Positions 1 through 64,000 of a stretch of DNA of 64,000 nucleotides are shown here, in pieces. Location of the stretch: positions 1 to 64,000 of the forward strand of contig SHNE01000056.1 in NCBI GenBank assembly GCA_004295015.1, written 5' to 3'. This DNA comes from Bacteroidota bacterium (GTDB taxonomy: Bacteria; Bacteroidota; Bacteroidia; AKYH767-A; 2013-40CM-41-45). The notes below the pieces were generated by a model. The model was not told the DNA's origin. It saw only the letters and a list, made by a program, of their open reading frames with translations, and searched no databases. How positions within the stretch are numbered: the stretch's first letter is position 1; every line of letters begins with the position of its first letter. Both the position numbers and the translations under genes were made by a program.

Positions 1-76
1 TTATGGTCCAACCCAGCGTGAAGTAAGTCTCGATCTTGACCCGCTCTTCAAAATTTAATCGATTATAGTTTCTCAT
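1..76 (-). CDS. IS30-family transposase, N-terminal fragment (cut by window edge)
   Basis: The reverse complement of 1-76 reads as an open frame starting with ATG and giving 25 residues, MRNYNRLNFEERVKIETYF followed by TLGWTI, before the window ends. The pattern R-L-x(2)-E-E-R-x-K-I-E resembles the helix-turn-helix that opens IS30-family transposases, which bind the element's own ends. A matching IS30-type terminal repeat lies immediately upstream (100-126), which strengthens the call. Only the extreme N-terminus is visible, so whether the gene is intact cannot be judged. Confidence 0.72.
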   Translation of the reverse strand, partial: MRNYNRLNFEERVKIETYFTLGWTI

Positions 77-99
77 GTTGCAACATAATATTATTTTTA

Positions 100-126
100 T
101 GTTGCATTAGAACATTGAATCTACCA
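100..126. mobile_element. Terminal inverted repeat of an IS30-family element
   Basis: Read outside-in on the minus strand, this stretch begins GGTAGATTCAAT and then has ATGCAACA. From memory, IS30 ends begin TGTAGATTCAAT and contain CGCAACA at about the same spacing. Position and orientation are as expected for the end preceding a transposase that starts at 76. The outer boundary is probably 125-126. The target-site duplication cannot be checked because the other end is outside the window. Confidence 0.6.
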
Positions 127-146
127 ATTAATTAAAACATAATAAT

Positions 147-1490
147 TTGAACCGTATCAAACTATTATTACTGACTGTGTTTTTGACAGTCGGGATTTCA
201 TCAAAAGCACAAAACGTACGAGGTTTTTATTTACAGGATGTAGGCGACTGGCTAGGCATCACAGCCGATGAGAACGACATTCTCGCCTATGCACAGGGCA
301 ATGGATTTAATTATATTTTGCTTTATGATTTGGGTGATATCAACTGGACAAGCACAACGGAGAAGAATCAACTTGCTGCATTTATACGAAAGGCTCGTAC
401 GCAGTACGGCATAGTACAGTTTGGCGGTGTGGTGGAATACTCAAATTATGTGACGCAAAAACTTCTTCCCTATAATGTATCAAGACTGGATCCCTTAGAG
501 CGCTTTGACGTCATTAATTTAGAATTTGAATTCTGGGTTTCTTCAAACGTTTCTTATTACTGCAGTAAATTTTTACAAGCCGCCGGATTTCCATGCACAC
601 AGGCAGGAGCATGGGACTTTGCATGGAGAGAATTCAAACTTATTGATGATATCTGTGCAGCGAATGGCATGATGTCTGAAATTTATCTCGGTTGGCCGGA
701 TCAACAACAAATGCAAAATCTTGCTTCAAGAGCCGATCGGATTTTACTCTCCGCTTATCGTCCAACCGATGTGGATATTTATCTCTACTCTGTTCGCAGA
801 ATGGAAGATATCGCCACTACACCCGGACTTAACTCAGCAAATGTATTAACACTGATGTCTGCTGAGCCCGCTTTCATGGGTTCATGGCTTAATAGCCATG
901 CACAAACAGTTCCTTTTCAAACAATGAATGCTGCCTTGACTGCAGAGACACGTTCTTTCAAGCAGAAGATTAATTTGCAGGGATACCAATGGTTTACATA
1001 TAAGTATTTACCAAAACTAAACCTTTGCACCCCACCGGCTACACCTGTTATCACAGTAAATGGCTCTACAACGCTTCTTCCCGGACAGACGGTTACACTG
1101 ACTGCAACAACAGCCGGCGGCTATTTATGGTCTACAGGAGATCAAAGTCAGTCAATAACTGTTGGAGCGGGTACTTATACGGTTCGAACTTATAGCGCTG
1201 CTAATTGTTTCAGTACTTCCGATCCTGTTGACCTGATTGAATTAACGACCGGCATTTCCACCACACTTGCTGATCAGATCACAGTGCATCCTAATCCTGC
1301 CACTTCTACAATTTTTGTTAAGACTGATCTTCCTGTGGAATTGCAATTGTCAGACTTAACAGGAAGAATTGTGATGGAAAAGATGCAATCGACTTCTATG
1401 GATGTTAGTCGGATGCCGAGAGGCCTGTACTACCTGAGCGTGTTCAATGGAGAAGACCGATCAGTACATAAAATTATGTTGACAGAGTAA
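147..1490 (+). CDS. Secreted T9SS-sorted protein with TIM-barrel-like domain
   Basis: Begins at a TTG codon; an in-frame stop at 129-131 excludes any earlier start. Residues 1-22 are a clear signal peptide ending in SSKAQ. Residues about 23-295 have no confident family. The spacing of hydrophobic strands and a segment FDVINLEFEFW recall a GH18-like or other TIM barrel, but no complete catalytic motif was seen. Residues about 300-365 form an Ig/PKD-like domain. The last ~75 residues are a T9SS type A sorting tail (HPNPATSTIFV, then LSDLTGR, then MPRGLYYLSV). The protein is therefore predicted to be exported by the type IX system and anchored or released at the surface. It begins only about 21 bases beyond the end of an IS30-type element, so its native promoter may have been displaced. 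Confidence 0.7.
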   Translation: MNRIKLLLLTVFLTVGISSKAQNVRGFYLQDVGDWLGITADENDILAYAQGNGFNYILLYDLGDINWTSTTEKNQLAAFIRKARTQYGIVQFGGVVEYSNYVTQKLLPYNVSRLDPLERFDVINLEFEFWVSSNVSYYCSKFLQAAGFPCTQAGAWDFAWREFKLIDDICAANGMMSEIYLGWPDQQQMQNLASRADRILLSAYRPTDVDIYLYSVRRMEDIATTPGLNSANVLTLMSAEPAFMGSWLNSHAQTVPFQTMNAALTAETRSFKQKINLQGYQWFTYKYLPKLNLCTPPATPVITVNGSTTLLPGQTVTLTATTAGGYLWSTGDQSQSITVGAGTYTVRTYSAANCFSTSDPVDLIELTTGISTTLADQITVHPNPATSTIFVKTDLPVELQLSDLTGRIVMEKMQSTSMDVSRMPRGLYYLSVFNGEDRSVHKIMLTE

Positions 1491-1901
1491 ATCTTTAACT
1501 TTTATAATTAAGTAGGGACTGTCATTTATCAGACGATTGGTATTATCCAATTTTGAAAATTACCTTAATACAAACTCGTAGTGCTGAGGCTAATCCTATT
1601 AGCGATGGTACTCCCCATTGAAATAAAAATACAAGCCTTCTGTTTTATCAGGTATAGCACCCGACGCGATAGGCACTACTTTTACAACAACTCTGCTTTA
1701 ACCTTATTTCATGATTGTTTTTCGAGTATAACTAATCGCATCAATAATCTTTTTAAATCACTGATCTTAATTATTCCGGTGATATCAATGGAAAAATTGT
1801 AAGAATCGGTTTCTATCACTAAAGCAAACCCAAAATCAAGTAACTGAAAATATTGCTAATAATTATTCGAGGATTCTCTTTGGTATGACATCAATTTGGC
1901 C
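1491..1901. other. Intergenic region without a credible gene
   Basis: This 411-base gap holds the inverted-repeat element at 1578-1679. A 73-codon open frame at 1581-1802 starts inside that structure, lacks recognisable protein features, and is judged non-coding. The rest is AT-rich with no identified gene. Confidence 0.6.
1578..1679. repeat. Inverted-repeat structured element (possible MITE, REP-like element or small RNA)
   Basis: An outer pair GTAGTGC (1578-1584) and GCACTAC (1673-1679) encloses about 88 bases. Inside is a tight hairpin GCTAAT-CCT-ATTAGC (1589-1603), followed by a short ATGG/CCAT pair (1605-1618). This layout suggests a dispersed palindromic element or a structured RNA rather than coding sequence. 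Copy number elsewhere in the genome is unknown, so the element class is unassigned. Confidence 0.4.
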
Positions 1902-2543
1902 TCAGGCAATGTTATTCTTCCTTGCTATTAGAATAGTATGGATATCAAACTCCGTCTCTGATTTATAAAATCTTACTTTAAAAGTTTTTATCTCCTCAAA
2001 TTTATTGACACTAAGATGCTTGGTCAACTCATCTAAAACATAGTAGTGGAAATAGACTCTGTCACCACTACTGCCGGTTTTGTAGTCAGATTCCTTTGGA
2101 TCTCCCTCTACGAAACTTAAATAAATAAGCCCATTGTTGTAAAGTAAATTATAGCTATCCGTAATAAGCTTTACACTTTCTTCCGGAGTTAAAAACGGCA
2201 AACAAAATCCACAAATAATAGCATTATAATTTGCTTTGAGTTCGCTGATCCGTCTACAGTCCATAGTGGCGAACCTTGCCGTCGGATTGTTAGCCTCGGC
2301 AAGCTGTATCATATTAGGTGCAAAGTCAATTCCAAAAATATCGAAGTCAGGCCTTTTTGAAAGTAAATACCTTGTGATGTTTCCGGGTCCGCATCCTATC
2401 TCCAGTATTTTCGGATTGTCCTCTATGATTGAATCGCAAATAAAATCGTAGGTGTCATTATACAAGTTTAAGTCCATAAACTTTTCCTGATACAATCCGG
2501 CAATCTTATTCCAGGTTTCGAATGTTTCTTTTTCTCTATTCAT
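1902..2543 (-). CDS. Class I SAM-dependent methyltransferase
   Basis: A 213-residue Rossmann-fold methyltransferase. Motif I is ILEIGCGPGNITRYL (about residues 46-60), which binds S-adenosylmethionine. The acidic residue after strand 2 is in DIFGIDFAPNM, and motif II/III is near ATMDCRRI. Length and motifs match small soluble methyltransferases whose substrates vary widely (small metabolites, quinones, arsenite). The substrate cannot be read from the sequence. It is the downstream gene of a leftward set that includes a MarR-type regulator 129 bases upstream, so the regulator may control it. No membrane segment or signal peptide is present. Confidence 0.8.
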   Translation of the reverse strand: MNREKETFETWNKIAGLYQEKFMDLNLYNDTYDFICDSIIEDNPKILEIGCGPGNITRYLLSKRPDFDIFGIDFAPNMIQLAEANNPTARFATMDCRRISELKANYNAIICGFCLPFLTPEESVKLITDSYNLLYNNGLIYLSFVEGDPKESDYKTGSSGDRVYFHYYVLDELTKHLSVNKFEEIKTFKVRFYKSETEFDIHTILIARKNNIA

Positions 2544-2672
2544 TGCTTAGAAGCATTAGCAGTAAGAGTTAAGCTCTAAAACTATTAGCATTCTCATAAA
2601 TATTTTATTATTCTCAATGACCATGTCTGTAGGCAAATCCAATATTTCCTGCAGTTGACCCTGCTCTACTAA

Positions 2673-3281
2673 TCACTTTAGCTTATGTTCAGCGCAATCA
2701 ATACGCAATTCCGTGTCTGCCAATTTGGTATTCAGGAGTCCGCAAAAGTGTTTATGGCCGTCCTTGTTTGCTTTATAAAAATGACAAGTGAAACACATTC
2801 TTTGAATAGTAATAACTCCGGATTTATTCAAATGATGAATAATATCCAATAAACTTAAAAGTAAATTTTCTTTATCAGCTGAATGAAGTTTGTCAATCGG
2901 AGCTTGAATTTGCTTTGCAAACTGAGATGTTCGATCTGCAATCTCTTTTCCTTTTTTGGAAAGATGGATTGTGTAGCTTCTGTTATCGTGTGCTTCGTAT
3001 ACCTTCTTAATAAGTTGTTTTTGTTCGAGTGTTTTTATGGTATCACTGATCGTGGCCTTTGTCATATTAAACTCATCAGCCAAATAACTAACTTTTCTTT
3101 TTTGATCTGAATGATGCAATAAAAAAATAAGCACCTGGACTTGAATGGGGCTTAATGAATACTCTTTACTCTCATTCCATAGCAGTACCCTGAAAGCTTG
3201 CGAAACTCTTTCTAAGGAGGCCACAATCCTGCTTTCAATGCTTGAATTCTGATGATCTACATCAAATGCTGATTTTTTCAT
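2673..3281 (-). CDS. MarR-family regulator with four-cysteine C-terminal tail
   Basis: A 202-residue winged-helix DNA-binding protein. The MarR core spans residues about 15-150. Its recognition region is VSYLADEFNMTKATISDTIKTLEQKQLIKK, quoted here as VSYLADEFNMTKATISDTIK. The last 45 residues carry four cysteines, C163-x2-C166-x13-C180-x15-C196, with nearby histidines. That pattern could bind zinc or an iron-sulfur cluster, or act as a redox switch; many MarR proteins sense oxidants through cysteines. Its neighbours are a thioredoxin-like and a DUF2024 protein, consistent with a redox theme. A perfect palindrome in the promoter at 4102-4132 is the most obvious candidate target. No copy of that palindrome was found in front of this gene itself. 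Confidence 0.8.
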   Translation of the reverse strand: MKKSAFDVDHQNSSIESRIVASLERVSQAFRVLLWNESKEYSLSPIQVQVLIFLLHHSDQKRKVSYLADEFNMTKATISDTIKTLEQKQLIKKVYEAHDNRSYTIHLSKKGKEIADRTSQFAKQIQAPIDKLHSADKENLLLSLLDIIHHLNKSGVITIQRMCFTCHFYKANKDGHKHFCGLLNTKLADTELRIDCAEHKLK

Positions 3282-3413
3282 ACGGATTGAATTTTACGCA
3301 AGGACAAGCAAGCAATCATTCCTTTTCAGTGTTATAGCTTTTGAATCCCATCAAGCAAACAGTAAATTGTATTTTGAATTCTGCCATAAAATCCGGTGTT
3401 GAATATAATTTTC

Positions 3414-3758
3414 TTAGTCGCAATTTTCCATTTCAATGATGAAGTAGCCTTTATCTTTAATTGCAAGTTCCCAATGAGTTTTAACAGTTTCGATATGACA
3501 AAATCTACATTCTTTTGAGGACAAAGCTTGCCCTTCCTGTTTTTTTGATTTCAAATATTCTTTCCCGTAAGAATAAATTACGTTTGCGTCTACAATTTCT
3601 TTGGGAGCAATGATGTCAAAGTGCATAATGCTCCCGTCTTTTTTTGTGACATAGGTGTCCCAGACAGCTACTTTCATTTTGCTTTGCGTTTTATCCGGTG
3701 CCTGGCAAGAAGCTTGAAAGAAGATTAGTAGCCAGGCAAAGTTTAAGATTATTTTCAT
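3414..3758 (-). CDS. DUF2024-family protein with predicted lipoprotein signal
   Basis: Residues 28-114 match the DUF2024 family from its usual first residues (MKVAVWDTYVTKKDGSIMHF) through the conserved SKECRFCH motif to the terminal IIEMENC. Function is unknown for the family. Family members normally begin at that internal methionine. Here the frame continues upstream for 27 codons and encodes MKIILNFAWLLIFFQASCQA, a convincing lipoprotein signal with cysteine after a hydrophobic stretch. If used, the protein would sit in a membrane, facing the periplasm. If not, the start is at 3677 and the protein is cytoplasmic with 87 residues. The CxxC-type pair and the thioredoxin-like gene upstream suggest a thiol or metal role, but this is inference. 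Confidence 0.75.
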   Translation of the reverse strand: MKIILNFAWLLIFFQASCQAPDKTQSKMKVAVWDTYVTKKDGSIMHFDIIAPKEIVDANVIYSYGKEYLKSKKQEGQALSSKECRFCHIETVKTHWELAIKDKGYFIIEMENCD

Positions 3759-3785
3759 TTTATCTCTGCTTAAAAAAATAAAAAC

Positions 3786-3820
3786 GCCCCATAAAGGTAG
3801 TTGTCCTAACCTTATGGGGC
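3786..3820 (-). terminator. Rho-independent terminator after the thioredoxin-like gene
   Basis: GCCCCATAA pairs with TTATGGGGC, extended by a partly matched AGGT/ACC segment. The minus-strand transcript then runs into a GTTTTTATTTTTTT tract. It lies 8 bases past the stop of the gene at 3828-4061 and before the DUF2024 gene. Confidence 0.75.
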
Positions 3821-3827
3821 AATTTTT

Positions 3828-4061
3828 TTAACCTTTTACATCAGCTATTGAAGCTCCAAAATTGATGTGCAATACATTTCCATTTGGCGTTAACAATGCC
3901 GGAACAGATTTTACACCTGCATTTTCTGCTTCGGCAATTCTTGATTTATCGTTGCCAACGTGAACTACTTCGACCTTGTCTGCACCTAAAAGGTTAACTA
4001 TGTCGTGTTCTGCACTAATGCAAACAGGACAACCTGCGTGAAAGAAGATTGATTTACTCAT
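3828..4061 (-). CDS. Small thioredoxin-fold protein (CPVC motif)
   Basis: A 77-residue thioredoxin/glutaredoxin-like protein. C11-P-V-C14 is the redox pair, preceded by strand SIFFHAG, and the expected cis-proline is in GVKSVPALL (about residue 54). It is shorter than thioredoxin A (about 105 residues) and lacks the WCGPC motif, fitting small glutaredoxin-like oxidoreductases. No signal peptide is seen, so it is probably cytoplasmic. It has its own promoter with an embedded palindrome (4102-4132) and its own terminator (3786-3820), so it is probably expressed as a single, tightly regulated gene. The target disulfide is unknown. Confidence 0.75.
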   Translation of the reverse strand: MSKSIFFHAGCPVCISAEHDIVNLLGADKVEVVHVGNDKSRIAEAENAGVKSVPALLTPNGNVLHINFGASIADVKG

Positions 4062-4101
4062 TTTTTATAGATTTAAATCTGTTATGACATTATCGTCGGT
4101 G

Positions 4102-4132
4102 CAAATTTAGTTAGGAATCCTAACTAATGCAA
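4102..4132 (-). promoter_or_regulatory. Bacteroidota promoter with a perfect palindrome in its spacer
   Basis: On the minus strand a -33 TTG (4130-4132) is followed after 20 bases by TAAATTTG (4102-4109), a perfect TAnnTTTG -7 box. The start codon of the thioredoxin-like gene lies about 40 bases downstream. The spacer is almost wholly filled by AGTTAGGAATCCTAACT (4109-4125), an uninterrupted 17-base palindrome with one central base. A dimeric repressor bound there would block RNA polymerase. The MarR protein encoded 0.8 kb downstream is the natural candidate. Confidence 0.75.
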
Positions 4133-4441
4133 GTATAAATTTCACCCTGGTCGATTTTCTAATTGAACCTGAAATTTGATCTTTCTGTTTTTGCCTTGGT
4201 CTAAAATTGTCTGTGATTGAATACAGGTTTTGTTCAAGTGAACACTTTCTACACAATCAACATTATAGGAACATAACATAAACTCTCGCTAAATTGGTGG
4301 GGCTTTGTGAAAAAAGCAGTCCGGGCTAAACATATAAGTTTTAAGATTTTACCCGGATAAATACGGCTCTATGTATTGAGAAAATGAATACTAAGTTTAG
4401 AATTCAGTTTTCCGGGTCATCGGGTATAGGGTTTTTTTAGC
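4133..4441. other. Intergenic region between divergent promoters
   Basis: About 310 bases between the thioredoxin-like promoter and the hip operators. A weak CCGGG/CCCGG pairing (about 4321-4356) is visible. No gene or clear RNA structure was recognised. Confidence 0.5.
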
Positions 4442-4543
4442 AAATTATATGCTTTTACATATAATTTGTAACTTTTACCGTTTTTTATATGTAATAGCAT
4501 ATAATTTTATAATTTTACTGTAAATCGTTGCAGAAGCATATAA
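4442..4543 (+). promoter_or_regulatory. Paired operator palindromes of the hip operon
   Basis: TTATATG-N6-CATATAA occurs twice with identical spacing, at 4445-4464 and 4485-4504, exactly 40 bases apart (about four helical turns, so on the same DNA face). The first copy extends to 10-base arms (AAATTATATG at 4442-4451). A third half-site CATATAA (4537-4543) runs into the ATG of the antitoxin gene. HipB proteins bind spaced palindromes to autoregulate their operons, so these are the likely HipB sites. Confidence 0.7.
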
Positions 4544-4767
4544 TGAGAACATTAGCGCAATTTGTTAAAGACAAACGAAAAGAAGCCAATCTTACCCAGG
4601 AAGAGTTTGCGGAACGGGCCGGAGTGGCCTTAACTGTAATCAGAAAAATTGAACAAGGAAAAGAAAACCTTAACCTCGAAAAAGTAAATCGTGTACTGAA
4701 GATGTTTGGCCATTTACTAGTTCCTGTAAGCAGGAAGGATTTATTAATGAAAGAACAAACTAAATGA
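4543..4767 (+). CDS. hipB: HipB-like antitoxin / XRE-family repressor
   Basis: A 74-residue protein starting at ATG 4543; an in-frame TTG 15 bases earlier is less likely. It carries a canonical helix-turn-helix: LAQFVKDKRKEANLTQEEFA followed by ERAGVALTVIRKIEQGKENL. This is the single-domain XRE form of HipB found next to hipA genes. It is predicted to bind the palindromes at 4442-4543 and repress the operon, alone or bound to the kinase. The gene overlaps the next one by four bases (ATGA), indicating translational coupling. In E. coli HipBST the HipB partner is a DNA-binding component, while HipS neutralises the toxin. Confidence 0.85.
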   Translation: MRTLAQFVKDKRKEANLTQEEFAERAGVALTVIRKIEQGKENLNLEKVNRVLKMFGHLLVPVSRKDLLMKEQTK

Positions 4768-5096
4768 GAAGAGCAGAAATATATTATAAAGATTCTCTTG
4801 CCGGACTGCTTACTGAAACCGACGAGGGCCAATATATATTTCAGTATGACAAAGATTACACAATTAAATTTCCGAATCAGGTCATTACTTTTTCCATGCC
4901 TGTGACCGAACAAGCTTATATCGATAATCGCTTGTTTCCTTTTTTCGAAGGTCTTATTCCGGAAGGATGGCTACTTGATATTGCATCAAAAAACTGGAAG
5001 ATAAACCCGGCTGACCGTATGGGATTATTATTAGCGTGTTGTCAAAATTGTATAGGTGCTGTTAGTGTAAAGGCAATCAACGAAGAAAATGAATAA
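4764..5096 (+). CDS. hipS: HipS-like protein (isolated HipA N-terminal subdomain)
   Basis: A 110-residue protein matching only the N-terminal subdomain of HipA: YKDSLAGLLTETDEGQYIFQ with the characteristic Y-x-D, then the ...YDNRLFPFFEGLIPEGWL segment, here beginning YIDNRLFPFFEGLIPEGWL. No kinase motifs are present. In full-length HipA this region precedes the kinase in one chain; here it is a separate gene overlapping the kinase gene by eight bases. This matches the hipB-hipS-hipT arrangement known from E. coli O127, where HipS is the antitoxin for HipT. Assignment as antitoxin is by analogy; in many Bacteroidota the split is simply annotated as a HipA N-terminal domain protein. Confidence 0.8.
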   Translation: MRRAEIYYKDSLAGLLTETDEGQYIFQYDKDYTIKFPNQVITFSMPVTEQAYIDNRLFPFFEGLIPEGWLLDIASKNWKINPADRMGLLLACCQNCIGAVSVKAINEENE

Positions 5097-6048
5097 GTGT
5101 TTATATTGTTATGAAGAATTAGAATCTCCTCATGAAAGTGATTTTCATGAACGATGTAGTCTGGAGTTTTTCGGAACCAAAACTGCACCACTGCTTTTAT
5201 ACTCTTTAAATCAGATGTATGAGCTGGCAAAAGAAGTAGTTGAGAGAAGTGTAGCGGTACCCGGGGTGCAACCCAAGTTATCACTTTCATTAATGAATAA
5301 TGCAATAACGGATGGCAATAAAAGCAGATTAACAGTTGTAGGAGCAATGGGTGGAAATTACATCTTTAAACCACCCTCAGAATTTTATCCTGAAATGCCG
5401 CAAAACGAACATGTAACAATGCGGATTGCTGAAGCCTTTGGACTAAGAACTGTAAAATCGAGTTTAATCCGATTGCAATCAGGTGAGCTTTCATATATCA
5501 CAAAAAGAATTGACCGCAGCGACAGTGGAGAAAAAATTCACATGCTTGATATGTTTCAAATTTTAGAAGCATTTGACAAATACAAAAGCTCAATGGAAAA
5601 AGTTGGCAAGGCAATAGGCCAATATTCCGATGACACACTATTGGATCAATTATACTTTTTTGAATTAAGTGTATTTTGTTTTCTTACCGGAAATAATGAC
5701 ATGCACCTGAAAAATTTTTCGATGATTAATTCCAGCCACAAATGGGTTCTGGCTCCGGCTTATGATTTGTTAAATGCATCAATAGTGAATCCGGAAGATC
5801 AAGAAGAGCTTGCATTGACGCTTGAAGGCAAAAAGAAAAAAATAAATCGTGTAAATTTTGAACATTTAGCTAAAACTTTAGACCTAAACGAAAAACAAAT
5901 TGATTCTGTTTTTAAAAGGATGATCAAAAATAAAATACATGCAATGGATTGGATAGATAAATCATTTTTATCAAGCGACTACAAAGAAAAATATAAAATG
6001 TTTTTAGAGCAGAAATATCTTATTCTGGAGAATGCAGCTATTAGTTAA
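5089..6048 (+). CDS. hipT: HipT-like serine/threonine kinase toxin (HipA C-terminal part)
   Basis: A 319-residue kinase. Residues 1-25 hold three cysteines (CLYCYEEL and FHERC) typical of split Bacteroidota HipA kinases. The Gly-rich loop region is RSVAVPGVQPKLSL (residues 53-66), the ATP lysine is probably K94 in YIFKPP, the catalytic loop is GNNDMHLKNF with D204 and N209, and the metal aspartate is D226 in APAYDLLN. All core catalytic residues appear intact. HipA phosphorylates glutamyl-tRNA synthetase and E. coli HipT phosphorylates tryptophanyl-tRNA synthetase; the target here is unknown. The serines near residues 54 and 65-67 are candidates for autophosphorylation, which regulates HipT. 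Confidence 0.85.
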   Translation: MNKCLYCYEELESPHESDFHERCSLEFFGTKTAPLLLYSLNQMYELAKEVVERSVAVPGVQPKLSLSLMNNAITDGNKSRLTVVGAMGGNYIFKPPSEFYPEMPQNEHVTMRIAEAFGLRTVKSSLIRLQSGELSYITKRIDRSDSGEKIHMLDMFQILEAFDKYKSSMEKVGKAIGQYSDDTLLDQLYFFELSVFCFLTGNNDMHLKNFSMINSSHKWVLAPAYDLLNASIVNPEDQEELALTLEGKKKKINRVNFEHLAKTLDLNEKQIDSVFKRMIKNKIHAMDWIDKSFLSSDYKEKYKMFLEQKYLILENAAIS

Positions 6049-6292
6049 TTTTAAAATCCAAAAACCTCCAAGCACGAACATTCAGCAGATCATCCTGTTC
6101 GTATTTATTCAAAAGTAAATTTGCTAAAGAGTTCAAGTCGATGTATCCTAAAGAAAGTTTCTTGATAGTATAGATGACAAAGCCTGATATAAATGTCAAA
6201 ATTTTCAAATCGTGATGGGACGAATTACCATGAAGCATGTTTGATTTTCGGTTTAAAACTACATGTCTTACCTATGCTGTACCTTAAAAGTA

Positions 6293-6327
6293 AAAGCCCT
6301 CGTAAGCTATTCACTTACAAGGGCTTT
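6293..6327 (-). terminator. Terminator downstream of tRNA-Asp
   Basis: AAAGCCCT (6293-6300) pairs with AGGGCTTT (6320-6327), and GTAAG (6302-6306) pairs with CTTAC (6314-6318). On the minus strand the stem is followed by a T-rich tract. It lies 14 bases past the 3' end of the tRNA. Confidence 0.75.
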
Positions 6328-6340
6328 CGATTCATTAAAG

Positions 6341-6414
6341 CGGTCCGGACGGGACTCGAACCCGCGACCCCATGCGTGACAGGCATGTATTCTAACCAGC
6401 TGAACTACCGAACC
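6341..6414 (-). tRNA. tRNA-Asp (anticodon GTC)
   Basis: A 74-base cloverleaf on the minus strand. Acceptor GGTTCGG (6408-6414) pairs with CCGGACC (6342-6348), discriminator G at 6341, anticodon GTC at 6378-6380 within CCTGTCACG, and a T arm containing GGTTCGAACCC. The 3' CCA is not encoded. GTC reads aspartate codons GAC and GAU. Confidence 0.95.
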
Positions 6415-6716
6415 GTTTCACAACAGTATTATTTGTTCGTGATTCCTTTTTTAAAGGATTGCAAAAATAGGGAAATTCGGAGAAATACAATGCTAATTGG
6501 AGATTTTTTTGGGAATTAATAGGGATCGATCTTGAGTAAGTATCTCCTTGTTTAACAAGACATTGAGCGAAGTCTACGGATAAAACTCAAAATAATAATG
6601 CAGAACGATAGAGTTCTTTAGATCTCCGGTGTAAAAATTATCGCAAAAAAGAACCGCCTTCTATTGGTTGTCGAATGATTGTCATCTGAAGACATTGCAG
6701 GCCTAATTGAAACCTG
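6415..6716. other. Intergenic region upstream of the dockerin-tailed gene
   Basis: About 300 bases that contain the tRNA promoter on the minus strand. Nothing else distinct was recognised, including no clear promoter for the rightward gene at 6717. Confidence 0.5.
6462..6490 (-). promoter_or_regulatory. Promoter for tRNA-Asp
   Basis: On the minus strand TTG (6488-6490), an 18-base spacer, and TATTTTTG (6462-6469), a perfect TAnnTTTG. The box lies about 48 bases upstream of the tRNA 5' end. Confidence 0.6.
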
Positions 6717-9287
6717 ATGTCCTATAGAATAGCCTTTTCAAGCCTTAACAAATTTATCGCTTTCTGTGCTTTGTTTTTTTGCTCACTCCATTCTGCGGGT
6801 CAAACCAACGGTGATTTCAGAACTGTACAAAACGGCAACTGGAACAATCCTGCAATTTGGGAGACCTTTAATTCCGGTACATGGAATGCTGCAAGCTACC
6901 CGCCAAATCAACTGCAAGGGAAAATTCTGATTCGCCACGCAATTATTGTCAGCGCTGATCAGGTATTCGATCAGGCTACTATTGATACAGCAGGCAGTTT
7001 AAATATCCCGCCCGGAGTAACGCTTACTGTGACCAATAGTACAGATGCCATTGAACTTCTTGTGTTCGGAACACTTGTCAATTCCGGAATGCTCTTCTTC
7101 TCTCCTTCTGCAATATTGAAAATAGACTCCGCAGGAACCTATGTGCATAACAGCAGTGTGGCATCTTCGGCTGTATTAGATGCAAGTCAAATGCATGCTC
7201 AGTCGAACTGGATCTACAGAGGAAATGGCAACCTTGCACCTCCTGTTACATTCAGCAATCGCCATTACGGAAATTTAACTTTTGAATCTTCAGCGGGCAG
7301 TTGGAGCCGAACAGTTTCCGGAAGCAATCCCTTCTCCTGCACAAGCCTGCGGATAGAGTCAAATGTGATGTTGCTAAATAATTATTCAGGCAATATGACG
7401 ATACATGGCGACCTAAGAATCAATGGTACGCTTGTAAATGGAAGTGGCGTACAAAAAATTATTCTTGACGGAAGCAATGCTCAATTAAGCGGTCTCAATC
7501 TGAATAATTTCTTTGACAGCCTAACTATACAAACAGGTTCTATTTATTCCTTGCTGGAGAACCTGCAGGTCTCCCCTGCTTCATCATTCACAATACTTGG
7601 AAAGCTAAATTGCAATTCGAAAACCATTAAGGGCAATAACAATGGAAGTAAAATCACATTGGCCGCAAATGCATGGATGGCTACCTCGCATCCGGGAGGT
7701 GTCATTGCCTCTATCATTGATTTTAGCACCGGTATCTTCAGCAAGGATGCCAACTATGAATTCACCGGATCAGGAAATCAAGATGTCAACTTCTACAATC
7801 CAAGTATTAATAATCTTTGGATTAATGCTTCGCCAACAGCCCTGCTTAGTTTAAAAAATAGTCTCCTAAGCATCTCAGGCAGATTATCCATACTCTCCGG
7901 TTTCTTTGCCATTGATTCGAATGAAGTACATTTTTCCGGAGCTTCAATTATGGGATTTTCCGAAAATCTATTATCCAACGAATTTTCTTCGATGCGTTTT
8001 TCGGGAATTGATTCAGCGATATATATTCCTGAATCCATCATTCAGCTTAAAAATTTATCATTGGATAAACCTGTGCATGATCTGCTTCTGATGAATGACT
8101 TGCTGGTCCATCAATCACTTTCTCTTCAAAGTGGCAGGATCAATACAGGATCTTTTAGCTTATCCATAAATGGAAATATCATCGGAGGAAGGGACTCCTC
8201 ATTCGTCAAAGGCACGCTGATAAGAACTATTCCTGCTTCCGACTCCCTTACATGTTTTTATCCTGTTGGAGGAAATTATTTTCAGCCCCTCACTTTCCAT
8301 GAAATCAATTGCAGTGTCGAAACAAAATTAAAAGTTAGTGCTTATGAATCTGTCCCTATTGGCAGCCCGGACGGCATAAGCCTGCAGGGAAATATGTACA
8401 ATCGTTACTTTCAAATTCAAGTTATCGGAAATAATGGGATCAGCTCGATAGGCAAAATCTCCTTACATCCGAAACTGATGAATCCATCTTTAACTGCACT
8501 TTCCAAAATAGGATTTTCAACTGACAATACATTGAATTCCTTTCACGGTATAGGCGGACTAATTTCATCTGACTCAATTTGGTCAACACAAAACTTGAGC
8601 GCTTGTCAGCTATCAGACTTAAACTCATCAGATGGAAGTTTCATTGGCATCGCCGATGAAGGCAACACGGGTGGAACCTATAATGATAGCACTTGCTCAA
8701 CTGTTTTAGAAATTAAAGTTTTTATCCAGGGATTTTATTCCGGCAATCAAAAGATGCGGGCTACAATAAATCCGCTATTGTATCCTTTGTTGTGTGATAC
8801 AATCCATGTTGAACTTCATAGCTCTTTGTTTCCTTATGATTGCATATCAACTTTTAAAACACTAGTAAGTACTGATGGTAAAATCAGAATTGACAAAAGC
8901 GGAGTTTCTAATGACGACTACTTTATTGTCTTAAAGCACCGGAATAGCCTTGAGACCTGGAGTAGCGTACCTGTATACTTCGATAGTTCTTTTACAAGCT
9001 ATGATTTCAGTCTTCAGAATAAAACCTTCGGAAACAATGCTGTCGAATTGGAACCTGGTGTATTTGGACTGTACAGTGGAGACATACAACAAGCTGATAC
9101 ATTAAACTCAAACATTCAGGATGGAAAAATTGACCAGGCTGACTTATTGAAAATGGAAGAAGATGTTTGGCAAATAAGCACAGGATATAAAAAATCAGAT
9201 CTTAACGGGGATGGAATTACCGATTTATCAGATTACAGTTTAATGGAAAATATTACTCAATTGAATTTAGAGGTCATCAGGCCCTAA
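6717..9287 (+). CDS. Large secreted protein with dockerin-like C-terminus
   Basis: An 856-residue exported protein. Residues 1-29 form a signal peptide (LNKFIAFCALFFCSLHSAGQ). Residues about 30-115 (GDFRTVQNGNWNNPAIWETF onward) are a beta-rich module common at the start of Bacteroidota surface proteins. The middle (about 116-640) is a long beta-strand-rich region that looks like a beta-helix or filament. Residues about 795-850 hold two calcium-loop segments, NIQDGKIDQADLLKMEEDV and SDLNGDGITDLSDYSLMENI, that form a type I dockerin-like pair. No T9SS tail is evident, so export or anchoring may rely on another route. No enzyme motif was seen. It converges with the hydrolase gene 18 bases away. 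Confidence 0.7.
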   Translation: MSYRIAFSSLNKFIAFCALFFCSLHSAGQTNGDFRTVQNGNWNNPAIWETFNSGTWNAASYPPNQLQGKILIRHAIIVSADQVFDQATIDTAGSLNIPPGVTLTVTNSTDAIELLVFGTLVNSGMLFFSPSAILKIDSAGTYVHNSSVASSAVLDASQMHAQSNWIYRGNGNLAPPVTFSNRHYGNLTFESSAGSWSRTVSGSNPFSCTSLRIESNVMLLNNYSGNMTIHGDLRINGTLVNGSGVQKIILDGSNAQLSGLNLNNFFDSLTIQTGSIYSLLENLQVSPASSFTILGKLNCNSKTIKGNNNGSKITLAANAWMATSHPGGVIASIIDFSTGIFSKDANYEFTGSGNQDVNFYNPSINNLWINASPTALLSLKNSLLSISGRLSILSGFFAIDSNEVHFSGASIMGFSENLLSNEFSSMRFSGIDSAIYIPESIIQLKNLSLDKPVHDLLLMNDLLVHQSLSLQSGRINTGSFSLSINGNIIGGRDSSFVKGTLIRTIPASDSLTCFYPVGGNYFQPLTFHEINCSVETKLKVSAYESVPIGSPDGISLQGNMYNRYFQIQVIGNNGISSIGKISLHPKLMNPSLTALSKIGFSTDNTLNSFHGIGGLISSDSIWSTQNLSACQLSDLNSSDGSFIGIADEGNTGGTYNDSTCSTVLEIKVFIQGFYSGNQKMRATINPLLYPLLCDTIHVELHSSLFPYDCISTFKTLVSTDGKIRIDKSGVSNDDYFIVLKHRNSLETWSSVPVYFDSSFTSYDFSLQNKTFGNNAVELEPGVFGLYSGDIQQADTLNSNIQDGKIDQADLLKMEEDVWQISTGYKKSDLNGDGITDLSDYSLMENITQLNLEVIRP

Positions 9288-9305
9288 TCAATACGATATG
9301 TGAGC

Positions 9306-10499
9306 CTAATATTCAAGTTTTATTAATTTAACGGTCATGAACGAATTCAAATTCTTTAATCTTATAAAGTACATGCCTGATAATAAATTGTGAAGATCCA
9401 AATAAAGTTCTGTTTGTGAATCTGAAATTAATCCTTCCTGAATAATCCGTCCATCTATACTCAATAATTGGTAAGCGGAATTTTTTCCTATGGCGCTTCT
9501 ATTCACTATGCTTATCTCATTAACAAAAGGGTTAGGGTAAATCTGCCACTGTTCTGAATCATTCAATTTGCTAATATCTGTTGTCTGACTGCAGCTCATG
9601 CAATTCATAGAATAATTTACTGTGGAGTCATTCACTAACACAGAATCCAATAAGAGCTGTGAGTGACAATTCATACGAAGTTGCTTATCCAGCCAGGGTA
9701 AAAGATAGCGAAGTATTATTTCATGCTGTACTGTTCGCGTAATGGTTGGCGCCGGAGTGCAGCTTGCTTCTCCGATGTTACAATAAAAATTATCATCTGC
9801 CATCTGGCAATGACTCCCTCCGATGATATCAACGAAGTACTTGCACTGACTTTGCATGGAATCGTAGACAGGTATTTGATTAGTCACCGGTGGAGTCACG
9901 CAATCATTTCCACCGGAAAAAATTAATGCAGGAATAGTAATTTGACCGGATGCAGCAATAGCCGAAGGATTTGTTTCTGCTGCGGCAAAATTCACAACTG
10001 CGGTAATCATAGAATCGAACTGGACAGCGAGCAGGGAAGCGCCGCCGCCCATAGAATGTCCCATCACACAAGATGTTGAGTCAATTCGATTAACAAAAAT
10101 GGATGTTGAGTCTTCACCAAGATTTTTCATGGCTCCAACTAAAAAAGCAAGGTCTTTTCCAAACTCGAGATGTTGGGGAGATATCCCGCTTTCGGTTGTC
10201 GGAAAAATAAGAATATACCCCTCCGGAACTAAAGCTTGCCAGAGGTAAGCATAGGAATCCCATGACATAAGAAAACCATGACCAAAAACAATAAGTGGAA
10301 ATTTACCGCTTGTAATAAGACTTAAAGGAACATCATCCCCTGTTGAATCTGCCGGATAATAAATTTGTGCAGGAATGCTGCGGCTTTGACGAAGAGAATC
10401 GATAAAACTAATTTGGGTATGACCAATACCTGTTTGCGCTGAAGCAGGAAATAAATTTACAGAGAAGAAAAATATAAAAAGCAATTCTTTCCACTTCAT
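9306..10499 (-). CDS. Secreted alpha/beta hydrolase (chlorophyllase/dienelactone-hydrolase-like), T9SS-sorted
   Basis: A 397-residue protein. Residues 1-21 are a signal peptide (ending PASAQ). Residues about 25-280 form an alpha/beta hydrolase: oxyanion region FGHGF (72-76), nucleophile S149 in GHSMGG, probable acid D199 in SGGNDC, and base H230 in GGSHC. This triad arrangement resembles chlorophyllase-like and polyester-hydrolase-like esterases, but the substrate cannot be inferred. Extra cysteines (C200, C219, C231, C240) suggest disulfides. Residues about 315-397 are a T9SS type A tail with IYPNPFVNEI, GRIIQEG and MYFIRLKN motifs. The enzyme is therefore predicted to work at the cell surface or outside the cell. 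Confidence 0.8.
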   Translation of the reverse strand: MKWKELLFIFFFSVNLFPASAQTGIGHTQISFIDSLRQSRSIPAQIYYPADSTGDDVPLSLITSGKFPLIVFGHGFLMSWDSYAYLWQALVPEGYILIFPTTESGISPQHLEFGKDLAFLVGAMKNLGEDSTSIFVNRIDSTSCVMGHSMGGGASLLAVQFDSMITAVVNFAAAETNPSAIAASGQITIPALIFSGGNDCVTPPVTNQIPVYDSMQSQCKYFVDIIGGSHCQMADDNFYCNIGEASCTPAPTITRTVQHEIILRYLLPWLDKQLRMNCHSQLLLDSVLVNDSTVNYSMNCMSCSQTTDISKLNDSEQWQIYPNPFVNEISIVNRSAIGKNSAYQLLSIDGRIIQEGLISDSQTELYLDLHNLLSGMYFIRLKNLNSFMTVKLIKLEY

Positions 10500-10543
10500 G
10501 AAACGATGAATTTTACTCTACCTTATGGAATCTTTTTTGTATT

Positions 10544-10551
10544 CAAAGGTA
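10544..10551 (-). promoter_or_regulatory. -7 box of the hydrolase gene
   Basis: TACCTTTG on the minus strand is a perfect TAnnTTTG about 45 bases upstream of the hydrolase ATG. No convincing -33 TTG was found at the usual distance. Confidence 0.4.
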
Positions 10552-10575
10552 TAGTTAGCATGAAGGTAAATAAAA

Positions 10576-11088
10576 TTATCCCGGATTATAGGCTTCCAGT
10601 TTGCTCATCAATGCTTTTCGCGCATTATGAATCCGAACCTTAACCGTGCCAAGAGGAATTTGCAGCTCTTGGGCTATTTCATCGTATTTGTAACCACGGT
10701 AACTCATCATGAAGGGCACCTTCAATTTGTCATTAAGCCCTTGCACGGCTTTTTCTATGTCCTTCATCACCAAATTCGATTCGCCATCATTCCTGTGCGT
10801 AATTGAAGATGAATTGATAAAATACTGATCATCGGTTGGGTCGTTAAATATCCCGGACTTCATCGCACGTCGGTAATTATTGATGAAGATATTCCTCATG
10901 ATCGTGTACAACCATGCTTTGATATTTGTTCCTGATTGAAATTTCTCAGCGTTTACCAAGGCTTTCAACATGGTGTCTTGTGTAAGATCTTCAGCCGCTT
11001 CAGGATTTCTGGTTAGTTTCATGGCAAAGGCTTTCAAGGGTGGAGTGTGACCTGTTACCAGTTCAGTGAATTGCTTTTCTAGTTTCAT
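10576..11088 (-). CDS. ECF-type RNA polymerase sigma factor
   Basis: A 170-residue sigma factor of the extracytoplasmic-function group. Region 2 is in residues about 15-85, with RNPEAAEDLTQDTMLKAL and the -10-binding segment TNIKAWLYTIMRNIFINNYR. Region 4 is in residues about 110-165 with the helix-turn-helix YKYDEIAQELQIPLGTVKVR. Regions 1.1 and 3 are absent, as expected. No anti-sigma gene lies next to it: upstream is a glycosyltransferase and downstream a hydrolase. Control may therefore be transcriptional, and its promoter region contains a duplicated block (11099-11192). Confidence 0.9.
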   Translation of the reverse strand: MKLEKQFTELVTGHTPPLKAFAMKLTRNPEAAEDLTQDTMLKALVNAEKFQSGTNIKAWLYTIMRNIFINNYRRAMKSGIFNDPTDDQYFINSSSITHRNDGESNLVMKDIEKAVQGLNDKLKVPFMMSYRGYKYDEIAQELQIPLGTVKVRIHNARKALMSKLEAYNPG

Positions 11089-11098
11089 GGCGGTAGTA

Positions 11099-11192
11099 TG
11101 TTTAATGTTTATTTAATATTGTTAAACAAAGATACAATAATATTCCAACAATTCTACTTTTGTTTAATTTTTATTAATATTTGTTAAACAAG
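11099..11192 (-). repeat. Duplicated 32-base block in the sigma-factor promoter
   Basis: Two imperfect copies, 11099-11130 and 11161-11192, start 62 bases apart. Both begin TGTTTAAT and end TTGTTAAACAA on the plus strand and differ only by a few substitutions and small shifts. Each copy is itself an inverted repeat (TGTTTAA...TTAAACA). A perfect -7 box TATCTTTG (11127-11134, minus strand) overlaps the end of the gene-proximal copy. These are likely regulator-binding sites or duplicated promoters. Confidence 0.6.
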
Positions 11193-11329
11193 ATCAAATT
11201 AAAAAAACCCTGATAATCAGAGATTTACGAGGAGCATGCAGTCGGGCTTGGGTTTGGAGTAAAAAAAATACTACAATGCACAGGCCGGTAGCACCGGGTT
11301 CACGAGGCTTGTAGAGAAAAAAATGCTGA

Positions 11330-12076
11330 CTAATTCTTCCTTAAAAAGGATACAACATACAGACCGGAAGAAGCGATTGCGTATTGGAAAGATACCAGTA
11401 AAACGCCCAGTCCATAATTGATACTCCTGAAAAAACCAATCGAAGAGCCTTCCGGAAAATACTTTGTCGGACATGTTATTTCAGCAACATCAAATCCATG
11501 ATAAAACATCTGAGCCACGATTTGATTGTCAAAAACAAAATTGTCGGAGTTCTTCGTATACGGCACGGTTTCAAGAACCTTACGATGCATGGCTCTGTAA
11601 CCAGTGTGATATTCACTCAGCTTCTGATTCATCAGGAGATTCTGAGAAAAAGTTAGTATTCGGTTAAAAAAATATTTATAGCGAGGCATTCCTCCCTTTA
11701 TTGCTCCTTTCCCAAGAATCCTCGAACCAAAAACGACAGGATACAAACCACTTGCAATCAAGGAAGCCATAGGAGCAATAAGTTGTGGCGCATATTGATA
11801 ATCCGGATGCAACATAATAACTATATCGGCTCCCAATTCAAGTGCTTTATTATAGCAGGTCTTTTGATTTCCTCCATAACCAAGATTCTTACTATGAACG
11901 ATCACGTGTTTAATTCCCAGCTCATGTGCAAGCTTGACGGTATCATCCTTACTTGCGTCATCGACAAGAATTACTTCGTCAACAATATCAAATGGAATTT
12001 CAGAATAGGCATCCTTCAGTGTATGCTCAGCATTAAATGCAGGCATTACGACTATAATTTTATTTCCCTTTAACAT
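11330..12076 (-). CDS. GT2 glycosyltransferase, dolichyl/polyprenyl-phosphate sugar synthase-like
   Basis: A 248-residue family-2 glycosyltransferase. It opens IIVVMPAFNAEHTL, has the nucleotide-binding VILVDDASKDDT (about residues 36-47), the metal motif region IVIMLHPDYQYAP (about 86-98) and an acceptor-side FGSRILGKGAIKGGMPRYKY. Overall layout resembles Dpm1-like enzymes that transfer a sugar from a nucleotide donor to a polyprenyl phosphate. A hydrophobic C-terminal segment (about 218-245) may anchor it to the inner membrane. Its start overlaps the end of the TMTC-like gene by 17 bases, so the two are co-transcribed and translationally coupled. Confidence 0.85.
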   Translation of the reverse strand: MLKGNKIIVVMPAFNAEHTLKDAYSEIPFDIVDEVILVDDASKDDTVKLAHELGIKHVIVHSKNLGYGGNQKTCYNKALELGADIVIMLHPDYQYAPQLIAPMASLIASGLYPVVFGSRILGKGAIKGGMPRYKYFFNRILTFSQNLLMNQKLSEYHTGYRAMHRKVLETVPYTKNSDNFVFDNQIVAQMFYHGFDVAEITCPTKYFPEGSSIGFFRSINYGLGVLLVSFQYAIASSGLYVVSFLRKN

Positions 12077-14006
12077 AATCCGCCGGATTTATTCCTAAAC
12101 TCTTAAGGTATTCAGGATTGATATTATGTCCATTTTCAAGTGCCTTTACTGCATCAATAACCGACTCTTCCTTTCTGTTCAATTGAAACAAGATCATGGA
12201 CCGATTCAAATAATACAAACCGGTTTGCTTGAGCTTCAAAGCCTCATCATAGCAATTTAAGGCTTCCTCAAATCGGCCAAGTCTAAAATTTGCCTCGCCC
12301 ATGAAACTCCAAATATCGGGATTGGGCTCATTCTTAATTCTCAGGTAGGAGCTAAAATCATTTATTGCTGCCTCATAATCTCCTTTACTCATCCTAAGCA
12401 TTGCCCTGTTTGCATAAGCACTGTGGGAATTAGAATCCAGTGACAAAGCTGTATTGAAGTCAGCCAATGCTTTCTCAGGTTCACCTGTGCTTGCAAAAGC
12501 TGCACCCCTGTTCTCATATGCTTTTACATTTATTTTACTCAAGGAAATACATTGATTATAATCCTTGATTGCATTTGCATAATCTCTATTCGCAAAATAA
12601 ATATTTCCTCTGTTCACCCATGCATCCGGCTCTCTGTTTCCTAAAGCGATGGCTTTGGAATAACATTCAAAAGCCTTTTCGCTATTCCCTGCCCGTTTAT
12701 ATAACAAACCACGATTCACGTAAGCCCGACTACCGGGAGCGACCTTTATTGCCTGATCCCACAAAGCCTCCCCATTCTTCCATGTGGCCGCCTGAGTATA
12801 GCTTAGTTTCATCAGTACAATCGCAATGACAGCAAAACCTGTCACTAAAATTATATTTACTTTGCCTTTTGCATCGAAGAAATATTTTGTGCTGAAATGT
12901 CCAATCAGAATAAAAAGTCCAAGTATAGGAAGATAGGCATAACGGTCTGCAATTACAGCATTTCCAACAGGGATCAATTGAATAACGAGCAGTAGATTCA
13001 ACAAATAAAAAATAATTGCAAATGCTATAATCCTATTTGATCGAAAAGTCCGGACCATAAGGAGTAAAAGAATCAGACAAAAAAACGGAGCGATATAATA
13101 CACCGTCGGAAATGTGGAGGATGGCTCAGGAAAGGGATAGAATGCACAAAGCCCTATAGGAAAAACTGTCTTCACAGCGTACATCATTATTCCATAACAG
13201 GCAATAAGCAATCTTTCAATGAATGAAAATGATTCAGCGAACAGAGTTGCACCTGCACTTTTTTGCCCCTGCATACTGAGTAGACCCATCAGGACAGACA
13301 GCAATAAAAATGGCAGCTTTTCAATATAGCTTCCAAGTTGATTGATCCGGTTTTTATAAAAATCAATAGAAAGCAAGACTAATGGAAATATAACCGCTGC
13401 CGGTTTAGAGAGAAGGCTTAGAATAAAAAATATCAATACAGGAAGGAGAAAAGCCCATTTTCTTTTTTCCAGATATATTAAGTAGAATATCAATCCTAAA
13501 AGAAAAAATAAAGAATATAAAACATCTTTTCTTTCAGAAACCCATGCAACTGATTCAACATGGAGTGGGTGAATTCCGAACAACAAGGCAATGGCAAAGG
13601 CTATCCACACACTAAAACTTCCCAGTCTGATTATGAAAAAGAAAACAAGAATAGAATTAATGACATGAAGAATCAGATTAAAAGCATGATATGAGAAAGG
13701 ATTTTTCCCGCTTATAGCGAAATTTATAGCCAGTGAATACATGGTTAAAGGATGGTAATTTCCCTGAACCGGCTTCGTCAGTAATTCATTGAAATTTGTC
13801 AAAGATTGAATGTCGGAATTATTCAGTACATAATCCTCATCATCCCAATTTACAAAACCAGCATTAAAAACAGGTAAATAAGTTATGGTGATTGCAATTG
13901 CCAGCACCATGATAAACCATCCTTTATTCTGCTTTTTCAGAGGAGGTTCAGTCCTTTCTATTCTACCTGATTCGTTCCGGCCAGTGCGTCGCGCCATATA
14001 AACCAA
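12060..14006 (-). CDS. TMTC-like membrane glycosyltransferase with C-terminal TPR repeats
   Basis: A 648-residue protein. Residues about 28-400 have around ten membrane segments; residues about 415-640 are six to seven tetratricopeptide repeats (pattern A-x-x-x-R-G-x-x-Y and A-x-x-D-F/Y). The N-terminal half carries the hallmarks of TMTC proteins. These are an acidic first-loop motif VNWDDEDYVLNN (candidate catalytic DD of GT-C enzymes), YHPLTMYSLAINFAI, and LLFGIHPLHVESVAWVSERK. It also has a later LLSKPAAVIFP. Animal TMTC proteins are O-mannosyltransferases that use dolichyl-phosphate mannose. The overlapping Dpm1-like gene would supply the equivalent polyprenyl-phosphate sugar. Substrate and sugar are unknown. 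The start may be M1 or M4. Confidence 0.8.
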   Translation of the reverse strand: MVYMARRTGRNESGRIERTEPPLKKQNKGWFIMVLAIAITITYLPVFNAGFVNWDDEDYVLNNSDIQSLTNFNELLTKPVQGNYHPLTMYSLAINFAISGKNPFSYHAFNLILHVINSILVFFFIIRLGSFSVWIAFAIALLFGIHPLHVESVAWVSERKDVLYSLFFLLGLIFYLIYLEKRKWAFLLPVLIFFILSLLSKPAAVIFPLVLLSIDFYKNRINQLGSYIEKLPFLLLSVLMGLLSMQGQKSAGATLFAESFSFIERLLIACYGIMMYAVKTVFPIGLCAFYPFPEPSSTFPTVYYIAPFFCLILLLLMVRTFRSNRIIAFAIIFYLLNLLLVIQLIPVGNAVIADRYAYLPILGLFILIGHFSTKYFFDAKGKVNIILVTGFAVIAIVLMKLSYTQAATWKNGEALWDQAIKVAPGSRAYVNRGLLYKRAGNSEKAFECYSKAIALGNREPDAWVNRGNIYFANRDYANAIKDYNQCISLSKINVKAYENRGAAFASTGEPEKALADFNTALSLDSNSHSAYANRAMLRMSKGDYEAAINDFSSYLRIKNEPNPDIWSFMGEANFRLGRFEEALNCYDEALKLKQTGLYYLNRSMILFQLNRKEESVIDAVKALENGHNINPEYLKSLGINPADYVKGK

Positions 14007-14095
14007 TAAATACTTAGAAAATAATTAATGCAAAGTAATTAAACCATGGGAGAACATCAAGACCTGACTGTTCATTCAAGCTGTACTATTAAACA

Positions 14096-14125
14096 AAAAT
14101 GGCCCACCCGAAGGAAGGCCATTTT
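14096..14125 (-). terminator. Terminator of the giant repeat-protein gene
   Basis: AAAATGGCC (14096-14104) pairs with GGCCATTTT (14117-14125). On the minus strand the stem is followed by a T-rich tract. It lies 25 bases past the stop codon at 14150. Confidence 0.7.
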
Positions 14126-14149
14126 CTAACATCAGTGAGTAAAAGAATT

Positions 14150-17100
14150 TTACTCAACAACGAATCGTGAAGTCCAGGACGATTTTTCATCCCTGACATG
14201 CAAGAGATAAACTCCGGCAGCAAAATTTCTAACATCGATAAAGTCGGTATATGCACCGCTGACCGCTCTCAAATCTCTAAAAATTATCTGACGACCGTCT
14301 GAAGTGAAAACCTGAATAGTTGCTTTAGAGGAGGTGGCTGCACTCCATTCAAGATTCAACTTCTCATGTGTTGGGTTCGGATAAATTTTGAAAGAAGTTA
14401 GTTTAATTGATTCATCAATGGCAACACTTACCATCACGACAACAATATCAGATCCGGTACAACCATTCGAATCGGAAACAATTACTGAATAGCTTCCTGA
14501 TGTATTTACTAAAAGGGTGCGGGTAGTATCCGAATTTGACCAGAGGTAAGTATAGAACCCGGCTCCGGGATCAAGCATTACTGATTGACCGCTTTGAATA
14601 ATCACAGTATCAGGTCCGATATTAACGAACAATTCAGGATGGATCGTAGCTGTTACAGGCACTGCCGGGCTCGGGCATCTGTCACCCGCAATAGCATAAT
14701 AAGTTGTTATGGTATCAATGACAGGTGTAACAAAAATATTACCGGAATCCAACAGCACACCGGCACCGGCAGCATCATACCATCTTACAATATCATTCGA
14801 GGTGGCTGTCAGGCTAACAGAGCCTGTTCCGCAAGCAAAACCATTCTCTATAACAAGAAACTGACTGGTAGGAATAACCACAGCAGTAACTGCACGTCTT
14901 ATACTCCTGCATATATCACCAACTTCGACGAAGTAGGTAGTGCTTGTAGAAATATTCGGAGTAGTAAATGTAGCACCTGTTCCAACCTGTGAACCACCAA
15001 TTGCAGCATCAAACCAATAGATTGAATCACTTGAAACAGCGTTAAGAGTAAGTTGCCCGGATCCACAAACCGAATCCGGTGTAACTGATGGAGCACTCGG
15101 CATAGCAAGTATTTCAGCACTCACCGGAACCCTGTTGCTATTACAACCCAGGCCGGCATCAGCATAGAAAACTGTATTAGAACTAATCACCGGTGTATTG
15201 AACGTTGGCCCGGTTCCCAATAAAGTTCCCCCGGAAGGCTGGTCATACCAATTGATTTGATTTGATGATACTCCGGTAAGTGTAACGGAGCCGGGGCCGC
15301 AACGCTCTCCATCGGTAAGCGTAGGTGCCGCAGGTTGCGAAGTGATGATCGCTTTTACCCTTGTTCTGATACTTGGGCATATATCACCTGCTTCAGCATA
15401 ATAATTTTCATCGGAAGAAAGCGATGGGGTAGTAAATGAAGCACCAACAAAAAGCACAGGCCCACCTGTTGAATGCTCATACCAACGAATGGTTTGGCTT
15501 GAAATAGCCGTTAAGGTAACCACGCCTGATCCGCATCGTGAAACATCACTTGCCACAGGTGATGCAGTTGGCGGAGTTATTAATGCATTCACAGCAACTC
15601 TCAGACTTCTGCAATCATTTCCTGTTTCAACGTAATAGGTTGTATTTACAGAAATTGAAGGAGTGGTGTATGTAGTACCTGTTGCAACAGAGCTTCCGCC
15701 ACTGGATACGGTATACCAATAAATTTGCTCAGGAGAACTTGCTGCTAAGGTGACAGTACCTGCTCCACATCTTGAAGAATCTGCTGTAACCGGTACGGCA
15801 GGCAGAGAAGTTATTGTTGCAGTAACCGGTACCCGAGCACTATTGCAGCCCTGACCTGCATCTGCATAGAAGGTGGTAGTACTCGAAATGGAAGGAGTAT
15901 TAAAGGTCGCACCGGTATCAAGCAAAGTTCCACCTGATGCAACACTGTACCAATTGATGCGAGTTGAAGATGAACCCGTCAGCACCACACTTCCTGAACC
16001 ACATCGGCTGCCACCGCTAAGTACAGGTGTGGCAGGGAGCGAGCTGATGATGGCTTGCACCGGTACCCTCGGACTGATACAGGTTGTACCGGTCTCAACA
16101 TAATAGGTGGTAGTAGAAGCAAGAGATGGTGTAGTATAGGAAGTTCCCGTTCCAATTGCTGTACCACCACTTGCAACACTATACCAGGCGATGGAAGAAC
16201 CTGCAGTTGCAGTCAGTGTAACAACACCCGGACCACAACGTGACACATTAGATGCAGATGGAGCTGCCGGAATACTATTAATAATTGCCTGAACAGAAAT
16301 TCTGTTACTACGACATGTGTTTCCTGCTTCCACATAATAAGTAGTCGTTGAAGTGATGGATGGGGTCGTAAATGAGGGACCTGTAAATAAAAGATTAGCT
16401 CCACTTGCTGAATCATACCAATAGACTTGTTCCGTTGAACTCGCATTCAGAGTAACTGAACCTTGTCCACATCTGGAAACATTGCTTGCTGTTGGTGCGG
16501 CAGGACCTGAGAGTATTATTGCCTGAACAGCAGTTCGTGTAAGACTGCGGCAATTATTCCCTGCCTCGGCATAGTATGTTGTGGTGTTGCTTATTATCGG
16601 TGTCGTAAATGAACTTCCCGTTGACAGAGCAGTTCCCCCACTTGCATTGGCAAACCAATATATTTGTTCCGGAGAACTTGCAGTTAAAACAAGCGTGCCG
16701 GTTCCACATCGGGAACTATTGGATGCAGAAGGAGCAGCAGGCTCAACTCCAATTATAGCCCGAACAGGGATGCGATTACTTATACAGCTTGTTCCGGTTT
16801 CGATGTAGTAAGTTGTTGTTGAAGTTAAAACAGGTGTTGTATAAGATGTTCCGGTCGTAAAGGCAATGCCGCCGGAAGACTGGCTGAACCATGATATTGG
16901 TGTTGGAGCGCTGGCAGTTAATGTAACTGATCCACTTCCGCATCGGGTAACATCTATGGTTGATGGAGGAGCCGGTATCGGATTTATTATTGCCTGAACA
17001 GAAATTCGATTACTGCGACAAACATTTCCGGTCTCCACATAATAGGTAGTGGTATTACTGATAGACGGAGTTGTGAACGGATTACCGGTGAACAAGAGTG

Positions 17101-20100
17101 TTCCACCTGATGCAGCACTATACCAATATATATTTCCTGAACCTGTTGCACTCAGACTGACAGTGCCTGAACCGCACCTGGAGGCATTCGACGAAGATGG
17201 TACAGCAGGTACAGGATCAATAATTGCCTGAATTGCTTTCCTGCTTGCACTCACACAACCGTTGTTGGCTTCAACATAATAGGTAGTACTTATACTGATT
17301 GAAGGTGTCGTATAAACAGTTCCGGTTCCCAGACTTGATCCACCGGTAGCGTCAGCAAACCAGGAAAGTGTTCCTGCACCGGAGGCTGTTAAGGTTACCG
17401 TGCCTGTTCCACATCTGCTCACATCAGAACCTGTAGGAACAGGTGAATTGGCACTTATAATTGCCTGCACAGCCACACGCGAACTCAGACATGTATTGCC
17501 CGTTTCAACATAATAAGTAGTGGTTGAACTAATGGAAGGAGTGGTATATGAAGATCCGGTGGATAATAAGGTACCACCACTTGAAGCACTGTACCAGAAA
17601 ATTGTTTCTGATGAAGTAGCATTTAAAGTGACAGTACCTGTTCCACAACGAGAACCATCCTGTATTACAGGTGCGGCAGGTACCGAATTAATAATTGCCT
17701 GAACCGCTATCCTTGAACTCCGGCAATTGGCATTGCCTGCTTCTACATAATAGGTAGTAGTGCTACTTATTGATGGTGTTGTATAGGTGCTTCCGGTAAA
17801 TAATAATGTACCACCCGAGGCGGCACTATACCAGTATACCTGCTCCGATGAATTTGCCGTAAGATTTACAGAACCCGGTCCGCAACGGGAGTTATCACTC
17901 GTAGAAGGTGCAGCAGGCGCTGGGTCAATTACTACATTAACCTGAGTACGTGAACTCCTGCACTGATCACCTGCTTCAATATAATATGAAGTTGAGGAAG
18001 CAATTACCGGTGTTGTGAATACTGTACCGGTGTACAATAAATTTCCACCACTTGCAGCGTCATACCAATAAACCTGTCCCGTTGAAGTAGCCTGTAGCGT
18101 AAAACTTCTTGCAACACAATCATTCGCCCCGCTCGCTGTTGGTGCTGCGAGTATTGGTTCCACCAATGCAATTACTCTGGTACGCACACTGGCGCAGCCT
18201 GAATTGGCTTCTACATAGAATGTATCTGATTGGGATATACTTGGCGTGGTAAAACTAGGTCCACTACCTATAGAACTTCCACCCACATATGAATTGTACC
18301 AGAACATCGGATTGGCTGCTGTAGCGGATAAGACAACAACACCGGTTCCACATCTGAAATTATCCTGAGCAACAGGAGATGGTGTGGTGTTTATAGTCAC
18401 ATGTACCTCCACACGTGGGCTTGGACAAACTGACCCGGCTTCAACATAGAAAACGGAATCATTATAAATTACATTGGTAACGAATGTTGAACCCGTATTC
18501 AACAAGGCACCGTTTACAGGACTGTTATACCAATAAACTGTTGCAGTATCAGTCGCGGTTAATGTGACCGTTCCCGGTCCACAACGAGTAACATCGCTTG
18601 TCACAGGCGCCGAAGTTGGAGTCAATATTGTTGCTGTGGCAGGCACAGGATTACTTGGACAGATTGTACTACTACGGCTATAAAAAGTTGTAGTGGTATT
18701 CAAGGCCGGAGTGGTAAAGGAAGTTCCGTTTCCAAGAAGATTACCAGCGGGTGCATCATACCAGAAGATAGAATCTGTAGATGTAGCAGTCAGCGTAACA
18801 ACTCCATCACCACACCTTGAGGCTGAAGTGGTCACCGGATCAGGCCCCTGGGTTACGACCGTTACGGTAACAGGATCAGAAATAACTGAACAACCTTGAT
18901 AGGTAACAGCTACCGTATATGAACCTCCTAAATCAGCCGTGTAAGAAGAAGTTGAGCCACCGGAAACATTTGAACCGTTTCGTTTCCATTGATAGGAGTA
19001 TCCCGGATTATTTGTCGCAGAAAGCAATACACTTCCACCCGTACAAAAAGTTGTATTTCCTGTTACGGAAACCGGTGTTGCCAATAAAGGACTATATGCT
19101 CTTCCGGGTGAACCACCAATACAACCGGCAAACCAGTTACTGCCACTATTTAAATTCCCGGTAGGGCTTAACAATTCGAGAGTATAACCTCCGCCATCCG
19201 GTGATGTAGGCCATGGAGCCTGGTCCTGATAGGTAAATGACAAATATAAATTATCCTGATAATCGTAAATTCGTACCTGCTCTCCTCCATTGCTCAGGTG
19301 GAATCCTAGGGGCCCCATTCTGTTGTTAACGTTCGGAAATTGCGCTCTGAACTTTGCTGTATCTTCTACCAGCACCAAATAAGCACCGGAAGCTAAGGTG
19401 GTCCCTGTAGGAAACTGAAATATGTGATTATCTTCTTCATCTTTGAATTTCCAACCGGAAATATCCAGGGTCTGAGTACCGTAGTTATAAAGTTCAATCC
19501 AGTCATGTGCATTAGTAGCACTGTCTGAATTATAATTAATTTCACTTACAGTAAGTTTTGCAGTAGCAGGTGATCCAGTGAAGTAACAGGTGATGACATC
19601 ATTTGCAGTAAAATTATAAGTGACTGACTGGTTATAATTATTGGAGGAAATAACCACATTGGATCTCCACCGATCAAATGTATAACCCGGATTTGGTATG
19701 GCTGTGATGGTAACAGGATTGCCATTATAATATACACCACTCCAAGGATAGCTTGTAGGGGTTATAGTACTTATTTCAATTCTGCCAGAACCGGCCGGTG
19801 AAGTCTGAAGTGTTAAAGTTACCTTGCTTGTAAGACCAAATCCGGAACGGATATAATCCCTCATTATCGTTGGTCTTGCATTCACAAATGTCATTAAACT
19901 ATTTATGTTTGATTGCCAGGTGGAAGTATTACTCCCCCACTTCGCAAAGTGCCCAACCATATCAGAAGCCATGGAATCCTGAAACTGATGAACGACATTA
20001 TCTACATTCGAAGGAAGGTATATGGTATTAATTAAATCAGCATATCGGTTAATGAAATACCTCTTAAATGTAGGATTGCCTAGTATGGCATCGAACATTT

Positions 20101-22354
20101 CAGAGGAGTGACTAAACTCAATCGGGTTTCTGGCTAACTCAAGTCGGTTGTCGTTTACACTGCCTTTAAGCCCAAAACCATAATCAGTGTCATACAATAA
20201 GTAACGCCATTTTGAGCCCGGAGCATTGGGTCTCCACATCTTAATGTTATTGGTCCACTCACCTATCCAGTCACCATTATTATAATAGGTCTCTGCAATA
20301 AAATAATCTGCGTAATTTTTAATATCCAGAACAGAGTTCATATAATCATAGTACTGTTGCGTGGATGCATTCTGCGTAGTTGCATAATTATACATTGACC
20401 AAAAAGTTCCATCCGATCCATTCTCTACTCTTACAGATGAACCACTTTCCCTGAGATAATCAAATTGACTTTTACTTAAACCATAGTTCAATTGAATCCA
20501 GTTCTCATCATGCTTCTCATGAATTGTATAAACGCCCCAGAACTCTCCGTTTAAAAACATCACAGCAGGCTCTGCTGCGAGGTATCCGCAATAAGTATTC
20601 TTCATGATACGTTCCATCAGTGCATCACGAAAGTGTGTTACGTTCCAGTCTGTCCCGGAATTTCTTAAAATAATATTATCATACTTGGAGATGAATGGCT
20701 TATCAGAAATTAAGGGATAGTTTATCTCACTCGTTCCGTATCTGTCGCTCAGTTTTATTTCAAAACTCTTCTGAGGTTTTGCGCGTGAATAATTTCCGAA
20801 TATTTCAATTTCGCTATCAAACCTTAACACTCTGTTTTTACTTTTATCGAAAAATTCAACTGTGGCAGGTTTTGACCAGGGCTGCCAGAAGTTGGCGCCG
20901 AAATAGGGTGATGCAGCTTCTGCATTCGGTCCCAAGACGTAAATTCCGGTGTTGTAGTCCCACAAATTGAGTGAATCGGTACTGATACTGAAAATGGGGA
21001 GATCCACATCTTCATCAATAAAATATGTATTAGTAACGGTTGCGCTTGGTAAATATCCTGAAGCGAATACCCGGGCTCGAAGGTTTTTTGTACTTGAAAC
21101 AGTAATTGCACCGGAGTATAGGGTGGAACCTGATGTTGGCTCGTTACCATTAGTTGAATAGCGAATCACACCTCCGGGAGTACTTGAACTCAGGGTTATT
21201 GTCCGCGGTGATGAATAATATCCCCCTGAAATAGAAAACACCGGAGCAGAGGCATAGCCTGTATAGCAGGTAGATGAATTATTAGAGCTTGCAGGTGTAG
21301 GCGTAGAGAAATAGCACCAGGAAGAATTTCCATCCGGCTTACGGCCAAAAGAATGGTCCGCATCCATAGAAGTATAAGTCTTCTGATCGATAATTGTTCC
21401 TCCTGAATTTCTGAGGTAAACCGTTTCACCGGATCTGCTCAGCTTAAACTTTGCATTATAATAATCGACGGCAGGTGCCCGAAACCAGGAAGGCGGATTT
21501 GAAAAAGTCAAGCCACTGCTTCTCATCCCAAAAAATAAATAAGGAATTGAAGACATATCTGATGAACTTGCCGTATTGTTATGTGTTTCTACTGAAAGGA
21601 CATTCGTGCCTTGTCGCAGAATAGATTTAAGAAAAACAGGATCGACGTAGAACGAATCCGCTTGTCCACCCTGATACATCATGGCTTCATGTGAGCCGGG
21701 AGCAAAATCATTCCACTTAGGTCTTGTTCCTGCAATGCCGAGATTGGCACGGGCTATTTCTACTCCATTCAGGTAGGCAACGAAGCCATCATCATAATCC
21801 ATGAAGAAAATTCCCTTCAAAATTTGTGATGTATCAGGAATGGTAAAACTCTTTCGCATGAAGACAGAAGTAGTTACAGAAATTGTTGTACCATCATCAC
21901 CATCACCAAAACCTATACCGCCATTACCTGATGACCAGGATCCATCACTGAAAGAATTGTTTCTCCAGTTGGTGTCTATTGAAGCACTACCAATAGCATA
22001 CTTCCAACTGCTCAGGGCATTTACAGCCATTTCCCAATGGTTTATCAGAACAGTATTGTTGGAGTCGGATGCAAAAATTAACATCCGTTGTCCTGAACCT
22101 AATGTATAAGAAGGGAATGTAAACTGATAAGGTTTGCTGTTGTCATCTGTTAAACCGTAACCGCTTAAGTTAACTGAAGAACCACCTGCATTATACAGTT
22201 CTATCCAATCATCATATTTCCCATTCGAGTTCTGAACCAGGCTGACGTTAGAGGGGCAGATTTCATTGATCAGAACCTGTGCGTTGGAACTGATCGAGAA
22301 AATCCAAATAAATAATAATCCTAAGAATAGGACTTTTTGTGTAAATGTTCTCAT
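14150..22354 (-). CDS. Giant secreted lamin-tail / CotH-kinase / Ig-repeat protein, T9SS-sorted
   Basis: A 2734-residue surface protein. Residues 1-25 are a signal peptide; about 26-100 a lamin-tail domain (LINEICPSNVS then DDWIELYN); about 370-445 a chitobiase-C-terminal-like domain; about 450-835 a CotH-kinase domain. The CotH domain has ILRNSGTDWNVTHFRDALME and YLLYDTDYGFGL with acidic residues in the expected places. Next are a beta-grasp-like segment with GYTFDRWR (about 838-925), a second lamin-tail domain (about 930-1045) and an Ig/PKD-like domain. Then come 18 tandem Ig-like repeats (about 1170-2575), a PKD-like domain and a T9SS tail (IYPNPTHEKLNL, GVYLLHV). CotH proteins phosphorylate proteins in Bacillus spores, but the target here is unknown. 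It is likely a long adhesin or scaffold with an N-terminal functional head. Confidence 0.85.
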   Translation of the reverse strand: MRTFTQKVLFLGLLFIWIFSISSNAQVLINEICPSNVSLVQNSNGKYDDWIELYNAGGSSVNLSGYGLTDDNSKPYQFTFPSYTLGSGQRMLIFASDSNNTVLINHWEMAVNALSSWKYAIGSASIDTNWRNNSFSDGSWSSGNGGIGFGDGDDGTTISVTTSVFMRKSFTIPDTSQILKGIFFMDYDDGFVAYLNGVEIARANLGIAGTRPKWNDFAPGSHEAMMYQGGQADSFYVDPVFLKSILRQGTNVLSVETHNNTASSSDMSSIPYLFFGMRSSGLTFSNPPSWFRAPAVDYYNAKFKLSRSGETVYLRNSGGTIIDQKTYTSMDADHSFGRKPDGNSSWCYFSTPTPASSNNSSTCYTGYASAPVFSISGGYYSSPRTITLSSSTPGGVIRYSTNGNEPTSGSTLYSGAITVSSTKNLRARVFASGYLPSATVTNTYFIDEDVDLPIFSISTDSLNLWDYNTGIYVLGPNAEAASPYFGANFWQPWSKPATVEFFDKSKNRVLRFDSEIEIFGNYSRAKPQKSFEIKLSDRYGTSEINYPLISDKPFISKYDNIILRNSGTDWNVTHFRDALMERIMKNTYCGYLAAEPAVMFLNGEFWGVYTIHEKHDENWIQLNYGLSKSQFDYLRESGSSVRVENGSDGTFWSMYNYATTQNASTQQYYDYMNSVLDIKNYADYFIAETYYNNGDWIGEWTNNIKMWRPNAPGSKWRYLLYDTDYGFGLKGSVNDNRLELARNPIEFSHSSEMFDAILGNPTFKRYFINRYADLINTIYLPSNVDNVVHQFQDSMASDMVGHFAKWGSNTSTWQSNINSLMTFVNARPTIMRDYIRSGFGLTSKVTLTLQTSPAGSGRIEISTITPTSYPWSGVYYNGNPVTITAIPNPGYTFDRWRSNVVISSNNYNQSVTYNFTANDVITCYFTGSPATAKLTVSEINYNSDSATNAHDWIELYNYGTQTLDISGWKFKDEEDNHIFQFPTGTTLASGAYLVLVEDTAKFRAQFPNVNNRMGPLGFHLSNGGEQVRIYDYQDNLYLSFTYQDQAPWPTSPDGGGYTLELLSPTGNLNSGSNWFAGCIGGSPGRAYSPLLATPVSVTGNTTFCTGGSVLLSATNNPGYSYQWKRNGSNVSGGSTSSYTADLGGSYTVAVTYQGCSVISDPVTVTVVTQGPDPVTTSASRCGDGVVTLTATSTDSIFWYDAPAGNLLGNGTSFTTPALNTTTTFYSRSSTICPSNPVPATATILTPTSAPVTSDVTRCGPGTVTLTATDTATVYWYNSPVNGALLNTGSTFVTNVIYNDSVFYVEAGSVCPSPRVEVHVTINTTPSPVAQDNFRCGTGVVVLSATAANPMFWYNSYVGGSSIGSGPSFTTPSISQSDTFYVEANSGCASVRTRVIALVEPILAAPTASGANDCVARSFTLQATSTGQVYWYDAASGGNLLYTGTVFTTPVIASSTSYYIEAGDQCRSSRTQVNVVIDPAPAAPSTSDNSRCGPGSVNLTANSSEQVYWYSAASGGTLLFTGSTYTTPSISSTTTYYVEAGNANCRSSRIAVQAIINSVPAAPVIQDGSRCGTGTVTLNATSSETIFWYSASSGGTLLSTGSSYTTPSISSTTTYYVETGNTCLSSRVAVQAIISANSPVPTGSDVSRCGTGTVTLTASGAGTLSWFADATGGSSLGTGTVYTTPSISISTTYYVEANNGCVSASRKAIQAIIDPVPAVPSSSNASRCGSGTVSLSATGSGNIYWYSAASGGTLLFTGNPFTTPSISNTTTYYVETGNVCRSNRISVQAIINPIPAPPSTIDVTRCGSGSVTLTASAPTPISWFSQSSGGIAFTTGTSYTTPVLTSTTTYYIETGTSCISNRIPVRAIIGVEPAAPSASNSSRCGTGTLVLTASSPEQIYWFANASGGTALSTGSSFTTPIISNTTTYYAEAGNNCRSLTRTAVQAIILSGPAAPTASNVSRCGQGSVTLNASSTEQVYWYDSASGANLLFTGPSFTTPSITSTTTYYVEAGNTCRSNRISVQAIINSIPAAPSASNVSRCGPGVVTLTATAGSSIAWYSVASGGTAIGTGTSYTTPSLASTTTYYVETGTTCISPRVPVQAIISSLPATPVLSGGSRCGSGSVVLTGSSSTRINWYSVASGGTLLDTGATFNTPSISSTTTFYADAGQGCNSARVPVTATITSLPAVPVTADSSRCGAGTVTLAASSPEQIYWYTVSSGGSSVATGTTYTTPSISVNTTYYVETGNDCRSLRVAVNALITPPTASPVASDVSRCGSGVVTLTAISSQTIRWYEHSTGGPVLFVGASFTTPSLSSDENYYAEAGDICPSIRTRVKAIITSQPAAPTLTDGERCGPGSVTLTGVSSNQINWYDQPSGGTLLGTGPTFNTPVISSNTVFYADAGLGCNSNRVPVSAEILAMPSAPSVTPDSVCGSGQLTLNAVSSDSIYWFDAAIGGSQVGTGATFTTPNISTSTTYFVEVGDICRSIRRAVTAVVIPTSQFLVIENGFACGTGSVSLTATSNDIVRWYDAAGAGVLLDSGNIFVTPVIDTITTYYAIAGDRCPSPAVPVTATIHPELFVNIGPDTVIIQSGQSVMLDPGAGFYTYLWSNSDTTRTLLVNTSGSYSVIVSDSNGCTGSDIVVVMVSVAIDESIKLTSFKIYPNPTHEKLNLEWSAATSSKATIQVFTSDGRQIIFRDLRAVSGAYTDFIDVRNFAAGVYLLHVRDEKSSWTSRFVVE
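14630..18847 (-). repeat. 18 tandem Ig-like repeats, about 234 bases each
   Basis: The region encodes 18 copies of a ~78-residue unit with consensus SRCGxGxVTLTA-x(n)-WY-x(n)-GG-x-L-x-TG-x-x-[FY]-TTP-x-[IL]-S-x-TTTYYVE-x-G-x-x-C-x-S-x-R. The total, 4218 bases, equals 18 units of 234. Each copy has two cysteines (in RCG and near the end), suggesting one disulfide per unit. Copy 4 from the N-terminus is divergent (NDCVARSFTL in place of RCGxG), and copies 17 and 18 are also less regular. The units resemble Ig-like domains found with CHU_C tails. Confidence 0.85.
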
Positions 22355-22658
22355 CCAAATGATTAGAAAAAATTAAAGCTGATAGGTATTGTCTCTTCGT
22401 GTATGTAAAAGTATAAAAGAAGCTTCATTTAGCCTCCAAAATTTGACGAATGAACACTTGGGCGTGGTGAACGAAAATCGGTCAAATAGCCCTAAAACCC
22501 TTATGAACAAAGGGATAGCGAACAGCTTCAATATTTATCAAACGCAAATTGTTTACAACTTCTCTCTCAAGAGGCTGATTTAGTGCTACCGTTTACCGAT
22601 TACTGAGCCCTGAAAGCCAATCCTGAAGCGGTTTTCAGGCCTTGCATGAAATTCCCGC
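22355..22658. other. Intergenic region upstream of the giant gene
   Basis: About 300 bases between two leftward genes. A weak -7-like TACTTTTA is visible on the minus strand at 22406-22413, but the -33 spacing is poor. No gene, RNA or strong terminator was recognised. Confidence 0.45.
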
Positions 22659-24596
22659 TTAATAGTTTCCTCCGATTTGTCTGGAATTTAATTCCTGATG
22701 ATTTTCAAAAACCGGAAGACGGGAAGGCCTAAACGTTGTGTTGACGGTATCTGTGAGGGTTTTAAGAAAAAGGACTAATTGATTTTTTTCTGACTCAGTG
22801 AGACCGAGAGAATCGGTGATCATCGTTTGATTTGGTGTTTCAAGTCCGATGCCCTGACCTCCGCCTCTGTCATAAAATTCAATCACTTCTTCCAATGTAC
22901 GGAAAACACCATTGTGCATGTAGGGTGCAGTTAGTTCAACATTTCGTAAGCCGGGTGTTTTAAATGCACCGCGATAGATATCCATAGGAACAATAGCTTC
23001 ACGTCCGGGGTCTTTATCCTTTACAGGATGATCAATATCAGCATTACCCGGAACTCCGATAACTTCCATTTCAGTTTCAACATATTCAGGTGGCACAGTT
23101 CCATTGAAGAGCGGGGTGAAATGACAGGAAGCACAATTCGCTTTTCCAACGTAGAGATTAAACCCTTTCTTTTCATCTTCCGTCAGCAGATCCGCATGCC
23201 CGCGAATAGTTTTATCAAATCTGGAATTCAAGGCAACAAGGGATCGCTCATACTCTGCAATTGCCATCAAAATAGATCGGCCTGTTAACAAAGTATCCTG
23301 CGTATTCTGAAATGCTTCCTTGAACAATTTAGTGTACTCGGAAGATTCCCGAAGTTTCAATGCAACGGCAGCAAAATCCGCATGCATTTCATCAGGATTA
23401 TTAAGCACTTCACTTGCCTGATTCTCGAAAGAAAAAGAACGTCCGTCATGAAATAATTTTTTCTGCAAGACAGCATTAAGCAAACCGGGAGCATTTCTCT
23501 CGAGCATGCTGTGCTTTTCGAAAGACCGGCTCACAGCTAAACCATCAGTAAAAGCCAAATCCGGATTGTGACAGGAGGCACAAGCCCGTTCATTATTTGA
23601 TGACAGGGCCGGATCGAAAAACAATGTCCTTCCAAGATCAACAACTTCTTTTTGACTGCTCACCTTCTTACCCGGGACGAAGAAATAAGTATTGAATGAT
23701 CCCGGGTCAAAGATGGACCTGGCTTCAAGATTAACAGCCGTCGTATTAAAAAAATTTCCCGGTACAAGAAAATGCCGAACCTTACCTAATACCTCAGAAG
23801 CAGGAATGTAATACCCGGAATAGAGAGTAAAAAAATCAGGTTGATCTTTTACTGACTCTTCTTTCAGGACACGTTTTAACTCATCGAAGACAGGATAGAA
23901 TTCACGTTGCAAAGACTCCACCCACATGCTGTCTGATATATACATTTCAGAAAGTAGCTCCTGCAGCGAAGCGGTGTAAGCAAGTGCTTCATTAAAGGCG
24001 TTTTTACAGTGAGGCGTTTCGATATTGGTAAGCCCAACCATAAAAGTCCTGATTAATCCCAGTTGAGAGGCTTCAAAAATTTCCCGCACAGGAAACTCGA
24101 CAGTCTCCAGCATCTCAGGCCATTTTTTAATTAACTTAAGAATATAATCAATCTCTGCTTTGATTTGAACGGCTCCTTCGTTGGAAGAGTCAGTAAAAAT
24201 TAATCGTTCAAGAACCTGAAAGCCGTGTGGTTCATACATGATGGAGACTTCATCATCTTCTTCGGGGTAAGGCAAGTCAGGAAGGTTTATTGCAAAAGCA
24301 TCACCAGGAAAAAAATGAATGATAAATGTTTCTACCTCTTTATACTTATTGCGCGACGATATAAACAACCTGCGCAACTTTTCTCTATCCTTGAAACTTT
24401 TCTTTGAACCTGCTGTTTGCTCAAGCTCATTCATTATCCTGATGAGCGCCTGAGATTTTTCGATCAAATTTATTCTGAAATGCTGTTCAGGACTATGCTT
24501 TTCAGAAACAGATAGTGTGGAGGATGTAAAAGCAAATAGCACGATAGCAATCAAAGGGAAAAGGTATACAGCTTTGCGAAAGTATCCGGGAGTCAT
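22659..24596 (-). CDS. Di-heme cytochrome c peroxidase (MauG family) with helical N-terminal domain
   Basis: A 645-residue exported protein. Residues 1-30 are a signal segment. Residues about 35-260 form an all-helical domain with ...GFQVLERLIF that looks imelysin- or EfeO-like; this part is an inference. Residues about 300-620 are a di-heme cytochrome c peroxidase: heme motifs CASCHNPDLAF (about 337) and CASCHFTPLF (about 486), plus NAPGLLNAVLQKKLFHDGR and TPGLRNVELTAPYMHNG characteristic of the family. It reduces hydrogen peroxide, or in MauG relatives carries out oxidative chemistry, in the periplasm. It follows the DUF58 gene by 67 bases on the same strand. The N-terminal domain is absent from classic CcpA enzymes. 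Confidence 0.88.
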   Translation of the reverse strand: MTPGYFRKAVYLFPLIAIVLFAFTSSTLSVSEKHSPEQHFRINLIEKSQALIRIMNELEQTAGSKKSFKDREKLRRLFISSRNKYKEVETFIIHFFPGDAFAINLPDLPYPEEDDEVSIMYEPHGFQVLERLIFTDSSNEGAVQIKAEIDYILKLIKKWPEMLETVEFPVREIFEASQLGLIRTFMVGLTNIETPHCKNAFNEALAYTASLQELLSEMYISDSMWVESLQREFYPVFDELKRVLKEESVKDQPDFFTLYSGYYIPASEVLGKVRHFLVPGNFFNTTAVNLEARSIFDPGSFNTYFFVPGKKVSSQKEVVDLGRTLFFDPALSSNNERACASCHNPDLAFTDGLAVSRSFEKHSMLERNAPGLLNAVLQKKLFHDGRSFSFENQASEVLNNPDEMHADFAAVALKLRESSEYTKLFKEAFQNTQDTLLTGRSILMAIAEYERSLVALNSRFDKTIRGHADLLTEDEKKGFNLYVGKANCASCHFTPLFNGTVPPEYVETEMEVIGVPGNADIDHPVKDKDPGREAIVPMDIYRGAFKTPGLRNVELTAPYMHNGVFRTLEEVIEFYDRGGGQGIGLETPNQTMITDSLGLTESEKNQLVLFLKTLTDTVNTTFRPSRLPVFENHQELNSRQIGGNY

Positions 24597-24663
24597 TTTA
24601 ACAGATATTTTTTTTCACTGAATCCGGTTTGCAAGAATGGTTATGTAGAAAAAACTTCAAGGC

Positions 24664-25587
24664 CTAATGCATTTTTTCCCGCTTCAATAAGAATGGAAGA
24701 AGTACATGTTGATAGCCTTCGTGAATATCAGCCTCAACAAAATCAATTCGGAACTGAGCGCAACGCAATTTTAATTCCTTTTTATAATCAGCCATAGCCT
24801 TTATATAAGTCTCCTTTATTTCGTTCGAGTGAACTTTTACCTCTTCCCCTGATTCAACATCAATAAAGAGATATGGACGATTGTCGAATCGAAATTCCTC
24901 TTCCCTGCTTTTATCAATGACATGAAAAAGAATTACCTCATGTTTATTGTGCTTGAGGTGTTGAAGCGCGGCAAACAATTCATCCGGGTTTTCGGCACTT
25001 TCCATCATGTCACTAAAAATAATAACCAGTGATCGCTTGTGAATGGTTTCAGCAATCTGGTGCAAAGCTGCTGCGGCAGATGTCATTTTCCCGGTCTGTA
25101 AAGCAGGTCCGGAAATCAACTTTTCCAACTCGGCAAACATCATCTTATGGTGTACAGGATTGGAGCGTGCACTTGTATTTAATTCAACATGATCAGAAAA
25201 AATACTCAGTCCTACCGCATCTCTTTGTACTTTCAAAAGATGTGTAAGAGCAGCAGCACAATGAACAGCAAAATTAATTTTATTCAGAACGCCTTTTTTG
25301 CTTTCATCAGGAAAATGCATGGAAGAAGAATTATCAATGATCAGTTGACAACGAAGATTTGTCTCTTCCTCATATCTTTTCACAAAGACTTTATTAGAGC
25401 GGCCAAAAAGTTTCCAGTCGATATGTTTTGTGGATTCACCTGTATTATAAAGTCTGTGTTCTGCAAACTCCACTGAAAATCCGTGGAAGGGGCTTTTATG
25501 CAAACCGGTGATAAAACCTTCAACCACTTGTCTGGCCAAAAGTTCCAGGTGACTAAATTGACGTATGTCTGCTTGATTTATTGGCAT
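24664..25587 (-). CDS. DUF58 domain protein (von Willebrand A-like)
   Basis: A 307-residue cytoplasmic protein matching DUF58. The signature is HSPFHGFSVEFAEHRLYNTG-like, here beginning KSPFHGFSVEFAEHRLYN, followed by IDWKLFGRSNKVFVKRYEEE. Residues about 85-290 form a vWA-like fold with the metal-site motif LIIDNSSSMHF (D-x-S-x-S). Such proteins usually pair with MoxR AAA+ ATPases as chaperones for assembling complexes or cofactors; no MoxR gene is in the window. The -7 box TATCTTTG at 25607-25614 supports the chosen start. It may be co-transcribed with the peroxidase, 67 bases downstream, but that link is only positional. Confidence 0.85.
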   Translation of the reverse strand: MPINQADIRQFSHLELLARQVVEGFITGLHKSPFHGFSVEFAEHRLYNTGESTKHIDWKLFGRSNKVFVKRYEEETNLRCQLIIDNSSSMHFPDESKKGVLNKINFAVHCAAALTHLLKVQRDAVGLSIFSDHVELNTSARSNPVHHKMMFAELEKLISGPALQTGKMTSAAAALHQIAETIHKRSLVIIFSDMMESAENPDELFAALQHLKHNKHEVILFHVIDKSREEEFRFDNRPYLFIDVESGEEVKVHSNEIKETYIKAMADYKKELKLRCAQFRIDFVEADIHEGYQHVLLPFLLKREKMH

Positions 25588-25606
25588 TCCAAAAATAAAT
25601 TGAATT

Positions 25607-25614
25607 CAAAGATA
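25607..25614 (-). promoter_or_regulatory. -7 box of the DUF58 gene
   Basis: TATCTTTG on the minus strand matches TAnnTTTG perfectly and ends 20 bases before the ATG at 25587. No -33 TTG lies at the ideal distance. Confidence 0.45.
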
Positions 25615-25686
25615 CGAAATATTGGCAGCCGGCATTCCTTGAAAAACAAGAGCTGTGTCAGCAAGGTTAAAAACAAGGCACAAAAA

Positions 25687-25709
25687 AACCGGATGCATAA
25701 CACCCGGTT
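25687..25709 (-). terminator. Terminator of trxA
   Basis: AACCGG and CCGGTT flank an 11-base loop; on the minus strand the stem is followed by TTTTTG. It lies 18 bases past the trxA stop codon. Confidence 0.65.
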
Positions 25710-25727
25710 CTGATTCCTTCGATTAAA

Positions 25728-26048
25728 TTAAGACATCTGAGCATTAAGTTTATTCGCAAGAATAGACTTAGGCACTGCCCCTACCTGCTTATCTACTACT
25801 TCTCCATTTTTAAAAATCAGAAGTGTAGGAATATTGCGGATACCAAAATTGGTCGAGATGTTCGGGTTATTGTCCACGTTAACTTTGCCGACCACTGCTT
25901 TACCGTCATAATCTTTAGCAAGCTCTTCTACAATTGGCCCAACCATTCTGCATGGTCCGCACCATTCTGCCCAGAAATCAACCAATACGGGTTTATCTGA
26001 TTTTAATACTAGTTCTTCGAAATTTGCGTCTGTTAATTCAATTGCCAT
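25728..26048 (-). CDS. trxA: Thioredoxin
   Basis: A 106-residue classic thioredoxin, full length. It has the active site WAEWCGPCRM (W-C-G-P-C, about residues 28-33), the buried aspartate in KPVLVDFWAEW, and the cis-proline in GIRNIPTLLIF. It reduces protein disulfides in the cytoplasm using electrons from thioredoxin reductase. It lies between dnaE and the DUF58 gene as a single unit with its own terminator. A 15-base palindrome lies 41 bases upstream (26090-26104). Confidence 0.97.
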   Translation of the reverse strand: MAIELTDANFEELVLKSDKPVLVDFWAEWCGPCRMVGPIVEELAKDYDGKAVVGKVNVDNNPNISTNFGIRNIPTLLIFKNGEVVDKQVGAVPKSILANKLNAQMS

Positions 26049-26089
26049 GTTTTTTGATTATAATAATTAGTAAAATTAAAATTAGTGAG

Positions 26090-26104
26090 CTTGCTTTAAG
26101 CAAG
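26090..26104. promoter_or_regulatory. Palindrome upstream of trxA
   Basis: CTTGCTTTAAGCAAG has perfect seven-base arms around one base. It sits 41 bases before the trxA start codon, a plausible operator position, or could be a small 5'-leader hairpin. Confidence 0.35.
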
Positions 26105-26145
26105 AACCGACCCAAAGCGTAATATCTGACATTTTTTCAGTTTGA

Positions 26146-29100
26146 TCAATTTAAAATGCATTCGAGTCCATTCAAGGCATTCAGGCTGTCAATAAGGCCT
26201 GTACTTATATGTACTTTTAGTCTTTTAGAAGGCAATTCAACTCCTAAATTCTGGCTCTGATCGACCACATTGAACTTTACAACACAGTTGCCCGGGGAAT
26301 TGTTCAGGAGATCAGTCATTTGATTCAGTAGCTCTTTAGAGACCTTTTGCAAAGGCATTCGAAGGGTAAGACTTTTGGCCAATTTATCACTCACATCAGA
26401 AAGATAGAACATGGTATTGGGCCTCACTTCAAACTGATCAGACGAATTGAATCGTGGCTGGACCTTTGCTTTTACATAGACAAAAGAGCCTTCCATAAGA
26501 CAGGCTTTCATGTTCGAATAATCTTCTCCAAACAAAGCCATTCTGATTGTACCGGTAAAATCTTCAATGCTAAAGGTGGCAAATGGCTTGCCCATTTTAC
26601 TCATCCGATGATTTACTTCTGTTAGAATTCCGGCAAGTGTCACTTCCTTATTTTTCAACTTATCGGGATCAGAAAGTTGCTCGACACTATGCGAGCAAAA
26701 TGTTTTTATTTCAAAACGATAATCGTCCAATGGATGCCCGGAGATATAAAATCCGATTACCTCTTTTTCCTTTTTCAATTTTTCTATTGCTCCCCATGCT
26801 TCGCAATCAGCAAGGTTTGGAACGCTTATATGATCCTGTGTATCCTCTCCGAAAAGAGAATTCTGCATGGAAGATTGCTGTGAAGAAATGGCATTCCCGA
26901 AACGGATTGCTCGCTCAATTCCTGTCATCGGATCTTTAGAATCACCTTCAAGGTACTGGGCTCTGTGCACGCCTTCGAAACAATCGAATGCACCTGACTG
27001 CGCGAGGCTTTCCAGGCACTTTTTATTAACTCCTTTAGAGCTGATCCTTCTTGTTAAATCAAAAATACTGGTAAAAGGACCGTTCTCTTTCCGCTCAGCA
27101 ATCAGTGCAATGACAGCATTCTCCCCTACTCCTTTGATTGCTCCTAATCCGAATCGAATCTGGCCTTTAGAGTTTACTGCAAAATCATAGACACTTTCAT
27201 TGACATCCGGGCCTAACACAGGAAGGTTCATTCTTCTGCACTCTTCCATAAAAAAGGTAATCTTATCGATATTACTCAGGTTATGAGTAAGCACGGAAGA
27301 CATATACTCGGCAGGATAATGGGATTTTAAATAAGCTGTCTGAAATGCCACAAATGCATAGCAGGTAGAATGTGACTTGTTAAAAGCGTAAGATGCAAAT
27401 GCCTCCCAATCCGTCCATATTTTTTCACAAACTTTTGGATCGTGGCCATTGGATTTACAGCCCTCCACAAATTTGGATTTCATTTTATTCAAAACTTCAA
27501 TCTGCTTTTTACCCATTGCTTTTCGCAAGGTATCGGCATCACCTTTTGTGAAGTTTGCAAGTTTCTGCGAGAGCAGCATCACCTGCTCCTGATAAACAGT
27601 GATACCGTAGGTTTCACGGAGGTACTCTTCCATAGCAGCAAGATCATAACTCACCTTTTGCTTGCCATTTTTTCGCGCGATAAAATCCGGGATATATTCG
27701 AGCGGACCCGGGCGAAACAAAGCATTCATGGCAATAAGGTCTTCAAACTTATCCGGGCGTAAATCTTTCAGGTATTTCTGCATTCCTGCAGACTCAAACT
27801 GAAAAGTTCCATTCGTTTCACCCCGTTGATATAATTCAAGAGTCAGAGCATCATCAAGGGGAATAGTATCTATATCAATCTTAACGCCGTGATTTTCTTC
27901 AATCAAACGAAGCGAGTCACGAATAATCGTAAGGGTTTTGAGACCAAGAAAGTCCATCTTAATAACACCTGCATCTTCAATTACCCTTCCATCGTATTGT
28001 GTGATGAGGAGATCTGTATCCTTTGAAGTAGACACCGGAATAATATCTGTGAGATCTTTTGGAGCGATGATAATTCCCGCTGCATGTATTCCTGTGTTTC
28101 TTACTGAACCTTCAAGGATTAATGCTTCACGCAGTACACTTGCGGCAAGATCCTTTCCTTCATAAATCTTCCGAAGCTTTTTTACTTCCTCGATTTCATC
28201 ACTATTCAAATTTTCTTTTTCCCGTAAACTCTTTGCGCCATCCAGTGGAGCATGAATAACTCTTTTCAATTCGATACCCGGACGATCAGGAACATACTTA
28301 GCAAGCATATTTGAGTCTTGCAAAGGAAGATCCATTACACGTGCAACATCCTTGATACTCATCTTGGCAGCCATAGTTCCGTAAGTCACAATCTGGGCTA
28401 CCTGATTTCTTCCATACTTGTCCACCACATAATCAATCACCTTCTGCCGGCCAACGTCATCAAAATCTGTATCGATATCGGGCATGCTCTTTCGGTCGGG
28501 ATTAAGAAACCTCTCGAAGAGCAGGTTATACTTTAATGGGTCTATATTCGTAATACCAATTGAATAGGCAACAGCAGAGCCTGCAGCTGAACCACGGCCC
28601 GGCCCTACAAATACTCCCAGGTCACGACCGGCTTTGATGAAATCGGCTACGATCAGAAAGTAACCTGCGAAGCCCATTGTTTTGATCGTGAAAAGTTCAA
28701 AATTAAGCCTCTCTTCTATTTCCGGAGTAATTTCAACGTATCGTTTTCTTGCACCCTCCATTGTAAGATGATAGAGGTAATCATCCTGCGAATTGAAATT
28801 TTCAGGGAGAGAAAAATGAGGGAGCAATATATCCTGCTTTAATTTTAGCGGCTCGACTTTAGAAACAATTTCATTTGTATTATCGATGGCTTCAGGCAGA
28901 TCAGAGAAGAGGACAGACATCTCTTCTGTTTTCTTAAAGTAAAACTGATCATTATAAAAAGCAAATCGCTTACCACGTGAAGAATCATCGTCTGCCGAGA
29001 ATTCTTTCATGGTTGGAGTGCTTTGCTTTTCTCCTGTATTTATACAAAGTAATATGTCATGCGCATTAAAATCCTCCTGATTCACATAGTGAGAATCGTT

Positions 29101-29736
29101 GGACGCAATTACTTTCACATTATACTTCACCGCCCATTTCAGGAGAATTGCATTTACCTTATTTTGTTCCGGGATGTCATGACGTTGCAGTTCGATATAG
29201 TAATCATCGCCAAAAAGATCAAGCCACCATTTAAATTCTTTCTCGCCTTCTGCCTCTCCTTTGTCGATAATAAAGCGAGGTACAGATGCTCCCAGACAAC
29301 AGGTTGTGGCAATTAATCCCTTATGGTATTTTAATACAAGTTCCTTGTCTATTCGGGGATACTTACCATAAAGTCCATCAATATATCCCAATGAACATAG
29401 TTTTACCAGGTTGCTATAACCTTCCGAATTCTTGGCAAGGAATAACTGATGGTAACGCTTATCCTTATCGTCCTTTGTGAATTGTCTTTTGTGGCGATCC
29501 TCTACCAGGTAAAACTCACAACCAACAATAGGTTTAATTACATTGGGATTTTCCTTCGTATTATGTTTGCCTGCTTCTGCAACGAACTTAAATACACCGA
29601 ACATATTACCATGATCGGTGATTGCCAATGCGGGCATATTATCTTCAACAGCTTTATTATAAAGGCGGGAAATATCTGCAGCACCGTCGAGTAATGAAAA
29701 CTGGGTATGGACGTGCAGATGGGAGAACGTTGGCAT
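26146..29736 (-). CDS. dnaE: DNA polymerase III subunit alpha
   Basis: A 1196-residue replicative polymerase, normal length for DnaE. The N-terminal PHP domain opens FSHLHVHTQFSLLDGAADI and has ITDHGNMFG. The palm carries the catalytic motif PDIDTDFDDVGRQ (about residues 416-428) and a third acidic site later. The thumb/fingers include FQTAYLKSHYPAEYMS and helix-hairpin-helix-like GLGAIKGVGENAV, and an OB domain is near residues 985-1060. It extends DNA in the replisome, bound to the beta clamp. It has a good promoter at 29782-29811 and is probably transcribed alone. Confidence 0.97.
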   Translation of the reverse strand: MPTFSHLHVHTQFSLLDGAADISRLYNKAVEDNMPALAITDHGNMFGVFKFVAEAGKHNTKENPNVIKPIVGCEFYLVEDRHKRQFTKDDKDKRYHQLFLAKNSEGYSNLVKLCSLGYIDGLYGKYPRIDKELVLKYHKGLIATTCCLGASVPRFIIDKGEAEGEKEFKWWLDLFGDDYYIELQRHDIPEQNKVNAILLKWAVKYNVKVIASNDSHYVNQEDFNAHDILLCINTGEKQSTPTMKEFSADDDSSRGKRFAFYNDQFYFKKTEEMSVLFSDLPEAIDNTNEIVSKVEPLKLKQDILLPHFSLPENFNSQDDYLYHLTMEGARKRYVEITPEIEERLNFELFTIKTMGFAGYFLIVADFIKAGRDLGVFVGPGRGSAAGSAVAYSIGITNIDPLKYNLLFERFLNPDRKSMPDIDTDFDDVGRQKVIDYVVDKYGRNQVAQIVTYGTMAAKMSIKDVARVMDLPLQDSNMLAKYVPDRPGIELKRVIHAPLDGAKSLREKENLNSDEIEEVKKLRKIYEGKDLAASVLREALILEGSVRNTGIHAAGIIIAPKDLTDIIPVSTSKDTDLLITQYDGRVIEDAGVIKMDFLGLKTLTIIRDSLRLIEENHGVKIDIDTIPLDDALTLELYQRGETNGTFQFESAGMQKYLKDLRPDKFEDLIAMNALFRPGPLEYIPDFIARKNGKQKVSYDLAAMEEYLRETYGITVYQEQVMLLSQKLANFTKGDADTLRKAMGKKQIEVLNKMKSKFVEGCKSNGHDPKVCEKIWTDWEAFASYAFNKSHSTCYAFVAFQTAYLKSHYPAEYMSSVLTHNLSNIDKITFFMEECRRMNLPVLGPDVNESVYDFAVNSKGQIRFGLGAIKGVGENAVIALIAERKENGPFTSIFDLTRRISSKGVNKKCLESLAQSGAFDCFEGVHRAQYLEGDSKDPMTGIERAIRFGNAISSQQSSMQNSLFGEDTQDHISVPNLADCEAWGAIEKLKKEKEVIGFYISGHPLDDYRFEIKTFCSHSVEQLSDPDKLKNKEVTLAGILTEVNHRMSKMGKPFATFSIEDFTGTIRMALFGEDYSNMKACLMEGSFVYVKAKVQPRFNSSDQFEVRPNTMFYLSDVSDKLAKSLTLRMPLQKVSKELLNQMTDLLNNSPGNCVVKFNVVDQSQNLGVELPSKRLKVHISTGLIDSLNALNGLECILN

Positions 29737-29781
29737 GGAATGCTAATGGAATTGGAATTATTTTCGGTGAGACCTGAATTG

Positions 29782-29811
29782 TAAAGATAAAAATCTCAGT
29801 CGTTTTGACAA
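29782..29811 (-). promoter_or_regulatory. Promoter of dnaE
   Basis: On the minus strand TTG (29809-29811), a 19-base spacer and TATCTTTA (29782-29789), one mismatch from TAnnTTTG. It lies about 45 bases upstream of the start codon. Confidence 0.6.
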
Positions 29812-29890
29812 GGCCGGAATTATTAAGAATGACCTATGTTTTTCATATTTAGGAAGGAAGGTTTTGAACAATATTTCAGAGAAAGGATTA

Positions 29891-31108
29891 TTAACCTGAA
29901 ATGCTGAACTGCTCTCTGGAGTCCATGGCATCACGAAGCCCGTTTGCGACAAAAGTAAAGGCCATGGTGAGAAGCATAATTGCCAATCCGGGGAAAATTG
30001 CGAGGTGAGCAGAGCCGGGAATAATGATATAACCATAATTTTCCTTGATCATAGCACCCCAGGAAGGCGTTGGAGGCTGAGCACCAATGCCGAGAAAACT
30101 CAAGCCTGCTTCCAATAAAATCGCCGTAGAGAAATTTGCAGCGGCAATTACCAATACAGGACCCATGATGTTAGGAAGCATATGACGGCTTACAATTCTG
30201 GCGGCAGAAAAACCAAGGGCCTTTCCTGCGGAGACAAATTCCAACTCGCGAACACTGAATAATTGTCCACGTACAATTCTGGCAACATCGACCCACATGG
30301 TAAGGCCTACGGCAATAAAAACCTGTTCAAATCCTTTTCCCAATACCAGCGTAATTGCAATGACTAACAATAGGGTAGGTATAGACCAAACGACATTTAT
30401 CAGCCAAACAACGGCCTGGTCTACTTTCCCTCTGAAAAATCCGGCCAATGATCCCAACAAAGTTCCAACAAATAATGAAATGATCACGGCTATGAGTCCG
30501 ACACCAAAAGTTACGCGAGTGCCTGCCAACAAACGACTCAACAAATCCCTTCCAAAGCGGTCGGTACCCAACCAAAATGTTTTTGTGACTACATTGTTGT
30601 CGGAGAACTCTTTCTGCAAATTATCAATGGCAGACTTTTCTAATTGTCCCGAGGAGAGCACAAAACTTAACCCGGATCCCGACACAAACGGCTTATGTCC
30701 TCTTTTCAAAATATACATAGCTTCTGGCAAGCCAATGATCTGATCAGGCATCGAAGCAGCACCGGGACCCATAAATTCCTTGTAAATGATATTTTCTTTG
30801 TCGTAGCGGAAATCGCTGACCGGAATAAATGTATAAGAGTCCTTTACTCCGTTAAAAACTTCGGACAAAAAAGATACAGGTTCGTCCTCTGCTTGTCTTT
30901 TTATTTTGATAAAGCGGACTTCATATCCGGGACTCAGGTTGGAAAGAGCCAGGCTCATCCTATTGGCATAGGGCGTATTGTCAGGGATAAAGAGGTAAAA
31001 AAAAAACGAAATAAAAATCGCAGCCAAAATCAGAATCAGCCCAAACAGTGACAATCGATTTTGTCGAAATCGTTTCCAGATTTTTCTTCCCGGTGATTCG
31101 CTTTTCAT
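29891..31108 (-). CDS. ABC transporter permease, DppC/OppC-like
   Basis: Starting at M in MKSESPGRKIWKRFRQNRLS (31108) gives 405 residues and leaves a four-base gap to the preceding glycosyltransferase; a start at 31159 would overlap it by 47 bases. The first membrane helix is LSLFGLILILAAIFISFFFY. A long soluble insertion of about 130 residues follows, then the permease core with WLGTDRFGRDLLSRLLAGTR and the EAA loop (ALGFSAARIVSRHMLPNIMG). This is the layout of oligopeptide-type permeases that work with a DppB-like partner, ATPases and a binding lipoprotein. None of those partners lies nearby, so it may function with proteins encoded elsewhere. Confidence 0.88.
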   Translation of the reverse strand: MKSESPGRKIWKRFRQNRLSLFGLILILAAIFISFFFYLFIPDNTPYANRMSLALSNLSPGYEVRFIKIKRQAEDEPVSFLSEVFNGVKDSYTFIPVSDFRYDKENIIYKEFMGPGAASMPDQIIGLPEAMYILKRGHKPFVSGSGLSFVLSSGQLEKSAIDNLQKEFSDNNVVTKTFWLGTDRFGRDLLSRLLAGTRVTFGVGLIAVIISLFVGTLLGSLAGFFRGKVDQAVVWLINVVWSIPTLLLVIAITLVLGKGFEQVFIAVGLTMWVDVARIVRGQLFSVRELEFVSAGKALGFSAARIVSRHMLPNIMGPVLVIAAANFSTAILLEAGLSFLGIGAQPPTPSWGAMIKENYGYIIIPGSAHLAIFPGLAIMLLTMAFTFVANGLRDAMDSREQFSISG

Positions 31109-31112
31109 TTGA

Positions 31113-32246
31113 TTAGCTTGCAGTACGACCTTTCCACTTGAACTTACCAAGCGGAGCAATCACACCAATGAGTACAATATATATCCAATAAAATAACTGC
31201 ATCGGTAAAATTAATCTTAAAATACCGTGCTTATTAAAGAAAGATGCCATTGAATTCAACAAAAGAAACTCAAAACTATAGATCAAACCAAGTGAAAGGA
31301 TAAAATACGGGCTCAATCCATGTATGGTTCCAAGTATAAGTGAAGCAAGAAGAAAAGCATGCGTAAACCAGGCAAGAACAGCAATTAATACAGTGAATGA
31401 ACTGAGAGCAAAAGGAATCTTCCCTGCCCACCTTTTACGTTGTTGTAAAAAATCCTCCATGGAAACTGCACCCCGGGTAGATACAATCGCTCTTTTATCC
31501 TTTAGAAAATATACTCCACCTCTATTTAATTTTGAGGCTTTAATCAATAGCTGTGTATCATCTCCACTGGCAAATTTTCGGGGGGCTTCAAATCCCCCTA
31601 CCTCATTGAACATGCTTTTGCTGAACATCAGGTTAGCACCGTTGCACATTATGGGTTTGTTCCTGCTTATCCCGGCAGCAGCGATTCCAACCAAACCCAT
31701 AAATTCGAGGCTCTGAATTTTCCCAAACAAAGACTCAGTCGAGTTGACAGAAACCGGCCCGGCAAGAAACACTGCTTTCTTTTTCAGAAAAAAACCATGC
31801 ATTGAACTGATCCAGGTCTGAGGAGCTATGCAATCGGCATCAGTAATCAGAATTGTATCGTTGCTTGCTTTTGAAATAGCGATTGTCAAGGCCTCTTTTT
31901 TAGAGCCTCCATCCCTTTCATTCAGTATTACAAATTTTACACTTCTGTTTGGATGTTGGCTGATGAAGCGATTAATCAATGATGCAGTATCATCTTCAGA
32001 ATTATCATCAACAAGAATCAGTTCCACCAACTCTTCAGGAAAATCCTGATGGATCAATGCCTCGAGGCAGGTGAGTATGTTTTTTTCCTCATTTCTTGCA
32101 GCAATGATTAAACTAAGTTTTGCCTGCGGTGGTTGGTAGGCGGAAACTTCCTCCGGAATACGCTTCCAGGATAAATAGCACCAAAGAAGAAATACGGAGA
32201 ATGCAAGTGAAAGCAGAACTAAAAAAAACATTGTAAACTCCATCAT
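31113..32246 (-). CDS. Membrane GT2 glycosyltransferase (processive type)
   Basis: A 377-residue family-2 enzyme. An N-terminal membrane helix (about 5-25) precedes the catalytic domain: LSLIIAARNEEKNI, LILVDDNSEDDT, ILITDADC (metal motif DAD), FASGDDTQLLIKA and the product-side QRKRWAGK. Q-x-x-R-W marks processive or lipid-linked synthases. Three to four helices follow in the C-terminal ~100 residues. It overlaps the flippase-like gene by four bases and precedes the permease by four, so all three form an operon. The product may be a glycolipid or a polymer; the sugar is unknown. Confidence 0.87.
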   Translation of the reverse strand: MMEFTMFFLVLLSLAFSVFLLWCYLSWKRIPEEVSAYQPPQAKLSLIIAARNEEKNILTCLEALIHQDFPEELVELILVDDNSEDDTASLINRFISQHPNRSVKFVILNERDGGSKKEALTIAISKASNDTILITDADCIAPQTWISSMHGFFLKKKAVFLAGPVSVNSTESLFGKIQSLEFMGLVGIAAAGISRNKPIMCNGANLMFSKSMFNEVGGFEAPRKFASGDDTQLLIKASKLNRGGVYFLKDKRAIVSTRGAVSMEDFLQQRKRWAGKIPFALSSFTVLIAVLAWFTHAFLLASLILGTIHGLSPYFILSLGLIYSFEFLLLNSMASFFNKHGILRLILPMQLFYWIYIVLIGVIAPLGKFKWKGRTAS

Positions 32247-33226
32247 GCTTTTCTTCTTGCAAATTTAAATTCGAAAACAAAGAATATTCCAAGTAATGCA
32301 GGGGCTGCCAGATTTATCAGCCACAAACTAAAGCTGGCATTGATAACTCCGGATAAATTATCAGTCACTGAAGCAAAGAAAAATGTTGCCACAGCTCCCC
32401 GTACACCTAACTCTGTAAGTGCGAAAGTCGGGAAGACAGACATCACGAGATATGTGACAGCAATCAAAGTCATGGCAGCTGAATAGGACAAATCAATGCC
32501 AAAAATCCATAGAAGAATATAAAACTGTCCGGAGAAAACAATATACCTTAACAGGGCGAGCAAAAGAACACGAATCAGTTCAGTATTAGAATACAGAGAA
32601 AAAACTTTTAGATAACTCTTCCATGATTCAGGTAATTTTAATTTTCTGAAAACTGCTTCCAGGAATGAGGCATTGAAATAAAATAACAAAGCGCCTGTGG
32701 AAACCGTCATAAGCAGTGCAATGATTGCATTCTCCAAATAAGCGGGAATAGTGCTGTAGACCTGCAAATATAAAACGGAAGCTATGGCACCTACGATCAA
32801 AGTAATTACCAGTTGACTGAAATTCTCTAACACTGTCAGTAAAGTTGCTTCGATTCTGTCTGCTTTCTCCAGATGAAAAACCCTTCCGGCATATTCGCCG
32901 ATTCTGTTAGGTGTAAAAAAACTGATCGTGATACCGGAAAAAATTGCTTCCAGAGAACGAATGAAACTTATTCGCTCCAATCTTTGCATGATGAGCTTCC
33001 ATTTAAAAGCTTCTATAGACCAGTTAACAAACATAAGAAGGAGAACGAGCAAAAACCATCCAAAATGATCAGAATCCCTCAATGATTTACCGGCACCTGT
33101 CCACCAATCACCTGCATTTTCCTTTTCAATGACACGAACATAGATAAACCACAAAGCAGCCAGGGCGATAAGCAGTTTTACAGCCATCCACCACGGTTTG
33201 GATTTATTTTTCTTACTTTGTAGCAT
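32243..33226 (-). CDS. Flippase-like membrane protein (lysylphosphatidylglycerol synthase TM region)
   Basis: With the start at ATG 33226 the protein has 327 residues and begins MLQSKKNKSKPWWMAVK. A longer frame (to 33295) would add a non-hydrophobic extension and overlap ruvC, so it is rejected. There are about eight membrane helices, with WSIEAFKWKLIMQRL, ISFFTPNRIGEYAGRV and FALTELGVRGAVA as in the UPF0104/LPG synthase family. Such proteins may translocate lipid-linked molecules. Its place directly before a lipid-type GT2 fits a role in handling that enzyme's product. Confidence 0.85.
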   Translation of the reverse strand: MLQSKKNKSKPWWMAVKLLIALAALWFIYVRVIEKENAGDWWTGAGKSLRDSDHFGWFLLVLLLMFVNWSIEAFKWKLIMQRLERISFIRSLEAIFSGITISFFTPNRIGEYAGRVFHLEKADRIEATLLTVLENFSQLVITLIVGAIASVLYLQVYSTIPAYLENAIIALLMTVSTGALLFYFNASFLEAVFRKLKLPESWKSYLKVFSLYSNTELIRVLLLALLRYIVFSGQFYILLWIFGIDLSYSAAMTLIAVTYLVMSVFPTFALTELGVRGAVATFFFASVTDNLSGVINASFSLWLINLAAPALLGIFFVFEFKFARRKA

Positions 33227-33253
33227 ATCTGATGCATACAAGTATACATAAAT

Positions 33254-33847
33254 TTGACTCGTACAATTCATAGTCCTGCAAGCTCTTCTGTACAAGACCG
33301 TGTTATTCTTGGGATTGATCCCGGAACAACTATTATGGGCTATGGTTTAATATCCATTCAGGGCAATCAAATGAAATTAATTTCGCTTGGCGTGCTTCAT
33401 CTCAGTAAGCTGAGCGATCATGGACTGAAGCTCAAGACAATTTTTGAAAAAACACTGTCACTCATAGAAGAATACAAACCGGACGATCTTGCCCTGGAAG
33501 CTCCATTTTTTGGAAAGAATGTTCAATCAATGCTCAAACTTGGGCGAGCGCAGGGAGTTGCTATGGCAGCAGGCTTATTCAGACAAGTACCTATCTTTGA
33601 ATACTCGCCAAAGAAAGTAAAGCAAAGCATCACCGGCAATGGAAATGCTTCAAAGGAGCAAGTGGCATCAATGCTTCAAACACTTTTAAATTTCAAGGAA
33701 ACACCTCAGTATTTAGATGCAACTGATGGTCTTGCCGTGGCCGTCTGCCACTATTTTCAAAATACAAATAAATCCGGTGCAGAAAAATCCCATAGTGGCT
33801 GGAAATCTTTTTTAGCTTCAAATCCGGGGAAAGTTATCAGCAAATAA
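33254..33847 (+). CDS. ruvC: Crossover junction endodeoxyribonuclease RuvC
   Basis: A 198-residue Holliday-junction resolvase. Catalytic residues appear as D in RVILGIDPGTTIMGYG, E in LALEAPFF, and the C-terminal D/H pair in ATDGLAVAVCHYF. It cuts four-way junctions together with RuvAB. It is divergent from the flippase-like gene, with 27 bases between. The start is uncertain: TTG 33254 is the only usual initiator before the conserved core, yet it overlaps a TAnnTTTG-like box (33249-33256). No in-frame ATG or GTG exists downstream before the active site. Confidence 0.93.
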   Translation: MTRTIHSPASSSVQDRVILGIDPGTTIMGYGLISIQGNQMKLISLGVLHLSKLSDHGLKLKTIFEKTLSLIEEYKPDDLALEAPFFGKNVQSMLKLGRAQGVAMAAGLFRQVPIFEYSPKKVKQSITGNGNASKEQVASMLQTLLNFKETPQYLDATDGLAVAVCHYFQNTNKSGAEKSHSGWKSFLASNPGKVISK

Positions 33848-33907
33848 CCGCAGATCAGGGCCGGGTATTTTTCATCCTGAAATGATCGATAAGGTTTGAT
33901 ATGCAAA

Positions 33908-34303
33908 TCAGATAAATTTACTTCTGATGGCCTGTGCAATCTTTTCCAATTCATCAGCCGGGACCTTCAATTTAGGACTAGCGAAATTCATGTCGCTGAC
34001 TCTGTTCATTGGAATCAGATGAATGTGCGCATGAGGTACTTCCAGGCCAATCACGGCCACGCCAATTCGTCGACAGGTAACGGCCAATTTTATGGCAGTA
34101 GAAACTCTCTTGGCAAAATGCCAAAATTCTTTATGCGTTTCATCGTCGATATCGAAAATATAGTCAACTTCCTGTTTAGGAATAACGAGTGTGTGCCCTT
34201 TGGCGAGTGGATTTATATCAAGGAAAGCAAAAAAGTCATCGTTCTCTGCTATTTTGTAACAAGGAATTTCTCCACGAACAATTTTTACAAAGATGCTTGA
34301 CAT
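33908..34303 (-). CDS. HIT-family protein
   Basis: A 131-residue histidine-triad protein. The signature is VPHAHIHLIP (H-x-H-x-H-phi-phi), and the first strand region carries SSIFVKIVRGEIPCYKIAEN. Members hydrolyse nucleotide-phosphate bonds such as AMP-lysine or Ap4A. It starts one base past the stop of greA, on the same strand, so the two are co-transcribed. It converges on ruvC. Confidence 0.93.
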   Translation of the reverse strand: MSSIFVKIVRGEIPCYKIAENDDFFAFLDINPLAKGHTLVIPKQEVDYIFDIDDETHKEFWHFAKRVSTAIKLAVTCRRIGVAVIGLEVPHAHIHLIPMNRVSDMNFASPKLKVPADELEKIAQAIRSKFI

Positions 34304-34304
34304 G

Positions 34305-34775
34305 CTATCTTGAAATTTCCACTATCTCAAATTGTATCTGACCGGAAGGTGCAACAATCTCTGCAATATCACCTACCTTTTTACCCAGGAGACCTTTGCC
34401 TATAGGAGAAGTGACAGAAATTTTTCCTGCTTTCAAGTCGGCCTCAGTTTCGGTAACTAAGGTATAGGTCATTTCTTGTCCGTTATTTTTATTGCGGATA
34501 CGAACCTTTGATAATACCAATGCTTTGGAAGCATCCAGTTTACTGTCGTCGAGCAAGCGCGCATTGGCAACGATTTCTTCCATCTTGGAAATCTTTAATT
34601 CAAGAAGTCCCTGTGCATCCTTGGCTGCATCATATTCTGCATTCTCGGAGAGGTCACCTTTATCACGAGCCTCAGCGATAGCTTGAGAAATTCTCGGGCG
34701 CTCAACGCTTCTGAGTTGATTCAACTCATCCTGCAAATTTTTTAGTCCTTCTGCTGTGAAATATTGTACTGTCAT
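34305..34775 (-). CDS. greA: Transcription elongation factor GreA
   Basis: A 156-residue protein, standard length. The N-terminal coiled coil opens TAEGLKNLQDELNQLRSVER and includes DLSENAEYDAAKDAQG, whose acidic tip enters the polymerase secondary channel to stimulate cleavage of backtracked RNA. The C-terminal domain has VTSPIGKGLLGKKVGDIAEI. It sits upstream of the HIT gene. Confidence 0.97.
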   Translation of the reverse strand: MTVQYFTAEGLKNLQDELNQLRSVERPRISQAIAEARDKGDLSENAEYDAAKDAQGLLELKISKMEEIVANARLLDDSKLDASKALVLSKVRIRNKNNGQEMTYTLVTETEADLKAGKISVTSPIGKGLLGKKVGDIAEIVAPSGQIQFEIVEISR

Positions 34776-34804
34776 TGTATTGGTCGTTTTGAAAAACAGA
34801 TAAA

Positions 34805-34840
34805 ACCAAACAAGACTCCGTTGCCGGAGTCTTGTTTGGT
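34805..34840 (-). terminator. Terminator after the PorV-family gene
   Basis: A 16-base perfect stem, ACCAAACAAGACTCCG with CGGAGTCTTGTTTGGT, around a four-base loop. The minus-strand transcript continues into GGTTTTATCTGTTTTT. It lies 22 bases past the stop at 34863 and separates the secretion operon from greA. Confidence 0.85.
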
Positions 34841-34862
34841 ATACAAATATAAAAATCTTTTT

Positions 34863-35939
34863 TTACAAGGTAAACTTGCCTCCAAAAGAATGCACCCCGT
34901 CAAAAGGGTCAGTAGCTCTGTAGGAGTAGTCGATTCCGATCTTTTTACCGGATTTCCCAAGTGGAACCTCGATTGTCAGACCTGCAGATAAACCCGTATA
35001 AACGGTAGTCCTCAGGTTATCGTCGGTAATATCGTCTTCATAAGTATAGCCACCACGCACCATGAACATCTCGCGGAACGAATACTCCAGACCGCCGGTG
35101 AACTGATCTTTAGAAAAAGAATTGGACGTGAAACTACCGGCAAGGGTCAGTCTATGATCCTTCATGAGGTCAAAATCATAAGAAGCACCGATATTTAACA
35201 ATGAAGGAATTTCAAATCCTGCAGCTCTTTGTTCAAGTGTTAGCTGATATCCGGTAGTGGTGGTCGAACGTGTAGATAAACCATCACCCCCAAACTTTAA
35301 AGGAGTTCCGATGTTTTTAAGAGCAATACCGAATTTTACATTGTCTTTAGCCTCATTACTTCCGGTTTTGTATTGAATCCCTGCATCGATAGCAATACCC
35401 TGAGCACCTACGTTTGAGATTTTCTCATCAATGATTTTAAAGTTAACTCCTCCGTAAATTGAATTGGAGAAAGCTTTAGCATATGACAGTCCTATGTTGA
35501 TATACTGTGGAGAATAGGTTCCCAATACCGGCTCCGGAAGGTCATTGGTTGTGATCTGAATGTCCCCAAAATCCATTGATACAATGGAAAGCCCGATAAC
35601 GGCAGTCTCACTGACTCTTTGCGTAATACCTGCTGCATTCAAGGTAATACCGCTTCCCTGAAGGTAATTCGTATGGCTGAAGACTACTTCTGTTTTCAAA
35701 GTATGCGCTGTTCCTGCCACGTTGAGAAACTGGGCCTCCAGACCTTGCACCATTCCGCAATTCGCACCATTCCAGCCCGTAGAACGTGCCCAAGGGTTGA
35801 TGAGCAGCTCGGTAGCACCGGCCTGCCCGGCACGGTCAGGATTACCTGCCATTACTGTACTCACCGGAGCAAGTAATGCCAGAAATGCTATTCTAATTAT
35901 TCTAAGGGTATATGACTTTCTCATATGTATAATTTTCAA
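34863..35939 (-). CDS. PorV/PorQ-family outer membrane protein
   Basis: A 358-residue beta-barrel. The N-terminal signal peptide ends near LAPVSTVMAG. The mature N-terminus, with GQAGATELLINPWARSTGWN, matches the PorV/PorQ family of FadL-like barrels. PorV helps T9SS cargo reach the surface and links it to the sortase-like PorU. The protein ends in the short aromatic-containing strand GGKFTL. It follows a 1410-residue secreted protein by 25 bases, which suggests a dedicated shuttle for that partner. A start at M6 (35924) is also possible. Confidence 0.85.
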   Translation of the reverse strand: MKIIHMRKSYTLRIIRIAFLALLAPVSTVMAGNPDRAGQAGATELLINPWARSTGWNGANCGMVQGLEAQFLNVAGTAHTLKTEVVFSHTNYLQGSGITLNAAGITQRVSETAVIGLSIVSMDFGDIQITTNDLPEPVLGTYSPQYINIGLSYAKAFSNSIYGGVNFKIIDEKISNVGAQGIAIDAGIQYKTGSNEAKDNVKFGIALKNIGTPLKFGGDGLSTRSTTTTGYQLTLEQRAAGFEIPSLLNIGASYDFDLMKDHRLTLAGSFTSNSFSKDQFTGGLEYSFREMFMVRGGYTYEDDITDDNLRTTVYTGLSAGLTIEVPLGKSGKKIGIDYSYRATDPFDGVHSFGGKFTL

Positions 35940-35964
35940 ATACAGTTATAATTCGGTGTGAATA

Positions 35965-38900
35965 TCAGAAGGTATCAAGATCGAGTGGTCTAAGAACACC
36001 GAACCATTTGATTGTTCGTTCTCCAATACCGGGAGCATCAACATGGATAATGTACATTCCACTGGAAATTGGAACACCCACCGTATTCTTTAAGTCCCAA
36101 TCAACGGATGTTTCCTGATTGACATTCGGATAAGTCGAGCCGGCTGAATTATTGCGATCCGGTGAAACCACATCACGCTTCAACTTGCGGATGATTGTGC
36201 CATTTGGAGAATAAATCGTGATGGTACATTTTCCGGGAAGGTTGACAATTTTAACCCTGTTATCCAGCTGATTTGTTTCATAGCTTGAATAAGCATAATA
36301 AGGATTCGGTACTATGTTGATAAGACTCAGTGCATTCTTCGCAACATCATTTTGTTTGATCTCACTCACCAAATCATAGGTATTGAAACGATAGTAAGGA
36401 CGGTAGTTTGCAAATGTCGCAGTAGAATCACTGGTGTATTCGCGGTAAGGACGAGTTACACGAAGACGAATTTTTACCGGAGTAGCCAACAAAGACTGAT
36501 TAGGAACCAACAGAGGAACACCAACCCACATACAATTGCTGTATACTCTTTCCATCCAGAAATATCCCTGGTTGTCTGTGGTTTTTCCCCATAGTTTGTT
36601 ATGTATATCCTGACAACCATCGTAGGCAGTACTCCATCTTGCTGTGTCTGTCGGGGTTGGAACATTGTACATATTCTTTCTTCCAAAAACATAGATCACG
36701 TGCTTTCCACCTGCTATTACATTCGCATTATCATCAAAGATTGTTGAAGTCGGGTTGAAAATCATATCTCTTCCTGTTCCACCAACAATTCCATTTGACG
36801 GATCGAGATAAGAATCTTCACCGAAAGCAATATTTAAACGCTCGCCGGACTCAACGTCAACCGCATATCCCGGGAACCAGCTAAAACCTGAATCAGACTG
36901 TGGCTGATAATTTTTATCGAGAGATGGATGCTTACGAATAAATCCTTTTCCTTGAAATCCTTCTGTCTTTGCCTTGGTTCTTTGCATTTCAAACACCACG
37001 CAACGACTCCATTTTGATTTGTCGGCTGTGAGTACAATATCCACACTGTTGTACCAATTCAGGTTATCAAAACGCTGTGCATTATTTCCCAGCGGACCGA
37101 AAGCATTATCAAAATGAGCCGGAACAATTGAATCAGCAGGAGCCGAAGCACTTCCTGTTGCATCATTACTTACCAATCTGAATGGTGCCCAGGTTCCTCC
37201 GATTATTTTCTCAAAATTCTGACTGCCATCAACAAATGACCCGTCAGGGTTTGAAGGTGTTGGAGGATATTTAAAGTCAACTTGCTCGGTTTTACCGGAA
37301 CGAATCCAATTGATAAATGGAACATCATCACGATCAGGTACACCTGTCAGCCAACGCAAATCAGGATTATCAAACTGGATAGTTCCTTCAATGAAGCCTT
37401 GACCACCGGCCACATCTTCTCCCGGTCTTTTTACCTGATTTGTAGAAATATAAAATCCATAATCAGGGAATAATTGGTCATAAGGGAACTCGAAGGATTT
37501 TTCACCTGTGTCTACTCTGTTGGTTAATAAATTTTTCAATATCCAACGGCTTCCGGATGTAATCGTCTCAGCGGTATAAATGAGTCCTGTATTTCTCACT
37601 CTCTTGGACATTACAACCTTGTAAGGAGCAGCAGACCCTACAATTTGAATGATCACCACGTCTGCAGGGAAATCAACCTGTGTAGATGTCAGTGATTGTC
37701 CTGCTCTAAGACCTGCAATTGAGGTTACATTGAAAATAGTATCGCTATTACTTACCAGATCACCGGTGAACTTAACACTTGTGATTGTATCCGTAAACCA
37801 AAGCTCATAATTGCCCGGAGCCACTTTCACCGGATCATAAATCCGAATATCGATTGGACCTCTTCCGCGGGTATAGGTAGGATGCTGAATAACGTTTGTA
37901 GGTTGAGAACTGTTGAAGAGGATCTCATTCACCTGGCTTTGTTTCAAGTCAAGAGTGAGCCTGTCAGATCCCAGATTATATCCATTACCAATACCGGTAA
38001 TACGTGTTATTTCAGGGCCGTCACCATAAGAGGTGTTCAGAACCAAACCTTCTGCCTCGGGAGCTGAGATGTGCGGGATACCGGTGAAAATATTAATCGC
38101 TCCACCTGAATTTCCTCTTCGTCCTGCCAGATATGGCTTGCTGAGTCCGTCTACATAAGGATCAAAGACGTTTTCATCCGGATTATATGCATAAGCAATG
38201 GCCATGAAGTAATACGTCTTATGATTTACAAGAGTTGGTTCTCCGGTAGCGAATGCATCTTTCGTAATTCTGAATGTATGGCGTAAACCTTTATTCTCAC
38301 CATTCACTTCTTCTACAGGAGCAAAGGCGTTGATATCCGCTTGGAAATACTGATTCGTAATACTTGAAATTCCATTCTGAATATCACACTGAAACACCAG
38401 TCTTGCCTTGTCAGGATCCTTAAGATCGGTAGCCGCTACGGATTCATCCTTCAATTGATAAATCTGATATCCTTCAAACTTATAATAAGAAACAGTAGTT
38501 GTTACAGCTGGATCTTTCTCCACATACAATTCACGGTAGTTGTTTGAAGATTTTCTGTTGATGATGGAGAAAATAAGTTCTTTGTCCAATTCACGTATAG
38601 CAAGTTCAGGCGCATCCGGACCATCAACGATTTTGAAACAGTTATCGAAGAGAATCTGAGCCTTATCATCTGCTAAACGAACAAGCTTAACTGAAGCCAA
38701 AGGGCCACCGGAAGAGGTTCTTGCCCAAACAACACCAGTCGTAATAAAGTTGGTAGCACCTGCTTTCAGGGTGAATGCCCCGGCAGACTGAAGGAATCGA
38801 CGATCGTTCGGTTGATTTGGTGCACCACCGGAAGCATCCGGTTGATTTTCCGACCAAGGGAATAATCCGGTTACACCATTTGTTCCCCAACCTGTTGGGT

Positions 38901-40197
38901 CAGTATCACCGGGAAACATGAAGTCACAAGTATCAGCTCCCGGAGTAAGGTGACCATTTCCACCATACACCATTTTGGTACCATCTTTCCATACACCACG
39001 CAGGTAATCGTAATAATGTGTTGCGTTGGATGGATTACCAATCAGCGAGAAATCATTGTCATAGTATACGAACTTGGACATGATGATTTGCTCACCCGGT
39101 TCATCCACCACACCGTTGCGGTTATTGTCCTTTCCATCATTTGCATCAGCCAATGGACCTTCGAAAAAGTCAACGCCGATTGCAGGAGGATTCAAACCAT
39201 ATCCAAGCGCTCCGTCATCATCAGCATCACCATTATAGCAATAACCGAATCCTCTTTGAACATCACAACCAACATAGTCATCCAGGTAATTTCCAAGATC
39301 CGGATCGATCCATGATCCGAAATAAGTTTCTCTCAAATCGAGAGATGAACGGTTGATGACTTTATACTTATAGAAAGTCATATTATTAATCTCATCATTG
39401 GTATTGAATCCGAAAGCCTGAGCCTGGATTTCGACACCTATGGTAAACTGGCTGCCGGTTTCAGAGTGAATATTACCCTGATCATTAAACACCCACCAGA
39501 TCGTTTGATCTCCCAATAAGAATTCACCACACTCAGCTACCGGCGACAGATTAAACTTTGGATAGTCTCCATCCTGATAACTGTATTTACCATCCATATT
39601 ATAGTCAAAAAACGGAGCCAGGTATCTTCCCTGCATCAATCCTCCCGGTGTCTGAGTCCCCATCGCAGGCCATGACGAAATGACTTCAGGAACAGGATAA
39701 TTGTCAACGTTTCCAATGGTAGCATAGTACTCGGCAAATTCTTTCACTTCCGCCAGAGTAATTTTCCAATGCTTGTCGTATGCAACACAAACATCGTTGC
39801 TCACACTTGCATCAGTGGAGTCGAGCGGACCAGGCCAGAAATCACTTCCTGACTGACGGTAAGTTTGCGCAGCAACACGAAGGTTTTGTGAAGCATCTTT
39901 TCCTCCAATCCAGATAGCACCGGAGAAAAGAGAATGTTTCCCTGAACCAAAGGGAACTTCATACTCTGCATTACCGACAAGATCCCACCACATGTCTCCA
40001 TTGATGTAGATTGGACAACGGACATTATTGATATCCAAATCTGCTCTTGCTTTTGATGGAGTACATCCGGCAAAAATTCTTTGCCCTTTAGTGCCGGGTC
40101 CGGCCACTCGTTGTTGTCCGAGATTCTCTCGTGCCTGTGAAGGCAAGGCAAGAGAAATACAAAACAAAATGAGTGAAGCTTTTACAATATTTTTCAT
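35965..40197 (-). CDS. Very large secreted protein paired with PorV and a TonB receptor
   Basis: A 1410-residue exported protein with a signal peptide ending ALPSQA. The body is beta-strand-rich, with an early cluster of aromatic and glycine segments (INGDMWWDLVGNAEYEVPFG). A calcium-loop-like stretch is DANDGKDNNRNGVVDEPGEQ. Near the C-terminus NIVPNPYYAYSSYE begins a sorting-type domain, followed by TITIYSPNGTIIRKL and GMYIIHVDAPG. That resembles FlgD-like and T9SS tails, so surface delivery by the type IX system is likely. The function is unknown. It is 37 bases downstream of a TonB receptor and 25 upstream of a PorV-family barrel, and the three form an operon. Confidence 0.75.
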   Translation of the reverse strand: MKNIVKASLILFCISLALPSQARENLGQQRVAGPGTKGQRIFAGCTPSKARADLDINNVRCPIYINGDMWWDLVGNAEYEVPFGSGKHSLFSGAIWIGGKDASQNLRVAAQTYRQSGSDFWPGPLDSTDASVSNDVCVAYDKHWKITLAEVKEFAEYYATIGNVDNYPVPEVISSWPAMGTQTPGGLMQGRYLAPFFDYNMDGKYSYQDGDYPKFNLSPVAECGEFLLGDQTIWWVFNDQGNIHSETGSQFTIGVEIQAQAFGFNTNDEINNMTFYKYKVINRSSLDLRETYFGSWIDPDLGNYLDDYVGCDVQRGFGYCYNGDADDDGALGYGLNPPAIGVDFFEGPLADANDGKDNNRNGVVDEPGEQIIMSKFVYYDNDFSLIGNPSNATHYYDYLRGVWKDGTKMVYGGNGHLTPGADTCDFMFPGDTDPTGWGTNGVTGLFPWSENQPDASGGAPNQPNDRRFLQSAGAFTLKAGATNFITTGVVWARTSSGGPLASVKLVRLADDKAQILFDNCFKIVDGPDAPELAIRELDKELIFSIINRKSSNNYRELYVEKDPAVTTTVSYYKFEGYQIYQLKDESVAATDLKDPDKARLVFQCDIQNGISSITNQYFQADINAFAPVEEVNGENKGLRHTFRITKDAFATGEPTLVNHKTYYFMAIAYAYNPDENVFDPYVDGLSKPYLAGRRGNSGGAINIFTGIPHISAPEAEGLVLNTSYGDGPEITRITGIGNGYNLGSDRLTLDLKQSQVNEILFNSSQPTNVIQHPTYTRGRGPIDIRIYDPVKVAPGNYELWFTDTITSVKFTGDLVSNSDTIFNVTSIAGLRAGQSLTSTQVDFPADVVIIQIVGSAAPYKVVMSKRVRNTGLIYTAETITSGSRWILKNLLTNRVDTGEKSFEFPYDQLFPDYGFYISTNQVKRPGEDVAGGQGFIEGTIQFDNPDLRWLTGVPDRDDVPFINWIRSGKTEQVDFKYPPTPSNPDGSFVDGSQNFEKIIGGTWAPFRLVSNDATGSASAPADSIVPAHFDNAFGPLGNNAQRFDNLNWYNSVDIVLTADKSKWSRCVVFEMQRTKAKTEGFQGKGFIRKHPSLDKNYQPQSDSGFSWFPGYAVDVESGERLNIAFGEDSYLDPSNGIVGGTGRDMIFNPTSTIFDDNANVIAGGKHVIYVFGRKNMYNVPTPTDTARWSTAYDGCQDIHNKLWGKTTDNQGYFWMERVYSNCMWVGVPLLVPNQSLLATPVKIRLRVTRPYREYTSDSTATFANYRPYYRFNTYDLVSEIKQNDVAKNALSLINIVPNPYYAYSSYETNQLDNRVKIVNLPGKCTITIYSPNGTIIRKLKRDVVSPDRNNSAGSTYPNVNQETSVDWDLKNTVGVPISSGMYIIHVDAPGIGERTIKWFGVLRPLDLDTF

Positions 40198-40234
40198 TGT
40201 ATCGATGATCTTTATGATTGATGAAAATTGATGT

Positions 40235-43200
40235 TTAGAAATTAAGTTGAAGACCTAAATGAATACGGCGCGGCAGGTTGTAGTTTGACGGATTGTTCTG
40301 TGCAATCTGGTACAAATCGATATATGCCTGAGGGCTTGTTTGATTTGCAATGGCAGCCTGGGCTCCTGGAGAAGTAAGATATCCGTCATCATCAGGATTT
40401 CCTGTTGCTCTGTAAACGGTGTTCACGTTTAACGAATTCAATACGTTGTTAACCTGCAGATATACGCTACCACCAATTACACGACGTGATTCTCCGTCAT
40501 TTTTCCTTCCGTACTTGATTGCAAAACCTTTGTCAATTTTTGCATCAATCTTAAACTGCCATGGTAAACGGGATCCGTTAAGCGATCCGCTGATAACAGA
40601 ACGACTGTTAGCTGAAGTGGTAAAATCAGCTTCAGGTGTGATGTTTGATTTTCTTGTGTATGGTGTTCCTGATCCGGCGCGGAATACTAAGTTAGCTCCG
40701 GCATTAGAAAATATTTGCTTTCCCCAAAGAATAGGACCATTGTAATTCTTTCCTTCAGAATAATGAAAGTCAAAAGAAGTTACAAATGTATGGCGCTGAT
40801 CAAATTCAAGCGGCTTTGCTTCACGAAGATTTGTTTGTCCTTGCTGAGCAAGAATTCCTGCACTCGTATTTGGATCAGATCCCGTTCCATCAGCAAACTG
40901 AAGAGTATAGCTTACGTTCATCCGGATATTGCTTGTTCTGCGAAGATCATATCCAAATGACAATCCTTTCACGGTACCAAAGTCGATGTTTCCGTAAGTT
41001 TGATAAGAAATAGGATGAGCGAACTGTACATTGATAATCTGAATCATATCTCTTAATTCCTTATAGAAGGCAGAAATAGAAAGAGCCGAACTCTTGCTCA
41101 ATTTCTGAGAGAATGTAATTTCATAATCGGTTGTCTTCTCCGGTTTCAGATCCGGATTGCTTACAGTACCAGACTGCCCACGTGCCAGATTAGAATAAGA
41201 TACCGGATTGAAGCGGATTAGTCCTAATGCCTGCGGACGTTGTGTGAGGATATCATAGTGTGCAGCGAAATAGGCTTCATCCGAAATCGGGAAGGAGAAG
41301 GCCACGCGTGGCATTACATTTACCTGAGGAGAATAATCTTCGAATATTTTCGGACTCACACGACTTTTCTGTGCATCATCCGGATTCTTAAGAAACGGCT
41401 GAATTCCTCCTGATGCTCCACCGGTTTTTGTAAGCGGATCAAGGTTTGTGATTTCATTTCCGTCACTATCATACCAGGTATCACCATTTCTAAAACCAAC
41501 CGGTTTCCGTGGTGAATTTGCATTGTCTACATATATATAGTAGTCATCTCCGATATTGTCAGGAATTTGATAGTCTGGATTGCTCGGATCATCCGGTAAT
41601 CTGCCTGCGGCTCTTTCTTCACCAACAGTCCAGGTTTCAAACAATAAATATTTATCTTTTAATACCTTCTGGTTCGCATCAAATCGATCAACACGAACAC
41701 CTATGTTAAATATGAGATCATTAAAAATAAACTTGTCGGAAATGTAACCGGCTATGTAGTTAGGACGGAATGCATCGATATCACGGCTGTAATTATTATT
41801 ATTATCCTTCTTGGTATAATAATCATCCAAGGAAGAAGATCCGCTTTGAATTTTTCCCAGGTAGTCATATCCGTAATAAGAAACGATACCATTATCAATT
41901 AATTCATCCGCCGAAAATAAATCCAGTGAATATTTAGAAGGATCGATTGCATCTGTTTGAATTGTATCGGTGATATTCAATCCCATTTTCTCACGAACGT
42001 TTTCATAAAAGCCTCTTGCAACCTCTCCGTCCACATTGGTAGAAGGGACATAGGTTGAGTTGGTGTAATTAGTGTATAGGGCAGGGTTTCCAAAGAAGGT
42101 TCCTGAGGTTACAACAGCAGAATTCGAGTCGACACCATTAATATTCTGATTCCCCAACTGGCGCATGAGAGCCCAAATGGATTTCGGGAACACTGTATAA
42201 GCACGGTCTGTTCTTTGTTCGTACTCCAATCCGATCACAATATTATGCTTCTTGATATCTACTGATCCTGATGCACTAATTCTGAATTGTGTCTGGTCTA
42301 CATTTCCATAACCATTGACAACACGTCCCGGAGTGGCAAAAAGACTATATGTATTGAGATTGATACGGTTATCGTCATTTAATAAACCTCCGCCTGCCTG
42401 AATTGCAGAGAGGCTATTAGTATAGCCATCAATACCAAGCGGCCCGGTCAACTCATAATATTGTTCTGTGTAATTGGTTGTCGTTGGATTCTGTGTGCCC
42501 GGGGTAAAAATTACAGCCGTATCAATCTGGCCATTCTGTACTAATATGAAGGTGTTTGATGAGTCTACAGTAATGTCATAGGTAGTGGCACGCTGAATAT
42601 CAAATTTTCCTACATATCCATAATCAAAGATATTGTCTTTGTGAATTGCATTCTGTGTAGTAGACAAACCTTTGCTATAATCAACCTGCACGGAATAGAA
42701 AGCGCTTTTAATTGCAGAGGATGATTTATCTGTTGATGTTGCATCTGCTGTGAAACGCTGAGTAATTTTAGCAAAGGCTCTCCAGTTAGTTGAAATAGTC
42801 TGAGAATTATTATCGTAGTTCATCAAAGAATAGATGTCAGTATAGTTTCTGTCATTGCTGTGATCCAATGAACCACCAACTGAAAATGTAACATTCTTTG
42901 CAGGAAGAAACTCCATTTTACCATTCAGACGAATGTTTTTGGAGGCGACATTTTGTCTTGCTTTTACTTCCTCCAAACTATCATAAGTAAAGAAATCCGA
43001 ACGTTTTACAAAACCATTTCCGGTAGGAGACGGTGAGAGAGGATTCTCTTCAAGTGACTTTAGGATATCGTCCTTCACTTTATAAACCGGAATAGCAGAA
43101 GGTGTAGGGTCTTTGTCGTATTGATACTCACCGGCGATAAAAAATCCCGCTACCGGCTGACCTGATTTTCTTCCGGTCGAATCTTTTTTAGTATAAATCG

Positions 43201-43969
43201 GTCCAGAGATATCTGCGGCAACAAGATTATGTCCGTAACCATCAAGTAATTCGGATGTTGCTAATTCTATACCTCCGGAAAAATCTTTGGATGGTCCCCG
43301 GGTAGTGATAGTTACAACTCCGCCGGTGGCATCACCATACCATGCCGGAACTCCACCTGTGATGATGGTTACCTGTTCAGTTCCTCCTTTTGCAATGTTT
43401 GCACCTCCGCGAACTTTCATTCCATCAACATAATAAGAGGTAGCATCAGAACGTGAACCACGAATATTAATTTCCTTACCATCATCCTGTTGGTATACAC
43501 CGGCAGATTGCGAGGCAAGTGAGTTAACGTCCCTTGTAGGAGCTGCCTGAATATCTTCATAAAGCATGGTGGTTTTCGTGGCCGGGCTTCCTTTATCAAT
43601 CAGGGGAACCAGGTATTCAACGATCTCGATCTCTTTCAACTGAACACCTTTTGTAAGGTCAAAGTCTGCGAATGAAATATTATCTGAAGATACCTGTACA
43701 CCGGAAACCTGCAGTGTTTGATAGCCAACACTGGTTGCCTTCACATCATATTTACCGGGGTTCAATGGCTTAATGGTATAATTACCATCGAAGTCGGTCA
43801 CAGCGGCTTGCACCTGAGCTCCATTTAATAAAGCTGCGACGCTGGCAAAAGGAATTCCTTCCTTACTACCTTTCTCGGTCACCTTTCCGCGGATCTCTCC
43901 GGTTTGTGCGAAGCTGCTTGCTCCAATTAATACTAATGCAGTGAGTGCTAGGTAAAACTTCCGTCCCAT
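40235..43969 (-). CDS. TonB-dependent outer membrane receptor with carboxypeptidase-like domain
   Basis: A 1244-residue receptor. Signal peptide ends SSFAQ; residues about 22-110 form a carboxypeptidase-regulatory-like Ig fold (GEIRGKVTEKGSKEGIPFAS); about 115-230 the plug, with INIRGSRSDATSYYVDGMKV; the rest is a 22-strand barrel ending in the aromatic LQLNF. The architecture is that of SusC-like and other Bacteroidota receptors, but no SusD gene accompanies it. Instead a large secreted protein and a PorV barrel follow. TonB energy would power import of an unknown ligand, or assist partner assembly. Confidence 0.9.
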   Translation of the reverse strand: MGRKFYLALTALVLIGASSFAQTGEIRGKVTEKGSKEGIPFASVAALLNGAQVQAAVTDFDGNYTIKPLNPGKYDVKATSVGYQTLQVSGVQVSSDNISFADFDLTKGVQLKEIEIVEYLVPLIDKGSPATKTTMLYEDIQAAPTRDVNSLASQSAGVYQQDDGKEINIRGSRSDATSYYVDGMKVRGGANIAKGGTEQVTIITGGVPAWYGDATGGVVTITTRGPSKDFSGGIELATSELLDGYGHNLVAADISGPIYTKKDSTGRKSGQPVAGFFIAGEYQYDKDPTPSAIPVYKVKDDILKSLEENPLSPSPTGNGFVKRSDFFTYDSLEEVKARQNVASKNIRLNGKMEFLPAKNVTFSVGGSLDHSNDRNYTDIYSLMNYDNNSQTISTNWRAFAKITQRFTADATSTDKSSSAIKSAFYSVQVDYSKGLSTTQNAIHKDNIFDYGYVGKFDIQRATTYDITVDSSNTFILVQNGQIDTAVIFTPGTQNPTTTNYTEQYYELTGPLGIDGYTNSLSAIQAGGGLLNDDNRINLNTYSLFATPGRVVNGYGNVDQTQFRISASGSVDIKKHNIVIGLEYEQRTDRAYTVFPKSIWALMRQLGNQNINGVDSNSAVVTSGTFFGNPALYTNYTNSTYVPSTNVDGEVARGFYENVREKMGLNITDTIQTDAIDPSKYSLDLFSADELIDNGIVSYYGYDYLGKIQSGSSSLDDYYTKKDNNNNYSRDIDAFRPNYIAGYISDKFIFNDLIFNIGVRVDRFDANQKVLKDKYLLFETWTVGEERAAGRLPDDPSNPDYQIPDNIGDDYYIYVDNANSPRKPVGFRNGDTWYDSDGNEITNLDPLTKTGGASGGIQPFLKNPDDAQKSRVSPKIFEDYSPQVNVMPRVAFSFPISDEAYFAAHYDILTQRPQALGLIRFNPVSYSNLARGQSGTVSNPDLKPEKTTDYEITFSQKLSKSSALSISAFYKELRDMIQIINVQFAHPISYQTYGNIDFGTVKGLSFGYDLRRTSNIRMNVSYTLQFADGTGSDPNTSAGILAQQGQTNLREAKPLEFDQRHTFVTSFDFHYSEGKNYNGPILWGKQIFSNAGANLVFRAGSGTPYTRKSNITPEADFTTSANSRSVISGSLNGSRLPWQFKIDAKIDKGFAIKYGRKNDGESRRVIGGSVYLQVNNVLNSLNVNTVYRATGNPDDDGYLTSPGAQAAIANQTSPQAYIDLYQIAQNNPSNYNLPRRIHLGLQLNF

Positions 43970-44009
43970 AGGATTGAGTTTGTATGTTAAGTTAAGTTAA
44001 TGCGGGTGG

Positions 44010-44039
44010 TAAAAGTATGAATTGAATAATAAAAACCAA
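44010..44039 (-). promoter_or_regulatory. Promoter of the TonB-receptor operon
   Basis: On the minus strand TTG (44037-44039), a 19-base spacer and TACTTTTA (44010-44017), one mismatch from TAnnTTTG. It lies about 40 bases before the start codon at 43969. Confidence 0.45.
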
Positions 44040-44244
44040 AACAAATTTTCTTTCACCAAAACCGGATAATTTTAGATTAATGATTGTCAAATCAAGAGAT
44101 TAAATATTCTCATTTCCCTTGCTTGACTTTCTGCCCCGAAGTTCGTGATGTTAAAAATTCTTTCTGTCAGTTTTGAGTCAATTCAAAATGCAAGATGAAG
44201 TTTTTATTCTAAATACGAGCATATCCTAATGAGTTATTAACATA

Positions 44245-44276
44245 TTTGAGTAATATGGCTAAATAATCTATTTTTG
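44245..44276 (+). promoter_or_regulatory. Promoter of smc
   Basis: TTTG (44245-44248), a 20-base spacer and TATTTTTG (44269-44276), a textbook Bacteroidota promoter. Transcription should begin near 44283, so translation starts at ATG 44301, not at the TTG that lies inside the -7 box (44274). Confidence 0.8.
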
Positions 44277-44300
44277 CGGGAATTCAACATCAAAGCAACT

Positions 44301-47300
44301 ATGCGTCTATCAAGTCTTGAAATCAAAGGGTTTAAGAGCTTCGGCGACAAAGTCGTCATCCATTTTGACAAGGGTGTAACGGCAATTGTGGGCCCGAACG
44401 GAAGCGGCAAATCAAATGTCGTAGACGCCATGCGTTGGGTTTTAGGTGAACAAAAGACCAGAATGTTGCGCTCTGAAAAGATGGAAAACATCATTTTCAA
44501 TGGTACTAAAACCCGTAAACAGGCCAATCTTGCTGAAGTTTCCCTCACTTTCGAAAACACTAAAAATATTCTGCCAACTGAATATTCCACGGTCACGATC
44601 ACCCGTCGTTTATACAGAAGTGGTGAATCGGAATATTTACTCAATAACGTTTCGTGCAGACTGAAAGATATTACCGACCTTTTTCTTGACACCGGCATCG
44701 GTTCAGATTCTTACGCAATCATTGAATTAAAAATGGTGGATGAGATCTTGAACGATAAACATAATGCCATTAAAACATTACTTGAAGAAGCGGCCGGCAT
44801 TTCAAAATATAAGATCAGAAAAAAACAAACCTTTCAAAAACTGGCAGACACTGAAGCTGACCTTAGCCGGGTAAATGATTTATTGTTTGAGATTGAGCGA
44901 AATATGAAAACGCTTGAATCACAAGCTAAAAAAACAGATCGCTATTATAAACTTAAAGAACAATATAAGGAACTCAGCAGTGAATTGGCTCTTTTCACAT
45001 TAAGCGGAAGCCGTACAACATTTGTTGAGTTACAGGAACAGGAAGAAAAACAAATAGCTGAGAAAACTTCCTATGATGCTCAATTGAGTGAAACTGAAGC
45101 CGAATTACAAAAGGTAAAGTTACACACACTCGATAAAGAGAAAGAACTTTCTGAATCGCAGAAACAACTTAATGATAAGATTGCTACCATCCGACAGCAC
45201 GAGAACGACAAGAAAATCAGCAATGAAAAGCTGAAGTTTTTGCAAGACAAAGAGTCCGGTCTGACGCAGCAAATCACAAAAGACAAGACCACCCTTCTTT
45301 CCACACAGGAACATATCCGCTTAAACGAAGAAGAAAAAGTAAACGAGGAAATTATTCTCGAGCAATTACAGGGACAATTGCTGGAACTTAAAGCAGAACT
45401 TGACAAAACACGTACTGCTCACGACACATTAAAAAGTGACATCTCCCGCATTACGAGCAGTGCACAGGCTATTCAGGCCAGCATGCACGAATCGGAGAAA
45501 AGCATGGCGGTAACCCAGGCACGCAGGGATTCACTTGAACGAGAAATTGAGCGACTAACTAATGATAATTCTGCCAAGGAAACAGAGCATAACCAATTCC
45601 ATGCAGAGGCAGAAAAGAGTAAAACAATAAAGGAAGAAAAAGAAAACGCGCTCAATGCATTATTGGCTTCGGAAGAGCACATTGCATCAGAAATCATCCG
45701 CCTCGATGAGGATTTAAAGAAGATGACGGAAGAAGTAATCGCTGATGGTCGTAAGCTTGACGCAAGGCAAAATGAGTATAATCTTACCAAGAGTCTTGTT
45801 GAAAATCTGGAAGGTTATCCGGAATCCTTAAGGTACCTGAGAAAGAATTCCAGCTCTGACAGCGCACCATTGTTTTCAGAAATTCTCAGTTGCCCGGCTG
45901 AATACAAAACAGCCATCGAGAATTACCTGGATCCCTACATGAATTATTTCGTGATCGACAGCATTGAAGATGCAAGCAAGTCTATCAACTTACTAAGCGA
46001 AGCTTCAAAGGGTCGTGCGAACTTTTTCATTCTTAAAAACTTTGAAGACAACTCAGCTCCGGCGGCAGAAGAAATAAATGGTTCTATACCTGCACTCTCA
46101 ATTATCGATGTTGAAGATCGCTTCCGACCGCTTTGCAGACACCTATTACGCAATGTTTATGTTGTCACCGAAAATCAGGATCAAACTCCATATCTGCAGG
46201 AAGTAAATCAGTCACTGGTATTTATTTCCAAGAACGGAAAATACTGCCGCACCAAACATTCTCTTAGCGGAGGTTCTGTTGGATTGTTCGACGGAAAAAG
46301 AATTGGACGTGCGAAACATCTGGAAAGTCTCGGGAAGGAAATTGAAAGCTTAAGCAAATCGCTTCAGGAAACTAAAACACATCGTGATGAGGTTCAACGA
46401 CAATTGCTGAGCAATAAGCAACAAAAAGAAAGATTCACTGCTGATAAAAACCGGTTTCAACAGGAAGTCAACAAAGCTGTACATGAGTTTAGCTCACTGA
46501 AAAACAAAGCAGAGCATTTGGTTTCCACGATGGAAAACAACCAAAAGATCCTGCAAGACCTGACTCAACAGAGAAAGGCTATAGACGAAAACACACAGGA
46601 AAACGACCTTAGTTTTCACGAGCACCTTGACTTATTAAGAACAGAATACGAAACAATTACTTCCCGGCTGACAAGCCAGCAAGAAGAGTTTTCATCACTA
46701 TCTGAACTGATGTCTGCTCAAAGCCATGAATACAACAATCACAACATACAGTGCATTCAGCAACAAAATAAAATTGCCACAATCGTTCGTGACCATGCCT
46801 ATAAAGTAAATTTACTTGAATCGTTAAATCAGAATATAACGGCGAATACAGCTGAACTGGAGCAAAGTCAGATTCAAATCCGCGAACTCCTTGAAACCTC
46901 TACCGGATTTGATGATCAACTGCTTAATTTATATGCAGAGAAAGAAACCATGGATCAATCGGTTGCTTTGATTGAGACAGAATATTTTAAATCCCGTGGT
47001 TTAACTGATGAACTTGAAGGGAAGATCAGAACTATTCGTCACCAAAGGGAACAGGCAGAGCAATTCGCTCAGGTAATAAAAGACCGTACGAATGAATTGA
47101 AGCTTCAACTGAATTCCCTCAAAGAGAGATTATCTGTTGAGTTCAATATCGATATTAATGATCTAATTGATAAAGAACCTTCGCCGGACTGGAATGAAGA
47201 AGAACTGCGAGAAAAGGTAAACAAGCAAAAATCGCAACTCGATAATTACGGACCTATCAATCCGATGGCGGTTGAAGCCTTCAATGAAATCAATGAGAGG

Positions 47301-47858
47301 TATGTATTTATCAATACCCAGAAAAACGACCTCGCACTGGCGAAGGAGTCATTGTTAAAGACGATTGAAGAAATTGAAGTAACTGCACGCGAAAACTTTA
47401 TGCAGGCATTTACAGATATCCGTCAGAACTTCATCAAAGTGTTTCGTTCACTCTTTACAGAGGATGATGATTGTGATCTTGTCCTTATCAATCCTGAAAA
47501 CCCAACAGAGAGTGATGTTCAGATTATAGCAAAACCTAAAGGAAAGCGTCCATTGTCTATCTCCCAACTTTCAGGAGGAGAAAAAACGCTTACGGCTACA
47601 GCCCTCCTCTTTGGAATTTATCTCTTGAAGCCTGCTCCTTTCTGCATATTCGACGAGGTAGACGCTCCCTTAGATGATATGAACATTGACAAGTTCAACA
47701 ACATCATCAAGAAGTTTAGTGCTGAATCACAATTTATCATCATCACTCACAATAAGAGAACGATGACTGCTACCGATATCATTTATGGTATCACTATGGT
47801 AGAACAGGGTGTGACTCAGGTTGTACCTGTGGATCTGGCAGAAGTTGTAGAAAACTGA
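44301..47858 (+). CDS. smc: Chromosome segregation protein SMC
   Basis: With ATG 44301 the protein has 1185 residues, typical for bacterial SMC. The N-terminal head begins MRLSSLEIKGFKSF and has Walker A GPNGSGKSN. Two long coiled-coil arms flank a hinge at residues about 490-650 (SCPAEYKTAIENYLDPYMNY and the GG pair in HSLSGGSVGLFDGK). The C-terminal head has the signature LSGGEKTLTATALLFGI, Walker B FCIFDEVDAPLDD and a D-loop. SMC loops and compacts the chromosome with ScpA and ScpB, not encoded here. A strong terminator follows. Confidence 0.97.
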   Translation: MRLSSLEIKGFKSFGDKVVIHFDKGVTAIVGPNGSGKSNVVDAMRWVLGEQKTRMLRSEKMENIIFNGTKTRKQANLAEVSLTFENTKNILPTEYSTVTITRRLYRSGESEYLLNNVSCRLKDITDLFLDTGIGSDSYAIIELKMVDEILNDKHNAIKTLLEEAAGISKYKIRKKQTFQKLADTEADLSRVNDLLFEIERNMKTLESQAKKTDRYYKLKEQYKELSSELALFTLSGSRTTFVELQEQEEKQIAEKTSYDAQLSETEAELQKVKLHTLDKEKELSESQKQLNDKIATIRQHENDKKISNEKLKFLQDKESGLTQQITKDKTTLLSTQEHIRLNEEEKVNEEIILEQLQGQLLELKAELDKTRTAHDTLKSDISRITSSAQAIQASMHESEKSMAVTQARRDSLEREIERLTNDNSAKETEHNQFHAEAEKSKTIKEEKENALNALLASEEHIASEIIRLDEDLKKMTEEVIADGRKLDARQNEYNLTKSLVENLEGYPESLRYLRKNSSSDSAPLFSEILSCPAEYKTAIENYLDPYMNYFVIDSIEDASKSINLLSEASKGRANFFILKNFEDNSAPAAEEINGSIPALSIIDVEDRFRPLCRHLLRNVYVVTENQDQTPYLQEVNQSLVFISKNGKYCRTKHSLSGGSVGLFDGKRIGRAKHLESLGKEIESLSKSLQETKTHRDEVQRQLLSNKQQKERFTADKNRFQQEVNKAVHEFSSLKNKAEHLVSTMENNQKILQDLTQQRKAIDENTQENDLSFHEHLDLLRTEYETITSRLTSQQEEFSSLSELMSAQSHEYNNHNIQCIQQQNKIATIVRDHAYKVNLLESLNQNITANTAELEQSQIQIRELLETSTGFDDQLLNLYAEKETMDQSVALIETEYFKSRGLTDELEGKIRTIRHQREQAEQFAQVIKDRTNELKLQLNSLKERLSVEFNIDINDLIDKEPSPDWNEEELREKVNKQKSQLDNYGPINPMAVEAFNEINERYVFINTQKNDLALAKESLLKTIEEIEVTARENFMQAFTDIRQNFIKVFRSLFTEDDDCDLVLINPENPTESDVQIIAKPKGKRPLSISQLSGGEKTLTATALLFGIYLLKPAPFCIFDEVDAPLDDMNIDKFNNIIKKFSAESQFIIITHNKRTMTATDIIYGITMVEQGVTQVVPVDLAEVVEN

Positions 47859-47870
47859 GTTTGAAAAACA

Positions 47871-47923
47871 AAATTTACCCAAAAAAAAGCCGGAATCACT
47901 TCCGGCTTTTTTTGGGTAAATTT
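47871..47923 (+). terminator. Terminator of smc
   Basis: Long palindrome AAATTTACCC with GGGTAAATTT, then an A-tract/T-tract pair, then GCCGGAA-TCAC-TTCCGGC. The central stem followed by seven T residues is a strong terminator for rightward transcripts; the A-tract makes it usable leftward as well. Confidence 0.9.
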
Positions 47924-47946
47924 CTCATAGAAGAGTGCTGAAAAAT

Positions 47947-47982
47947 ACACAAGCCTGTATCTTACGGGATACAGGCTTGTGT
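47947..47982 (-). terminator. Terminator of the exopolysaccharide operon's last gene
   Basis: A perfect 15-base stem, ACACAAGCCTGTATC with GATACAGGCTTGTGT, and a six-base loop. On the minus strand it is followed by ATTTTTCAG. It lies 349 bases past the wzi-like stop codon and 23 bases from the smc terminator, forming a back-to-back pair. Confidence 0.7.
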
Positions 47983-48330
47983 TGGAAGTTTTACGGAACT
48001 TCTGAATTGCGGAACCTGTTGATTTGTGTTCGTGTTTTCATTAGGTCCTTAGCTGAAAAACAGTTCGATGATTGTATTTTATTATTCTTGTCCAACCAAA
48101 TCATTCAAAGAACTATTATGTCATCAAAGAAATGACAAGAAGGTTGAACCGAGAAACAGCAATGTATAAGTGGCGGAACCGGCCGACAAGTGGCAGCTTA
48201 GCTGAATAAGTGGTTTATTCGATATTACGCTTTCTCAAAATCATGACAGAAAAGTCAATTCAATCCGGACTAACAGCTTACGGAAATCAATCCGGTAAAA
48301 AATCTGACAGGAAGAAAATTCGGGTCCTCA
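47983..48330. other. Intergenic region with relic transposon-like repeats
   Basis: About 350 bases between the terminator and the wzi-like gene. The only structure recognised is the set of three 20-base repeats at 48168-48227. Confidence 0.55.
48168..48227 (+). repeat. Three tandem 20-base AAGTGG repeats (possible IS21-type end)
   Basis: AAGTGGCGGAACCGGCCGAC (48168), AAGTGGCAGCTTAGCTGAAT (48188) and a third beginning AAGTGG (48208) are spaced exactly 20 bases apart. IS21-family ends are known to hold several transposase-binding repeats of about this size that contain AAGTGGC-like cores. No istA or istB gene is adjacent, so this would be a solitary remnant. Confidence 0.5.
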
Positions 48331-49965
48331 TCAGAAGCCAATATTGGCTCCGACATTAATTGTTGTTCGCTTGCCTCTGAAATAAGGCATCGAATAAACA
48401 TCATCCTTCAGGCCATGATGGTCGGTAGATGATAGAGCGGCGAAAATCCAAGCATCGTTCAGGAGCTGGTAGCGGGCCTTAAATGAAATATCAGACGCCT
48501 GCCAGTACACTCTGTCAATAAATGGGTGACCAAGGCCATTCCCCTGAGGATCCGCCGAGACACCGGTATACAAATACTCCCAGCCTTTCTGAGCAAGTGT
48601 GTAAGAGGCTTCTAGAAGGAGCTTTGAAATTGGCTTGTATCCCAACGACAGATATACTTCCTGAGCATTATCCCCGAGGTAGTGACCCATGTTAAAACTG
48701 CTCGATGCAAAAGTAGTGGTGCTAATATAATGTCGATAAACCACAGGATTAGTCCGTGTATATTCGGCTGTAAGAAAAACATTTTTAATTCCAAGGTTAC
48801 TCAGGCGAGCTCCAACTTTCATTGAATAAAAGTTAGAATGTTTGGATTTATCAGTTGCTCTTCCAAGAGCTATTTCGTCGACAAACACGCTTAGATATAA
48901 ATGTGTGTTTCGGATATTTCGTGAGCTGATATTAAAAAAGAATTGAGAATTCTGTCCCAGGAAGTTACTCCCTGTTGAAGTCAATGAATGATCTATAGTT
49001 TTGAAGAAGAAAAAAGGGATCAGGTAAGCGGGATGCACATTTTGATCTGAATAAACTATAGAATTACCGAGTGAAACCTGCAACCTCTTAAAGGGAGTCA
49101 GGGTGTACATATTGGCAGCAATATACTTTGGTCTGAAATTAATCCGATTCGAATTACCATTAACATACGTTTTACTGCTGTCGATAACATCACTCACCAG
49201 CCAGCCATGAATATAATTGAAATCAAACCAAGGAACCGGTTTAAGATGTAATTTCAGAGAAGCAAAACTCGGTTGATGTCCGGAAAAAATATTTGAACCA
49301 TGGTAGTTATCACCCCATACAAAATGATCTTTGACAAGACCAACACTTCCCCAGGCCCAGGTATAAGTTATTCCACCCCGCATCTCATCAAAATCGCCCC
49401 CGCCTTTTGTATCAACTTTGTAATTTGAAGCATCAAACTGATTCAGGTATGCCGGATCACTGAGGCGTTTGCTTTCATGGTTATCACGAAGACTTGCATA
49501 GAAACCCAATTTCTTCCCAACATAAGAATAGATTTCTGCTCCATTCCATCGATGATAAAAACTGCCGCTATCATTGCTGTAATAACTCATTCCAAGTATA
49601 GGATTCAAGTTGAATGTGAACAAGGAATCTTTGTAATAGAAAAGATCTAATCGCTTATCAAATTTTTTATCAGGTCTTAACTCTTTCGAAAAATCTTTGA
49701 GGTAAAAATCCAATTCCTTTTGCTGACGCTGATTCAACTCTGCTCTCTTATTATTAGCCTCGAACAACTTTTCCGCTATAAGCATCCTCGAATAGGGCTT
49801 GATAGCAGAATTAAGTTCTATGATCTGTGCATTACTGAGCTCATCGAGGTAATCGTAAATATCTGTGCTACTGACATGCTGATAGACTTCCTGAGCCATC
49901 GTATGAGAGTGCCAGAGAATACTTAAGCTAAGGCACAGGAGGATCTTCCGGATGGATGCTGTCAT
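48331..49965 (-). CDS. Wzi-like capsule assembly outer membrane protein
   Basis: A 544-residue outer membrane protein. The signal peptide is MTASIRKILLCLSLSILWHS followed by HTMAQ. Residues about 25-110 form a helical region (VYQHVSSTDIYDYLDELSNA), and the remainder is a beta-barrel of about 18 strands with the FNLNPILGMSYYSND and GWLVSDV type strands, ending GANIGF. Wzi binds capsule or exopolysaccharide at the cell surface. It is the last gene of the polysaccharide locus and has its own promoter at 49984-49991. Confidence 0.82.
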   Translation of the reverse strand: MTASIRKILLCLSLSILWHSHTMAQEVYQHVSSTDIYDYLDELSNAQIIELNSAIKPYSRMLIAEKLFEANNKRAELNQRQQKELDFYLKDFSKELRPDKKFDKRLDLFYYKDSLFTFNLNPILGMSYYSNDSGSFYHRWNGAEIYSYVGKKLGFYASLRDNHESKRLSDPAYLNQFDASNYKVDTKGGGDFDEMRGGITYTWAWGSVGLVKDHFVWGDNYHGSNIFSGHQPSFASLKLHLKPVPWFDFNYIHGWLVSDVIDSSKTYVNGNSNRINFRPKYIAANMYTLTPFKRLQVSLGNSIVYSDQNVHPAYLIPFFFFKTIDHSLTSTGSNFLGQNSQFFFNISSRNIRNTHLYLSVFVDEIALGRATDKSKHSNFYSMKVGARLSNLGIKNVFLTAEYTRTNPVVYRHYISTTTFASSSFNMGHYLGDNAQEVYLSLGYKPISKLLLEASYTLAQKGWEYLYTGVSADPQGNGLGHPFIDRVYWQASDISFKARYQLLNDAWIFAALSSTDHHGLKDDVYSMPYFRGKRTTINVGANIGF

Positions 49966-49983
49966 TTTCCGTTTATTTTATTG

Positions 49984-49991
49984 CAAAAATA
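49984..49991 (-). promoter_or_regulatory. -7 box of the wzi-like gene
   Basis: TATTTTTG on the minus strand, a perfect TAnnTTTG, ends 18 bases before the start codon. The -33 region is AT-rich without a clear TTG. It implies wzi can be expressed separately from the upstream genes. Confidence 0.55.
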
Positions 49992-50025
49992 GAGTTGGAA
50001 TCGAATAATAAAACCCTTTCAGGAA

Positions 50026-51207
50026 TTATTTACTACGAGCACTTTTAACAAGAATATTATAACTGGCCTTAAAGAAATAACGAATGTCAGTTATCCAGCC
50101 GGATTTCTCATAGGCTGTAAGATAATTCATTTCGGAGGCCATGATTTCTTCCAATGTTTTAGGAAGATCTGCGTAGAAAGGAGGAAGTAAGCCGGGCTTA
50201 TGTTGTAAACGTTTAGCCCTAAGTTCAGGTGTATATAAACTCAGGTAGTGAGCACTCAAGGGTCTGACACCAACGATTTTTAAATCTCCACGAAGCAGAT
50301 TGATGATCATTGGAATTTCGTCAACCCAATATTTTCTGAAAAATTTCCCCAGCGTAGACACGCGGAAGTCGTCTTTTAATTTACCTCCATCTGCCAATGC
50401 ATTCTGCTCATAAACGTACTGCTGGATAAATTCGGAATAAGCATGCATCGTACGCATCTTATATACATGGATAATACGACCACCTTTTCCGTGACGGCGC
50501 ATTCTGAAAATGGCGCCATAAACAGGCTCGTAATCAAACAAAGGATCTTTTTGTTTGGTTGCGACAAAGTATAAATTATGCCCTATAAATTTCTTGTCAA
50601 TAATTTTGAAACCGGCAGCGTATAAACGGCCAAAGGTCTCAGTACGAGAAAGCACTTTATTTCGGTCTCCCGTTAGCTTCAAATAAATCGTATTGGTAAC
50701 AGGAAGCTTCGGGAATACACGTTTGAGAATGAAGTCGAGCACATAATAAATATGACTGATCACCGGCGGAAACTTTTTCATGATTCTTTGTTTCCGAAGA
50801 TACTTTGTCTCCACGCAGCCAATGAACATTCCGTTATCACCCAACTGTTGGTTGACAGAAGAAAAGAACCGATTGATTTCCTTTACGTCATTAACTCTTT
50901 TCAGATTTATGATTGCCTTTGTATTAAGAGGCAACTGAAGAATACTTTCAGATATGGAAGTCCGAAGAATTGAAATTCCCTGTTCATTGAGATTACAATG
51001 ACTGGTAATAAAGGCGCGGACCCGCTTGTCCATCCCCCCTATTTTCTCTAGATGGGGCTTTGGAAAATACTTGGGACGACGTAATTTAGTAGTTCGAGGA
51101 AGTGATACAGCTAATGACCCTTCACCTGCCAAAACAGGAGTCGCACGAAAGCGATAGGCCCATTTGGTTGAAGCAGATTTAAGATTATTAATTTTTTTCA
51201 TTTTCAC
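50026..51207 (-). CDS. Polyprenyl-phosphate sugar-1-phosphate transferase-like protein, atypical N-terminus
   Basis: A 393-residue protein. Residues about 215-390 match the bacterial sugar transferase catalytic domain: HVYKMRTM, FRVSTLGKFFRKYWVDEIPM (catalytic D-E pair) and NLLRGDLKIVGVRPL, then HKPGLLPPF. These enzymes start a repeat unit by moving a sugar phosphate to undecaprenyl phosphate. The N-terminal half is soluble (ITSHCNLNEQGISILRTSIS) and looks like a degenerate Rossmann or methyltransferase domain; the usual long membrane anchor is missing, apart from a short hydrophobic stretch near 145-160. It may still be the initiating enzyme. Confidence 0.83.
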   Translation of the reverse strand: MKMKKINNLKSASTKWAYRFRATPVLAGEGSLAVSLPRTTKLRRPKYFPKPHLEKIGGMDKRVRAFITSHCNLNEQGISILRTSISESILQLPLNTKAIINLKRVNDVKEINRFFSSVNQQLGDNGMFIGCVETKYLRKQRIMKKFPPVISHIYYVLDFILKRVFPKLPVTNTIYLKLTGDRNKVLSRTETFGRLYAAGFKIIDKKFIGHNLYFVATKQKDPLFDYEPVYGAIFRMRRHGKGGRIIHVYKMRTMHAYSEFIQQYVYEQNALADGGKLKDDFRVSTLGKFFRKYWVDEIPMIINLLRGDLKIVGVRPLSAHYLSLYTPELRAKRLQHKPGLLPPFYADLPKTLEEIMASEMNYLTAYEKSGWITDIRYFFKASYNILVKSARSK

Positions 51208-51633
51208 ACCGATATCCCATTCGCAGGGATTTTTTACAATTTACTCCTCACCACGCAGGAAAGGAAGTTAATTCGGTGAAAACGGACTAAAATCTGGTCA
51301 ATAACCCGATATGCTTGGTAAAACCAGCGACATAATGGATGTACTTTCTAGAATTTACCTTAATTGTTTTGCATTCCGCAGTTTGGAATCACCCAATAAA
51401 TACAAAACAATCGATGTAATCAGACTACCTTTTGTAAGTAGTTGTGTTTCTGATATTAGTGTTACGTTTTCCTGAATTGTAAGGTAAATGTATGAAAGGA
51501 ATTGGATTACGCAAGTTTTCCGACAGAATCAAAACAATTTGTTAATAAAAAAATAACAGTGTTCGAAAAAACTGCAAAAAGGGCTGAATTCAGCCATGAG
51601 CGCTGGTTTCTGTGGATAATTGATTTCAGGAAA
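51208..51633. other. Gap inside the polysaccharide locus
   Basis: A 426-base stretch between the DUF354-like gene and the sugar transferase, the only long gap in the locus. Two short open frames (51502-51811 region) lie partly inside the neighbouring gene and look spurious. No promoter with both boxes was recognised. Confidence 0.5.
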
Positions 51634-52728
51634 TTATCGGAATCTCTCAAGTTCTTCTATCTTTTTCAAACAATCGATATCCTTCGGAGAACAGCTAAGC
51701 AACCATTGCATAGTTTTTGAAAAATCAGATTTCTCCAGCAGCATCTTGTCACGCCTTGATGACCATTCTTTCTTTATGTTCTCTATAGAAAGGTACGCAT
51801 CAAGCACCTGAAAAAGTTTATCAGGATCATCAGTACGCACACCACTTGTTAAATGATAAGTCTTTTCAAGATCTTCTAAATAGGAAAGTTCACCGACGAA
51901 ATCATTGAAACGTATAGCGGGAGTACCCAAGACAGCAGCCTCGGCAGTCATCGTTTGACTGTCGCCAATAAACATTTCGGCATAGTACAGTGCATGGTGT
52001 ATATCACTGGCACGAATATTTATCCGGTATGGTTCAAACTCCGGCGTTAGATTTCGTTCAGATGTGAGATGAACCTTACCGTGCTCAGCTAATATTTTTA
52101 TTAATCGCCTCGCAATATCATCAGTGATACCTGTCTTTCCTACATCATGGTATGCGCCCAACTCTGAAAACCGAACAATGAAATTCTTCACCGAAAGATC
52201 AAAAATTTTCTCTACTCGTTTTCTGTCCGGAGTGAAATGATTTGGATGCAGATAAGCTAGTTCATGATAGGAAGGATAGCCAAGCTTTTTATGATTCCAT
52301 TTCCAGGCACTGCAGCAATCCGGACAAACAAGATAGGTCGCAGTAGGCCCTGCTATTCGTGCAAAGGAGGCAACCTTTTCAAAATCGTCTTCAAACAAAA
52401 TAAAAGAAGGAATATTCAGGAGCTTCCCTAAAACACCAAGTTCCGCTGCACTACCAACTAACCGCTGCGGTTTATGCTTAAGAATAATTCCCATCAGTTT
52501 TAACATCCTCCGGGAAAAATTCAAGATTATGCGAATTTTATTCTTCTTTGAACCTGAACTTTTGGAATCAATATTCAGAAACTCAATTCCCGACTCCTTC
52601 AAAAGTGTTTCCAGAACGTCTTTAGACTTTATACAAACTACGATCTCATCAGATGGGAAAGAAAGAATAGCATTCTTATACAGATGAAAGTGGGCAGGAT
52701 GTCCCAGATAAAAAAGGGCCTTCGTCAT
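51634..52728 (-). CDS. DUF354-family protein (glycosyltransferase-like fold)
   Basis: A 364-residue protein. It opens TKALFYLGHPAHFHLYKNAI and shows the GT-B-like layout of DUF354, with GSAAELGVLGKLL, VCPDCCSAWKWNHKKLGYPS and the donor-site-like MFIGDSQTMTAEAAVLGTPA. Members occur in polysaccharide loci and are presumed glycosyltransferases, but no activity is proven for the family. It follows the acyltransferase gene by 24 bases. Confidence 0.75.
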   Translation of the reverse strand: MTKALFYLGHPAHFHLYKNAILSFPSDEIVVCIKSKDVLETLLKESGIEFLNIDSKSSGSKKNKIRIILNFSRRMLKLMGIILKHKPQRLVGSAAELGVLGKLLNIPSFILFEDDFEKVASFARIAGPTATYLVCPDCCSAWKWNHKKLGYPSYHELAYLHPNHFTPDRKRVEKIFDLSVKNFIVRFSELGAYHDVGKTGITDDIARRLIKILAEHGKVHLTSERNLTPEFEPYRINIRASDIHHALYYAEMFIGDSQTMTAEAAVLGTPAIRFNDFVGELSYLEDLEKTYHLTSGVRTDDPDKLFQVLDAYLSIENIKKEWSSRRDKMLLEKSDFSKTMQWLLSCSPKDIDCLKKIEELERFR

Positions 52729-52752
52729 ATTCTACATTCTGAATTCATTCAA

Positions 52753-53793
52753 CTAATCCAATCTTGAGAAGCGAACACCATAACGGGAAAAGAAAGCAAG
52801 CAATTCCTCTCCTGATGCGTTGGATCCTATTCTCATTCCATTATTAATCGAAACTGCCATACCATATCCGCTCTCAATCGCCTCTTGTAAGATCGCCGGT
52901 GTAGCGCTGTCAAAAATAACGACCGAGCCGGAATCCCCCTTAATATGCATCAGCGGAGAAAGCACATAATGAATTGCGCCGCTCCTCTTTCCCTGAATAG
53001 TTGCAATGAAGCCATTATCCTCCGCTTGCACGTCACAGGTAAAGTCTTCATATCTCAGGTAATTGAAAAACTCATCAAAAATATTCTTCAATACCTTGTC
53101 TTTCTCATTTTTTGCAGGTTGAGTGGGAACATTTTCCTTAATAATTTTTGCAGGTGATCCTGCGGCGATGCAATTGGATGGAAGATCACTGTTCAACATC
53201 GAATTGGCACCAACTACAACATTATCTCCAACTGTAACACCGGGCATGATAAATACCCTCCATGGAAGCCATACTTTCTTACCAAGATGAATGGGAGCGA
53301 ATTTTACCGGAAATCCTTCCAGTTGAGAATTCCAACTGCCATGAGTAAATAAAAGACAGTGCCCGCCAATACCTGAATCGTCATCAATAAAAATTGGCAA
53401 TGTCGGATTAAGGTAACTAAGCTGCATGATAATACATCGTTTCCCCATATGGAAAGACGACTGGGGAGTCTTCATCCCTCCGATATACACTTGCTCATTG
53501 ATGCGCGAGTCCTCATCGATAAATATTTTCTCTGTGTCAATCACCGAAAAGGATCCGATTTTCACAAATCTTTTTAGTGTTAGTTGCCTTCCCCGAATAA
53601 TTGTAAAGAATCCGACCTTTGTATGGTCGCCAATCTCCACTTTTCTTCCGATGATGACACTTCCAAAAGACAAGCTCACACCTTTACCAATACGATACCC
53701 TTTGGCACGGTAAACCACCTTCTTCAGAAAGGATGGCAACATACCTATGCAAAGCATGTGAAGAACCGGTATACGTCTTTTCTTAATTAACAT
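52753..53793 (-). CDS. Acyltransferase with left-handed beta-helix (hexapeptide repeats)
   Basis: A 346-residue protein. Residues about 30-215 have hexapeptide repeats ([LIV]-G-x4) such as GSVIIGRKVEIGDHTKVGFF, and MPGVTVGDNVVVGANSMLNS near the end, with the catalytic-type histidine in GGHCLLFTHGSW. Such enzymes acetylate or otherwise acylate sugars. Residues about 225-346 are an extra domain without recognised motifs. It sits three bases after the deacetylase-like gene and probably decorates the same polymer. Confidence 0.85.
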   Translation of the reverse strand: MLIKKRRIPVLHMLCIGMLPSFLKKVVYRAKGYRIGKGVSLSFGSVIIGRKVEIGDHTKVGFFTIIRGRQLTLKRFVKIGSFSVIDTEKIFIDEDSRINEQVYIGGMKTPQSSFHMGKRCIIMQLSYLNPTLPIFIDDDSGIGGHCLLFTHGSWNSQLEGFPVKFAPIHLGKKVWLPWRVFIMPGVTVGDNVVVGANSMLNSDLPSNCIAAGSPAKIIKENVPTQPAKNEKDKVLKNIFDEFFNYLRYEDFTCDVQAEDNGFIATIQGKRSGAIHYVLSPLMHIKGDSGSVVIFDSATPAILQEAIESGYGMAVSINNGMRIGSNASGEELLAFFSRYGVRFSRLD

Positions 53794-53796
53794 TCT

Positions 53797-54561
53797 TTAT
53801 TTATTCATCCGGGAAACAACTCCCTTAATAATATTTTTTGCATTCTGAAACAGCAATTCTTTTGTCCATGGCAACAACTCATTTGTCCACCGCTGAGGAT
53901 GTATATTTTGCATAACCTGTGAAGGCAGCAAGTCTGAGTTTATTTTCTGAATCAAATCCCTTGTCGAGCGTATGCTGATTTGGAAAGGCGAATTCACTTT
54001 ATCTCTCACACTGTATTCTGACCCATCCCAGGTACGACCGGTATCCGTCAGATAAAACACTTTACTGAAATCCGTATCGAAATATGGTTCTGCAAGTATA
54101 CCTGATTTTTTATAATCATATTTATCCCAAAGTAATCTGTTATCCCAACGTGACAGTGGACTTCCATGCATGCAAATTGTTTTTACGGGGAAATAGACCC
54201 TTAGACGCTCAAGGTTTTTCTGAAATTGATCGTAAGCCTTGTCAAAATCACCATGACAAAGAGAAAGGTCTTCGTAATGATAACCTATTTCATGACCAAG
54301 TTCCGCTATGGAGACGATTACTTCCGGATTAAAACTTTGTGCTACAATCCTGAAATAATAAGTTCCCTGCATACCTTCCCGGGCTTCTATGCGTGCCGTT
54401 GCAAGGGAATTTAACGGAAGATTGTCAACATCATGCCTGAGGATATAAGTACGCCCCTTCTGTCCCCGGGATACAAATTGCTCATAGGAAATACAGGCAT
54501 AACCTGCTTTCTTAACGGCAGCCAAGAGCAAACCATACATCTCCAGTGTAAAATCACGCAT
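53797..54561 (-). CDS. Polysaccharide deacetylase-like protein
   Basis: A 254-residue NodB-like protein. The metal motif is TYILRHDVDNLPL (D-D pair, about residues 36-48), then ELGHEIGYHYEDLSL with two histidines (about 107-121), and CMHGSPLSRWDNRL downstream. These fit the divalent-metal site of carbohydrate esterases that remove N-acetyl groups, though some relatives act differently. There is no signal peptide, so action on cytoplasmic or lipid-linked sugars is more likely. It overlaps the toroid gene by eight bases. Confidence 0.8.
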   Translation of the reverse strand: MRDFTLEMYGLLLAAVKKAGYACISYEQFVSRGQKGRTYILRHDVDNLPLNSLATARIEAREGMQGTYYFRIVAQSFNPEVIVSIAELGHEIGYHYEDLSLCHGDFDKAYDQFQKNLERLRVYFPVKTICMHGSPLSRWDNRLLWDKYDYKKSGILAEPYFDTDFSKVFYLTDTGRTWDGSEYSVRDKVNSPFQISIRSTRDLIQKINSDLLPSQVMQNIHPQRWTNELLPWTKELLFQNAKNIIKGVVSRMNK

Positions 54562-55768
54562 GATCAGGAATATTATTTGTCTTTCTTGCCTGTAATATTT
54601 CAGTTAAAGCCAATAACATCCAGGCATTACTCCATCGCATGTACGACAATTTATTCGTGTAATATTTTAACTTTCTGTAATAAAAATACCCTTTCTTGCT
54701 ATCCTGCATTTCCCTGATCGTCCAGGCAGCAATTACACCGGCAAAATCCAGACCTTCATCGACATCATTTGCGGATCTGCTCAAGCTAATAATTCCCTGA
54801 CTCTGATTATGAATTTCAACCGGATACTCTTTCGGCAGTCTCCACAGACTTCTTCCATCAGAAAAAAACTGTTGCTTCATATAAAATCGGAGTCCCTTCT
54901 TTCTTGCCTCAATCCAATCCGCATGAACATCACCTGTAAACTTGCCAATGAACTGAATTGAATCCAGTATATAGCCCTGGTGAAAATCCACCTGATGCCG
55001 TTCAAGCCCGGTTACAGGATCCAGCTTATACTCCCAATGCCCATCAGCATGTTGTTTCGACACAACGAAATCAACTGCCTTGCATGCCATTTCTTTAAGC
55101 GTGTTTTCTTTCGTGATAGAATAAATCCTGGCAAGCGTTTCAGCTGCAAGTAAACTTGCATTGTAGCAGCAATCTTCCATGAATGGGCTGTAGCTGTAGC
55201 AAATCCCCTCTTTGAAATGAGTCACAGGAACATCCTTCAAAATAAATGGCGCTATGTCACAAAGCAAATCTTTTGCCTTTTCATTTCCGCTGAAAAGATA
55301 ATAGGCATGAAGTCCCTGAGCAATGAATGCAGTGGCTACAACTGTTGGAGCATGCGGATGCAAATACTTTTCAGGACTGGCCCAGCCAAAATTATAACCC
55401 CAGCAAGGACCGCTGAATTCTTTTGACGCATTCTCCAGGAGCCAGTTAAACAAAAATCCAATCTGATTGGAATAATCGGATTGTGGAAATAGTTCTTGCA
55501 TGCGCACATAGGCATGAAGCAGTAAACCAATTCCTTTAGGATTATAATCCTTCCGGATTCCCAATAAGGGACGGATATTGATTGGATTTCTTTTTTGAAT
55601 TTGTGTTGCTACAGCTGCAGGGAATTTACCGAAAGCCTTGAGTGGCAAAAAGGAAGTAAGCGTATCGTATGGATCATATCCTTTGAAATCTTGTCCTTCA
55701 ATATAAACACGAAGCTTTTCCAATGAAGCGGTTATGTCAGTATCAGAAAGGACTTTCTTAGGCTTCAT
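54554..55768 (-). CDS. Alpha/alpha-toroid protein of the polysaccharide locus
   Basis: A 404-residue protein of repeated helical pairs, with SGPCWGYNFGWASPEKYLHP, CYNASLLAAETLARIY, KQHADGHWEYKLDPVTGLER and VDFHQGYILDSIQFIGKFTG. This looks like a six-hairpin (alpha/alpha) toroid related to glycoside hydrolase or lyase folds. Proteins of this kind recur in Bacteroidota exopolysaccharide loci and are sometimes misnamed delta-aminolevulinic acid dehydratases. No signal peptide is present. Its reaction is unknown. Confidence 0.65.
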   Translation of the reverse strand: MKPKKVLSDTDITASLEKLRVYIEGQDFKGYDPYDTLTSFLPLKAFGKFPAAVATQIQKRNPINIRPLLGIRKDYNPKGIGLLLHAYVRMQELFPQSDYSNQIGFLFNWLLENASKEFSGPCWGYNFGWASPEKYLHPHAPTVVATAFIAQGLHAYYLFSGNEKAKDLLCDIAPFILKDVPVTHFKEGICYSYSPFMEDCCYNASLLAAETLARIYSITKENTLKEMACKAVDFVVSKQHADGHWEYKLDPVTGLERHQVDFHQGYILDSIQFIGKFTGDVHADWIEARKKGLRFYMKQQFFSDGRSLWRLPKEYPVEIHNQSQGIISLSRSANDVDEGLDFAGVIAAWTIREMQDSKKGYFYYRKLKYYTNKLSYMRWSNAWMLLALTEILQARKTNNIPDHA

Positions 55769-55853
55769 AGTTTTATCAGGAAATGTCCGGAGAGATGTTG
55801 AAAATAAGATTATTGATTTCCTTTGTTGAAATACCCTTCGGCAATATGCTAAT

Positions 55854-57977
55854 TTATATTCTTACGAGTTCTCCCTTCATAGCAACTGATTCGAGTACTT
55901 TAAAGGTAGCGAGTGTAGAATTGTATATCTCACTAAAAGGAATCGGAACCGCAGAATTATTCCGAATTGATTCCAGGAAGAGATTCACTTCTTGTTTATG
56001 ACCTTTATCCTGATTGCCGGATTTCTTCGAAACATCTTTACCATAAATTGTCAATGTCTTGAAATCATCCAGCGTTGCAACGCTTCCGGATCCGAATACT
56101 TCCAGCTTTTCCTTTGGCAGGTTCTTGTTACCATTTGAATAATATGCAATCTGGGCTATACTTCCGTTGTCAAACTGTAAGCTAATGGCAACTGTATCCT
56201 GTAAGTTCAAGGTATCAGCCATCACGTTTGCGCTTACGGCTACCACTGAAGAGCCGGCAAGATGAGCACACAAATCAACGAAGTGACACACTTCACCAAT
56301 GATTCTACCTCCACCTATATTAACATCCTGTATCCAATGTCCTTTCGGAATTGATCCGGCATTAATCCGGTAGTTGATGGCAAGCGGCAAATCCGATGAT
56401 AGCTTTTGTTTCATCTCCTGTAATAATGGAGCAAAGCGACGGTTATATCCAACCATCAATCTCTTGCCCGATTTCTCATAGGCCTTTTTTATTTCTGTAA
56501 GTTGTTTAGGAAGCAGACACAAAGGTTTCTCAACGAAAACATTCTTTCCGGAATTCAAACCCTTCAAAACATAATCTGCGTGCGAATCATGCCTGGTGGC
56601 AATGAAGACTGTATTAATCCTTGCATCATTAAAAATATCATTTGCATCACCCGAACAGGTGTTGAAACCGAATTTATCGGCAATATTTCTTGCATTCTGA
56701 GGTCTTCCTGTAACCACCGTTACAAAGTTTCCCTTCTCTTTCATCGCAGGCAATAAAAAATTTTGCCCAAATCCTCCGGCACCGATAAGTCCAATTGCCG
56801 GTTCTTCAGGATTAAAGTTCTTTTCCGAGACATGAACAATTGATTCAATTTTTCTTTCGGTATCATATTTCAGCAAGATCCCTGAAAACAATTCTGTACG
56901 TTCAAGAATCATTTGATAGGCTTCCTGCGCCTTGCGGAATGGGAATACATGACTGCGAAGATTCTCAAGGTTGATTTGCTTTAAACGAAGCATCTCCACA
57001 AAAGCCTGCATGTTTCTGTTTTCCGTCCATCGTACATAAGCATATGGATAATCAATTCCCTGTTCTTCGTACTCCGTGTCATATCGACCCGGGCCGTAGG
57101 AAGAAGACATCCGTAAATCCAGTTCCTTTTTAAAATAATTTTCCCTCTTAAAACCTGTTGGTACAGCTCCTACCACAACGACCTTCCCTTTTTTTCTCGA
57201 AAGCAATCCTGCCAGATCAATCGGATCGGTGGAATCTGTTCCCGCAGTTATTATTACTGCATCAGCTCCGTATCCATTTGTGTTTTCGAAAACAAATTGT
57301 TCGAGATCAACCCGGCTACGGTTTATTGAAAAATCTGCGCCATTCTTTAAGGCAAGATCAACCATGCGCTGATCCATATCAATACCGATAGCTTTGACGC
57401 CTGCTGCTTTAAGCATTTGCAAGGTTAACTGTCCGATCAGACCCAGGCCTATCACCACACAGTTTTCACCAAGCCTCACATCCGATTGTCGGATTCCCTG
57501 TAAAGCGATGGCACCAAGTGTTGTAAACGAAGCAAACTCCAGAGAAACAGACTTATCTACTTTCACGCATAAATTTACCGGAACAGCAACAACTTCTGCA
57601 TGATTGGCTGTTCCTCCACCGCATGCAACAAGATCACCGATTTGAAAATCCCGCACATCATTTGCCACAGCAATGACCTCACCAGCACAACTGTAACCCA
57701 GTGGAGATGGTGAATTCAATTTATTCATCACAAGGCGATAAGTATCAAGTAAACCAAAAGTTTTTGCAGCTTCTATAACTTTTTTGACTTCATCCTTTCT
57801 GGCCCGTGCTTTTCCGATCAGACCCAGTCTTGCGTCTTTTACCGTCTTGCCTTCAGTCCCCGCACTTATCAATGAAAAATGATTACGGACCAAAACAGAA
57901 CCTGATGACAATGCAGGATATGGCACTTCAAGCACCTGCATGAATCCGTCTTTTAAATTCTGTGCCAGCTGTTCCAT
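55854..57977 (-). CDS. Bi-domain oxidoreductase: zinc-type alcohol dehydrogenase fused to Gfo/Idh/MocA
   Basis: A 707-residue fusion. Residues about 1-375 are a medium-chain dehydrogenase with CGGGTANHAEVVAVP and the NAD-binding VIGLGLIGQLTLQM. Residues about 385-707 are a Gfo/Idh/MocA oxidoreductase with IGLIGAGGFGQNFLLPAM and the substrate-site EKPLCLLP. Such fusions are found in bacterial surface-polysaccharide loci and are thought to oxidise or rearrange nucleotide sugars. Neither activity is proven here. Confidence 0.85.
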   Translation of the reverse strand: MEQLAQNLKDGFMQVLEVPYPALSSGSVLVRNHFSLISAGTEGKTVKDARLGLIGKARARKDEVKKVIEAAKTFGLLDTYRLVMNKLNSPSPLGYSCAGEVIAVANDVRDFQIGDLVACGGGTANHAEVVAVPVNLCVKVDKSVSLEFASFTTLGAIALQGIRQSDVRLGENCVVIGLGLIGQLTLQMLKAAGVKAIGIDMDQRMVDLALKNGADFSINRSRVDLEQFVFENTNGYGADAVIITAGTDSTDPIDLAGLLSRKKGKVVVVGAVPTGFKRENYFKKELDLRMSSSYGPGRYDTEYEEQGIDYPYAYVRWTENRNMQAFVEMLRLKQINLENLRSHVFPFRKAQEAYQMILERTELFSGILLKYDTERKIESIVHVSEKNFNPEEPAIGLIGAGGFGQNFLLPAMKEKGNFVTVVTGRPQNARNIADKFGFNTCSGDANDIFNDARINTVFIATRHDSHADYVLKGLNSGKNVFVEKPLCLLPKQLTEIKKAYEKSGKRLMVGYNRRFAPLLQEMKQKLSSDLPLAINYRINAGSIPKGHWIQDVNIGGGRIIGEVCHFVDLCAHLAGSSVVAVSANVMADTLNLQDTVAISLQFDNGSIAQIAYYSNGNKNLPKEKLEVFGSGSVATLDDFKTLTIYGKDVSKKSGNQDKGHKQEVNLFLESIRNNSAVPIPFSEIYNSTLATFKVLESVAMKGELVRI

Positions 57978-57980
57978 AAT

Positions 57981-59087
57981 TTATTTCCTGCCTGCGATTA
58001 CTGCTTCAAATGTTTCAGCAAGTCTTTGTACCATTCTGTCTTCAGTAAAATTTTCTTCATACATTTTCCTGCTCGCCCTTCCCATATTTTCTCTTAATTC
58101 TTTATTCAGTAACAACTTCTCCAGCCTATCTGCTATCGATGCCGGATCTTCAGCATTTACTATAAAACCATTCACAGAATCGTGAACAGATTCCACAATG
58201 GCTCCTCTGTCTGTTGAAACAATCGGCAAGCCGGCAGCCATAGCTTCCACTATGACCCAGGGATGGCCTTCCGGCAATCTGGGAGTGAAAACGAAAACAT
58301 CTGCAGCTGCGAGAAAATTCAATTTGTCTTTTCCGGATGCAGGAGGATGAAAACTAATAGGCAACTTATTCTTATCGACGATATTCATGCAACGTAATCG
58401 AGTTTCCTCTGACCTCCAATTTCCAACAACATCAACACGGAACATTCCATTGTGCTTTTCCCACAGAATTTCTGTAGCAAGAAGAACATCTTCAATTCCT
58501 TTTGAAGCCTGCAAATTCCCGAGGTAAAGAATGCGCGGTATATCGTTTTGTTTTACTGAAAAAGCCAGGTCATAGTTACCCCCATTTGGCACGACATATA
58601 TGCTTTTATCATCGAAAATACCCTGAAAAAGAGGTTTTAGATTATGCCCTAAAACAATTACCCCTTGACTACGCCTAAGACTCCAATAAACAAAATTGCG
58701 CATGAGGCTTGAAGTAGAATTCAACCAGTTTCTGAAGTTACTTCCTCTTAGCTGGACTAATACTTTTCTCCCGCACAATCTGGCAAGGGCAATGAAAAAA
58801 AAATCTTTCAGGTATCCGGTGCTGCTTTGACTAATCGGAATGAGTACAAGTGAAGGTTTTTTTGCAGATAAAATTCTCAACATCCTAAAGTAGATGCCAA
58901 TATTTCGAAAGACTTTTGAAAGACTCCATTTACCTAAGGTATTCAAAGACTTGTTTGCCTTCGTATCAAGGTGCAAAAGATCAAACTTATTCTTCAATGA
59001 GGAATTTAAAATTATCTCCGTCGCAATGGCAGGTCCCATATAAGGCGGCGGGAGTTTGCCCAGTATCAGAACTTTTGGTTTAATCAT
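57981..59087 (-). CDS. GT4 glycosyltransferase
   Basis: A 368-residue GT-B-fold enzyme. The N-terminal part has LILGKLPPPYMGPAIATEII, the donor-binding part RILYLGNLQASKGIEDVLLA and PEGHPWVIVEAMAAGLPIVS (E-x7-E region). It transfers a nucleotide sugar to the growing repeat unit. It is flanked by the bi-domain oxidoreductase (three bases away) and overlaps the polymerase gene by four bases. Confidence 0.88.
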   Translation of the reverse strand: MIKPKVLILGKLPPPYMGPAIATEIILNSSLKNKFDLLHLDTKANKSLNTLGKWSLSKVFRNIGIYFRMLRILSAKKPSLVLIPISQSSTGYLKDFFFIALARLCGRKVLVQLRGSNFRNWLNSTSSLMRNFVYWSLRRSQGVIVLGHNLKPLFQGIFDDKSIYVVPNGGNYDLAFSVKQNDIPRILYLGNLQASKGIEDVLLATEILWEKHNGMFRVDVVGNWRSEETRLRCMNIVDKNKLPISFHPPASGKDKLNFLAAADVFVFTPRLPEGHPWVIVEAMAAGLPIVSTDRGAIVESVHDSVNGFIVNAEDPASIADRLEKLLLNKELRENMGRASRKMYEENFTEDRMVQRLAETFEAVIAGRK

Positions 59088-60409
59088 GCTGCGTCATGAA
59101 TCTCAGGTGCTTTCACAGGAGTAGCCGGCCGGCTTATCACGCCATAAGCAGACTTCCTTGGCAACATAGCAAATGCAAATACAGGAAAAGTATAATTCAT
59201 CAATGCGAGGTATAAGGAGGGCAAGGTACTCATAGAATACAGCAGGGTTGCCGCAACAGCACTGAGAATAATGTATCTCTCCGGTGGGCGGAATCTATTT
59301 TGCTGAAAGAATACCGAGATTATAAAAATCACATATAAGGCAGCCCCAAAGATACCTGAGAGAAAAGTAATTCTTATATAATCATTATGCATACCACCAC
59401 CGATCATTGTCGGGACTTCCTTGAAGCCTGAGAGCGAGACTCCAAAGAAACGAGCGAAGCCGGGCATTTTATACCAGATGTCAAAATATCTTTCCCATCG
59501 CTGCACCCTTCCATTGAACGCAAATTCAACATCCTTCTCACCGGTCATCACAGCAAATTCCTTTTCAATCAATGGTCGGATTTGAGCTTCGTAAATTTGT
59601 CGTGCAAAAAATGGCAGAATGATTAAGCCAACGAAAATCACCACCATCACTCCCTTTACGTTCTTTGAATTAAAGTAAGTGAAAAGCACAAGCACAATTA
59701 AAAATACAGACCAGGTTGACACATGTCGTATATTGATAACTCCAAACAAACAAAGCAGAAACAACATGAGCAATTTCCCCGTCGGAACTTTTACCTTTTT
59801 TCTTTCCGAAAACACTTTATCGAGATAGAAGTAAGAATAAATTAAAAACGAGCCCACAAAATATACTGCATAGCTCATGCTATCTCCATATTCACCCCGA
59901 AGTCTGGTTCCTCCTCCTCTTCCTTCAGAAACGTGATGAGGATCCAATGGATGCACAAACACTTCGAAAGCAAGCATACCAAAAGGATATAAGCATGATA
60001 TCAGAAATGTCATCAGGATAAAATGAAGATCCTGTTTACTCTGAATAAAATGCCTTGCATAGAAGAAAAGCAGTACCGGAGTGATATATTTAATAGAATC
60101 TCCAAAATTGTCAATAGAAAAACGTGTAATCAACATGATAACACAATTGATTACAATGACAATTCCCCAAACGCGTATAAACTCATCGGAAGAATTCGGA
60201 ATCCTTTTTCTAAGCTTACCCGACTGCATGCTTGCTATAATCAGCAGTGGGGTCAATACACCTACGATATATAGTGGAGATAAGAATGAAGAGATATCCT
60301 TAATGAAATAAAAGTTGTCGACCAGCGGACGTATTAAAATAAAGAATGGAAACCATTTTCTAGTCCAGTCAAGTTCCTTCCAATATTTTTTCCAATCTGA
60401 AAACGACAT
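59084..60409 (-). CDS. O-antigen ligase / Wzy-like polymerase
   Basis: A 441-residue inner membrane protein with about ten to twelve hydrophobic helices. A larger outside loop between the middle helices holds EGRGGGTRLRGEYGDSMSYA, with charged and glycine residues as in Wzy and WaaL families. It probably joins repeat units or ligates the polymer. It is 27 bases past the GT4 gene at 60437. Confidence 0.78.
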   Translation of the reverse strand: MSFSDWKKYWKELDWTRKWFPFFILIRPLVDNFYFIKDISSFLSPLYIVGVLTPLLIIASMQSGKLRKRIPNSSDEFIRVWGIVIVINCVIMLITRFSIDNFGDSIKYITPVLLFFYARHFIQSKQDLHFILMTFLISCLYPFGMLAFEVFVHPLDPHHVSEGRGGGTRLRGEYGDSMSYAVYFVGSFLIYSYFYLDKVFSERKKVKVPTGKLLMLFLLCLFGVINIRHVSTWSVFLIVLVLFTYFNSKNVKGVMVVIFVGLIILPFFARQIYEAQIRPLIEKEFAVMTGEKDVEFAFNGRVQRWERYFDIWYKMPGFARFFGVSLSGFKEVPTMIGGGMHNDYIRITFLSGIFGAALYVIFIISVFFQQNRFRPPERYIILSAVAATLLYSMSTLPSLYLALMNYTFPVFAFAMLPRKSAYGVISRPATPVKAPEIHDAA

Positions 60410-60436
60410 TTTACAATTTACGAATCATTCGGCAAA

Positions 60437-61576
60437 TCAGGACAATCCCTGCAGAATTGAGTTAACGAATCCCCTTGCACTTACCCGGACAGAGGCCTCT
60501 TTCTCAATAAACTCTTTTGCCTTCTGTCCCATTATTTTCGCCTGTTCAGGATGATCTAAAACCCACCTGATTTTTTCTTTCGCTCTTTCTTTATCCTTGA
60601 AATCTACAACAAATCCATTTTCGCCATCCTTAATCAAATCAGAAGTCGCACCCGCATTAGGCGAGCTGATACATGGGAGTCCGGCAGCCATTGCTTCATT
60701 CAACACCAATCCCCAAATATCAAAATCCGTTTGAAACAGAAAACCGCTACTTCTTGCAAAAAATGCAGGAAGTTCAGATTTCTGCTTAAACCCGTGGAAT
60801 TGGACAAATTCCGATAAACCATGCTTTTGTACGAATTTTTCGAGATTTGGTTTATCCTCGCCATCACCAATCAGATCCAGCACAAAATCCTTCCGTTCCC
60901 GGCTTAATTCATAGATAAGTTCCAACAACCGAAGTACATTCTTTCGAGCTGAGAGATAGCCCACATAGGTGAAGCGCTTTAGTGCCCCATCAGGTAAAAC
61001 CTTCCGAAGACTATTGGTTTCGAAGGAGAAAAATGCAGTATCAACTGTATTTATCGCGACATGAATTTTTTTTGAATCTGCACCCAATCCTTCCAGGTAA
61101 GATTTTGCAAGGCTTCCATAGGCGATAAATGATGTAGCCCTGGCAGAAATTAATCTTCGCTGAAGACGCCGGAGAAAAGAATCATTTCGTCCCTTTTGCT
61201 GAACCGAACCGGACCAGATTATGTAATTTACTTTCTTGATAAAGGATTGCAAAAAAAGACGTGTCGTCCCAATTGAAAAGCCACTCATCACAATTGCATC
61301 CGCCTTTTCAGTGGCAAGTGCTTTCAATAAACCTTTATAGCTGAAGTACGTTTTTTCAACATCACCAAAATTATACTTGGAGGAATCAAGGAAGCCATAA
61401 GTGAAGGAGCATTCGGCAAGATTTAATCGAAACTTTCTACGTGAATAATTTTCTGAACCAAAAAGCACCTTTAATTCAATGCCTTTCTGAAGTAATTGAG
61501 CATGCACCTCATTGAACAAGGGTATCCTGTATGGATTTGGGATATTGGTAACTATGATAACTTTCTTAGCGCTCAT
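60437..61576 (-). CDS. GT4 glycosyltransferase
   Basis: A 379-residue GT-B enzyme. It begins KKVIIVTNIPNPYRIPLFNE, has the hinge and donor site GYLSARKNVLRLLELIYELS, and the family motif LNEAMAAGLPCISSPNAGAT. It starts four bases after the asnB stop. Acceptor and sugar are unknown. Confidence 0.88.
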   Translation of the reverse strand: MSAKKVIIVTNIPNPYRIPLFNEVHAQLLQKGIELKVLFGSENYSRRKFRLNLAECSFTYGFLDSSKYNFGDVEKTYFSYKGLLKALATEKADAIVMSGFSIGTTRLFLQSFIKKVNYIIWSGSVQQKGRNDSFLRRLQRRLISARATSFIAYGSLAKSYLEGLGADSKKIHVAINTVDTAFFSFETNSLRKVLPDGALKRFTYVGYLSARKNVLRLLELIYELSRERKDFVLDLIGDGEDKPNLEKFVQKHGLSEFVQFHGFKQKSELPAFFARSSGFLFQTDFDIWGLVLNEAMAAGLPCISSPNAGATSDLIKDGENGFVVDFKDKERAKEKIRWVLDHPEQAKIMGQKAKEFIEKEASVRVSARGFVNSILQGLS

Positions 61577-61580
61577 GAGT

Positions 61581-63485
61581 TCAATTCATCCATTTTTTAA
61601 ACCAGGTCATGAGAAAATATATTGTCCATAACCTGTTAGTGACTTGGGTATCGCCACTATGTAACCTTTGGACTTGTTTTTTTAACTCATTATAATTAAA
61701 CTGAGGATTATCCTGACAAAATTCAGATAGATTAGAATCAATATAATCCAACATGAGATCACCGGCCCATTCCTTCAGCGGGACACAAAAACCCATTTTC
61801 TTCCTGTATAAAATCTCCGCCGGGAGCATTCCCTCGAGACTCTTCTTTAATATATATTTTGGTTCTCCTCCCTTCGTCTTCCATAATCCATCGACAGACA
61901 AGGCAAGATTTACAAAATTACTATCTAAAAAAGGGCAACGAATTTCTATGGAATGAGCCATGCCCAGACGATCCATCCTGTGCAAATAATAATTTGGAAC
62001 ATTAAATTTATATCCAAGGTAACACATCCAATCTGTGTCAGTAAATTTTCGTGCTGATTTAGGGATTAAGTTGAACTGGTCTTTGAACTCCTTAATTACA
62101 CTATAAGAATTCAAATCCTTAGTCACGGCATTAAATTCAGGATTCAGAAACTGTCTCTTGGTGCTTTCCTTAAAACTTTTTGCACCTCCCCAAAAAAACT
62201 CCTGATTTAAAGCAGCACGATGCAATATTTCGGAAGCAGGTGAAATCTCATTCAACTCTCCCACAGCAGAAGCGGCAAGCTTTCTGACGAAGCGTGGCAA
62301 CTTTAAATAAGAGTGATACTTTGGGTATAGTTTAATGTAACGCTGCCAACTGCGATATCCTGCAAACAACTCATCACTACCATCGCCTGTTAACACCACA
62401 ATTGTTCCGTTCTCTCTGGCCTTACGGGATAAAAAATAAACCGGAATGCATGTTGCATCTGCCAAAGGTTCATCAAATACATCGACAACAGCAGGCAGGA
62501 AATCCACAATATCAGAGGGACGTACTATTTTTTCATGATGATCGGTATCAAACTGCCTGGCAATTTGAGATGCAAAACGTAATTCATCGAAATCCGGCTG
62601 GCCTTCAAAGCCTATAGAGTAAGTTTTAACAGGGTAGCCGGCATTCTTTACCATCATTGCAACAATAGCGCTGGAATCGACACCTCCGCTCAGAAATGCA
62701 CCTACGGGAACATCGCTCACCATGCGGTAGTCGACGGCTGACTGTAGCCCATTCAGCAACTTCTCTTGCAATTGCGCTTCAGAATTTTGAGAAAGGTCTT
62801 CGTATTCAACTTCCCAGTATTTCCTGTATTCCTGAATTCCACTTTTATTTACCCGCATAAAATGGGCCGGATGCATTTTAGAAATGCCACGAAACATCGT
62901 AAAGGGTGGAGGCAGTAAGTTATATGTCAGAAAATGATATAATGACTCCGGATCTGTTTCCTTTTTTACCCATGGTAGTTCCAGCAATGCTTTCAGCTCC
63001 GAAGAAAATGCAAAAACTCCATTTTGTGATGTAAAATAAAATGGTTTTTTCCCGGCACGATCACGAGCAACAAATAATTCCTGCTTCTCCCGGTCCCATA
63101 TTGCGAATGCAAACATGCCGTTCAAATGCTTCAGGCAGTCTGTGCCAAACTTTTCATAAAGCAATAAGAGGATTTCAGTATCGCTTGTAGACTGAAAACT
63201 TCTTCCCGAAAAAAAACGTTCTTTTAATTCTCTGAAATTATAAATCTCACCATTGAATACAATCGTATTGCCCTTCCCTGAAATCATCGGCTGATGACCC
63301 AAAGGTGAAAGATCAAGAATGCTTAATCGTCGATGCCCGAGAAATATTTTTCCGGATGCATCAGACCAATGTCCACTGTCATCCGGCCCCCTGTGTGCAA
63401 GACGTCGGTTCATGGCATCGATATGCAAGGCAGCCTGTGAGACAGGGCTTTCGCTCAAGGACAAAAAACCATTTATTCCGCACAT
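61581..63485 (-). CDS. asnB: Asparagine synthase (glutamine-hydrolysing)-like amidotransferase
   Basis: A 634-residue AsnB-family enzyme. The catalytic cysteine is C2 (MCGINGFLSLSE), followed by RLAHRGPDDSG and FNGEIYNF in the glutaminase domain. The synthetase domain has the PP-loop FLSGGVDSSAIVAMM (about residues 263-277) and VLTGDGSDELFAGYR. Copies inside polysaccharide loci often amidate uronic acids or other sugar carboxylates instead of making asparagine. That alternative is favoured by the location but not proven. Confidence 0.9.
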   Translation of the reverse strand: MCGINGFLSLSESPVSQAALHIDAMNRRLAHRGPDDSGHWSDASGKIFLGHRRLSILDLSPLGHQPMISGKGNTIVFNGEIYNFRELKERFFSGRSFQSTSDTEILLLLYEKFGTDCLKHLNGMFAFAIWDREKQELFVARDRAGKKPFYFTSQNGVFAFSSELKALLELPWVKKETDPESLYHFLTYNLLPPPFTMFRGISKMHPAHFMRVNKSGIQEYRKYWEVEYEDLSQNSEAQLQEKLLNGLQSAVDYRMVSDVPVGAFLSGGVDSSAIVAMMVKNAGYPVKTYSIGFEGQPDFDELRFASQIARQFDTDHHEKIVRPSDIVDFLPAVVDVFDEPLADATCIPVYFLSRKARENGTIVVLTGDGSDELFAGYRSWQRYIKLYPKYHSYLKLPRFVRKLAASAVGELNEISPASEILHRAALNQEFFWGGAKSFKESTKRQFLNPEFNAVTKDLNSYSVIKEFKDQFNLIPKSARKFTDTDWMCYLGYKFNVPNYYLHRMDRLGMAHSIEIRCPFLDSNFVNLALSVDGLWKTKGGEPKYILKKSLEGMLPAEILYRKKMGFCVPLKEWAGDLMLDYIDSNLSEFCQDNPQFNYNELKKQVQRLHSGDTQVTNRLWTIYFLMTWFKKWMN

Positions 63486-63487
63486 AT

Positions 63488-64000
63488 TTATTCTCCTATC
63501 AAGCCTCTGATCGTATTATTCCATTCATTGTTGAAATAATGCATATCAAACTGCTCTATAAATCTTTTTCCATTTTCAACGTACCAGTCAGCACGGTGCA
63601 ACACCTCCAACACTGCATCCGGTAAATCACTTCCCTTTGTTACGATCAACTGTCCGGCGCCATTAAGCAACTCTTTCATCCCTCCTACTCCACTTCCGAT
63701 TACCGGCGTTCCACACAACAGGGATTCGTGTGCGATGCGATTCCAGCCCTCGGTCATCTTTGACAAAGTAATAACTAAGTCGCATGCATGAAGCATGCAT
63801 ATATAAGTCTTACGATCCAAATGAAGGTATTGTACGGGAAGATCGCTTGCCTGGTTCTGTGATCCTGACATTAACAAATGATAACCCCGGTCCTTTAGTG
63901 CATCATAAACTTCATATATGCCCTTTTGACGGTTGGCATTGCCGGCATATATCAGGGGCTTGCCTTCAGGAATACGATATTCTTCTTTGAATTTTCGAAT
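63488..64000 (-). CDS. GT4 glycosyltransferase, C-terminal part (cut by window edge)
   Basis: The frame stays open from the stop at 63488 to the right edge, giving 171 residues. The first visible ones are IRKFKEEYRIPEGKPLIYAG, then NANRQKGIYEVYDAL, the donor-domain start of a family-4 enzyme. SKMTEGWNRIAHESLLCGTP and VIGSGVGGMKELLNGAG follow, with E in the usual donor site. The N-terminal acceptor domain is outside the window. It precedes asnB by two bases. Confidence 0.88.
   Translation of the reverse strand: MRKFKEEYRIPEGKPLIYAGNANRQKGIYEVYDALKDRGYHLLMSGSQNQASDLPVQYLHLDRKTYICMLHACDLVITLSKMTEGWNRIAHESLLCGTPVIGSGVGGMKELLNGAGQLIVTKGSDLPDAVLEVLHRADWYVENGKRFIEQFDMHYFNNEWNNTIRGLIGE

Follow-up and report, generated by a model that had tools for sequence, protein, structure and literature searches.

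A conserved palindrome in a Bacteroidota promoter as the predicted operator of a cysteine-tailed MarR-family regulator

The 64-kb window (the whole stretch of DNA that was analysed) contains a palindrome, O1, which, judged from sequence and locus comparison, is very likely the operator of a local MarR-family repressor encoded two genes downstream. The regulator is predicted with strong confidence to bind O1 and, slightly less firmly, to repress the promoter in which O1 lies (P1); we infer that this repression depends on a ligand, given the family to which the protein belongs and where in the promoter O1 lies. What goes beyond an earlier note on this DNA is a second operator-like site, the breadth of conservation, and a nitrogen-oxide context. 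To our knowledge, few regulator-operator pairs have been established in Bacteroidota; the present pair is sharply defined, occurs in many named isolates, and allows a base-by-base prediction of binding.

Predicted operator O1 and promoter P1

The earlier note had described a perfect 17-base palindrome sitting exactly between the −33 and −7 boxes in front of a CPVC thioredoxin-like gene. The palindrome was borne out (core AGTTAGGAATCCTAACT, 4109–4125), and read directly its perfection extends to 21 bp, with 10-bp arms around one central base (Table 1). Its placement held in part: O1 lies inside the spacer, but it also reaches into the −7 box, which has one base in common with the core and three with the 21-mer. 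The position in front of the gene was likewise as described, in that a minus-strand promoter is followed by the 77-aa CPVC orf, whose ATG at 4061 is about 40 bp beyond the −7 box. Sigma-A promoters of Bacteroidota carry a TTG about 20 bp upstream of the −7 box. The minus-strand reading of 4150–3770 includes atactTGcatTAGTTAGGATTCCTAACTAAATTTGcaccg, with the −33 TTG at 4132–4130, and a spacer of 20 bp (4129–4110) separates this TTG from TAAATTTG; with TAnnTTTG and a TTG at N20, P1 is a predicted sigma-A promoter of the Bacteroidota type. Its box matches the flavobacterial −7 consensus TAnnTTTG (PMC9723704). Column profiles of 61 loci showed that both T residues of the −33 TTG are kept at 93% and the G less, and that the −7 box is conserved as TAtaTTTG. 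Around O1, the site and the −7 box are conserved, and the flanking DNA is poorly conserved.

Table 1. Features of the locus (positions in the window)
Feature	Position	Strand	Description	Basis or remark
Operator O1	4107..4127		perfect 21-bp palindrome TTAGTTAGGA-A-TCCTAACTAA	sequence and locus comparison
P1 −33 element	4130..4132	minus	TTG	sequence; register shared by 61 loci
P1 −7 box	4102..4109	minus	TAAATTTG	20 bp from TTG; overlaps operator end
Thioredoxin-like protein	3828..4061	minus	77 aa, CPVC	orf; first operon gene
Hairpin after thioredoxin gene	3786..3820	minus	terminator-like	T-rich tract 3785–3772 follows
O2 (candidate)	3795..3811	minus	GGTTAGGACAACTACCT	inner part of hairpin; 314 bp from O1
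P2 (candidate promoter)	3792..3822	minus	TTG 3822–3820, N20, TACCTTTA 3799–3792	overlaps O2 and hairpin
DUF2024 protein	3414..3758	minus		PF09630, 114.7 bits; PDB relative 2hfq
MarR-family regulator	2673..3281	minus	202 aa	Pfam MarR_2; two genes downstream of thioredoxin
Methyltransferase	1902..2543	minus		singleton in neighbour clusters; no sign of operon membership

A bare palindrome of this kind is unremarkable, because 10-bp arms turned up in 4 of 40 simulated windows. Two palindromes with arms of at least 8 bp (centre of 0 or 1 base) occur in the window against 2.9 expected, and one with arms of 10 bp against 0.1 expected per 64 kb; rarity was thus rejected as proof, 8-bp arms being common and 10-bp arms not rare enough in 64 kb. 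The count of the exact core across the phylum was rejected as well, since the pattern and its reversed control were each present in 2 of 296 genomes. The significance of O1 comes instead from the other genome with the exact core, where the genes after the site are P460 and the same Cys-tailed MarR, and from the conservation test across MarR loci given below. Within the 64-kb window, no second match to the 17-mer was found at up to three mismatches. The genome-wide motif search that the earlier note had proposed yielded no second convincing site: at the same threshold, the source genome has 7 motif places against 25 for the reversed pattern, hence no enrichment. The six places besides O1 have 2–3 mismatches, and the three inspected (L002–L004) are without such a promoter, that of L002 falling within a 921-aa orf. 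A larger regulon in the source genome is therefore unsupported, and by sequence the regulon looks local.

Conservation of the site with the MarR gene

The locus set consisted of 80 named records, the best 80 of 290 confirmed MarR relatives, chosen without regard to their DNA; records of these relatives include named isolates of Flavobacterium, Chryseobacterium, and Sphingobacterium. In 75 of the 80 loci, which are related to each other and not independent draws, the 2.3 kb upstream of MarR contain the 17-bp core with up to three mismatches; the numbers with 0, 1, 2, and 3 mismatches were 13, 24, 23, and 15 (60 with at most two). At the same threshold, 300 distinct shuffled-arm palindromes were found in a mean of 1.2 and a maximum of 16 of the 80 loci, some of the top controls containing parts of the real site, and the reversed motif occurred anywhere in 4 of the 80 at three mismatches and in none at fewer. 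When two promoter-derived variants (AGTTAGGATAACTAACT and its reverse complement) were allowed, 76 of the 80 passed, L048 solely through a variant. The four loci without a site even then are L031, where DUF2024-MarR is present, L067, where the contig edge leaves only 61 bases before the thioredoxin gene, L072, and L091 (MarR reads in pieces). Absence of the palindrome from homologous promoters, which would have spoken against the earlier note, was thus not what we saw, and the proposed regulator-site pairing is strongly supported at the level of sequence, with MarR and site constant; because the loci were picked by MarR, their adjacency is partly by construction. The probability that O1 is a chance palindrome in an AT-rich promoter is negligible: palindromes of its arm length do appear in simulated windows, but a chance origin does not account for 75 of 80 loci against the control mean.

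Ten further stretches of 7–9 kb (L016–L025) agreed with this picture, in that the best 21-mer match stands just before the first operon gene with 0–4 mismatches of 20 and is aligned with the −7 box; L022 has a second site tying at 4. A search by DNA only (site plus −7 box, up to two mismatches) found 21 places in 17 of 198 genomes of the class, compared with 1 of 198 for the reversed control. By inspection, 17 of the 21 have a thioredoxin, DUF2024, P460, protoglobin, or MarR gene next to them, and three (L115, L120, and L124) have no recognisable tie to module genes. Two places found in the survey are side observations. At L113, the operator and −7 box stand before two tandem protoglobin-like genes in a 3-kb stretch without MarR; this site may be a relic, or the regulator may act on it from an unlinked locus. 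At L123 (1439–1777), a near-perfect operator and −7 box precede a thioredoxin-like orf with CSEC replacing CPVC, followed about 420 bp past the orf by a DUF2024-like stretch with two stops (L146); genome G308 seems here to carry a second, decayed copy of the module.

The first gene after the site differs by lineage, being thioredoxin-like, protoglobin, cytochrome P460, or DUF2024, and the gene orders seen were P460-MarR, protoglobin-MarR, DUF2024-MarR, and thioredoxin-DUF2024-MarR. Since MarR stays constant as the first operon gene changes (in loci selected by MarR), pairing of the site with MarR is the most economical reading. The thioredoxin-like gene is the most frequent partner (61 of 80 loci); its 77-aa product has the PDB relative 2k8s ("Thioredoxin", E 3.9e-26) and no Pfam match at 0.001. 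Among 61 related genomes, 10 of which carry MarR (the source genome included), thioredoxin was present in 8 of the 10 and in 1 of the other 51, and DUF2024 in 7 of the 10 and 1 of the 51. The AT-rich site is kept even in high-GC module loci (L126, 60% GC, with three mismatches; L135, 67% GC, with two). These two loci come from genomes of a single genus (L135 from G344, L126 from G492), and in both the site is flanked by module genes that diverge from it; one of the two genomes encodes a MarR that has diverged strongly but retains the Cys tail. In G344, thioredoxin, DUF2024, and the site are all present, yet no MarR was found at E ≤ 1e-30.

The usual target of a MarR protein is a palindrome of 16–20 bp that overlaps its own operon's promoter, and O1 is typical in this respect. 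This argues against the alternative that another regulator, such as one of the CRP/FNR or Rrf2 families, binds the palindrome and MarR merely travels along. Some loci do have such genes nearby, namely CRP-like ones (as judged by reading) at 7 of 81 and an Rrf2 gene at L019 and L064, but neither type is constant and MarR is. Moreover, the site follows MarR into two MAGs with Acidobacteriota titles, L038 (titled Acidobacteria) and L034 (titled Pyrinomonadaceae, Acidobacteriota), where the operator is kept and the TATATTTG box is not, so that the operator appears separable from the promoter and tied to MarR. Binding by another regulator is thus highly improbable, and MarR remains the preferred partner of O1.

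A second operator-like site and a candidate internal promoter

The thioredoxin-like gene is followed by a hairpin and a T-rich tract, together a predicted intrinsic terminator. The RNA fold of 3768–3832 has an energy of −25.8 kcal/mol (z −5.0), and across 45 sequences the paired positions of the outer stem alternate between C-G and T-A. A consensus terminator scan placed a terminator here on the plus strand only. An Rfam search of 3300–4600 returned only a sub-threshold trpB motif at 3775–3860 (26.4 bits against a gathering score of 59), which we took as chance.

The inner part of this hairpin, in most of the folds examined, is an operator-like sequence (O2), which in the window has three mismatches to a site variant. 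Among the 62 thioredoxin genes in 81 loci, an O2-like 17-mer (up to four mismatches to any of three variants) was found in 45, compared with 0 of 310 neighbouring stretches of equal size, and lies 14–27 bp past the thioredoxin stop; the other 17 genes (O1 above three or O2 above four mismatches) were left out of the O2 statistics, whereas the O2 histogram covers all 62 and the column profile of the first site 61 of the 62. The same element overlaps a putative promoter, P2: TT[GA]-N20-TAnnTTT[GA] is present at one register in 38 of the 45 O2 sequences, with 135 occurrences in the 1,010,536 bases of the loci. The −7 box of P2 in the window ends in TTTA where the consensus has TTTG. As the O2 sequences were chosen by operator likeness, their TAG/CTA core is not independent of that choice, and because TA and the first T of the box fall in the selection 17-mer, only the later −7 bases and the upstream TT[GA] count as independent. 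We regard O2 as probably a true second MarR site, and P2 as a candidate for a working promoter that is somewhat favoured.

The competing explanation is that O2 is no operator: the thioredoxin gene would simply have an ordinary bidirectional terminator, and the likeness of its loop to the operator would be due to descent or chance. It draws on the strength of the hairpin with its T-rich tract and on the paired changes of the outer stem, with C-G in some sequences and T-A in others. It does not account for the promoter-like pattern at a single register in the 38 sequences, for T18 of O2, which is kept in 43 of 45 sequences while unpaired in 33, or for the several O2 copies that are operator-like without a long stem (e.g., L037, L060, L079, and L082). 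We consider a terminator only to be unlikely, and we read the element, from its sequence features, as terminator, operator, and internal promoter together.

O1 and O2 are 302–326 bp apart (mean 314.5, SD 3.6, 45 loci), which fits 30 helical turns. The constancy of this spacing can be explained otherwise, because the 77-codon gene between the sites is itself constant (44 of 45); DNA looping between O1 and O2 was only a thought and was not adopted.

In the circuit that we propose, a MarR dimer on O1 would block RNA polymerase from the thioredoxin promoter. DUF2024 and MarR would be transcribed from an internal promoter, P2, that coincides with O2 within the thioredoxin terminator hairpin, and MarR would in this way also repress itself. 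A reactive signal on the four-cysteine tail of the regulator would then release MarR, and both transcripts would turn on. If true, the composite of terminator, operator, and promoter would be an unusual economy of sequence.

The regulator, its cysteine tail, and the possible signal

By domain and modelled fold, the protein encoded at 2673–3281 clearly belongs to the MarR family. It matched PF12802 (MarR_2) at 39.5 bits (cut-off 27) and PF01047 at 28.9 bits (cut-off 24.6); its AF2 model has a pLDDT of 83.3, and all 50 Foldseek matches listed are MarR-type as read from their titles, the best being MepR (E 1.1e-6). At E ≤ 0.001, this protein is the only MarR of its kind in the source genome, and no viral relatives were confirmed. 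The last ~50 residues, with the pattern RMCxxC...HFCxLL...LRxDCPEH, contain four cysteines (C163, C166, C180, and C196) that are invariant in 45 of 45 aligned sequences. Three such tails gave no Pfam match over cut-off, matches to the PDB were at E 0.5 or worse, and a fold search with a weak model (pLDDT 70.8) returned nothing at E ≤ 0.001. Cysteines in such a pattern suggest a metal or Fe-S site or a thiol switch, and it is reasonably likely that the tail is the sensor.

As a whole, the arrangement is of a known kind, in which a MarR repressor acts locally through a palindromic operator in its own promoter. With autoregulating repressors of the MepR, MexR, SlyA, and OhrR type, it shares the winged-helix domain and fold and a palindromic operator, predicted here, that overlaps the promoter of the operon encoding the regulator. 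It differs from them in the added ~50-residue tail with four invariant cysteines and no Pfam or PDB relative, in an operator set within a −33/−7 Bacteroidota promoter, and in a second operator-like site inside a terminator hairpin. OhrR, MgrA, SarZ, and AbfR are thiol-redox MarR sensors, and a redox cysteine in the MarR domain defines the OhrR/MexR type. The window MarR has no Cys before residue 163, so none in the MarR domain, and was not assigned to that type; its likeness to the thiol-redox group (OhrR, MgrA, SarZ, AbfR, and SydR) is that of a MarR repressor with cysteines beside its target gene, but its cysteines are all in the C-terminal tail. The zinc-responsive AdcR/ZitR proteins share the MarR fold and a weak sequence likeness (NCBIfam NF038251); a score of 30.1 bits, far below the curated cut-off of 175, led us to reject membership, and the potential metal ligands of the window MarR sit in the added tail instead. 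The nitric oxide regulators NsrR, NorR, NnrR/DNR, and HcpR belong to the Rrf2, sigma54-activator, and CRP/FNR families. What the present circuit may have in common with them is control of NO-detoxifying and repair genes; it differs in family (MarR) and in its site. Among published regulators, SydR is a redox MarR that represses its adjacent gene (PMC11633110), and hcp is predicted to be under HcpR2 control in most Bacteroides species (PMC1274295); in the accessible parts of these two papers, neither was found related to this circuit. Among the matches listed in the open-access literature, no description was found of this MarR, its tail, its site, the operon, or the composite second element; DUF2024 is mentioned in one paper.

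Nitric oxide or another reactive nitrogen species is, tentatively, the most likely signal. Nitrogen oxides lead because globins, P460, and iron-centre repair genes lie near some loci and because nirK and nosZ co-occur with MarR. Of the 80 loci, 18 have a globin gene in operon range (12 protoglobin and 6 truncated globin), and in L024 and L025 the first operon gene is cytochrome P460; Pfam matches in related loci include P460, protoglobin, RIC, Bac_globin, Rrf2, and hemerythrin, with RIC, hemerythrin, truncated globin, and Rrf2 all near L019. In the related genomes, NosZ over cut-off was present in 10 of 10 with MarR and 23 of 51 others (p 0.001), NirK in 4 of 10 and 1 of 51 (p 0.002), and RIC in 9 of 10 and 25 of 51 (p 0.017), all three values ignoring kinship; with one of two near-identical genomes dropped, p was 0.002 for NosZ and 0.001 for NirK. 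The source genome has NirK, NosZ, and RIC on other contigs, where no motif was found at up to three mismatches.

A thiol-reactive species is a close second, because thioredoxin is the commonest partner. By this account, which is nearly as plausible, the signal would be persulfide or sulfane sulfur, hypochlorite, a quinone, a peroxide, or a metal, the circuit would otherwise be the same, and the operon would be a general thiol-redox module made up of the CPVC thioredoxin-like protein and the Cys-tailed MarR. It is consistent with the 61 of 80 loci that have the thioredoxin-like gene, with the 62 of 80 in which no globin, P460, RIC, or hemerythrin gene of the types tested lies in operon range, and with MBL/rhodanese-like orfs, read as sulfur-transfer genes, near one locus (L018). 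A precedent is the repression by SydR, which is relieved by NaOCl among others (PMC11633110). It is less easily squared with the globins or P460 of some operons, with RIC alongside hemerythrin or Rrf2 genes near L019, L022, and L064, with NosZ in all 10 relatives that have MarR, and with the neighbour clusters of at least four loci, in which no recurrent sulfur genes were recognised (mostly by eye).

With nitrogen oxides as the leading signal, our proposal in its fullest form is that many Bacteroidota defend themselves against these compounds with this circuit, and that its sensor belongs to a class of MarR not described before, in which NO would attack a metal or Fe-S centre bound by the four-Cys tail. 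The circuit would have two operators ~30 helical turns apart; the second would be part of an element of ~45 bp that combines the thioredoxin terminator and an operator with the start signal for DUF2024-MarR, so that release of one repressor would switch both transcripts. Taken with all its parts, this proposal is possible but doubtful. The pair may be a means by which Bacteroidota that denitrify or reduce N2O sense reactive nitrogen, and it offers a handle on the function of DUF2024, of a widespread small thioredoxin-like protein, and of an unclassified four-cysteine tail.

Several minor observations concern the genes at and around these loci. DUF2024 of the window has a CxxCH motif and, by eye, a possible N-terminal signal sequence; CxxCH (the c-type heme motif) is present in all 43 DUF2024 copies found in the 80 loci, a copy count that reflects a strict pattern, and a crude test gave a signal-like N-terminus in 4 of the 43. 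A ~246-aa family with a signal-like start and the motif CxKCGNYNNDDFQ follows thioredoxin in 5 of 80 loci (L037, L058, L060, L079, and L100), with an operator-like site just before the gene in all five; a 150-aa piece had no Pfam match. In 13 of 81 loci (e.g., L037, L044, and L052), MarR has a YggS-like gene, identified by sequence reading, in its neighbourhood and in the same orientation. On the plus strand of the window, 4528–6048 encodes consecutively an HTH protein, a protein consisting of the HipA N-terminal domain only (PF13657), and a separate HipA_C kinase-like protein, split genes that we take to resemble tripartite toxin-antitoxin systems of the HipBST type, and a tRNA-Asp (gtc) gene is located at 6340–6414 on the minus strand.
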